From: a virus
Direction: 5' to 3' (one strand)
IMG/VR virus record: IMGVR_UViG_3300042934_000246
Location: 1 to 31,323 of that record
Length of the DNA stretch: 31,323 bases
Below, one piece after another: positions 1 to 31,323 of the stretch; within the stretch, counting starts at the first letter, position 1, and each line of letters starts with the position of its first letter. A program made the position numbers and the translations under genes. Below the pieces are notes generated by a model. The model was not told the DNA's origin, ran no database searches, and saw nothing but the letters and a program-made list of their open reading frames with translations.

Positions 1-435
1 TCTTGTCTCTGTCTCTGTCTCTGTCTCTGAGCCATGACTTGCCTGTGGTTTGCTATCGGTTTGCCATCGGCTTGCCGCACCTTTGCTACCCGCCTCGCGA
101 CGTCGATCCGAGATCTCCCGCCGTTTGGCTTCAATCTCTGAGCGGAGCGGGTGATGCTTCTCGAAATCGTGGATGCGCCAACCGCGCTCCACGCGAATCC
201 ACGACGGCCGTTCCGGGTCGTTCGATCCGAGCTCGTCCGCGACAGCCTGGCCCCAACGTCGGAGAACCACGCGTTCGTCGAGGAAGCCGTCTGACATCAT
301 CCGCCGCGAGTAGAAGGTGGCCTCAAAGACGGCCCGGAACGCTGCGTCCGACAGGCCGATGATCTTCGGGTGCTCATCCATCTCGATGGGGAACGGCGCG
401 AACAGCCGGTCGTCCTTGCCGCTACCTTTCGGCAT
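1..435 (-). CDS. Replisome organizer / replication initiation protein, N-terminal part (runs off the window)
   Basis: The reading frame opens with ATG at 435 and stays open to base 1, so only about 145 residues are visible. The N-terminus (MPKGSGKDDRLFAPFPIEMD...) is followed by a winged-helix-like region (LSDAAFRAVFEATFYSRRMMSDGFLDERVV). A basic stretch with the motif GSKGAASRW near residues 122-130 is typical of actinophage replisome organizers. The last visible residues are an ETETETET linker encoded by a hexanucleotide repeat. In this family such linkers join the DNA-binding domain to a helicase-loader domain, which would lie outside the window. The start overlaps the end of the GIY-YIG gene by 14 bases. 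It is probably the replication initiator of the early operon. The family assignment rests on motif and position only. Confidence 0.7.
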   Translation of the reverse strand, partial: MPKGSGKDDRLFAPFPIEMDEHPKIIGLSDAAFRAVFEATFYSRRMMSDGFLDERVVLRRWGQAVADELGSNDPERPSWIRVERGWRIHDFEKHHPLRSEIEAKRREISDRRREAGSKGAASRWQTDSKPQASHGSETETETETR

Positions 436-766
436 CAACCCACACCTGCCCCTTCTCCCAGAACAACGTCAACGTCTCGATGGGCGCCGGCAACTCGAAG
501 TCATCCGCATAGAGCGGTCGATCGGCGGCGATGTTGTACCTCGGGATCTCGTCGCGGATCGCTCGAGACTCCTCGGTCTTAGCCACCAGGCGATCCGGGT
601 ACCGCTCCACAAGGGCCTCGTGCGCTTCGTTCCACCACTTGGATTCCTGGCGGTGGCCCCTCATGCGGTCGAAAACGTTCATGGCGATGCCGACGTACAG
701 CAAGGCCCCCGCGCGGTCGTAGACCCGGTAGACGTCTGTCGGGCGGGTGGTGTTTCGCCGGCGCAT
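422..766 (-). CDS. Small GIY-YIG nuclease
   Basis: This 114-aa protein starts at an ATG sharing bases with the upstream stop codon (TGATG). Near residues 12-28 it has VYRVYD...LLYVGIA, the GIY-YIG core strand pair. It is followed by N..DRM.GH (conserved Arg) and later by a Glu-rich helix (KTEESRAIRDEIPRYN) that would supply the catalytic acid. Single-domain GIY-YIG proteins cut DNA. In phages they act as homing endonucleases or as recombination and repair nucleases. No fused specificity domain is present. It lies between a small HTH gene and the replication gene in the early operon. Confidence 0.82.
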   Translation of the reverse strand: MRRRNTTRPTDVYRVYDRAGALLYVGIAMNVFDRMRGHRQESKWWNEAHEALVERYPDRLVAKTEESRAIRDEIPRYNIAADRPLYADDFELPAPIETLTLFWEKGQVWVDAER

Positions 767-987
767 CAGTCCCCTCTCTCGGGTCTGCTGATTGGGTGGT
801 GGTTGAGCGCCCACCGGATGATGTCGAGCCCGACAGAGCAGACTTCGTTGATGTCGTCGACGGTCCACCCGTGGTTGATCCACAGGGCGCGGATGGCGGC
901 GTCACGGGCGGGTGCTGCGGGGCCGGATGCCATGGTGATGAGGTTCATAACCCATGGGTCGCCACGCGAATATGACTCTGACGACAT
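766..987 (-). CDS. Small protein with a possible helix-turn-helix
   Basis: This 73-aa product has a GGGAGG ribosome-binding site six bases before the ATG at 987. The segment AAIRALWINHGWTVDDINEVCSVGLDIIRWAL (residues 30-61) has the helix-turn-helix spacing of sigma region 4 or resolvase-type domains. The rest is short and charged. Its stop overlaps the GIY-YIG start, so translation is coupled. The function is unknown. A DNA-binding role is inference from the pattern. Confidence 0.65.
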   Translation of the reverse strand: MSSESYSRGDPWVMNLITMASGPAAPARDAAIRALWINHGWTVDDINEVCSVGLDIIRWALNHHPISRPERGD

Positions 988-999
988 AACTGGCCTCCC

Positions 1000-1341
1000 T
1001 CAGAAGAACTCGCCGTTGTGGAAGCTGAAGTTGTCCGGGTCCAGCCAGTCCCGATCAAGCGAGTACCCGTGCTTCACGAGCCAGTCGTAGTGGTCGCGGC
1101 GTCGGCTCATCGGCACCTTCTCGACGAGGGCGACGAAATCGGCGGCTTCGCACGGGACGCTGTACTCGTCCTCGATGGTCAGCCGCTCCGTCTTCGCGCC
1201 GTGCAGGAGGAACGCCTTCCAGGACGCCCAGTCCGGGAACACCTCGCCGCTGAAGCTCGTGAGGCTCTTGCAGATGTGCAGCGTGACGCGGACGTTGTGA
1301 GCCTGCGGCGGCGTCCAGTACGCGTAGTAGTTGGTGCCCAT
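1000..1341 (-). CDS. Conserved phage protein of the MGTNYY family
   Basis: This 113-aa protein begins MGTNYYAYWTPPQAHNVRVTLHICKSLTSF. A GAGGAG ribosome-binding site lies before the ATG at 1341. Proteins starting MGTNYY with a later LHI(G/C)KS motif are widespread in actinophage genomes and have no assigned function. Many relatives have two CxxC pairs that could bind metal, but this copy keeps only isolated cysteines. It is a cytoplasmic early protein in the leftward operon. Confidence 0.72.
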   Translation of the reverse strand: MGTNYYAYWTPPQAHNVRVTLHICKSLTSFSGEVFPDWASWKAFLLHGAKTERLTIEDEYSVPCEAADFVALVEKVPMSRRRDHYDWLVKHGYSLDRDWLDPDNFSFHNGEFF

Positions 1342-1352
1342 GACGGTTCTCC

Positions 1353-1742
1353 TCAGCGTTCGGTTTCGTGTTCGCGGGTGTTCTCGTCCACGAGGTAGTA
1401 GCGTTCCCCGTCCAGGTACTCGACAACGGTGTTGAGCGCCCGCGTCAGGGTCGCTTCGTTCGTCGCAGCTTTCTCAACCCGCAACCCACGTGCGATGAGA
1501 TCCAGGCGGACGATGGCGTGTGCGTCTTCCGCGGCCCCGTTGCAGGGTGTGCAGACCGCTACGAGGTTGGCCGGATGGTTGAGTACCCTCGAACCGCCAC
1601 TGCCACGGTTGGCTCTGTGGTGGGCTGTCTGCGCTTCCCCGAGGCATCCGGGGAGGGCGAGTAGACAGAAGCCGCCATCCCGGGAGATGACGGCTCGCTT
1701 CACGGCGACGGTGGGGTGCGGCGACCCGGAGCGTTTGTTCAC
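1353..1742 (-). CDS. HNH endonuclease
   Basis: The GTG at 1742 overlaps the stop of the next gene upstream (GTGA), so I chose it over longer in-frame starts. The product is 129 aa. The HNH core is C-x6-C...AHHR...N-x-PANLVAVCTPCN, giving the His pair, the central Asn and the closing CxxC zinc ligands. Such free-standing HNH proteins in early regions nick or cut double-stranded DNA, as homing or DNA-processing enzymes. Its role here is unassigned. It is separate from the endonuclease VII-like gene of the head operon. Confidence 0.82.
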   Translation of the reverse strand: MNKRSGSPHPTVAVKRAVISRDGGFCLLALPGCLGEAQTAHHRANRGSGGSRVLNHPANLVAVCTPCNGAAEDAHAIVRLDLIARGLRVEKAATNEATLTRALNTVVEYLDGERYYLVDENTREHETER

Positions 1743-2011
1743 AGCGGCAGAGTCCTGACGACCCGCTCGAACTGTGTCCATCCGAACCGGTGCCCGCAAC
1801 CCGCACACGTGATGTAGTGCCCGTCCGCCACCATCCGCGCCTTCCCAACGCACGGGTCGCAGAGAAGGGAGGACTGACCGCAGCAACGCATCACACACGA
1901 CCAGTCGGCGGTCTTGTCACAGCCCTGAGCGGACTGGCATCCCGGCTCCTCGTCGAGGATTGTTTCGTCGAGGATGATCGTGTCTACCCGGGGTGCGTCA
2001 AGAACAGTCAT
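1739..2011 (-). CDS. Cysteine-rich zinc-ribbon-like protein
   Basis: The ATG at 2011 overlaps the upstream stop (ATGA) and gives 90 aa. Nine cysteines occur between residues 25 and 75, including C...GC, MRCC, LCDPC and CAGC. This suggests one or two zinc knuckles in a small soluble protein. The acidic N-terminus (IILDETILDEEPG) has no signal peptide. I recognise no family. Nucleic-acid binding is possible but unsupported beyond the cysteine pattern. Confidence 0.65.
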   Translation of the reverse strand: MTVLDAPRVDTIILDETILDEEPGCQSAQGCDKTADWSCVMRCCGQSSLLCDPCVGKARMVADGHYITCAGCGHRFGWTQFERVVRTLPL

Positions 2012-2286
2012 CAGATCCCCAACTTTCGCCACGTCGATGTCGGAACCGTTGCCGCGTGCTGAGGTGCGTGCGCCTCCAATGCCGCCTTGAGTCGCTTAGC
2101 GCCCGCGATGGACGCTTCACAGCGGGCAACGATGATCGCCTCATCCCAGAGAAGGTGCTGACGGACCAGGCCCGTCCGGGGGTAGTCACCTTCCCACCGG
2201 GGCTTGTAGTCCTCGGGCCACTTGTCGGCCCAGACTCCGTACATGCGGCACCCACACGGGCACATGCGAACGAAATGCTTAGACAC
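2011..2286 (-). CDS. Hypothetical early protein with N-terminal CPCGC cluster
   Basis: The GTG at 2286 overlaps the previous gene's end and avoids an arginine-rich out-of-character extension, giving 91 aa. It opens VSKHFVRMCPCGCRMYGVWADKWPED, a short cysteine cluster in a tryptophan-rich head. A helical second half (IIVARCEASIAGAKRLKAALEAHA) follows. There is no recognised family and no membrane segment. Confidence 0.6.
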   Translation of the reverse strand: MSKHFVRMCPCGCRMYGVWADKWPEDYKPRWEGDYPRTGLVRQHLLWDEAIIVARCEASIAGAKRLKAALEAHAPQHAATVPTSTWRKLGI

Positions 2287-2521
2287 GGCTGTTCCCTCCC
2301 CCGAACTCGGCCAACATCTCTTCCCGCGTGGCCGGTCGCACCGTCCACCCGTCACGGATCTCCTTGTCCCTGCTGCGCTTGAGTGGCGTGAAGAACGCGT
2401 GCGCCTGCTCAGCCGTTGCCCGGACGTTTCGCCCACCCGGCGAGATGCCGTGAATGGAGCCGTCAACCTCGCCGTCCGGTGTAATCAGGAACCAGTGGTC
2501 GGGAACATCGATAGTGGGCAT
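2279..2521 (-). CDS. Hypothetical early protein
   Basis: An 80-aa protein beginning MPTIDVPDHWFLITPDGEVDGSIHG, followed by a helical region (ATAEQAHAFFTPLKRSRDKEIRDGW). GTG (2524) and ATG (2521) are adjacent, and the upstream stop lies within GTGATG. I prefer the ATG, but both are possible. No family is recognised. It lies directly downstream of the exonuclease/partner pair. Confidence 0.6.
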   Translation of the reverse strand: MPTIDVPDHWFLITPDGEVDGSIHGISPGGRNVRATAEQAHAFFTPLKRSRDKEIRDGWTVRPATREEMLAEFGGGNSRV

Positions 2522-3075
2522 CACGCCTCCTCGGTGGTGAGCTCGGTCTTGCGTCGTTCCTTAGCGGCCACGACGTCGGGGTGTGCTGCGAGTCCGCGTT
2601 TGCCGGCGAGATCCCATGCCGCCTTGAGGGTTGGGATGGAGTCGGCGTTTGCGATGTCGTCGAGCGACTGTGCGAGCGGGTCGGGCTCAGCGGGCAGGGG
2701 TTCGACGGTGAACGGCGCCCGCTTGCCACGCGTCACCGTGAGCGGGACCGTAAGCGTTTTCTCGAGGTTGGACATGTGGGAGATCCGCACACCGCCAGTC
2801 ACCTCTTTGCCGAACCGGATCGTCGGATCGTTGAACAGCGTCAGTCGGCGTCCGATGTAGTTCGACGCTTCCGGCCCCCATGCGAACACGAGAACTCTGC
2901 GCATTGATTTTCCGGGGCGGAATGTGCGTCCCGGGAACTCCGCCACGTGGATGAACACGGGCTGCTCTGACGTTCCAGCTTCGACGTTGGTGATGGTGAC
3001 GGTGCGGGGCGAACCGGTGAAGTCGTCGGCGTTGATCTGCTGACTGTTCGCCTGGATGGTGGGTGAGATGTCCAC
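2521..3075 (-). CDS. Uncharacterised protein paired with YqaJ-type exonuclease (possible ssDNA-binding/annealing function)
   Basis: This 184-aa protein starts at a GTG two bases after the exonuclease stop. The middle carries INADDFTGSPRTVTIT, then RPGKSMRRVLVFAWG and a stretch ending GGVRISHMSNLEK. To my knowledge this arrangement recurs in actinophage proteins encoded next to YqaJ/lambda-type exonucleases, with no assigned function. The first 120 residues are beta-rich, compatible with an OB-like fold. The C-terminus is acidic and helical, somewhat like single-stranded-DNA-binding proteins. Partnership with the exonuclease is inferred from adjacency. A DNA-annealing role is a hypothesis only. 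Confidence 0.7.
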   Translation of the reverse strand: MDISPTIQANSQQINADDFTGSPRTVTITNVEAGTSEQPVFIHVAEFPGRTFRPGKSMRRVLVFAWGPEASNYIGRRLTLFNDPTIRFGKEVTGGVRISHMSNLEKTLTVPLTVTRGKRAPFTVEPLPAEPDPLAQSLDDIANADSIPTLKAAWDLAGKRGLAAHPDVVAAKERRKTELTTEEA

Positions 3076-3077
3076 TG

Positions 3078-3755
3078 TCAGATCCTGATTTCTTCAAATT
3101 CGGGGCGGCGTTCGGTGAGAGGGAATCGGCCGGAAGCTGCGGTGTACCTTGACGCGATGACTTCCACGTCAATCTCGAACTTGCGGGCGGTGGCCTCGAT
3201 CGCAGCGAACCAACGTTCGTCGGGATACACCCGCTTCACATACAGCGGCATGCCGGCGCTGAATGACACGTAATCGAGCCATTGGCGTCCGGTGACGAAC
3301 AGTCCCGCCTGAACCTGCGCGACGTTGTAACCGGGGACACGATCGTCAAGGAACGTCCGCATCTGCACGTTCGGCTTCCGAGACTTGATCTCGATGAGCC
3401 CGTCGTCACCCACTAACCCGTCCGGGGAGAAACCGAGCTTGTAGTCGGCCTCTTCTCGGACGATGAATCCGACCTCCTGAACGGGTGCGTAATGCTCCGC
3501 GTACACGGCCCGTGCGAACGGTTCGTCGTCGGTTCCTCGCTGCATGTCGTACGTGGGGTGCACGTACTCGACGTGCCTGGTGACACGTTCAGCGGCGAGG
3601 GTCATCGTGACGGTTCGGGACGTGTCGTTGTCGGCGGGCTTCAGGGTGGACGGGGTGATGAGTTTGCCGATGACGGATGCGGTGAGGAGTCCGCATCTGG
3701 CCTCGAGCCATTCGGGAGTCCCCTGTTCGAGCTCGTCGTGGATGGTGACGGTCAC
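3078..3755 (-). CDS. YqaJ-like (lambda exonuclease family) 5'-3' double-strand DNA exonuclease
   Basis: This 225-aa protein starts at a GTG (3755) preceded by AAGGAGG. Visible motifs in order: QGTPEWLEARCGLLTAS (YqaJ entry motif), MQRGTDDEPFARAVY (Glu-containing helix), then GFSPDGLVGDDGLIEIKSRK. The last is the PD-(D/E)XK catalytic core with Asp, Glu and Lys. The family is toroidal and resects one strand from DNA ends, leaving 3' tails for annealing. The downstream gene is its usual partner. Together they form the phage recombination and replication-repair unit of the early operon. Confidence 0.88.
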   Translation of the reverse strand: MTVTIHDELEQGTPEWLEARCGLLTASVIGKLITPSTLKPADNDTSRTVTMTLAAERVTRHVEYVHPTYDMQRGTDDEPFARAVYAEHYAPVQEVGFIVREEADYKLGFSPDGLVGDDGLIEIKSRKPNVQMRTFLDDRVPGYNVAQVQAGLFVTGRQWLDYVSFSAGMPLYVKRVYPDERWFAAIEATARKFEIDVEVIASRYTAASGRFPLTERRPEFEEIRI

Positions 3756-3913
3756 GTGTCCTCCTTGGGGTGTGTGGTGAAGTACTCACGCAACGCATCC
3801 GCCACCTCAGGCTCGAGGTGGATGGTGGGCCATGTGTCGCCCGGGTGCTGGTAGGTGATGTAGGTGGGGGTTTCGATGACCGTCACCCCGTTCGACGCCG
3901 TGTAGCGGGTCAT
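3752..3913 (-). CDS. Small paralogue of the adjacent 116-aa protein
   Basis: A 53-aa frame opens with ATG at 3913 (ATGA overlap with the previous stop) and ends in GTGA over the exonuclease start. It begins MTRYTASNGVTVIE and ends with a helix EVADALREYFTTHPKED. It shares YTA(S/T)NGV near the N-terminus and ALREYF/ALREFF near the end with the neighbouring upstream protein. The pair therefore looks like a tandem duplication. Function unknown. Confidence 0.62.
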   Translation of the reverse strand: MTRYTASNGVTVIETPTYITYQHPGDTWPTIHLEPEVADALREYFTTHPKEDT

Positions 3914-4260
3914 GAGTCGTCCTCGGGGAAGATGCGGCGAGCCGCGACAATCCTTGGGCTCGTCAGCGGTTGCGTGTTCCCGTTCGGCGGGTAGACGAAC
4001 TCGGCATCATTCACGGACATGCCCGTGCGCACACCCCAGGGGGTTGCCTCGGTGTCCTCGAATCCATGAAAGCTGAGTAGCCAGATGTCGCCGGGCTTTG
4101 CGTCGTGCCATGCGGGTTTCGGTTCAGGGCGAACACCGAAGAACTCACGCAGGGCTTCGACCGAATCCGCCCCCAAGGCGTCGTTCGGGCCTCCGAAGTA
4201 CATGCTTCCGTCTTTGTGCATCTGGACTCTGACGCCGTTTGTTGCGGTGTATTCGTTCAC
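3910..4260 (-). CDS. Conserved hypothetical protein, YTATNGV family
   Basis: A 116-aa protein with GTG start at 4260 after GGAGG. The N-terminus MNEYTATNGVRVQMHKDGSMYFGG and the helix SVEALREFFG match the short paralogue downstream. The C-terminal half (PGDIWLLSFHGFEDTEATPWGV...) is unique and resembles a small barrel-like domain. It is seen in early operons of actinophages with no known function. It sits upstream of the recombination pair. Confidence 0.62.
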   Translation of the reverse strand: MNEYTATNGVRVQMHKDGSMYFGGPNDALGADSVEALREFFGVRPEPKPAWHDAKPGDIWLLSFHGFEDTEATPWGVRTGMSVNDAEFVYPPNGNTQPLTSPRIVAARRIFPEDDS

Positions 4261-4409
4261 AGGGTTACCTCCACGATGAATCGGATGATGAGAACGGCGG
4301 TGAACAGCAGCCCGACAATGACGAACAGGTTCGGTCCCTGCCGGCGCACGCCTTTCACGGGGGCGGCTTCACCCATAGGGCCAAGATCAGTGGGACGGTT
4401 CACGATCAT
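4257..4409 (-). CDS. Small single-span membrane protein
   Basis: The 50-aa frame starts at an ATG overlapping the upstream stop (ATGA). Residues about 29-47 (NLFVIVGLLFTAVLIIRFIV) form one transmembrane helix after a basic, proline-containing N-terminal tail. It is probably an inner-membrane early protein with the N-terminus inside by the positive-inside rule. The role is unknown. Superinfection or host-takeover functions are possible but unsupported. Confidence 0.6.
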   Translation of the reverse strand: MIVNRPTDLGPMGEAAPVKGVRRQGPNLFVIVGLLFTAVLIIRFIVEVTL

Positions 4410-4720
4410 CCGTTCCACTTCGCAACAGCGGTCGGGTACTCCGCGCAGCGAATCGCCAGCCGCGTGAGCATCTCCACGAACCCCTCGTAGTCGCCCCACC
4501 CGTTCGCGGGGTTCAGTGACCGGAATTGCTCGGGGAACGAGACGGCTCGCCGTAGACCATCAACCGCTCGGCCGTGAATCTCCCGCCCACGCAGCCCGTC
4601 AAGGTCGCGCGATGTCTCGAAGACTCCCGCCATCCGCCACATCGGAGTCAGGTTGTAGGTGTGCCCGTCGAAGACCTCCACCGTCTCGGTGTCGGTGACA
4701 AGATCAATGCCCCAACTCAT
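4406..4720 (-). CDS. Conserved phage protein (MSWG...NGWGDYEG family)
   Basis: This 104-aa protein begins MSWGIDLVTDTE. It then has NLTPMWRMAG near residues 23-32 and LNPANGWGDYEGFVEMLTRLAIRC near the C-terminus. I recognise this as a common small actinophage early protein in which the SPMWR and NP-NGWGDYEG motifs are conserved. No biochemical function is known to me. Both ends overlap neighbours by four bases. Confidence 0.7.
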   Translation of the reverse strand: MSWGIDLVTDTETVEVFDGHTYNLTPMWRMAGVFETSRDLDGLRGREIHGRAVDGLRRAVSFPEQFRSLNPANGWGDYEGFVEMLTRLAIRCAEYPTAVAKWNG

Positions 4721-4935
4721 GGTCGGTGGCCTCCGTCATCTGCGATGGTCAACTCCCGCAACACCCGCTCCCGCAACGCAACCATCGCGTCCATCGCCTC
4801 GTAATGACGTTCCGCGAACCCAAGGTTCTGTTTCGCGACATGCGCGGTGTTCCTTGCACGTTCCAACATTGCGGCGGCTTCGTCCCGGTACCCCTTGGCG
4901 AGCGTGACCGCATCATCAGCATCAGCAGCGTTCAT
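4717..4935 (-). CDS. Small alpha-helical protein
   Basis: The ATG at 4935 has AAGGAG five bases upstream, which favours it over the GTG at 4941. The 72-aa product is almost entirely helical, alanine- and glutamate-rich (DAVTLAKGYRDEAAAMLERARNTAHVAKQNLGFAERHYEAMDAMVALRER). It could form a coiled-coil hairpin. Unknown function. Confidence 0.62.
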   Translation of the reverse strand: MNAADADDAVTLAKGYRDEAAAMLERARNTAHVAKQNLGFAERHYEAMDAMVALRERVLRELTIADDGGHRP

Positions 4936-4944
4936 GACCACTCC

Positions 4945-5061
4945 TTAGAGAGCACGCCACGCGGCGCGGATGGTTCGGGTGAGGACGGTCTGTCGTTCCT
5001 GGTTGAACGCCCACACGTACGGGCGAACCAGGAGACGGACGGCAAGGCGATGAAGCGTCAT
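4945..5061 (-). CDS. Very small basic protein (38 aa)
   Basis: An ATG at 5061 overlaps the upstream stop. The frame reads MTLHRLAVRLLVRPYVWAFNQE and ends RAAWRAL. It is strongly basic and amphipathic with no cysteines. The tight spacing within the operon is the main support. Unknown function. Confidence 0.5.
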   Translation of the reverse strand: MTLHRLAVRLLVRPYVWAFNQERQTVLTRTIRAAWRAL

Positions 5062-5219
5062 TGGTTTCTCCGGTTGGGTGAGAACCGCACCAGGAATGCG
5101 GCATGGGTGAGGGTGGCGAACACCAGCCCGTAGAGGATGGCCTGGCGGATGATGTGGTTCCGTTCACGGCGCATCCATGGGGGGCGACCGTCCACATACG
5201 CCCACCGATCACGACGCAT
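5058..5219 (-). CDS. Small membrane protein
   Basis: The ATG at 5219 lies in TGATG with the upstream stop, matching the overlap habit of this operon. A longer start at 5243 is possible. The 53-aa product has a basic N-terminal half and one membrane helix, about residues 34-50 (QAILYGLVFATLTHAAFLV). No family is recognised. Confidence 0.55.
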   Translation of the reverse strand: MRRDRWAYVDGRPPWMRRERNHIIRQAILYGLVFATLTHAAFLVRFSPNRRNQ

Positions 5220-5386
5220 CAGGCGGGTTGTTCGATTTCGCATGAGGCACACCCGCGCATCATCGGTCGGTCATCGGGCCAAATGTGCAGGATTGTCTCA
5301 GGCCATCCACACGCGCACGGTTCGTCCGTGATCGCGGCGACCATGCCGGATTCCTCGTCTGGCGGTGTCACGTAGAGCACGCTCAT
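5219..5386 (-). CDS. Small cysteine-containing hypothetical protein
   Basis: A 55-aa frame starts at ATG 5386 preceded by GGGGAAGG. It contains EPCACGWPETILHIWPDD and RGCASCEIEQ, that is CxC and CxxC pairs that could bind a metal ion. It is the first gene after the 5413-5454 hairpin, so its expression may be affected by that structure. Confidence 0.58.
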   Translation of the reverse strand: MSVLYVTPPDEESGMVAAITDEPCACGWPETILHIWPDDRPMMRGCASCEIEQPA

Positions 5387-5412
5387 GGCGCCTTCCCCTT
5401 TTCGTTTGTGTG

Positions 5413-5454
5413 TTGTGGGGTTCGGTACCCCCCTGGCCGACCCGAACCCCACAA
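5413..5454 (-). terminator. Strong intergenic hairpin, attenuator-like
   Basis: A perfect 13-bp inverted repeat (arms 5413-5425 and 5442-5454, arm TTGTGGGGTTCGG) with a 16-nt loop lies between the stop at 5456 and the next start. No U-run follows on the transcribed strand. It is better described as an attenuator or mRNA-stability element than a proven terminator. Confidence 0.5.
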
Positions 5455-5455
5455 G

Positions 5456-5983
5456 TCAGCAGTGGTAGTCGACGACCACCAGTCGGGTGCCAGGATCAAG
5501 CGAGGACCACGCGGCCTCGAGCTCGCCCGTGGTGTCAATGAAGTTGTCGCCGTCCCAGAACTCTTTGGAGAATGCCCGCCCGCCCGCGATGAGCGTGAAC
5601 GGGGCCTGCGACTCGTCGAGTAGACCGCGGTAGGTGACATCGCCCTCGTGCCGCACCCAGTGGCTCGGGAACTTGACCTCGATACCCGTGGAGTCGCAGC
5701 CGTTACAGCCGTAGTCGTAGTCGGGGTGTTCGGCTCGCCAGGCGTCAGCCGCCTCATCATCGCGGCGCCCGGTGCCGTGGCAGAGCCAGCAGACCTTCAT
5801 GTTGCGGCGGTCGGTTCGCGGTTCGTAATCGCTGAGGTGCCCCGTCCAGCGCCCGCCGATCGACCACCAGTCCCAGATGCCGGCGCCGTCGTCGGTCTCA
5901 CGGTGAGGTTCCATCGCGGCCTCAACCGCAGCGTCGATGTCCTCAGCGCCGGGCGGGATCTCTACAAGCGCGAAGTAGTGCAT
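5456..5983 (-). CDS. Conserved phage protein with DnaJ-like zinc-binding CxxCxGxG repeats
   Basis: This 175-aa protein begins MHYFALVEIPPGAEDIDAAVEAAMEP. It carries GIWDWWSIGGRWTGHL near residues 34-49, a motif I know from a widespread actinophage early family. Two zinc-knuckle motifs follow, CWLCHGTG and CNGCDSTG, spaced as in a single DnaJ-type zinc finger. The remainder has GRAFSKEFW and a C-terminal strand. Function unknown. It is the first gene downstream of the long non-coding stretch. Confidence 0.72.
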   Translation of the reverse strand: MHYFALVEIPPGAEDIDAAVEAAMEPHRETDDGAGIWDWWSIGGRWTGHLSDYEPRTDRRNMKVCWLCHGTGRRDDEAADAWRAEHPDYDYGCNGCDSTGIEVKFPSHWVRHEGDVTYRGLLDESQAPFTLIAGGRAFSKEFWDGDNFIDTTGELEAAWSSLDPGTRLVVVDYHC

Positions 5984-6532
5984 CGGGTGCTCCCGTCGAT
6001 TGGTGGATGGTTTGGTGGGCTTCGGGGAGTCGAACCCCGACGTAGACCGTCAGCCCGATCCGAGCCGTTCCTGATCGCCTCCGCACGCCTCTACGCGCTT
6101 GACGACCGTGTAGCAGCCACGTCAACCCCGTGAGGGGCATGAGGGAACGTGACTCCCGTAGCTCTCGAATCCAAAACTTGATGTATCAGGCGTCTAGCGC
6201 CTGACTCTTGGGCTGGTGAACCTCCAAGTTCCCAGCCATTCCCTTCGACCTCGCGATCACTACGCCCACCCAAGACCGGTGCTAACGAGATACCCATGCG
6301 CTGTGTGTAGTTGTGCCCAAACCTGTTTGCGGTCCGTCCGCGCGCGCCTCGGGTAGAGGGGGCCAGGAATGGGATGGGGTTTAGTTGTTCTCCGGGCACG
6401 CCGGATAGTGCTAGGCAGCGATCTGTGAGCGCCTGCCGAGCGGGTTGAGCGGGTCGGGTTACTCGAGCTCTGGGATGTCCGTGGGGAGTACGGGGTCTTC
6501 TGTGAGGATGTCCGGAACAGGACGAGACGGAA
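5984..6532 (-). other. 549-bp non-coding, hairpin-rich stretch inside the early operon
   Basis: No credible gene lies here, while every neighbouring junction overlaps. Visible structures: TCCGG/CCGGA at 6391-6405; a bulged hairpin with arms 6211-6221 and 6228-6237; a 7-bp hairpin at 6186-6204 with a 5-nt loop; CCCC/GGGG around 6125-6137; and a T-arm-like CGGGG-TTCGACT-CCCCG on the minus strand at 6023-6039. After the T-arm the minus strand continues AAGCCCACCA. Complementary GGGAAC (6143-6148) and GTTCCC (6228-6233) could close a 91-nt domain. I cannot build a full cloverleaf. A structured leader RNA, decayed tRNA or small RNA are the options. Confidence 0.4.
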
Positions 6533-6664
6533 TCACGACGTCGCCTCCACCCGGTAGGGGTTCATCTCTTCTCGGGTCTCGAAGTAGCCGTCCACGTTGC
6601 CGGCCCGGTAGCCCTCGTCCCAAGCGGCCTCGCGAATCGCGCGGATTGCCTCAGCGTCGTTCAT
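6533..6664 (-). CDS. Very small acidic protein (43 aa)
   Basis: The ATG at 6664 overlaps the stop of the next gene upstream. The product MNDAEAIRAIREAAWDEGYRAG, followed by NVDGYFETREEMNPYRVEATS, is helical at the start. It is the last gene before the long non-coding stretch. Unknown function. Confidence 0.58.
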   Translation of the reverse strand: MNDAEAIRAIREAAWDEGYRAGNVDGYFETREEMNPYRVEATS

Positions 6665-6783
6665 CGTCCTGCCTCCCAGTCGGAACCAGCGTTGAACGCG
6701 GCCTGAAGGTCCACCACGGCCAGCTCGGACAACGGCCCCAGGGTGGCGAGGAGTTGACCAAACGCCCACTCACGATCAGACAT
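6661..6783 (-). CDS. Very small protein (40 aa)
   Basis: The frame starts MSDREWAFGQLLATLGPLSE at 6783, overlapping the preceding gene by eight bases, and ends in an ATGA overlap. It looks like a single amphipathic helix with an acidic tail. No family recognised. Confidence 0.58.
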   Translation of the reverse strand: MSDREWAFGQLLATLGPLSELAVVDLQAAFNAGSDWEAGR

Positions 6784-7033
6784 GACCCGACTCCCTCTTA
6801 GCGAGCGCGGACAACATTCCAGACAGGCGCCGGTTGGAATCGTCGCCGTTGGAGTCCCAGTCATCTGCGGCCATCAGGAGCGCGAGTTCGCGTGAGGCTT
6901 CCCACGACCCGTAGTCGTGGTAGTCGACGCCCTTGGCCGTCTCAGCCCAGTGCCACCGGAATTCGCCGTCCATCTCCTGGATCTCGTAGAACCCGCGGGA
7001 CGGTTCGGACTTGTCGACGTAGTAGCGGCTCAT
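6776..7033 (-). CDS. Hypothetical early protein
   Basis: An 85-aa protein, MSRYYVDKSEPSRGFYEIQEMD, then FRWHWAETAKGVDYHDYGSWEASRELALLMAADDWD. A GTG three bases earlier is an alternative start, and the upstream stop lies within GTGATG. The aromatic N-terminal half suggests a small beta-sheet domain followed by a helix. Function unknown. Confidence 0.62.
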   Translation of the reverse strand: MSRYYVDKSEPSRGFYEIQEMDGEFRWHWAETAKGVDYHDYGSWEASRELALLMAADDWDSNGDDSNRRLSGMLSALAKRESGHV

Positions 7034-7239
7034 CACACACCCCCCATGTGGTCAACGTCCGACTCAAACCGCGGACGGTCACGCACCGGCTCAACCGTCC
7101 GATGCTCAACAAGCAGATCCGCGGCGAGCAGCAACGCCCCGATACCGAGCGGCACCCACCCATCCACACCGAACATCACGAGGCCGGCGCCGAAGAAGAA
7201 CAGGAACCCTCCCACAAGAACGATCAGTGCACGGAACAT
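7033..7239 (-). CDS. Small two-span membrane protein
   Basis: A 68-aa product with two adjacent hydrophobic helices (residues about 3-21 LIVLVGGFLFFFGAGLVMF and 27-43 WVPLGIGALLLAADLLV). A soluble basic/acidic tail follows. It starts on the stop of the excisionase-like gene. It is a membrane protein expressed very early after infection or induction. Candidate roles such as exclusion or membrane takeover are inference only. Confidence 0.65.
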   Translation of the reverse strand: MFRALIVLVGGFLFFFGAGLVMFGVDGWVPLGIGALLLAADLLVEHRTVEPVRDRPRFESDVDHMGGV

Positions 7240-7436
7240 CAGCCGACCCGTTCCGGCAGATCATCGAAGTAGCGGTCCAGCTCGTCCCGGTCAAAGAGGA
7301 CGGTCGACCCGCGCTTCTTCGCCGCAATCCGGTTGTTCCGCATCTCGACACGCAGCACCCACTCGGAGATACCGAGGTAGCTGCAAGCCTCCAGGACCGT
7401 GTACCCGCGCTTCGGGAGGCTGCTGTCAACGGCCAT
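7239..7436 (-). CDS. Excisionase-like winged-helix DNA-binding protein
   Basis: A 65-aa protein with YTVLEACSYLGISEWVLRVEMRNNRIAAKKRGSTVLFDRDELDRYFDD. This is the MerR-like excisionase/Xis fold: a helix-turn-helix (residues 13-33), then a wing with K/R-x-G-x3-V/L-F and a D-ELDRY helix. Such proteins bend attachment-site DNA and turn integrase toward excision, or act as small transcription regulators. Being second in the operon behind the repressor-controlled promoter fits a recombination directionality factor. A Cro-like role is the alternative. Confidence 0.75.
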   Translation of the reverse strand: MAVDSSLPKRGYTVLEACSYLGISEWVLRVEMRNNRIAAKKRGSTVLFDRDELDRYFDDLPERVG

Positions 7437-7602
7437 CGAAGATCACCTCCGAACCCAGGACACGGGTCGCACGGGCGATCTCCACCGCGGTCAGAGAGTC
7501 ACGGTCTACCGTGAGGTGTCCGCGGGCGATACCGTTATCGTCAGCGAACCGGCCGAGCACTGCGTGTACAATCAGCCCGGCGATGTGTGATGGTGTGTCC
7601 AT
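7426..7602 (-). CDS. First early gene; small regulator-like protein, probably leaderless
   Basis: A 58-aa product, MDTPSHIAGLIVHAVLGRFA, with a C-terminal SLTAVEIARATRVLGSEVIFDG. It is mostly helical and could contain a short helix-turn-helix. The ATG at 7602 lies inside a repressor operator and six bases after a TACGGT -10 box, so there is no room for a Shine-Dalgarno sequence. Position suggests a Cro-like or antirepressor role. The sequence itself does not prove this. Confidence 0.62.
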   Translation of the reverse strand: MDTPSHIAGLIVHAVLGRFADDNGIARGHLTVDRDSLTAVEIARATRVLGSEVIFDGR

Positions 7603-7637
7603 GTGGACACCGTAGCAAGGTGTCCACGTGGACACAA
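7595..7637 (-). promoter_or_regulatory. Leftward early promoter with two repressor operators
   Basis: On the minus strand, -35 TTGTGT (7632-7637), a 17-bp spacer and -10 TACGGT (7609-7614) lead directly into the ATG at 7602. Two near-identical 16-bp palindromes overlap it. GTGTCCACGTGGACAC at 7620-7635 covers the spacer and -35, and GTGTCCATGTGGACAC at 7595-7610 covers the start point and start codon. Their centres are 25 bp apart. Binding at either would block initiation. The binder is presumably the divergent HTH gene. Confidence 0.75.
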
Positions 7638-7642
7638 GCGCT

Positions 7643-7671
7643 TTGTGAAAATCTTTTGGGGAAGATGTATC
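7643..7671 (+). promoter_or_regulatory. Possible repressor promoter
   Basis: TTGTGA (7643-7648), a 17-bp spacer and TGTATC (7666-7671) point rightward into the repressor gene. The -10 box is poor. The left edge abuts the operator at 7620-7635, so autoregulation is plausible. Confidence 0.3.
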
Positions 7672-8015
7672 ACGAGGGTGAGTTCGCGCTCGCTGGGAGC
7701 GTGAATACAGTGGATTCCGTTGGTTCGGGTACGGTGGTTGCGGTGGGGATTACAGACGAGGCTTACGAGCAAGCCATCGCCGCAGAGTTCGCTGCGCGCA
7801 TCGAGGCATACGGGGGCGTTGCCGCCTACTGCACCGACTTCGGATACGACCGGCGTAACTTCTCGCGGTACCTCAAAGGACGCAAGCTGAACGGCCGGCT
7901 AGTCCCCAACATCCCACCGACCCCCATGCTGCTTCGCCACATTGCGAACATGGGGGTCGGGTCAGGCGACTTCTTCCGGTCAGTTGACGAGCGCGCCGCT
8001 GCTATCAGCAACTAG
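7665..8015 (+). CDS. Helix-turn-helix repressor-like protein (putative immunity repressor)
   Basis: The conserved part is IAAEFAARIEAYGGVAAYCTDFGYDRRNFSRYLKGRKLNGR. It has an Xre-like helix-turn-helix in which GGVAAYCTDFGY is the first helix and turn, and DRRNFSRYLKG the recognition helix. A C-terminal tail of about 45 residues has LLRHIANMG. The start is uncertain: ATG 7665 has no spaced Shine-Dalgarno, while GTG 7710 follows GGGAG at ten bases. It diverges from the operator-bearing early promoter, as expected for the lysogenic repressor. It lacks a LexA/CI-type peptidase domain, so induction is not by RecA-stimulated self-cleavage. Confidence 0.68.
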   Translation: MYHEGEFALAGSVNTVDSVGSGTVVAVGITDEAYEQAIAAEFAARIEAYGGVAAYCTDFGYDRRNFSRYLKGRKLNGRLVPNIPPTPMLLRHIANMGVGSGDFFRSVDERAAAISN

Positions 8016-8129
8016 CGCGTGGTCGTGGTACCACCGTGCGAGCTCGACGGGCGTAGGGCATACCCCGCCGATGTTGAAGAGCGGACAGTAGGCTGCGCAC
8101 TCGCCCCCAGTGCAGGCGCGATCGATCAT
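7980..8129 (-). CDS. Small cysteine-rich protein, antisense to the repressor end
   Basis: A 49-aa frame, MIDRACTGGECAAYCPLFN then IGGVCPTPVELARWYHDHALVAD, starts at 8129 with GGGGGAG five bases upstream. Cysteines at 6, 11, 15 and 24 resemble a small zinc- or iron-binding knuckle. It overlaps the last 36 bases of the convergent repressor gene. The good ribosome-binding site and cysteine spacing support it. The overlap and small size argue caution. Confidence 0.5.
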   Translation of the reverse strand: MIDRACTGGECAAYCPLFNIGGVCPTPVELARWYHDHALVADSSGALVN

Positions 8130-8459
8130 GGTTTCTCCCCCGAGTGAAGCGTTGGACCGTTTGGGCTAAGGCGAGGTAACTCACTGGGTCCAGGTGAGTA
8201 TGAGGGGACTCTAACCTGAACCGGGGACAGCGGTTACCCCGATTCCACCGATCCTTGTCCCCCATTCGGCCTACATTTTCTAACGATCAGGTTACGACGC
8301 TAGCCAAGTTGCACCGAACCTTGGGGAAGCATGCGTTTGGGCTCAGGAAAGCCTCTTGACATTGACTTCGGCGACCCGAAAAGTTCCGCGCCGGTCCCAC
8401 CCAGGCTGACACTGAGGTTCACTGAATCGGGTTCGGGTACAGGAACGGGTACACCCGCT
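8130..8459. other. Intergenic region between repressor and attachment site
   Basis: No convincing gene. It holds an imperfect palindrome ACTCAC...GTGAGT (8180-8200) and an 8-bp inverted repeat TAACCTGA (8213-8220) / TCAGGTTA (8287-8294). A TTGACA at 8356-8361 lacks a good -10 box. Two GGGTACA copies (8435-8441, 8447-8453) begin the attachment region. Excisionase or integrase binding is possible. Confidence 0.4.
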
Positions 8460-8475
8460 GCGTCCATTTGGACCC
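8460..8475. promoter_or_regulatory. Third repressor operator copy
   Basis: GCGTCCATTTGGACCC matches the operator GTGTCCA-N2-TGGACAC at 12 of the 14 specified positions, with symmetric mismatches. It lies 20 bp left of the tRNA-like core. No strong promoter overlaps it, so it may act in attachment-site or looping control. Confidence 0.5.
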
Positions 8476-8494
8476 TGATCCCTTATGTTTACTG

Positions 8495-8545
8495 CGCCCC
8501 CGACAGGAATCGAACCTGCGACCTTTGGTACCGGAAACCAACGCT
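8495..8545 (-). other. attP: attP core candidate: 3' half of tRNA-Arg(CCG)
   Basis: On the minus strand this reads as a tRNA 3' half. The anticodon arm is TTGGT/ACCAA around the loop TTCCGGT (anticodon CCG). It continues through a variable loop and T-arm GCAGG-TTCGATT-CCTGT to a 3' acceptor strand CGGGGGC plus G. The 5' half (expected GCCCCCG and D-arm) is absent: the sequence changes completely beyond 8545. Conserved tRNA 3' halves are classic integration cores, because insertion then restores the host tRNA. The intact core implies non-integrated DNA. Confidence 0.75.
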
Positions 8546-8593
8546 TAGGGGTATACTGGTGCTAGAAACCGCGGAAAAATCAAGGTTTTACCG

Positions 8594-8632
8594 TTGTCCA
8601 CCTGGACACAACAGAGGGACCACGGGTACACT
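8594..8632 (+). promoter_or_regulatory. Integrase-operon promoter overlapped by repressor operator
   Basis: TGGACA (8603-8608), an 18-bp spacer and TACACT (8627-8632) form a good rightward promoter. The operator TTGTCCACCTGGACAC (8594-8609) matches 13 of the 14 specified positions of the early-promoter operators and covers the -35 box. The predicted repressor would therefore also silence integration genes in the lysogen. Confidence 0.6.
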
Positions 8633-8654
8633 GGAAAGGTACACCCAAGAAGAA

Positions 8655-8683
8655 GCCCCGCACCTGCGTGAACAGGCCGGGGC
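8655..8683 (+). other. Leader hairpin before the integrase operon
   Basis: GCCCCG (8655-8660) pairs with CGGGGC (8678-8683), and CCTG with CAGG inside, giving a stable stem in the untranslated leader ahead of the start at 8711. There is no U-tract, so it may slow transcription or stabilise the mRNA. Confidence 0.4.
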
Positions 8684-8710
8684 ACGGACGAACTAACCGA
8701 GGAGTTCGAC

Positions 8711-8926
8711 ATGACACAGTCTACGGATCGCGCAGCAGTCGCCGCGCGCCACCTCGTCACCGTCCGGGAGATTGACGCCGCCGCGCGAGCGCTAGCAGAC
8801 GCGCGTTACCCCGGGATCGCATTCGGACTCCTGAGCGCCGAGACGCAGGGGAAGTACCGGGAGTGGGCTATGGCCGCTCTCACCGCAGCGGTGGCCGCCG
8901 TTCTCGCCGCCGATAGGAGTGAGTAA
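8711..8926 (+). CDS. Small alanine-rich helical protein, first gene of integrase operon
   Basis: A 71-aa product with GAGGAG six bases before the ATG. It is helical and alanine-rich (ARHLVTVREIDAAARALADARYPG, then a C-terminal AALTAAVAAVLAADRSE). Its end is encoded by a 31-bp repeat also found at the 10853 junction. The stop TAA overlaps the next ATG. Function unknown. It might assist integrase, but nothing in the sequence shows this. Confidence 0.62.
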   Translation: MTQSTDRAAVAARHLVTVREIDAAARALADARYPGIAFGLLSAETQGKYREWAMAALTAAVAAVLAADRSE

Positions 8927-9228
8927 TGAGCGAGCGCGATGCCTGGCGCGCTGACGCCCAGGAACTCAAGCAGACGCTATCTCATGCCACAACCGAGCGG
9001 GACAAGAGGCCCGACTTCGCGCCCGTATCGGGCGAACTCGGATGGGTGATCTACGAGCGCAACATCATGCACGACGCCGTGAACCGGATGCGCGCGCGAT
9101 ATGGGAAGCCCCCAGTCGCGAGGGATGAGATCGCGTGGGTTGAGACGCGAGCGTGCGGCCACATCGACTACGTGGCGAAGTATGCCTACGGCGCCGCCGA
9201 CCTCGTACACGCCCCGGATCATGGCTAG
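8926..9228 (+). CDS. Hypothetical protein upstream of integrase
   Basis: A 100-aa protein, MSERDAWRADAQELKQTLSHATTERD, with a helical start. The middle is GWVIYERNIMHDAVNRMRARYGKPP and the C-terminus ACGHIDYVAKYAYGAADLV. The ribosome-binding site AGGAG sits inside the upstream gene's repeat. It overlaps the integrase start by eight bases, so the two are translationally coupled. No family recognised. Confidence 0.6.
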   Translation: MSERDAWRADAQELKQTLSHATTERDKRPDFAPVSGELGWVIYERNIMHDAVNRMRARYGKPPVARDEIAWVETRACGHIDYVAKYAYGAADLVHAPDHG

Positions 9229-10453
9229 GGCTAAGGGTGAGGGTGGCCTGTTCTACTCGGAGGCCCGCGGACTGTGGATCGGACGCATCCAACTCCCACC
9301 CGGACCAGACGGGAAACCCCGCCGCAAACAAGTCACCGCGAAAACACAAGCCGCACTCCAAAAGAAACTGTCCGACCTCCGCCGACAGCTCGAGAAGCAA
9401 GGCGACCTGCACACCGCATCGTTCAAGGTGGACGACTTCCTCGACTACTGGATGCGGGAGATAGTCACACCCACCCGTCGGCCGAAGACTGCGGCGACGT
9501 ACCGGTCGAACCTGAAGTGGGTGTCGCAGGCGATTGGGCGGATGCGTCTACCAGATGTGAAGCCGGAGCATGTGCGGCGTGTGTTCACCCTCATGCGCGA
9601 CAACGACCTCTCGAGCACGTATCAACGCAACGTCCACAGCGTGATGGCCGCAGCGTTCATGGACGCCGAACGTGAAGGACGTATCCCCCGCAACCCCGTC
9701 GACCTCGTGCCCGCCCCCAAGAAGGCAGTCACAGACCTCCACGCCCTCACCGCACGGGAAGCCATCGACCTACTCGAAGTGTTCTCCCAATCCTCCGAGG
9801 GCGCACTCTGGGCGACGTTCATCCTCACCGGGGCCAGACGTGGTGAAGTGCTCGGGTTGCAATGGGATCGGGTCACCGACGTCCTCGACCTGTCATGGCA
9901 GTTGCAGCGCATCACAGACGGCCAACAACTCCCAGACGGCTTCGAGTACCAGCACCTCACCGATGGCCTCTACCTCACTCGTCCGAAGACGCGGGCGGGG
10001 TGGCGCATCGTGCCCCTCGTAGACCCCCTGGCGTCCATTCTGGAGCGTTACCGGGACCAGTCGGGCACCAGCCCCTATGGGCTTGTTTTCGCGCGTCCTA
10101 ACGGCGTCCCCTTCGACCCCGACTTCATCACAAAACAGTGGATCAAGATCCGTGAGCTCGCCGGCATCGCCCGCAACGTTCGCGTCCACGACCTCCGACA
10201 CACGACCGTCGACCTGCTGTACGCGGCCGGGGTTGAGGAGACGGCGATCACCGCTATCATCGGCCACTCGTCAAGGGCCATGTCGCGGGCGTACAAGTCC
10301 CGCTCCGACATCGCCGCACTCCGCAAGGGGATGCTGCAACTCTCCGCATCCCTCGCCTCTACGTCTGATGTGGCTGTTAATGTGAACGTAGAAGCCCCCG
10401 ACCCGATTGCGACGGGCCGAGGGCAAGAGCCGACTAGTAAGGAGTCGACATGA
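9221..10453 (+). CDS. int: Tyrosine integrase
   Basis: A 410-aa site-specific recombinase. Residues 1-60 (GEGGLFYSEARGLWIGRIQL... KQVTAKTQAALQKKL) are an arm-binding AP2-like domain. Residues about 65-170 form the SAM-like core-binding domain (FLDYWMREIVTPTRRPKTAATYRSNLK). The catalytic domain follows with R206 (TGARRGEVLGL), H323-x-x-R326 (HDLRH), H349 (IGHSS) and nucleophile Y358 (SRAYKS), all present with the usual H-to-Y spacing of nine. The ATG at 9221 avoids an out-of-character arginine-rich extension. It integrates and, with an excisionase, excises the phage. It lies between two attachment-like elements. Confidence 0.93.
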   Translation: MARAKGEGGLFYSEARGLWIGRIQLPPGPDGKPRRKQVTAKTQAALQKKLSDLRRQLEKQGDLHTASFKVDDFLDYWMREIVTPTRRPKTAATYRSNLKWVSQAIGRMRLPDVKPEHVRRVFTLMRDNDLSSTYQRNVHSVMAAAFMDAEREGRIPRNPVDLVPAPKKAVTDLHALTAREAIDLLEVFSQSSEGALWATFILTGARRGEVLGLQWDRVTDVLDLSWQLQRITDGQQLPDGFEYQHLTDGLYLTRPKTRAGWRIVPLVDPLASILERYRDQSGTSPYGLVFARPNGVPFDPDFITKQWIKIRELAGIARNVRVHDLRHTTVDLLYAAGVEETAITAIIGHSSRAMSRAYKSRSDIAALRKGMLQLSASLASTSDVAVNVNVEAPDPIATGRGQEPTSKEST

Positions 10454-10770
10454 ATGAGTCTACCGGTGCGAAGCTCACACCCGAGGAATACGCCCGACTA
10501 CAGGCTGAGGTGCAGGCGGGATTGAAACGGCTGACCGCGCACGCCGAGGTCGTTCTCCGTGCGGCGCGGGAGCGCGGCGAGACGTACACCGTCCACTACT
10601 GGCGTTATCTCCAGCGGTACGAGGAAGAGGTGTTGACGCTCGACGAGGCCGTGTCATACGTCCAGGGCGGCGAAGACGCGGGCACGTTGTCGGGCGACTA
10701 CATCTCCGGGCCTGGCGGTTCGCGCTTCGCAACGGACGGCACACCCTCGCCGCCCGATGGGAGTGAGTAA
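10450..10770 (+). CDS. Small helical protein downstream of integrase
   Basis: A 106-aa protein starting in an ATGA overlap with the integrase stop, with AAGGAG upstream. It begins with a helical region (KLTPEEYARLQAEVQAGLKRLTAHAEVVLRAARERGETYTVHYWRYLQRYEEEVLTLDEAVSYV). A low-complexity tail follows, ending SPPDGSE. The end is encoded by a diverged copy of the junction repeat. No family recognised. Confidence 0.6.
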   Translation: MNESTGAKLTPEEYARLQAEVQAGLKRLTAHAEVVLRAARERGETYTVHYWRYLQRYEEEVLTLDEAVSYVQGGEDAGTLSGDYISGPGGSRFATDGTPSPPDGSE

Positions 10771-10880
10771 TGAAGGCGCGACGTGAGTACATCCTGAGCC
10801 CCGCGCAGATCGAAGCGCTAGGTGGGCGCGAGTTCATTGAGCGACTGTCAGCTCTCGCCGCCGATAGGAGTGAGCAATGA
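10770..10880 (+). CDS. Very small protein (36 aa)
   Basis: The ATG at 10770 shares its A with the upstream TAA stop, with GGGAG before it. The product MKARREYILSPAQIEALGG, then REFIERLSALAADRSEQ, is a short helical hairpin. Its last residues come from the 31-bp junction repeat shared with the 8926 junction. Confidence 0.55.
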   Translation: MKARREYILSPAQIEALGGREFIERLSALAADRSEQ

Positions 10881-11047
10881 GCGCCGAGGATCTGCGTGAT
10901 TCAGTCCGTGACTATCGGAACCCGGCGACGTCGACAGCCGAGCGCCGAGAGATCGGGGATTGGTGGAAGTCGCAGGGCATCCCCAATCAGTTCGCCGCCA
11001 TGCTGAGAGCCGCCGACATCGCCCGGGCCACTGAAAACCGCCACTAA
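10877..11047 (+). CDS. Small protein, last gene of integrase operon
   Basis: A 56-aa frame beginning MSAEDLRDSVRDYRNPATST with AGGAG at a good distance inside the repeat. It ends AADIARATENRH. The final codons overlap the GCCACTAA repeat pair and the gene is followed by a clear terminator. Unknown function. Confidence 0.58.
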   Translation: MSAEDLRDSVRDYRNPATSTAERREIGDWWKSQGIPNQFAAMLRAADIARATENRH

Positions 11048-11064
11048 ATAGCCACTAACGCAGA

Positions 11065-11102
11065 AAACCGCCCCGCCTGTCCGAAGACTAGCGGGGCGGT
11101 TT
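11065..11102 (+). terminator. Terminator after integrase operon
   Basis: A perfect 12-bp stem AAACCGCCCCGC / GCGGGGCGGTTT (11065-11076, 11091-11102) with a 14-nt loop. It lies 17 bases after the last stop and is followed by TCGTTGATTTT. Confidence 0.75.
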
Positions 11103-11127
11103 CGTTGATTTTCCGGGGCCGTGGGCC

Positions 11128-11160
11128 TGGTGGCGAGTGAGGGATTCGCGAACCCCCGAA
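11128..11160 (-). other. Second tRNA-3'-end-like element
   Basis: The minus strand reads T-stem GGGGG, loop TTCGCGAAT, stem CCCTC, acceptor strand ACTCGCC, discriminator A and CCA. The T-loop has two extra bases compared with TTCGAAT, and no 5' half is present. It lies between two pairs of GCCACTAA repeats, at the position a lambda/L5-type attP would occupy. It is either a second or former attachment core, or a decayed tRNA. Confidence 0.4.
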
Positions 11161-11335
11161 TGCTGAGCAGTCTGGTATGCAGTCATGGTTACCTGGGCCT
11201 ACTTCCCTCTACCGTTTCGCTTGATTTGGCGGGCGAGTAGCCACAGGGAGTCACAGGTAAGCTCTGAAAACAGCCACTAAACCGCCACTGGGTTATCGCA
11301 TCCGATACCAAGGGGCCGCGCGTAGTCTCACTTCG

Positions 11336-11524
11336 ATGTATCAGGGGAGCGTTTACCGTCCTCCCGTGGGTATGGACACACGTCGCCCCACCATCACACC
11401 AGCCACCGAGATCACCCCGCCAGGTATCCCGTACCATGCTGACGACGACTCCCCGTGTGACTCCCCCGGCCCATGCTCACACGTGCGCCTCGTGTACTGG
11501 CGGACGCTCCCGTTCCAGTACTAA
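11336..11524 (+). CDS. Small DDD-C-SP-C-VYW protein, rightward copy
   Basis: A 62-aa frame from ATG 11336. A TAGTCT -10-like box ends seven bases before it and there is no Shine-Dalgarno, suggesting a leaderless mRNA. An internal ATG at 11372 is the alternative start. The C-terminal half has HADDDSPCDSPGPCSHVRLVYW, which parallels DDDTECTSPDVCGRTVYW in the leftward gene at 13336-13476. The two are probably paralogues. The CxxxxxC pair may bind metal. Function unknown. Confidence 0.55.
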   Translation: MYQGSVYRPPVGMDTRRPTITPATEITPPGIPYHADDDSPCDSPGPCSHVRLVYWRTLPFQY

Positions 11525-11532
11525 CACGAAAG

Positions 11533-11572
11533 CGCCCCCGGACCTGACACCGAAGTGACAGGCCCGGGGGCG
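11533..11572. terminator. Bidirectional terminator between convergent operons
   Basis: CGCCCCCGG (11533-11541) pairs with CCGGGGGCG (11564-11572), and a CCTG/CAGG inner stem follows after one mismatch. It lies between the stop of the rightward 11336 gene and the end of the leftward late operon. Flanking U-runs are weak on both sides. Confidence 0.65.
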
Positions 11573-11579
11573 TGAGTGT

Positions 11580-11648
11580 TTAGAACCAGTAGAACAGGAA
11601 CCCGAAGACGAGGCGGATCGAGTTCCCCTTGAACGGTGTGCGGATCAC
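11580..11648 (-). CDS. Tiny hydrophobic protein (22 aa) at the end of the lysis cassette
   Basis: A GTG at 11648 overlaps the upstream stop (GTGA). The product VIRTPFKGNSIRLVFGFLFYWF has a basic head and a hydrophobic aromatic tail. The overlap matches neighbouring genes and a membrane role in lysis is possible. The small size keeps this tentative. Confidence 0.42.
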   Translation of the reverse strand: MIRTPFKGNSIRLVFGFLFYWF

Positions 11649-11860
11649 TCAGGACCGTCCGTGGGTGCGTTGGGGAACTGGTAGACGCTGAACGCGGTAG
11701 CGACGGCGAGGCCGATCTTCAGCCACTTGGAGACCTCGTCATCGATGGGCAGTTCACCCGACAGGATGATGAGTGCACCACCCAGCACGGCAACCCAGAA
11801 CTTCGTGTACTTCTGTGCCGACTTGATCCAAGCCGACACGTTCTCGTGAAACTTCTCCAC
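11645..11860 (-). CDS. Holin-like membrane protein
   Basis: A 71-aa protein with hydrophobic segments at about residues 21-36 (FWVAVLGGALIILSGEL) and 46-63 (WLKIGLAVATAFSVYQF). The N-terminus is amphipathic and basic and the tail acidic. Its position two genes after the endolysin, plus size and topology, fit a class II holin that opens the membrane to release the endolysin. The assignment is by context. Confidence 0.7.
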   Translation of the reverse strand: MEKFHENVSAWIKSAQKYTKFWVAVLGGALIILSGELPIDDEVSKWLKIGLAVATAFSVYQFPNAPTDGPE

Positions 11861-11869
11861 GACTCCTCC

Positions 11870-12094
11870 TCATTCGATTTCGTCAAGCCAGCCGTCAGGC
11901 GGCTCGGGCAAAGGGACTCCAGGGGCGTGCTTGTACGCGTGGTCAATGAGTGACCGGATGTACAGCCAGGAGAGTTTGTCGCGCCGCTCGAGGCGACCCA
12001 GGCGCCCGGACAGTCGGGTGAGCCATGCGATGAACGCGGTCAGCATCCCTCCGCCGATGACGGAGATGAGTGCGATCGTTACCCCCTCGGTCAC
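11870..12094 (-). CDS. Holin-like / lysis-associated membrane protein
   Basis: A 74-aa protein whose N-terminus (VTIALISVIGGGMLTAFIAWLT, residues 5-26) is one membrane helix. A basic LSGRLGRLERRDKLSWLYIRSLIDHAYKHAPG and an acidic tail follow. It starts in an ATGA overlap with the endolysin stop. Single-span proteins of this layout beside a second membrane gene are common holin/antiholin pairs in actinophages. Confidence 0.65.
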   Translation of the reverse strand: MTEGVTIALISVIGGGMLTAFIAWLTRLSGRLGRLERRDKLSWLYIRSLIDHAYKHAPGVPLPEPPDGWLDEIE

Positions 12095-13080
12095 GACTGC
12101 ATCCGATCGGCGGCGTCGTCGTTCACGGCCTGCGCGATCTGCTCCGGTGTCGGCAACGAAAGACCATCGCGGACCCTCGCCGCGATCTGTGCCTTGTCGT
12201 CATCAGACAGGCTCACAGTGACCGCAGGGGATGATGTCCGCAGCCAAGACGCCACATAGAACCGTCCACCACCCAGCGAATGGAGGAACGCCTGCAACTC
12301 CGCCGCAGTCCCCGACGTCGGGAAACACTCCTGCAACCCGTGGTTCCACATCTCCGCGATCATTTCGTCGTTGGTGAGGGTGTGAACCTTCCCCGTGGTG
12401 AGGTGCGCATAGTTGTGGCCCTGGTCGCCCGGTGCGTTCTTGATGTACCCGACACCGAGCAGGAAGATCCACCCGTTCAGCAGGGTCGGACAGGTGACAG
12501 TTATCATGAAGTCCTCCAGGTAGGGGGGGTCGGGTTCCGGCTCGGTCGGGGCAAACGGTGTGGCGTTGCCGCCTGCGGTTGTCGAGTCCACGACCCACTG
12601 CTCCATGTCGAGGAGCCCGGCGAAGTTGTTGTACGCGTGGGTGGGGAAGAGGGTTGCGTGTGTGTGTGGCCCGCCCGTGTTGAGGATCATCTGCGCGTCG
12701 TAGGGGGATGATGCGCCGAAGTATTCGGAGCCGTAACCGGATGCGCCGGAGATTGCGAGCGGCTGCCCCTTCCTGACCCGCCCACCGCGCGGGATGAGCG
12801 AGTGGCGCGGTCCAAGGTGGAGTAGACGGAAGCTTTGTCCGTTGTCGAGGTTGACCTTCACGTACCGGCCGGTTGCGGGGCCGATGCCGCCGCCAACCTC
12901 GGACACGTACCCGTCACCGATGGAGACGAGGACCGTCCCGATGGGGCAGTAGTAGTCGACGCCAGGTTCACGGCTGGGCGGGTTGCGGCGAGTGTGTGCC
13001 CGGAACGTGGAACGCCACTTGTCGTCGGGGTAGTCGGGGATGGGTCGGACGTAGATCCGTGCTGGTGCTAGACCGCCCAT
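12091..13080 (-). CDS. Endolysin, M23 (LytM-like) metallopeptidase domain plus C-terminal domain
   Basis: A 329-aa protein starting at 13080 after GGAGG. Residues about 38-150 form an M23 endopeptidase: GVDYYCPIGTVLVSIGDGYVSEVG, LLHLG (H88), then GPHTH with the HxH pair H139/H141. The first metal-ligand position, normally His in HxGxD, is Glu38 before D42. From about residue 190 an unrelated domain of 138 residues follows. Its first Met (M192, base 12507) has its own GGAGGA ribosome-binding site, suggesting separate expression of this domain. The enzyme would cut peptidoglycan cross-bridges during lysis. An upstream terminator isolates it. Confidence 0.75.
   Translation of the reverse strand: MGGLAPARIYVRPIPDYPDDKWRSTFRAHTRRNPPSREPGVDYYCPIGTVLVSIGDGYVSEVGGGIGPATGRYVKVNLDNGQSFRLLHLGPRHSLIPRGGRVRKGQPLAISGASGYGSEYFGASSPYDAQMILNTGGPHTHATLFPTHAYNNFAGLLDMEQWVVDSTTAGGNATPFAPTEPEPDPPYLEDFMITVTCPTLLNGWIFLLGVGYIKNAPGDQGHNYAHLTTGKVHTLTNDEMIAEMWNHGLQECFPTSGTAAELQAFLHSLGGGRFYVASWLRTSSPAVTVSLSDDDKAQIAARVRDGLSLPTPEQIAQAVNDDAADRMQS
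12504..12520 (-). promoter_or_regulatory. Internal ribosome-binding site and start in endolysin
   Basis: The minus strand has CTGGAGGACTTCATG with ATG at 12507, in frame with the endolysin. Spacing from GGAGG to ATG is good. Translation here would give a free C-terminal domain of 138 residues. Confidence 0.5.
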
Positions 13081-13098
13081 TGGTACCTCCAGGCATGC

Positions 13099-13125
13099 AA
13101 AAAGCCCCCGACATGCGGAGGCTTT
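13099..13125 (-). terminator. Terminator upstream of the endolysin gene
   Basis: On the minus strand, AAAGCC-TCCG...CGGG-GGCTTT forms a 10-bp stem with one mismatch and a 5-nt loop, running into TTTTTG. It is a good intrinsic terminator between the HTH gene and the lysis genes. Lysis gene expression therefore needs readthrough or a nearby promoter. Confidence 0.7.
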
Positions 13126-13144
13126 CGTGGTTGATCGTGGCGGG

Positions 13145-13339
13145 TTAGTTGCCGTCGATGATTTTGCGGACAGTGTTCGGGGCGAGCCCGGTGAATGCGG
13201 CGAGCTCACGGATCGACGCATCGTCGTTCGCGGCTGCCATGATCGCATCCCGGTACGCCCGGTCAGCCTTAGCCTTCGCCACCTCAGCACGCCTAATCGC
13301 GGCCTGATGCTTCGAGGGAACGGTGCCCCGGACTGTCAC
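13145..13339 (-). CDS. Small helix-turn-helix protein
   Basis: A 64-aa protein from a GTG overlapping the upstream stop. A basic coiled helix (KHQAAIRRAEVAKAKADRAYRDAIMAA) precedes SIRELAAFTGLAPNTVRKIIDG, a clear helix-turn-helix (residues 43-63). Such proteins near actinophage lysis cassettes are usually annotated only as DNA-binding. It may regulate the nearby palindrome at 13497-13540 or late transcription. Confidence 0.68.
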   Translation of the reverse strand: MTVRGTVPSKHQAAIRRAEVAKAKADRAYRDAIMAAANDDASIRELAAFTGLAPNTVRKIIDGN

Positions 13340-13476
13340 TCGCCCAGTGTAGGGAACTCGTGCAGAGGGGCACCGCCCACCCAGTAGACGGTTCGACCGC
13401 ACACGTCGGGTGACGTGCATTCGGTGTCGTCGTCGAGGTGGAGTGCGCCGACCGGGTAGGTGGTTGTGGTGGTCAT
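13336..13476 (-). CDS. Small DDD-C-SP-C-VYW protein, leftward copy
   Basis: The ATG at 13476 has GAAGGG seven bases upstream, which favours it over 13482. The 46-aa product has a threonine run and then LDDDTECTSPDVCGRTVYWVGGAP, paralleling the rightward gene at 11336-11524. It has two cysteines and no signal peptide. Expression probably starts from the promoter inside the 13497-13540 inverted repeat. Confidence 0.58.
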   Translation of the reverse strand: MTTTTTYPVGALHLDDDTECTSPDVCGRTVYWVGGAPLHEFPTLGE

Positions 13477-13496
13477 TGTCATGCCCTTCACTGTGT

Positions 13497-13540
13497 CACT
13501 GATTGATACAGTGTGCAAGAGGGGACTGTATCAACCAGTG
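13497..13540. promoter_or_regulatory. Long inverted repeat with embedded leftward promoter
   Basis: Arms CACTGATTGATACAGT (13497-13512) and ACTGTATCAACCAGTG (13525-13540) are complementary at 15 of 16 positions around a 12-nt centre. TTGATA (13529-13534) and TGTATC (13505-13510), 18 bp apart on the minus strand, form a promoter placed symmetrically in the arms. A third TGATACA lies at 13539-13545. This looks like an operator for a dimeric regulator. Confidence 0.5.
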
Positions 13541-13548
13541 ATACACAC

Positions 13549-13698
13549 CTACTGGATCGGCACCCACCCACCAGCGGTCAGCAGGTAACGCTTCGGATCG
13601 ACGGGCTCACCGCCGCCGCCAGGCATGAGAGGCGTGTACGCGACCACCTCGCCCCGTGCGGGATGGTCGATGGGGGTTGCCCCGGTGAATGATGCCAT
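13549..13698 (-). CDS. Small protein following the tail-fibre genes
   Basis: A 49-aa frame, MASFTGATPIDHPARGEVVA, then a short glycine run, ending KRYLLTAGGWVPIQ. It starts four bases after the upstream stop. The W-P and G-rich ending resembles short appendage or chaperone proteins of tail-fibre cassettes. Function unknown. Confidence 0.58.
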   Translation of the reverse strand: MASFTGATPIDHPARGEVVAYTPLMPGGGGEPVDPKRYLLTAGGWVPIQ

Positions 13699-13701
13699 CG
13701 G

Positions 13702-14673
13702 TCACACCGCCTTGAACCACAGCCCGACACTGCCGGTGTCGTCTGTCGCAATCCAGACGTCCGCGTTCGTGTCCGTGAGGTCATCGCCGCGAGCGACGGT
13801 CCCGTCTGTCCACGTGTTCGCGACGTCCATCAGGAAACCGACGAGGCCCAGTCCTCCGGGTGCAGAAGCGGGCGAACTGTTGCTGAGGCTCGCGGCACCC
13901 ATGACGATCGGACGTTTCGCCATGTTCGTCTTGCCGGTTGCAACGAAACTTCCGCCCGTTCCGACGAGGCCACCCATCTGCGCGTAGGCGATGTCGATGA
14001 TGACGTGGGAGCCCCAGGTGATCGCTGAAAGGTTCGGTACACGAGTGAGGGCGGCTCTTACGCTTCCCTGGGTGGTGTTCGACGGCAGGTTGCTGGATGC
14101 GTCGGAGAAGTGCGCGACGATCAGCGGGTATAGCGCGGCCCCCGCGGCTGTCTCATGATCCGCCGTGGGCTCGAAGAAGCCCGCATAGTGCATCTCGCCG
14201 GGCGCGGCGGTCGATACAAAGATCACGCGGTCGGTCGTCGCCGACAGAAACCATCCAAACCCGGACGTGGACAGTGGGTTGTCAAGCGCTGAGTAGGAGG
14301 TGCTGTTCGCCCACTGTGTCTCCAACGCCTGCCCGGTCGACCCGTAGCGGGAGAAGTACGTTCCTTCAATGGTAGTGCTGTTGGCCGAGTACGGCCCCCG
14401 ATACCCCAGATCAGTCGCCGGGTCGAAGTCCTCGAACGGGGCCATGAGCATCCCGCCCGTGATGCCCGTCGTGGGGTACGAGACGTCCAGATACCATGTC
14501 AGCCCGCGGTCGTTGTCCGCCGCGTCCGACTCCAGGATCTTGTGGGTGCGTGAGCTGATGACCACCGTGTCGATGAGTGTGAAACCTGCGGTGAGCAGTA
14601 CCGTCTCGAGCGCCGTGTAGAGCGCGGGGCCAGGGTTCGCGGTCGCGCCGATCGTTCCACTGTCGTACGTCAT
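13702..14673 (-). CDS. Minor tail protein / putative receptor-binding tip
   Basis: A 323-aa protein, MTYDSGTIGATANPGPALYT, rich in Ser, Thr, Gly and Ala with alternating hydrophobics. This suggests a beta-sandwich or trimeric tip domain. It starts in an ATGA overlap with the repeat-bearing fibre gene and is the last large structural gene before the small regulators. Position argues for a host-contacting tail-tip protein. No sugar-binding or enzymatic motif is recognisable. Confidence 0.62.
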   Translation of the reverse strand: MTYDSGTIGATANPGPALYTALETVLLTAGFTLIDTVVISSRTHKILESDAADNDRGLTWYLDVSYPTTGITGGMLMAPFEDFDPATDLGYRGPYSANSTTIEGTYFSRYGSTGQALETQWANSTSYSALDNPLSTSGFGWFLSATTDRVIFVSTAAPGEMHYAGFFEPTADHETAAGAALYPLIVAHFSDASSNLPSNTTQGSVRAALTRVPNLSAITWGSHVIIDIAYAQMGGLVGTGGSFVATGKTNMAKRPIVMGAASLSNSSPASAPGGLGLVGFLMDVANTWTDGTVARGDDLTDTNADVWIATDDTGSVGLWFKAV

Positions 14674-15596
14674 GCGCTAATCCATTCGTCGCCCAAGGTC
14701 GCGTTCGTCGGGTCGTCGACACCCTCGGTGCCCGTGTACTGCCAGAAGTTCTTCGGAAGCGCACTGTTGCGTGCGGCGCCCTGTGTGGTGTGCGGGTTCA
14801 TCGCGGAGCCAGCCGCAATCGGTGACACCGTGTCAGCAACCGTGATCGTGTCGCCCGCATCATTCACCGTGAGGGTGATGTTGGTTCCCGCCACCAGTGC
14901 GGTCCCCATGGTGTCGCGGATGAGTTCAGGTGCCGCCGAGGTGTCGAGCTTCCCCGTGATGCCAGCGACCACCCGTGCATCCGCCGCAGTGTTGAAGTCC
15001 GTCACGTTCGACGCCGTATGCGTGTGCCCGGTGTCCGACTTACCGGCCAACGCCGCGACCAGACCCGTGACATCCGACTGCGCATGGGTGTGCCCGACAT
15101 CGGACTTCCCAGCCAGAGCAGTCGTCACAGCGGAGGAATCAGCCTTCGCGGCCAGCGCCGCTGTAAGCCCCGTAACGTCCGACTGCGCGTGAGAGTGACC
15201 ATCGTCCGACTTACCGTCCAGAGCCGACGTCAGGTCAGTCTGATCGGTGAGCGTTCCCGTGATGGAACCCCACGCACCACCACCGCCCACACCATCCTCG
15301 CCAGGCTGACCCTCCGGGATCGTGAAGTTCAGGACCGCAGCAGAAGCCGTACCGACGTTCTCAACCTCAACATCAGTACCCGGTGCGCCCGTGGTGACAG
15401 TGCCAACCGTGATCGTCCCAGCCGGCCCCTGCGCGCCATCCTCACCCTGAAGGGACTCAAGCCACTCGGCCTCAGTACCAACAGACGGGTCGTTCGCAAA
15501 CGCATGCTGATACGCCGACATACCCGGTGCGCCAGCCTGCGTAACCGTCACCTCAATAGACGGTGCGGCAACAACCTCGACAGTGATGTCGCTCAC
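14670..15596 (-). CDS. Tail fibre with collagen-like and GHTH repeats
   Basis: The GTG at 15596 overlaps the upstream stop and gives 308 aa. After an N-terminal domain there are collagen-like Gly-x-y stretches (GEDGAQGPAG; GQPGEDGVGG). Three copies follow of K-SD-GH(S/T)HAQSDVTGL or close variants, then a degenerate fourth. HxH motifs in trimeric fibres can coordinate metal along the axis, as known for the T4 long tail-fibre tip. The C-terminus ends in a typical TNATLGDEWI strand. It is probably a trimeric fibre in the baseplate. Confidence 0.72.
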   Translation of the reverse strand: MSDITVEVVAAPSIEVTVTQAGAPGMSAYQHAFANDPSVGTEAEWLESLQGEDGAQGPAGTITVGTVTTGAPGTDVEVENVGTASAAVLNFTIPEGQPGEDGVGGGGAWGSITGTLTDQTDLTSALDGKSDDGHSHAQSDVTGLTAALAAKADSSAVTTALAGKSDVGHTHAQSDVTGLVAALAGKSDTGHTHTASNVTDFNTAADARVVAGITGKLDTSAAPELIRDTMGTALVAGTNITLTVNDAGDTITVADTVSPIAAGSAMNPHTTQGAARNSALPKNFWQYTGTEGVDDPTNATLGDEWISA

Positions 15597-15940
15597 TGTG
15601 TCACCTGATCCTTCGGCTTGATCTTGCCCGCAACCCACGTCCGCTCAGTAGGCGTATGCTGCAAATCCCAGAAGCACAGGTCAGGAAGATCCACCGTCAC
15701 TGAAGACGCGATCGAGAACCGGAACACACCCGTGTCCGCGTCCGACGAATCAACCGTGATGTTCGCGAGCGGCGGGTCGTCCGAGTTGCCGGCGACCGTG
15801 CGGATCTGTGCTTCCCAGCCAGTCGTCGGCAACACGACGGGAACGCCCTCCTCCGTGGCCGTCCACTCGAACGACACCGTGTCTTCACGCCGGAACCCGC
15901 TGATGTTCAGCACGCCCGGAGACAGGTCAAGATCAGCCAT
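15593..15940 (-). CDS. Small beta-rich baseplate/fibre-attachment protein
   Basis: A 115-aa protein with alternating strands (GFRREDTVSFEWTATEEGVPVVLPTTGWEAQIRT, later VFRFSIASSVTVDLPD and CFWDLQHT). The pattern is that of an immunoglobulin-like domain such as the N-terminal region of BppU-type baseplate proteins. It sits between the beta-roll protein and the GHTH fibre, so it may link fibres to the tail tip. The fold call is inference. Confidence 0.6.
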   Translation of the reverse strand: MADLDLSPGVLNISGFRREDTVSFEWTATEEGVPVVLPTTGWEAQIRTVAGNSDDPPLANITVDSSDADTGVFRFSIASSVTVDLPDLCFWDLQHTPTERTWVAGKIKPKDQVTQ

Positions 15941-15957
15941 CAGTCAGCCCCTCAATC

Positions 15958-16572
15958 TCAGAACGCGGACAGGGCGGATCGTTTCCAACCCGCCGACGTC
16001 TTCACATAGATGTAGTTGTCATCCCACGCAATATCGCGGGTAGTGCCCTGCGTGTCAGCCGAGCTCGAAGGGGTGCGTGTAGTCACGTTCAACCGGCCCG
16101 GCACCGACACCTCATCCGTCGAAACACCCAGCCGCACCTGATTCGACTTCGTCGGCTGAGCATCCGCACCAAACGCCGACGAATGCGACATCCCAAACGG
16201 GATGATCGTGTGGAAACCCACCGCCGTACCATCCACACCCTCAACAGACGTGGAAGCGCCCAGGGCGGTCGCGTTCTCCGCATCCGCGTACGAAAACGCA
16301 CCCACCGCAGTCGCAAAGTCGGAACCGGTAGCCTGCGCAACACGCCCAACAGCAACCGAGTCATACCCAGACGCATCCGCCGCCCGACCGATAGCCACCG
16401 CGTTCGTACCCGAAGCAGTAGCATCATCCGGCCCCAACGCAACCGAGTTCGACCCGGTACCCGGATGAGAACTATCCCCACCAGCCGAACCAGTGCCAGC
16501 CTCCAACCGTTCAACCCGCTTCCGCAGAGTCCGGTCCCCAACATTCAAATCAGACGGGTCATCAACTGGCAT
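15958..16572 (-). CDS. Tail protein with YadA-head-like beta-roll repeats
   Basis: A 204-aa protein. After a short coiled coil (LRKRVERLEAG) come about seven 14-15-residue repeats of the type N-x-VA-(L/I/V)-G-x5-A-x-G, for example NAVAIGRAADASG and DSVAVGRVAQATG. This is the signature of the YadA/Hep_Hag trimeric autotransporter head. A C-terminal fibre-end domain follows (RDIAWDDNYIYVKTSAGWKRSAL). It is probably a trimeric host-recognition fibre. In bacteria the same repeat forms adhesin heads, so domain sharing is likely. Confidence 0.78.
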   Translation of the reverse strand: MPVDDPSDLNVGDRTLRKRVERLEAGTGSAGGDSSHPGTGSNSVALGPDDATASGTNAVAIGRAADASGYDSVAVGRVAQATGSDFATAVGAFSYADAENATALGASTSVEGVDGTAVGFHTIIPFGMSHSSAFGADAQPTKSNQVRLGVSTDEVSVPGRLNVTTRTPSSSADTQGTTRDIAWDDNYIYVKTSAGWKRSALSAF

Positions 16573-17632
16573 CCTGCACCTCCGGAGTCACAGTCAAACC
16601 AAGGTCGCCACGCAACCCGACAACACGCTTCGTATACGGGCCATCGAGAATGTACTCATCACCCGTAGACGTCAGCTCAAGCAGCCGCCCAGGCGCAGTG
16701 AACTCAGGACCATCCGGGTAAATATGCAACCCAAACGACATCACCTCAGTAGGGTTATGCAGAAAATCGATCGTCTTATCCGCCGCCCCCTGCAACCGCG
16801 TCACATCCGTAACATCACTGAACGTCTGCCACGTATCACGGAAACTCATCACATGAACGCCACTGTTGGCCCACGCAGACGGCGCATCAACCCCACCCCT
16901 ACCAAACGCCAACACACCAGTCATCTGCTTCACATGATCGGTGTACACACTCAGGTCCAAGACAGGACTATCGTCACCATCAAGGTCCAACGCCGTCGCA
17001 GTGCCAATCTCGATAACAGGCGACCCAACAATGGTCTCCCACCGCAGATCCGCACCATCCTTATAAGGCCGCAAATAGATCTCGCAACCATCATCCTCAA
17101 CCTGCCGAAGATGATCCTCAACCTTCAAACGCTCGTTGTGCTTCCAATCCGCAGAAAACGCCCCAGACCCATCAGCGGAAATGTCAATGGGAAGCGCCCA
17201 CCCCGCCGAAATACTGATCGAATGGTTAATGATCGCCCGAGCCGCCCCCGAATGGGACTTCCCAGTGAGCGTCAGAACCGAATCGGTAGGGCGATAATCC
17301 TCAACGCCATACAACATGCGGTCATTGAGATACGCGCCACGCAACTCCATACTCGCAACCTCAAGAGTGCGCGTCTTCTTCGTGTACCACGGACGCTGAA
17401 TAACCCCCGCATACACGACATGATCATCCCACTCCTGAGCGATCGTATACTTATTGCCGGTAGTGAACTCCCGAATATCCGCCCGCGAAACACCAGCCCC
17501 AAACAACGGGAACGTGTGCCGGCCACTTCCCTTACCAGACAGCCGCGTATTCCACTCCCCCGCAGACGGCTCAGGCAGCGTGAACTCATGTGCACCCGAC
17601 TGTGTGTTGTAAATGTTGAAGGACCACGTCAC
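16562..17632 (-). CDS. Tail-associated (Tal-like) minor tail protein
   Basis: A 356-aa protein starting at a GTG overlapping the distal tail gene. It opens MTWSFNIYNTQSGAHEFTLPEPSAGEWNTRL and shows a beta-rich tail-hub layout similar to gp27/ReqiPepy6 Gp37-type proteins (VVYAGVIQRPWYTKKTRTLEVAS; DDGCEIYLRPYKDGADLRWE). Its position after the Dit-like protein is that of the tail-hub component through which DNA exits. It is shorter than many hub proteins and has no lysin domain. Confidence 0.7.
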   Translation of the reverse strand: MTWSFNIYNTQSGAHEFTLPEPSAGEWNTRLSGKGSGRHTFPLFGAGVSRADIREFTTGNKYTIAQEWDDHVVYAGVIQRPWYTKKTRTLEVASMELRGAYLNDRMLYGVEDYRPTDSVLTLTGKSHSGAARAIINHSISISAGWALPIDISADGSGAFSADWKHNERLKVEDHLRQVEDDGCEIYLRPYKDGADLRWETIVGSPVIEIGTATALDLDGDDSPVLDLSVYTDHVKQMTGVLAFGRGGVDAPSAWANSGVHVMSFRDTWQTFSDVTDVTRLQGAADKTIDFLHNPTEVMSFGLHIYPDGPEFTAPGRLLELTSTGDEYILDGPYTKRVVGLRGDLGLTVTPEVQDAS

Positions 17633-18057
17633 GGAAGCAGCTCCTTCGTCGGATCAGGCGCCCACAACTGCAACCGGTAACGTGCCCGCGACCCATACAC
17701 CTCGATGATGATTTCCGGGGTACCGATCCGACCAACCTCTGCCGTGTACGTACCCGTCGCCTGCTCCACCGTGAACGTGTCCATAGAGCCATCCGCGAGC
17801 AGATCCTCGAGCGCCTTCATCGCCACCTCGAACGCCGCAGGGTCATCCGCAGTCAGGATGAAACCCGAGAGAGTGATGAGCCGAGGCCCCAAGCGACCAG
17901 GCGTGGGGAAGTCGCCGTTCCCCAGCGGGCGGGCGATGATCTCCCGCCGCATCTCCACACCCTCAAACCAGCCCGTGAGACCACGGTCACGGAAGATCGT
18001 GTATGTGGCTGCACCTTCCCCACCGACGAACGTCAGCCCACCAAGAGTCGCGTTCAT
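17629..18057 (-). CDS. Distal tail (Dit-like) protein
   Basis: A 142-aa beta-rich protein starting in an ATGA overlap with the tape-measure stop. It has LGGLTFVGGEGAATYTIFRDRGLTGWFEGVEMRREII and LITLSGFILTADDPAAFEVAMKALEDLL. The N-terminal domain layout of Dit proteins is ring-forming and connects tail tube to baseplate. The usual galectin-like second domain is reduced, so this is a short-form Dit. Confidence 0.7.
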   Translation of the reverse strand: MNATLGGLTFVGGEGAATYTIFRDRGLTGWFEGVEMRREIIARPLGNGDFPTPGRLGPRLITLSGFILTADDPAAFEVAMKALEDLLADGSMDTFTVEQATGTYTAEVGRIGTPEIIIEVYGSRARYRLQLWAPDPTKELLP

Positions 18058-20786
18058 CCGTTCCCCCTAGCCGCAAACGCCATCCGCTCCGCAGCGATAC
18101 GGCCGATCTGCTCCTCGCTCATCCCCGGCGCCGGCTGAATGATCTGCGTAACATCGACACTCGCGACAGCACCGCCACCACCAGACCCCCACCGGGAAGG
18201 CGGCGCGTACTGAGGCTGAACCTCACCACCATCCGCATACCCACGAATCCGCCCACCACTGTTGATGTAGTGCAGCAGCGCCTTGTTCCGCTGCGCCGCC
18301 TCCGTGTTGACAACGAACTCACCGGTAGCCGCATGGATCAGCACGTTGTCCTTACGTGACGGGCGTCCCGGGATCTCTCCACCGTCCGCGAACCCACCCG
18401 CGGTACCGTCACCCGCCGCACCCTCCCGAGTCGCCCGGTACACGATCGAACCCTTCAGCGTCCCGTAACGGGTCATAAAGTCGTCGATCGTCGTAGCCGC
18501 CGTCGCCGTGTCAGCAAGAAACTTGATCTGCTTCTCGTCGGGCAGAGCGAACACCTTGTCAGCAAGGATCTGCACCTCTTCGGCGTTGTAACCCGCCTCA
18601 GTCGCAGAGTCGATAAACGCCTGCCGCTGAGCCTCCAGCGTGCCAAGGTAGATTGCGGTCGCCGCGTCGGCACCGACCGTCGCCGAATCAACCTCGAACT
18701 GTGCGCGCGCGGCATCCTGCGCCTTGCTCGCAACATCCGCGAGCATCGCCGCGTTAGCCGAACCCGACTCGGTCGTCTCATCCAACGTCAGAACGAAGCC
18801 GTCCAGCGTCCCAACGAAACCCTCCAGGGTGCCGTTAGCATCCAGGAACGCCTTCTTCTGCAAATCGACGAACGCTTCCTTCTGCCGGTCCACCTCATCA
18901 CTGATCCCAGCAAGAGCCGACTGGTACGCCGCGTTCGTGCTGACAGCGTCCTGACCGATCCCGTTCGCCTCATTGATCGTGTCGATCAGCTCACGCAGGT
19001 TCGACTGAAGTTCCTCAGCCTTGTCCGCAGCATCCTTGTACGCAGTCGCCGCATCCGTGGTCTTATCCGCCGACACGTCAGCCGCAGCAGCCTGATCCTC
19101 AAGGTTCTTGTCAGCCCGCTCGAGACCATCCGAGAGTGCGTTGACCGTGTTCACCGAGTTAGCGATAGACGGGTCGAACGGGTTCCCGTTGGCGTAGTCG
19201 TAGAGCTTCTGCCGCAGATCCTCGACGGCGTCGCCGCCCTCAAGAATCGCGTCAGTGAGTTCCTTCTGCGAGATGCCGGCGTTCTTCGCACCATCGAAAG
19301 CGCCCTGCTCTGCAAGCTTCTTCGCAACCAGTTCCCGCGTGTAGTCCGTGACAGCACCGGTCGTCTGGTCCAGGGACTCCTCAAACTCCGCCGCCGTCGC
19401 CGTAGCCTCACCCTGACGCTGCGCCCAAATCGCGAACGCAGTGCCGGCAAGAGCTAGTGCACCAGTCGCCAGACCAATACCCCGCGCCGCAGACGCACCC
19501 GAAATGTTCAGGGTCGACATCGCCAGCTTGAACTGGGCAATCTTCGGCACCGCGAGCAGCGCCGCACCACCCACAAGACCAACAGCGGCAACAATCCCCG
19601 TGATCTGCGTGGCAACACCGAGAACAGGCTCCGGGATACTGCCGATCGCGTCGACAATGCCCGTCGCACCCTGCGTCACACCGCGGAGAAGATCGTTGAC
19701 ACCCGAACCCGACTTGATAAGGGCAGTGTCGATCGCGCCGCCCAGCTTCTCCACATCACCGGTCAGGTTGTTCAACCGGTCAGCGGCAACCTTCGCCGCA
19801 TATCCCGAGTCGTTGGTCTGGTCGATGTACTTCCGGATACCGTCAGCACCCTCGTCGTACAGGACGTTCGCGACACGCAGCGCATCGTTACCGAAGATCT
19901 GAGCCAGAGCCGCGTTACGGGTCTCGTCAGTCAGCGAACCAAGGTTCTCGTCCAACTGGCCGGCGATCTCATCGAACGCGAGCATCTGCCCGTTGGTGTC
20001 ATAGAAGGAAAGGTTGTACTCCTCCATGATCCCGCGGGCCTTGTCGGTGGGCGCCTGGAGCGCGATGATCGCAGCCTTCAGCGACGTACCCGCATCCGAG
20101 CCCAGTAGTCCCGCGTCAGCGAACGCAGCCAGCGTGCCCGTGGTGTCCTCGATGGACTGACCCGCACCGTTCGCGACCAGACCAACCTGACCCAGCGCGT
20201 CCGACAGATCCTCAACGTCACCGACAGCCTTACCCGCACCAGCCGCAAGCAGATCCGCCACGTGAGGGATGTCTTCACCCTCAAGGTTGAACTGCTTCAA
20301 CGCGATAGCAGCGATGCTCGCAGCCTCGGCAACCTCGAGCTGACCCGCCGCAGCGAGATCCAGCGCACCGGTCAGACCGCCACCGAGGATCTGCTCAGTC
20401 GTCAGGCCAGCCTTACCCAGTTCCTCAATCGCGTTCGCCGCCTCCGTGGCAGAGAACACCGTCGAAGCGCCAGCCTCGAGCGCCGCATCACGCAGCAGGC
20501 TCATGTTCTCGGCAGACTCCTGCGTCGCCGCCTGAACGTTGCTCATGGCCTGGTCGAACTCGGCGAACTTCGCCACAGCGATACCGAAAGCCACCGCAGC
20601 AACCGCACCGATCGCAGCGACACCAGCGCCGACCTCAGACATCGCCTGATGCTGCTTCTCAAGCTTCGCCGCAGCCTTAGCAGCCTCGTCCCCAACCTTC
20701 GAGGTCGAGTCCTGAGCCCGCTTCATGTCGGCAATGTAGGAATTGACGGACGCCGTAAGCGTGACCTTCGTCTGGCGGTCGGCCAA
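18054..20786 (-). CDS. Tape measure protein
   Basis: A 910-aa protein starting at 20786 after GGAGG. The N-terminus has a coiled coil. A hydrophobic segment at about residues 52-72 is followed by FDQAMSNVQAATQESAENMSLLRDAALEAGA, the conserved PhageMin-tail region. Two further hydrophobic segments lie at about 395-450. A long alanine-rich helical stretch leads to the C-terminal motif GGFADGGEIPG...GEFVVNTEAA, typical of actinophage tape measures. It sets tail length and assists DNA entry. Its upstream neighbour on the other strand is a lipoprotein gene. Confidence 0.93.
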   Translation of the reverse strand: MADRQTKVTLTASVNSYIADMKRAQDSTSKVGDEAAKAAAKLEKQHQAMSEVGAGVAAIGAVAAVAFGIAVAKFAEFDQAMSNVQAATQESAENMSLLRDAALEAGASTVFSATEAANAIEELGKAGLTTEQILGGGLTGALDLAAAGQLEVAEAASIAAIALKQFNLEGEDIPHVADLLAAGAGKAVGDVEDLSDALGQVGLVANGAGQSIEDTTGTLAAFADAGLLGSDAGTSLKAAIIALQAPTDKARGIMEEYNLSFYDTNGQMLAFDEIAGQLDENLGSLTDETRNAALAQIFGNDALRVANVLYDEGADGIRKYIDQTNDSGYAAKVAADRLNNLTGDVEKLGGAIDTALIKSGSGVNDLLRGVTQGATGIVDAIGSIPEPVLGVATQITGIVAAVGLVGGAALLAVPKIAQFKLAMSTLNISGASAARGIGLATGALALAGTAFAIWAQRQGEATATAAEFEESLDQTTGAVTDYTRELVAKKLAEQGAFDGAKNAGISQKELTDAILEGGDAVEDLRQKLYDYANGNPFDPSIANSVNTVNALSDGLERADKNLEDQAAAADVSADKTTDAATAYKDAADKAEELQSNLRELIDTINEANGIGQDAVSTNAAYQSALAGISDEVDRQKEAFVDLQKKAFLDANGTLEGFVGTLDGFVLTLDETTESGSANAAMLADVASKAQDAARAQFEVDSATVGADAATAIYLGTLEAQRQAFIDSATEAGYNAEEVQILADKVFALPDEKQIKFLADTATAATTIDDFMTRYGTLKGSIVYRATREGAAGDGTAGGFADGGEIPGRPSRKDNVLIHAATGEFVVNTEAAQRNKALLHYINSGGRIRGYADGGEVQPQYAPPSRWGSGGGGAVASVDVTQIIQPAPGMSEEQIGRIAAERMAFAARGNG

Positions 20787-20817
20787 GATACACCTCCGCT
20801 AGATCGGTCTTGAGTTG

Positions 20818-20831
20818 TAGAGTCAGCGCCA
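20818..20831 (+). promoter_or_regulatory. -10 box of the lipoprotein gene, leaderless start
   Basis: TAGAGT (20818-20823) is separated by seven bases from the ATG. No convincing -35 box is seen at 17-18 bp. The geometry equals that of the 11336 gene and is close to the early promoter. Confidence 0.4.
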
Positions 20832-21136
20832 TGAAGCGCCTCATTGCTGTGCTGTTACCCGTGCTGTTACTGACGGGCTGTGCGGCGCCCAGCGTCGAAG
20901 ACGCCTACGTGTCCGTAGTGCGCGAAGGCGTGCCGGCGTTAGCCGACGCCGGGGCCGCTGAACTGACCAAACTCGGCAATCAGGTGTGCGGCATCCTCGA
21001 GGACCGGGGATTCGAGGACGGCATGGTCGAGTTCATCCGCATCGCGAAAGACGCCGGACTCACAGCCGCCGAAGCAGGCCGTGTCGCCGGCGCCGCATCC
21101 GTCGCGTACTGCGACGAATACGCCGACGAGTTCTAG
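20831..21136 (+). CDS. DUF732-like lipoprotein, inverted within the tail operon (probable lysogenic-conversion gene)
   Basis: The 101-aa product begins MKRLIAVLLPVLLLTGC, a signal peptide with lipobox LTGC and lipidated Cys17. The mature part is helical with two cysteines (C53, C94). Its ending GLTAAEAGRVAGAASVAYC matches the DUF732 pattern of mycobacterial secreted proteins. TAGAGT ends seven bases before the ATG with no Shine-Dalgarno, suggesting a leaderless mRNA. It is the only rightward gene in the late operon and fills the gap between chaperone and tape measure exactly. It could be expressed in lysogens. By analogy with Ltp of phage TP-J34, a superinfection-exclusion role is possible. 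Confidence 0.82.
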   Translation: MKRLIAVLLPVLLLTGCAAPSVEDAYVSVVREGVPALADAGAAELTKLGNQVCGILEDRGFEDGMVEFIRIAKDAGLTAAEAGRVAGAASVAYCDEYADEF

Positions 21137-21597
21137 TACTCGAACTTGTCGGCGGTGAAGTACACGCCGTTCAGGTTCGCGCCCTCACCCATCGCCTTGC
21201 GGTGCGCGTCGAGCGCGTCAAGGCGTTCCTTCTCAGCCCAGTTCGTGAACGGACCATTAGCGACGTACCGCATACCGGAGTACGACATCGGGTCAGCATC
21301 ATCCGACGTCGCTTCTGGCATCCACTCGCCGTTAGGTCCGGTCAGGTTCCGGACCATTTGCTCAGCCATCACAAGGTCAAGCTGTTCTTCGTCCCACTCA
21401 GGTTCGACCACTGACGAGACCATGCGTCCGTCGCCGTCGTACTCGTAGAACGTGCGTGGCTCCCACCCCCAGAGTCGCCGTGGGGCGATCCCGGAGCGCG
21501 CGGCGAAAGCTACTTGCTGACGGAGCGCGACGCTGCCCCGGAGCCTTTTACCAGTGCGTTGAGTCGTTCCTGCGGTTCGTACTCGTTCAGTGACCAC
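21133..21597 (-). CDS. Tail assembly chaperone, downstream (T-like) frame made by -1 frameshift
   Basis: This frame has no good ribosome-binding site, and its convincing part begins around VALRQQVAFAARSGIAPRRLWGWEP. That motif is characteristic of the second half of actinophage tail assembly chaperones. It overlaps the preceding chaperone gene in the -1 frame between 21510 and 21597. Translation as a fusion after slippage is expected, with the fusion reading 22085 to 21133. The ending FTADKFEY meets the convergent lipoprotein stop at a shared CTAG. Confidence 0.75.
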   Translation of the reverse strand: MVTERVRTAGTTQRTGKRLRGSVALRQQVAFAARSGIAPRRLWGWEPRTFYEYDGDGRMVSSVVEPEWDEEQLDLVMAEQMVRNLTGPNGEWMPEATSDDADPMSYSGMRYVANGPFTNWAEKERLDALDAHRKAMGEGANLNGVYFTADKFEY

Positions 21598-22085
21598 ACG
21601 GCGTCACGAATCTTGCCAATGTCGCTACCGGAGAGGACGTCGAACAGGTCACCCCACTCGTCGTCGCTGATGTCGACAGGTTCGCCGTCCTCCAGCCGTG
21701 CACCGTACGCCACGTTTGACGTGTCCCGGTAACGTGCCGCGGCTTCACAGGCGGCGTCGTAGTTGTACCCGTAATGACGGTCAATCGGGACGTCGGGCCG
21801 CACCGGGCACTTCGACGTCAGGTTCGACCAGTCACGCCCGGGGAGGCGGGTGAGGCGGATGGTGAGGAGGGAATCGACGGACTGTTCCGCGAGCTCGTCA
21901 AGCTGCTTCTGGATCTCGTCAGCCGGCGACGCAACACCCATTCGAGTGTCGGTCAGATCGACGGCCGCGAGTTCCTTCTCCAGCCGCTCCCGCTCAGCAG
22001 ACACAGCGCCGTCGAGGACAACCACCACATCCTTGAAAGGCCGTGCGGCACGAGCCGCAGCCAACTGCGCCCTGAAGTCAGACAT
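21510..22085 (-). CDS. Tail assembly chaperone, upstream (G-like) product
   Basis: A 191-aa product, MSDFRAQLAAARAARPFKDV, with a coiled segment (ERERLEKELAAVDLTDTR) and a helical acidic C-terminal half ending KGSGAASRSVSK. The start at 22085 overlaps the previous gene. Chaperones of this kind bind the tape measure and recruit tail-tube subunits. Position between major tail protein and tape measure, plus the frame overlap, identify it more than sequence. Confidence 0.75.
   Translation of the reverse strand: MSDFRAQLAAARAARPFKDVVVVLDGAVSAERERLEKELAAVDLTDTRMGVASPADEIQKQLDELAEQSVDSLLTIRLTRLPGRDWSNLTSKCPVRPDVPIDRHYGYNYDAACEAAARYRDTSNVAYGARLEDGEPVDISDDEWGDLFDVLSGSDIGKIRDAVWSLNEYEPQERLNALVKGSGAASRSVSK
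21545..21551 (-). other. Probable -1 frameshift slippery site
   Basis: In the zero frame the mRNA reads CTG GTA AAA GGC. Slipping back one base at GTA-AAA (heptamer GTAAAAG) enters the downstream chaperone frame. A second option is GGG in TCC GGG GCA, 8 bases later. Confidence 0.5.
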
Positions 22086-22314
22086 CGGTGCCATCCTTCA
22101 GCTCGTCCTGGTATACAACGCGCTCCCAGCGAGGCTGGATGATGTCGTAGGGGTGCAGTCCGTGTGGGCTCAGAACCTCCACAAGTTCATCGTGGTGCTT
22201 CTCGAACCAGCCGTTAAGGGCGTCCACGGCATCCGTGGGGATGGCGACGAGGCGCAGTTGGTCGCGGACAGCGATGCGTCCAGCATCGAACGGATTTACA
22301 GGCTTCTCAGTCAT
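22078..22314 (-). CDS. Small protein between major tail protein and chaperone
   Basis: A 78-aa protein, MTEKPVNPFDAGRIAVRDQL, with LVAIPTDAVDALNGWFEKHHDELVEVLSPHG. It is helical and acidic. Its position could make it a separate tail assembly or head-tail factor. No family recognised. It begins just after the strong hairpin that follows the major tail protein gene. Confidence 0.62.
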   Translation of the reverse strand: MTEKPVNPFDAGRIAVRDQLRLVAIPTDAVDALNGWFEKHHDELVEVLSPHGLHPYDIIQPRWERVVYQDELKDGTDV

Positions 22315-22350
22315 TTCAGTTCACCGTTTACTTCACCGTGGAGGGTAGAA

Positions 22351-22387
22351 CCTGACCCTGGGGCACGGTGAGAACCCCAGGGTCAGG
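22351..22387 (-). terminator. Hairpin after the major tail protein gene
   Basis: A perfect 13-bp stem CCTGACCCTGGGG / CCCCAGGGTCAGG (22351-22363, 22375-22387) with an 11-nt loop. There is no U-run, so it is probably a partial terminator or 3'-end stabiliser. It would raise major tail protein levels relative to the chaperones. Confidence 0.55.
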
Positions 22388-22394
22388 AGATGGA

Positions 22395-22919
22395 TCACGC
22401 CGCGATAACGCCGTGAACAATCGGGCCGGTGATCGACGCACGCTGCTTGATGAGCGCCTTACCATCCGGGGTGACGGGGAAGATCTGCGTACCCAGGGTC
22501 ACCGGGATCGTGTAGACCTTCTGCGCCGCCGTCGCCACCGTCGTGTTGGTCACGTTGCGGCGGACCACGAAATAGCCCGAGATCGACGTGGCCGAACCAA
22601 CCGGCTTCAGCACCACAGCCGCCGAAGAAGCCTCAGTGGCGTCCACGTACTCGAGCATTCCGAGCGTGTCGGTACGGATACCGAGGGCTTCCAGGTCGAC
22701 CGTGAGGCCAAGACGGGAGTCCGTGTCGATCACCTGGTCGGCGTCGAGGGCGAAACCGCCCGGGGTGAACGAGTGTGTCACCCGGAACGTGGTCGCGGCG
22801 TCGAACACCGAAACCTTGCTGGGTGCGGTGAGGCTCGCCATCGCACCACCCACCCACCAGATGACCAGGTTCCCCTTGACATCAATCGCGGCGGGAACAA
22901 CGTCAGCTACATCTGCCAT
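22395..22919 (-). CDS. Major tail (tube) protein
   Basis: A 174-aa protein from ATG 22919 with AAAGGA upstream. The sequence is beta-rich (VDVEALGIRTDTLGMLEYV-like strands; GYFVVRRNVTNTT; KVYTIPVTLGTQIFPVTPDGKALIKQ). The size is as usual for siphoviral tube proteins. Evidence also comes from position after the tail terminator, the 145-bp untranslated leader and the strong hairpin after it, which mark a highly expressed gene. Confidence 0.75.
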   Translation of the reverse strand: MADVADVVPAAIDVKGNLVIWWVGGAMASLTAPSKVSVFDAATTFRVTHSFTPGGFALDADQVIDTDSRLGLTVDLEALGIRTDTLGMLEYVDATEASSAAVVLKPVGSATSISGYFVVRRNVTNTTVATAAQKVYTIPVTLGTQIFPVTPDGKALIKQRASITGPIVHGVIAA

Positions 22920-23064
22920 GTTCAGTCCTTTCTTCTCCCCGACAACCGGGGCTTCCTTTGGTTGCCCTGTGGGAGACACAGGGAGTGTGTGGAGCGTCGA
23001 TCGAACGGCACGCCGAGGTATACGACATTCCGCATATCACATATCCCGGCGTTTCTTTCGGGCG
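22920..23064 (-). promoter_or_regulatory. Untranslated leader of the major tail protein gene
   Basis: A 145-bp gap in an otherwise overlapping operon. It holds two hairpins, CCCCG/CGGGG (near 22939-22953) and CCCTGTG/CACAGGG (near 22964-22982), and AT-rich GATATGTGATATG. A local promoter is possible but no clear -35/-10 pair is seen. Confidence 0.4.
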
Positions 23065-23442
23065 TTACGAGTGGGTCAGGTCGAACTGGTCGACGAGATA
23101 CCACAGGGGCGGGTTCGCTTCCCGGTCCAGCCGAGGCGGGAGGGACACGGGGTGTGTGAGCCGGCCAACACCGGGGATCACGTAATCCGTGAGCAGCCCG
23201 GCCACGCGGCGCCCGACCCACTTGGCCTGCTCAACCGTGGTTGCGACGCTGTGAATCGTGTACGTCGTGTCGTTGACGTTCGACGGGCCACCCAGACGAT
23301 CCGACGTGTCAGCACCCAGCGGCGCGAACACGGACGCATAACGCACGGGAGGGTTCGTCACCGTGCCCTCATAGATCGCGTTCGCGAGCTGCGCGTCAGA
23401 CCGGAGACGTGCGAGAACAGCCGCGTCACCCGCGGCGCTCAC
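23065..23442 (-). CDS. Tail terminator / completion protein
   Basis: The GTG at 23442 overlaps the previous stop and gives 125 aa. After a helix (DAAVLARLRSDAQLANAIYEG) come strands typical of the gpU-like fold (VRYASVFAPL; TYTIHSVATTVEQAKWVGRRVAGLLTDY). Size and position, last of the connector block and before the major tail protein, fit the protein capping the tail tube. Confidence 0.68.
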   Translation of the reverse strand: MSAAGDAAVLARLRSDAQLANAIYEGTVTNPPVRYASVFAPLGADTSDRLGGPSNVNDTTYTIHSVATTVEQAKWVGRRVAGLLTDYVIPGVGRLTHPVSLPPRLDREANPPLWYLVDQFDLTHS

Positions 23443-23813
23443 AGGATGTCCCCCGCCGCGATCTCGAGACCCTTGATGAAGTCCGCCTCGTTCTTCTGCA
23501 ACGCGCCGTGACCGTAACCTGTCGGCGGGGTCGTTGGGGTGCCGTACTCGAGCATTCCGACCAGAGCACCCGGGCCACCAACCTCCGGACCAATCTCCGC
23601 AGTGATACCGTCCAGGCCAACGCCGACGTCGTAACTCACCGACTGCGCACCGCGCGGGATGCTCTCGGACTGCTTCAACTGGTCGCGCCAATCGTCTTTC
23701 ACGTGACGGGCGGTGACCTCCACCGCCTTCTTCGCGTTGGCGGTTACCTTCGCCGGCACCTCACCGAGATCCGCAGCCAGCTTCGACAGTTCCGAGAAAT
23801 CAAAGGTCGTCAC
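23439..23813 (-). CDS. HK97 gp10-like head-tail joining protein
   Basis: A 124-aa protein from GTG 23813. A helical N-terminus (FDFSELSKLAADLGEVPAKVTANAKKAVEVTARHVKDDWR) precedes a sheet ending EYGTPTTPPTGYGHGALQ. The (E)-x-G-T-x-PP-x-PF/GxGxALQ region is the signature of HK97 gp10 family head-tail connectors. Confidence 0.78.
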   Translation of the reverse strand: MTTFDFSELSKLAADLGEVPAKVTANAKKAVEVTARHVKDDWRDQLKQSESIPRGAQSVSYDVGVGLDGITAEIGPEVGGPGALVGMLEYGTPTTPPTGYGHGALQKNEADFIKGLEIAAGDIL

Positions 23814-24196
23814 GACTGCACCTCCACCGGGAAACGTCGCGCCGTCGCATCGGTCTGGAAGAACACGCCCTCGATGTTCAGCCGCAGCCCCACACTCGCC
23901 GGATCATTCACGGAAGCCGTGATCTCTGCCGAGTCGTTCACCTGCACACCGCCGGAAGTCGCGACGGGAAGGTCCAGGCGCGGCGTCTGCGCTGCTAGGT
24001 TCTGCCCCTGCGCGTCCACCGACCCGACAACGCTCGAGGAAAGCTTCAGACGGGCAGGGCCGTTGTACACCGTCACCGTGGTGGGCGTGTAAGTGCCCGT
24101 CTCCTCATTGAAGACAGGCTCCGTCTCGCGGGTGATGAGGACCGTGTCAGTCATCCGCGCCTCAGCGAAGTTCCTGCCCAGGCCGAGGATGCTCAC
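23810..24196 (-). CDS. Head-tail stopper-like protein
   Basis: A 128-aa beta-rich protein from GTG 24196. Strands such as DTVLITRETEPVFNEETGTYTPT and YNGPARLKLSS correspond to the small barrel of stopper/DUF6093-type proteins. Order after the adaptor and before the gp10-like protein supports the call. Confidence 0.65.
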   Translation of the reverse strand: MSILGLGRNFAEARMTDTVLITRETEPVFNEETGTYTPTTVTVYNGPARLKLSSSVVGSVDAQGQNLAAQTPRLDLPVATSGGVQVNDSAEITASVNDPASVGLRLNIEGVFFQTDATARRFPVEVQS

Positions 24197-24753
24197 CGGG
24201 TCTCCACCACCGTCACATCACCGCGGCCGAATTGGCGGCGGATGAGTGCCTGCTGCGGCTCGGGAAGCACCATGCCTGACCCGGTGCCACCATCAGCGAA
24301 CGCGGCCCGGAAATCATCAAGAGCGACCGACGACAGCCCACCAAACGTGAGCCCCGTCCCCGTCTCAACCGCAAGGATCGCCTGCGACACAAGGACAGCG
24401 GAGAACGACACCAGCACCGGCGGCGCCGCAGCAACACCCCACGTGAACGTCACATCCACCGGGTCATCACAATCCACCGTCAAATACCCAGGCCGGTACG
24501 TGTAATCCACCGCCACCGAATCACGCTCAACCGCATCCACGGACACGACCGGATACTGAGGCAGATCAACCCGCCCAGCATCCGGCCATGCCGTGAACGT
24601 CGACTGAGTCGTCGGGTAAACGTCCTGCCCGATAACCGACCGAAGGTACGCGGAAGCGTCCACCAACAGTGTGGTGACCCACTCATCCTCCGCACTCGTA
24701 AAAGTACGTTTCAGACGAGCGGCGACAGCGTCAGAGTTGGTGAACGCAACCAC
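24193..24753 (-). CDS. Head-tail adaptor (gp6-like)
   Basis: A 186-aa protein with helix SDAVAARLKRTFTSAEDEWVTTLLVDASAYLRSVIG, then strands (YPVVSVDAVERDSVAVDYTY). Helices and a basic ALIRRQFG near the C-terminus follow. It matches the DNA-packaging/connector gp6 layout of siphoviruses. It docks under the portal. Confidence 0.7.
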   Translation of the reverse strand: MVAFTNSDAVAARLKRTFTSAEDEWVTTLLVDASAYLRSVIGQDVYPTTQSTFTAWPDAGRVDLPQYPVVSVDAVERDSVAVDYTYRPGYLTVDCDDPVDVTFTWGVAAAPPVLVSFSAVLVSQAILAVETGTGLTFGGLSSVALDDFRAAFADGGTGSGMVLPEPQQALIRRQFGRGDVTVVETR

Positions 24754-24771
24754 GATGACCTCCTAGATGAC

Positions 24772-25632
24772 TTACGCGGTGGCGTCGAACTCGACCACGG
24801 CAAGAGCGGTCGGACGGACCACCTTCGCGCCGTAGACGTGCAGGCCCTTGAGGCCATCAGCGAACCGCTTCTCGAGACGGAACGCCTCGACGGAAACGAT
24901 CTGCTCCGCGAACGTGGTCGCCATGTTGTGACCGGCGATCGCGATACCACCCGTCGCAGCCACGTCAGTGACAGCGGGGAGGTTGTTCGACTTGTACAGC
25001 TGGAGGCCGGCGATCGAACCGATGTAGCCGTTCGCACGCGCAAGCGGTGCAGCCTGGTCACCAGGGGTGATGAACGTCGGCAGCTTCAGCAGACGACCGT
25101 GCAGCGACGGCGACACAACAGCCCAACGACCCTCCTCGGGAACGTTGTCCTCATCGAGCGTGACCGCAAGGTCCACGAACGCGTCGTACAGGTTCTGCGC
25201 GGTCGTGTGGATCGCGCGGGTGCCGAGGTCGTTGCCGGTGGCCTGGATCGCGTCGTTCATCGCGTCGAACAGGAACGCGTCAGCAGTGTCACGCAGCTGG
25301 TACGTGGCGTTGTCGAGCGCCTGGTTCAGCACCGAGCCGCCGTTGACCGACTGCGCGCGCTCGATGTCGTCGAGCTCGAACGCGAAGTACTTCGACTGGT
25401 CGATGATCAGCGCGCGCGTGGCGTCGTCGATGTCCTCAACGGTGATGTCGGTGTGCTTCGTGTAGGTACCGATCGTCACGTCGTTGATCGAGGTGATGTT
25501 CACCTGATCGCCGGCACGCTTGATCTCGCCCTCGTAGTCACGGTTGACGAGCTGACCCGCGACCGCCTTCTTGCGAAGGGCGACGAGGATCTTCGGAGTC
25601 CAAATCTCCGGGACGAAGTTGGCAATAGCCAT
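24772..25632 (-). CDS. Major capsid protein, P22 coat-like
   Basis: A 286-aa HK97-fold coat protein. It begins MAIANFVPEIWTPKILVALR and has NRDYEGEIKRAGDQVNI, the entry motif of the P22 coat-protein-like family in actinophages. DQSKYFAFELDDIERAQS, WAVVSPSLHGRLLKLP and KRFADGLKGLHVYGAKVVRPTALAVV follow. Its neighbour upstream encodes the scaffold. No protease gene is seen, so maturation is probably without cleavage. Confidence 0.88.
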   Translation of the reverse strand: MAIANFVPEIWTPKILVALRKKAVAGQLVNRDYEGEIKRAGDQVNITSINDVTIGTYTKHTDITVEDIDDATRALIIDQSKYFAFELDDIERAQSVNGGSVLNQALDNATYQLRDTADAFLFDAMNDAIQATGNDLGTRAIHTTAQNLYDAFVDLAVTLDEDNVPEEGRWAVVSPSLHGRLLKLPTFITPGDQAAPLARANGYIGSIAGLQLYKSNNLPAVTDVAATGGIAIAGHNMATTFAEQIVSVEAFRLEKRFADGLKGLHVYGAKVVRPTALAVVEFDATA

Positions 25633-25657
25633 TTCAGCCTCTTTCTAGGTTGGTGCC

Positions 25658-26281
25658 CTAACGCCCCAGGAGCGCGTCGAGTTGGCCCGCTGCTTCAGCG
25701 GCTACGACCTGTTCCGGGGTGAGGGACTTGATGTCTTCACGAGTGAGTTGCTGAGGTCGCGTCGCCTTGCCCTTGGTCCCCTGATCCGCAGTCCCGCCGA
25801 ACTTCTTCGAGTCGACGGGCTTCAGTACCGGGTAGTCCTTCAGGGCGGCTTCGATCGCATCCGTCACGGACTGCGGGTCAACCTCACCGTCGTCACCGAC
25901 GTCAATCACTGACGCGTCGATGACCTTCAGTGCGAGCGCGGTGTCAGACACCTTGCCCGCGATAGCGGCCTTGAGTTCGGCCTGCACGAGTCGCTGGTTG
26001 AAAGCCGTCTGGGCTTCCTCCCGCGCCTCACGCCGGGCCTGCTCGAGAGCCTGTTCAGCAGGTTCCTTGTCCGCGTCCGCACGGGCCGCTTCAAGAGCAG
26101 AGAGCTTCCTCGCTGCTTCTCGGTGCGCCTTACGTTCGGCCGCAAGAGCCTTCTTCAGTCCTGCGGTGGGATCTTCCGTTTCCGCGACCTCTTCTTCACC
26201 GGAGGTGTCGGAGGTGTCGGTGGATTCGTCGACCGCGTCCTGATCCGTGTCCGTCGTCTCAACGGATTCGCTTTCTGACAT
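25658..26281 (-). CDS. Capsid scaffolding protein
   Basis: A 207-aa very acidic N-terminus (ESESVETTDTDQDAVDES...) leads to a coiled coil of charged helices (KKALAAERKAHREAARKLSALEAARADADKEPAEQALEQARREAREEA). The C-terminus is basic with TREDIKSLTPEQVVAAEAAGQLDALLGR, typical of actinophage scaffolds that bind coat protein through this end. The ribosome-binding site AAGGAG is 11 bases from the ATG. Confidence 0.85.
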   Translation of the reverse strand: MSESESVETTDTDQDAVDESTDTSDTSGEEEVAETEDPTAGLKKALAAERKAHREAARKLSALEAARADADKEPAEQALEQARREAREEAQTAFNQRLVQAELKAAIAGKVSDTALALKVIDASVIDVGDDGEVDPQSVTDAIEAALKDYPVLKPVDSKKFGGTADQGTKGKATRPQQLTREDIKSLTPEQVVAAEAAGQLDALLGR

Positions 26282-26391
26282 GTTGGAATCACTCCTTGGA
26301 TGGGGTTACTCAAAGGCGACCTGTCCCGGGTCGCCCGGCCACCCCAATCGGGGTGATTCCCCGCGTCTCGCGGGAAGTTTTGGGCAAACAA
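26282..26391 (-). promoter_or_regulatory. Hairpin-rich leader of the scaffold/capsid genes
   Basis: Three hairpins lie between the terminator and the scaffold start: ACCCC-AATC-GGGGT (26341-26354), CCCGCG-TCT-CGCGGG (near 26360-26374) and GGCGACC/GGTCGCC (near 26316-26336). A promoter restarting capsid transcription is expected but I cannot identify its boxes. Confidence 0.45.
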
Positions 26392-26415
26392 AAAGGCCAC
26401 CCGGAGGTGGCCTTT
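26387..26415 (-). terminator. Intrinsic terminator upstream of the capsid block
   Basis: A 10-bp stem AAAGGCCACC / GGTGGCCTTT (26392-26401, 26406-26415) with a 4-nt loop. On the minus strand it is followed by TTTTTGTTTG. It is a textbook terminator just after the endonuclease gene. Confidence 0.8.
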
Positions 26416-26428
26416 CCTGTTTGGATCG

Positions 26429-26878
26429 TTAGCGCTGTGCGCGGAGATACCGTGCGGCGGCGTCGAGGATTTCGGGGTTGTCTCGGAGGTGGCCTATCCC
26501 GACGTTGCAGGATGAACAAAGGAGTCCGCGGACTCGCCCAGACGTGTGGCAGTGGTCTACGCAGGGTGGCTCCATGACAACGCCACAGATGGCGCACGCG
26601 CCCTCTTGGCCCGCAAGCATCCGGCGGTAGTCGTCGCCAGTCAGCCCGTACTTGTGCTTGCGCTTGTGATCACGAACCGCCTCGCGATTGGATTCCCGCC
26701 ATTGCGCCACCGCGAGCGTTGCGTGCACACGGTTCCTGCCTTGCCAGTCGCGGAGAGTCTCGCGTGAGCAATCCTTACACCTGGATTGGCGGCCGTCCTT
26801 CGCGCGGGCATTTCGGTGAAAGTCGTGAAACGGCTTTGCTCCGCCACACATCGAGCACGTCTTGGTAGAGTGAGGCAC
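26429..26878 (-). CDS. Endonuclease VII-like HNH nuclease
   Basis: The GTG at 26878 has GGGAG five bases upstream and gives 149 aa. An N-terminal zinc knuckle CSMCGGAKPF...CKDC precedes the endonuclease VII core YGLTGDDYRRMLAGQEGACAICG...VDHCHTSGRVRGLLCSSCN, with NPEILDAAARYL at the end. The family resolves branched DNA or acts as packaging-associated or homing nuclease. Placement between head genes, plus its own terminator, suggests either insertion or a packaging role. Confidence 0.85.
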   Translation of the reverse strand: MPHSTKTCSMCGGAKPFHDFHRNARAKDGRQSRCKDCSRETLRDWQGRNRVHATLAVAQWRESNREAVRDHKRKHKYGLTGDDYRRMLAGQEGACAICGVVMEPPCVDHCHTSGRVRGLLCSSCNVGIGHLRDNPEILDAAARYLRAQR

Positions 26879-26981
26879 ATCAACTCCCTTACCGAGTTGG
26901 TCACGCCCCCGGAGGATGCCAGTCCTCGCGGGGGTATCTTGACTCAATTATCCCAGGTGCCGCCGACATTCCCCCGGGTTG

Positions 26982-28016
26982 TTAGTAGAGGTAGCCGTAC
27001 CGCTTCAGCAGTTCGACAGCACGCTCAGGCGTTGACGCCATCGACATAATCTGCTCAGGCATCAGCCGCAGCGTCCGGGTCCGCCGATACCGCTGGTCAC
27101 CGGACTTCACGAGGTCGTTCTGCGCCCTCGCCCACGACGACCGCGCCGACGTCCCCTCCGGGGTCGCGTAGACCGTCAGAGGCGTCCCGTCCGCACGGCG
27201 ACCAATCACCGTGGGTTGCAGGCTCGCCCGCGAATACGACCCGTCAGGACGCTTCGTGGACGTCAACGCACCACGACGCGCGTTGACCACCTTGACCGGG
27301 TCAGCCCCAGCCCTGATCGCCTCCGCACCCGCCTTCGTGAACACACGCTCCTGCTCCGCGGCAGTCAGCGACTCGAAGTAGTCCGAAGGTGACGCGTAGA
27401 AGCCTTCAGGCGGAGTGTTGTCCACGATCGGCATAGACGTACACCGGCACGACGGGTGACGGTCAAAGTCCGTCCGATACCCAGTCACACCGGCGAGGAT
27501 CGCGCACCTCGAGCACGCACCAGCCGACACCACACGCACAGAGAGGGTGTAACCCTTCCCAGTGGAGAGCGTTTTGTCGGCAGACCGGCCGGCGTCGGTC
27601 ACCAGCGTCTTCGCAATGATCGACATGACCGTTGCGCCCGCGCGAAACGCCGCAGGAACCCCGCTGCCAGCCGATATCAGCCGCTTGGTTGTCGTGACCG
27701 CCGCGAACATTTCCGGGGCCACAGAACGCCCCTCACGAGACACCCCACCGAAGGCCTCAGGCACCAGCAGAGGACCGCCGCGAGCAACATCCGTCGCATC
27801 CATCACGGCGTTCGTGTACGGAACCGCCTGACGTGCCGCCGTGACCTGAGCCGCCGACACAACCCCCGTCAACACAGGTGCGACACGATCCCACCCGGCA
27901 TCAATCGCCGCCGGATCAATAGACCGCCACAAGCGGAGTGCCTGACGAGACGTTCTGTCGGCTAGTGAGTCACGGCGCCGCTGATGCTCAACCGCAACAT
28001 CACGCAGCGTCGACAT
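26982..28016 (-). CDS. MuF/VG15-like capsid-associated minor head protein
   Basis: Start ATG 28016 (MSTLRDVAVEHQRRRDSLAD) overlaps the portal end, giving 344 aa. The helical N-terminal two thirds is followed by ACSRCAILAGVTGYRTDFDRHPSCRCTSMP, the conserved Cys/His motif of VG15/MuF-type proteins. It sits after the portal, as usual, and probably enters the head as an internal or ejected protein. The C-terminal part (about 120 residues, basic) carries no recognisable toxin or NAD-binding motif. Confidence 0.78.
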   Translation of the reverse strand: MSTLRDVAVEHQRRRDSLADRTSRQALRLWRSIDPAAIDAGWDRVAPVLTGVVSAAQVTAARQAVPYTNAVMDATDVARGGPLLVPEAFGGVSREGRSVAPEMFAAVTTTKRLISAGSGVPAAFRAGATVMSIIAKTLVTDAGRSADKTLSTGKGYTLSVRVVSAGACSRCAILAGVTGYRTDFDRHPSCRCTSMPIVDNTPPEGFYASPSDYFESLTAAEQERVFTKAGAEAIRAGADPVKVVNARRGALTSTKRPDGSYSRASLQPTVIGRRADGTPLTVYATPEGTSARSSWARAQNDLVKSGDQRYRRTRTLRLMPEQIMSMASTPERAVELLKRYGYLY

Positions 28017-29463
28017 CAGGATCAACCTGACCCATTTCGCCCTGCACCGCCGCCTGAACCCCAGCACCCAGAGCGTCGTCGAGTTCCTTCTCACGCATCT
28101 TCATGATGCGGCGGATCTCGGCCGGCGAACGCCCGTCAAGCTCGAGAAGGTACTCAAACGGGTAACCCATCTGAGACTTCTTCAGCAGAGCATCCGCAAG
28201 CTGAGCCTCAGACCGGATCTCCGGCGACTCCCAAACGATCTTCGCCAGCCGGGTAGCCTCAGCAGCCTTCGTGTCACCCTTCACCAGCGCCACGAGCCGC
28301 AGCACCTCCCGCAGTTGCGGGTCAGTGAACGTGATGAACTCCCCAGCCTTCTTGTTCAGACCGATCTCAGCCGACTTCAACGCATCACCCGACAGGTTCG
28401 AGATGCCCTTGTTCGCCACAAGATAGTGCGGGGGTGTGCGAGTCTGAGCCGCAATATGCCCAACCGCAATCTCAATCGTGTCCGTGAAGATGTCGAGCGA
28501 CGCCGCCTTCCACGAATCGATCCGCGCGTTATCGCCCGTGATGTTGATGAGGCGCTTAGACCGAAGATCCTTCATGTCGACCGGGCGGGTACCGATGATG
28601 TCGCCCGTCACCTTGTCGAGAATGGGGATCTTGGGCGGGTCGGCCGACAGCATCACGCGCGCATCCATCGACGCGTAGTCAGCGGCGAGGAAAAGGTACG
28701 CCCACAGGAGGTTGATTGCGTCCTGCATGGGCATGACGCCCTGAATCTCCGACAGCGGGTCGCCCTTGAGCGTGGGCCGGTTCGCGATCTCCACCACAGG
28801 CACCACGCCAAGGTCGTTGACGATCGGCCACGTGTCATCCTTGGCACCCTCACGGGGCAACCAACCGCCCGAAGCCGCGTACTCCTGACGCTGCTGCTCC
28901 GTCATGGAGTCAAGCTCGTTCACGGGCGTCACGCGCGGACGAATCCACTTCCACAGGTGATCCGCCGTGTACAGAGTCGCGTACTCATCCGACTCGTCAA
29001 CCCACGTCTTCAACGCGGCCGTCCGCAGACGCGGATTCTCCCAGTCGTACTCAATCTCAACCGACGACGGGTGCTCAAACGTGACAATCGGCTCCCCCGA
29101 AGAGTCGCCCCACACAATCACGTAACAACGCTTCGCCGTCAACGCCGTCACAGCACCCTGCGAGAACTGAGCATCAAACTCGTTCATCTGCAACGCATCC
29201 CACAGCTTCGACGCCGCAGTCTTCGGCATGTTCGTCACACCGATCGGCTTCAGACGCTCAGCCTCAGCATTCACGACCGTCCCGCACCAGTTGTCAGAGA
29301 ACCCCACGTACCGCTCAGCGTTCTCCTTACGCCACTCCTCGGTAGCGAAACTGAGAGGCTGATCGCCCTCGTAGTAGTTCTCCGCCTTCTCAATGTCAGG
29401 GCGACGATTGTTCAGACGGGTATAGATCCGCTGAGTCAGTTTCCGGGCGTCATCCGCGTCCAT
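28000..29463 (-). CDS. Portal protein (SPP1 gp6-like)
   Basis: A 487-aa protein. RRPDIEKAENYYEGDQPLSFATEEWRKENAERYVGFSDNWCGTVVNAEAERL near the N-terminus is the SPP1-gp6-type opening. The middle has the clip/stem region (MPMQDAINLLWAYLFLAADYASMDARVML). The long C-terminal helix region (QLREVLRLVALVKGD...) ends acidic. It forms the dodecameric DNA gate at one capsid vertex and binds the terminase. Confidence 0.9.
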   Translation of the reverse strand: MDADDARKLTQRIYTRLNNRRPDIEKAENYYEGDQPLSFATEEWRKENAERYVGFSDNWCGTVVNAEAERLKPIGVTNMPKTAASKLWDALQMNEFDAQFSQGAVTALTAKRCYVIVWGDSSGEPIVTFEHPSSVEIEYDWENPRLRTAALKTWVDESDEYATLYTADHLWKWIRPRVTPVNELDSMTEQQRQEYAASGGWLPREGAKDDTWPIVNDLGVVPVVEIANRPTLKGDPLSEIQGVMPMQDAINLLWAYLFLAADYASMDARVMLSADPPKIPILDKVTGDIIGTRPVDMKDLRSKRLINITGDNARIDSWKAASLDIFTDTIEIAVGHIAAQTRTPPHYLVANKGISNLSGDALKSAEIGLNKKAGEFITFTDPQLREVLRLVALVKGDTKAAEATRLAKIVWESPEIRSEAQLADALLKKSQMGYPFEYLLELDGRSPAEIRRIMKMREKELDDALGAGVQAAVQGEMGQVDPDVDAA

Positions 29464-29479
29464 GCGCCCTCCTCAGGGG

Positions 29480-31240
29480 TCAGAAAAATACGTAGTTGTC
29501 AGCCGGCTCGTCAAACTGGCCGTCTCTGAGCGCGTCCATCGTGGCTTCGTGCGCGAGGGTCGAGCTCATGGCCTGGTCGATCTTTTGGTGATCGGCGCCA
29601 TGAGGCTTGCCGAGGACGTACCGCTGCATCGTCTTCGCGATCATCACCGCGTTTGTGACATGCAGCTTCGTGACCTCGTCGCCGTCGTGCGTGAACCGTG
29701 AATCCGGTGTCCGCACCGCCGACCGAAGCTGCTCGAGCGACGCATGCATGGGCGTGATCCGCGAACACGACCACGGGACGAACACCTTCGGGCCATACTT
29801 CGCCGCCCATTCGGCCAGCTCAGTACGCCAAGAGTCGTCGTCAGGGATCGCGTCGGGATCAATCGCTCCCATCGCCGAACCGGCCGGGTCGATGTACGCC
29901 CTGACAATGCGGAACTCCGACGCCAGGTAATCGACCGCCGCCAACACCTCACCGCGAGGAATGAACCCCCCAAACAGGCTGGGATTCCACACGGTCGGGC
30001 GCAGATCACCACCGACGTTGAACGTCGGCGTGAACTGGTACAGATCCTTCGTCTCGAGCCGTATACCGGTCCAGTCGTTGTTGTTCGACAGGTCCATGCC
30101 CATCGCAACGGACGTCCGCGGCTTCACGATGACGGGAGTCTTCGACTTCCGCGCCTCCCACTCCTCAGGAGTGAGCCACTTACCCGAGCCGGCCACCAGA
30201 CGGTTCCCGAAGAAACGTTCCGCCTGCGCAGGGTCGCGTTTCATCAGCGACTTAGCCAGAGCCTCGATCGAGTCGAGATTCACCCACCACGAGCCCTCAT
30301 ATGCGAACTCGTGGATCTTCCGACGCTCCGACGCCACGTCATAGCGAAGCGGCTTCCCGTCATCGCCACGCATCTCGTTCGGGTCGCGGTAGAACACGAA
30401 CACGTCGTCCTCATGCGCCTCGAAAATCTGCTGCGCATACGAGTTCTCAGTCGGATTCCACGCATTCGTCGTCAGGTGAGTGCGACCACCCATACCAGCC
30501 GCACCACGCGCCTGCGTATCCGCCGTGTCCACCATCTTGTTCGACTTCGTGTACAGGCCCGCCTCATCCTGCTCGGCATCCGAGATCGGGTTACCAAGAC
30601 GGGAACGCGCTGACGCCGTCACGACGTCGATGCGGTCGAAGTCATCCTGATCCGACAGCCCCAAGATGCGGATGAAACCCTCGCGGACAGCCAGCAGGTG
30701 CTTCAGCGGCCCCAGCCGGATCATCGCCGTCAACGGACGGTAGATGTTCGCAGCCTGGTCCTCAGAGTTCGCCGTGATCTGGATCAGCGGCGACGGGTGC
30801 CGCATCCCAAGCGGTTCACCCTCGAGATACGTGTACCGTTCAGCCGAGTCTTCCCACCCACACGAGCAGCCGTTGTCAGCGCACGAGTAAACCTCGCCAC
30901 CCTCAGCCCAACCAGCGAAAACGGACGGCCCACACGCCTCAAACGCCACCTGCGACGCCGAAAACGGACCCTTGCCCGTCTTCTGCGGCGCCACAATAAA
31001 CGTCATCCGGTAGAAGAACGCCTGGTTGAGGATCGGAGGCTCATCCGGCCCCACGCGCTCCGGAGGAACAAACACCGCATCCTCACGGACCCGATACCGG
31101 TTCGCGTGACACCAGAACTGCCAATCAGCGAGCTCAAACGGCTTACCGCGCGTGAACCCATCAGGAACACGGCAATGACGAGTGATCCACGCGTTCCCCA
31201 GGTCACCTAGGGTCGGGAAGTCGACAACATACTCAGCCAC
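29480..31240 (-). CDS. terL: Terminase large subunit
   Basis: A 586-aa packaging motor. The N-terminal ATPase has Walker A APQKTGKG at about residues 84-91 and an acidic Walker B-like DAEQDEAG around 221-228. The C-terminal nuclease domain has MGMDLSNNNDWTG (first catalytic Asp), VRAYIDPAG and DQKIDQAMSST-type ends. The start is GTG 31240, or TTG 31243, overlapping the small-subunit stop. An unusual cysteine cluster (CADNGCSCGW near residues 120-130) interrupts the ATPase domain. Confidence 0.9.
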   Translation of the reverse strand: MAEYVVDFPTLGDLGNAWITRHCRVPDGFTRGKPFELADWQFWCHANRYRVREDAVFVPPERVGPDEPPILNQAFFYRMTFIVAPQKTGKGPFSASQVAFEACGPSVFAGWAEGGEVYSCADNGCSCGWEDSAERYTYLEGEPLGMRHPSPLIQITANSEDQAANIYRPLTAMIRLGPLKHLLAVREGFIRILGLSDQDDFDRIDVVTASARSRLGNPISDAEQDEAGLYTKSNKMVDTADTQARGAAGMGGRTHLTTNAWNPTENSYAQQIFEAHEDDVFVFYRDPNEMRGDDGKPLRYDVASERRKIHEFAYEGSWWVNLDSIEALAKSLMKRDPAQAERFFGNRLVAGSGKWLTPEEWEARKSKTPVIVKPRTSVAMGMDLSNNNDWTGIRLETKDLYQFTPTFNVGGDLRPTVWNPSLFGGFIPRGEVLAAVDYLASEFRIVRAYIDPAGSAMGAIDPDAIPDDDSWRTELAEWAAKYGPKVFVPWSCSRITPMHASLEQLRSAVRTPDSRFTHDGDEVTKLHVTNAVMIAKTMQRYVLGKPHGADHQKIDQAMSSTLAHEATMDALRDGQFDEPADNYVFF

Positions 31241-31323
31241 CAACAGCCCTCAGCCGGCGAACCGGCGCAACAGGACCATCCGACTCCGCCACAGCAGCCG
31301 CCGCGGCCGGAACAGCAATCGTC
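31233..31323 (-). CDS. Terminase small subunit, C-terminal end (runs off the window)
   Basis: The minus-strand frame entering from the right reads TIAVPAAAAAVAESDGPVAP then VRRLRAVGG and stops at 31233, overlapping the terL start. Only about 29 residues are visible. The identity is from position and the basic, low-complexity tail common in these proteins. Confidence 0.45.
   Translation of the reverse strand, partial: TIAVPAAAAAVAESDGPVAPVRRLRAVGG

Follow-up and report, generated by a model that had tools for sequence, protein, structure and literature searches.

The 31,323-bp virus record IMGVR_UViG_3300042934_000246 (the window, analysed over its whole length) raises the question of why a phage should carry a small lipoprotein gene, transcribed against its late operon, between the genes for the tail assembly chaperone and the tape measure protein (TMP). 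The gene content fits a siphophage, which is temperate as judged by its tyrosine integrase gene (Table 1). As a sequence-only reading of the locus had proposed, no other credible rightward gene lies in the stretch from about 11.6 to 31.2 kb. The lipoprotein gene is an intact ORF whose stop codon overlaps that of the chaperone. The earlier reading placed the feature at 20787-21136; the end holds, while the gene itself starts at 20831 and the stretch from 20787 is intergenic, with the predicted promoter and the ribosome site of TMP. Codon scoring shows no rightward gene in the late block at threshold, and the gene is recognised by profile match and conservation.

Table 1. Features of the window in the tail region and the immunity/integrase region.
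Feature	Position	Strand	Evidence or remark
Two palindromes GTGTCCACnTGGACAC, putative repressor operators	7595..7635		
Candidate repressor region	7656..8015	+	No Pfam match; diverges from leftward early genes
Tyrosine integrase	9101..10453	+	PF00589, 1e-12
Leftward structural block	TerL 29480-31243 down to about 11.6 kb	-	
TMP, 910 aa, TTG start	18054..20786	-	PhageMin_Tail 3.8e-49
Predicted leaderless promoter	20818..20830	+	-10 TAGAGT, CAGCGCC, then ATG; without Shine-Dalgarno
DUF732 lipoprotein gene, 101 aa	20831..21136 (ATG 20831, TAG 21136)	+	Signal peptide 1-16, lipid Cys17
CTAG overlap of convergent stop codons, lipoprotein and chaperone ORF	21133..21136		
Tail assembly chaperone, second ORF	21133..21597	-	Position, overlap, synteny with annotated relatives; no profile match
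Tail assembly chaperone, first ORF	21510..22094	-	Position; synteny

The lipoprotein and its conservation

The protein begins with MKRLIAVLLPVLLLTGC, followed by AAPS, and has both the signal peptide and the lipobox (LTGC) that define a bacterial lipoprotein. LLTGC is invariant in 16 sequences, and the LPAM_1 profile score of 18 bits is just under the cut-off of 20. The product is thus predicted to be secreted and tethered by its lipid to the outside of the cytoplasmic membrane. Besides the lipid-bearing Cys17, it has two cysteines, C53 and C94, which are invariant down to 27% identity. The DUF732 match (PF05305; 29.9 bits against a curated cut-off of 22.4, E 7.5e-7) bears out the earlier assignment, and phrog_658 is matched at 4e-12. 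The AF2 model is a confident helical domain (pLDDT 88). Its closest viral folds in BFVD are DUF732 phage proteins, including those of Daubenski, Suzy and Finch (TM 0.68-0.70; best E 4.4e-3, above 0.001), and the model has the DUF732 fold with paired cysteines, for which a C53-C94 disulfide is putative. PDB sequence and fold searches with the lipoprotein returned nothing significant, tblastn against isolated phages gave no match at E 0.01, and no near match to the late region was found at the DNA level.

The gene is kept at the same junction in 12 metagenomic relatives from two samples, with one copy broken, and a dN/dS of 0.111 (66 pairs, 12 copies) indicates strong purifying selection. In the broken copy (L013, 5976-6210), in effect a knock-out made by nature, the promoter and the 5' half of the gene are gone and the 3' half is left beside sequence resembling the end of an HNH gene. 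The tail genes are retained, and the lipoprotein gene is therefore dispensable in at least one relative. L006 and L008 have a gene for a 211-aa HNH endonuclease-like protein, recognised by eye from its sequence, between tmp and the lipoprotein gene (5254-5889 in both), and Footloose gp16 is an HNH endonuclease at the corresponding junction, a repeated target of homing-type insertions.

Elsewhere in the window, the palindromes GTGTCCACnTGGACAC have eight matches versus 1.7 expected (0 of 100 shuffles), all within 7.6-8.6 kb; further copies at 8460-8475 and 8594-8609 are likewise confined to the immunity/integrase region, and the window scan found none at the lipoprotein promoter. Near the integrase gene, positions 8495-8525 resemble a tRNA 3' end in reverse complement (GGTTCGATTCCTGTCGGGGGC) and may be an attP core; ARAGORN found no tRNA there. 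A short repeat at differing junctions of related phages (window 26876-26970; 8658-8753 in L010; 5887-5922 in L006) may represent an intergenic element that is mobile or has a regulatory role.

A conserved slot and its start signal

A TMP profile scan yielded 80 viral loci and 10 loci in bacterial genomes (Microbacteriaceae, Arthrobacter, Cellulomonas, Cellulosimicrobium and Brooklawnia). In 25 of 55 TMP clusters, the junction carries an inverted gene whose product is a lipoprotein or small membrane protein, versus 6 of 336 other late genes (Fisher 7e-19), as counted by a crude detector that requires a hydrophobic segment. The detector misses the window's own cluster, represented by a broken copy (L014), as well as L030 and L056, and its positives L031, L089 and L094 are doubtful. 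The occupants include DUF732-type lipoproteins (L028, L080, L082 and L030, with L074 weakly matching phrog_658), lipoproteins of other kinds (L029, L042, L056) and small membrane proteins of roughly 56-104 aa with one or two transmembrane segments. Among annotated isolates, the inverted junction gene is present as Footloose gp15, Auxilium gp18, Bridgette gp17, BritBrat gp17, Kukla gp16, Faja gp18 and Karkharias gp17, and as TripleJ gp17 and Hum25 gp16, which are annotated 'membrane protein'. In Footloose, Auxilium and Bridgette no other gene of the structural region is inverted, and in TripleJ just one other is; the 4-bp stop overlap is identical in Footloose, Auxilium, TripleJ, Faja, Kukla and BritBrat. 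No such gene is present at the chaperone/TMP junction of Bbif-1, Ajin, the M. abscessus prophage prophiGD43A-1, Webster2 or Aesir. The junction is thus a conserved slot whose occupants are often non-homologous and exchangeable. The window gene has the attributes of a moron, being an extra gene between genes that are adjacent in relatives (prophiGD43A-1, Webster2, Aesir), with a predicted leaderless promoter of its own.

An integrase is present in each of the 12 slot-positive contigs that are at least 35 kb long and in the isolates checked, and Aesir has neither integrase nor slot gene. Lifestyle does not separate the two groups, as most slot-negative relatives are temperate too (integrase in 13 of 15). 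PADLOC and NCBIfam gave no credible match to the slot proteins; the sole hit above cut-off, a 28-residue LPXTG-anchor match in the L051 membrane protein, was rejected. A chromosomal origin of the lipoprotein gene was also considered and set aside: no DUF732 was detected in ten Micrococcales genomes, where control genomes gave no match either, and the slot-family profile matched once in 396 genomes. A literature search covering few subscription papers returned no published description of the slot.

Slot genes with unrelated products share one layout, in which TANNNT is followed after 6-8 nt by the start codon, without a Shine-Dalgarno sequence. With starts as first chosen, 23 of 33 slot genes have this layout versus 0.47% of ATG/GTG positions and none of 67 late genes; conversely, sites resembling a Shine-Dalgarno sequence precede 2 of the 33 slot genes and 52 of the 67 late genes. 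If any in-frame start is permitted, the count becomes 28 of 34, that of TripleJ being doubtful, and on equal terms 20 of 22 slot ORFs have the layout versus 9 of 868 other antisense ORFs. The p-values overstate independence because the loci are related; the difference is nonetheless extreme, and it holds across proteins that are not homologous. In mycobacteria, nearly a quarter of transcripts are leaderless and C is preferred at -1 (PMC4633059); C is seen at -1 here too.

In the window, the arrangement TAGAGT-CAGCGCC-ATG occurs once. Its core, TAGAGTCAGCGC(C)ATG, is preserved in L006 and L008 despite the HNH insertion that replaced the DNA just upstream, so that the leaderless-type start noted from the sequence stands. 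A sigma-70 -35/-10 scan found no promoter at the lipoprotein gene, as expected because the site would be -10-only. A second leaderless-looking start in the window (TACACT-7nt-GTG; 13145-13339, leftward) belongs to a 64-aa helix-turn-helix-like ORF in the late block. In Isolde (NC_070835.1, around 10614-10834), an unannotated inverted slot gene has TACAAT-6nt-ATG, and BritBrat gp17 (NC_030942.1) is better started 15 nt upstream (MKKISMAVAACLSLAVSAGC), which restores both a lipoprotein signal and TACGAT-6nt-ATG.

What the slot gene may do

Independent expression of the lipoprotein gene is well supported by inference, because the gene is inverted, the predicted leaderless promoter is common to the slot class and no putative operator lies nearby. 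It is very probable, judging from these features, that the gene is an independently expressed envelope moron in the slot. With its own promoter pointing against the late operon, it could be transcribed from a repressed prophage. The lipoprotein, displayed on the outer face of the membrane, would then, by analogy with HK97 gp15 and TP-J34 Ltp, interfere with the tape-measure-dependent opening of the membrane and the ejection of DNA by an incoming siphophage. The location of the slot would let the cargo travel with the tail module while the identity of the protein filling it remained exchangeable.

The sequence-only reading also suggested that the lipoprotein is co-inherited with the adjacent tmp, and this was not established. 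TMPs about 90% identical exist without the lipoprotein gene in small satellite-like elements; next to a TMP about 71% identical, the slot holds an unrelated lipoprotein, and related TMPs are found with another occupant (L029) or with an empty slot (L040). Lipoprotein distances correlate with those of TMP windows (rho up to 0.58), above chaperone windows, but p(max) is 0.107 after window correction, and the Mantel tests both lose significance on this correction and depend on L006. A fixed pairing of the lipoprotein with one TMP is not supported. DUF732 lipoproteins are in part found away from tape-measure genes, a distribution that the earlier reading had counted against itself, as two of them (L130 in L041 and L126 in L073) are inverted at another tail junction, kilobases downstream of tmp. 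L126 also has TACACT-7nt-ATG.

A repeated element of ~10.2 kb is present in L021/L022 (IMGVR_UViG_3300042934_000247), L035 (3300042923_000785) and L064 (3300042923_000278). It encodes AAA/primase-like and head-scaffold-like proteins, a terminase small subunit (phrog_1496, 5e-18) and a tyrosine integrase, together with a complete tape measure gene (910 aa) that shares about 86% DNA identity with the window tmp, and no other tail genes were recognised in it. From its gene content, it looks like a phage satellite with its own tape measure.

That the lipoprotein protects the lysogen against further infection at the TMP/DNA-entry step is therefore proposed tentatively, at slightly less than even probability: there is no fixed TMP pairing, DUF732 lipoproteins occur at another junction, DUF732 phage proteins often lie in whiB neighbourhoods (PMC8612146), and the DUF732 protein Troll4 gp76 is among the genes toxic to growth when expressed (PMC7474061). 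The broader proposal, that temperate actinophages maintain a dedicated slot by tmp with inverted, leaderless and swapped membrane-targeted occupants that each shut out phages bearing certain tape measures, is possible but less probable.

The foremost alternative is lysogenic conversion, in which a prophage-expressed envelope lipoprotein would alter the host surface or stress physiology, with no exclusion, and the slot would be merely a tolerated insertion site. The occurrence of DUF732 in many phages (BFVD), often near whiB rather than tmp, and at the other tail junction is in keeping with this, as is the chemical diversity of the occupants. Against it, insertions concentrate at the TMP junction, and the occupants are nearly always envelope proteins, as fits a role in DNA entry, although the detector requires a hydrophobic segment; on balance lysogenic conversion is somewhat unlikely. 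A role in the lytic cycle (lysis timing, assembly, exclusion during infection, or antisense tuning of tmp or the chaperone) is suggested by the convergence of the gene on the chaperone with overlapping stops and by a promoter inside the TMP leader region. It is improbable, since the protein is under purifying selection, for which there would be no call if antisense RNA alone mattered, an HNH gene of about 0.8 kb separates the promoter from tmp in two relatives, and L013 still has its tail genes without the promoter and 5' half. Least probable is a selfish passenger hitchhiking with the tail module without benefit, which the invasion of the junction by HNH endonucleases and the broken copy in one lineage would suit, but which the strong purifying selection and the conserved promoter bases argue against.

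If the slot genes encode exclusion proteins expressed from the prophage, a rule of position and promoter (inverted, leaderless, between chaperone and tmp) would find dozens of unannotated actinophage exclusion proteins, and Footloose, Bridgette, TripleJ, Auxilium and BritBrat would be laboratory-tractable isolates in which to study the arrest of DNA entry by small membrane proteins. A DUF732 protein would also gain its first assigned function.

Comparison with known systems

Actinophage DUF732 proteins (phrog_658) have the same Pfam domain and fold as the window lipoprotein but are reported from other genome regions, such as the whiB neighbourhoods. Among actinobacterial phages, a Cutibacterium acnes phage has a lipoprotein, gp41, that is implicated in resistance to superinfection (PMC11480721); it was found by similarity to Ltp and is not a DUF732 protein. 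Ltp of TP-J34 is a phage lipoprotein outside the membrane that is expressed from the prophage and stalls DNA injection via the TMP (PMC3952083, PMC11480721), and changes in the TMP overcome it (cited in PMC10883804). The comparison with Ltp, drawn earlier from the sequence, is looser than that reading implied and does not extend to position or family. The Ltp gene is next to the integrase gene within the lysogeny module (PMC3952083), whereas the window gene is in the tail operon; Ltp consists of two repeated domains and is not homologous, and searches of Pfam, PHROGs and PDB folds gave no Ltp family or fold match to the window lipoprotein.

The closest analogue is gp15 of HK97, a proven superinfection-exclusion protein, which blocks DNA entry, with the tail tube and TMP genes deciding sensitivity (cited in PMC10883804). 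It differs in being an enterobacterial, non-homologous transmembrane protein, rather than a DUF732 lipoprotein, and its gene has a terminator and is co-oriented with the tail genes, whereas the window gene is inverted. Like the slot occupants, however, gp15 is prophage-encoded and is predicted to be a membrane protein, and it is a moron between the frameshifted tail chaperone and tmp (NC_002167), the same junction as that of the window gene.
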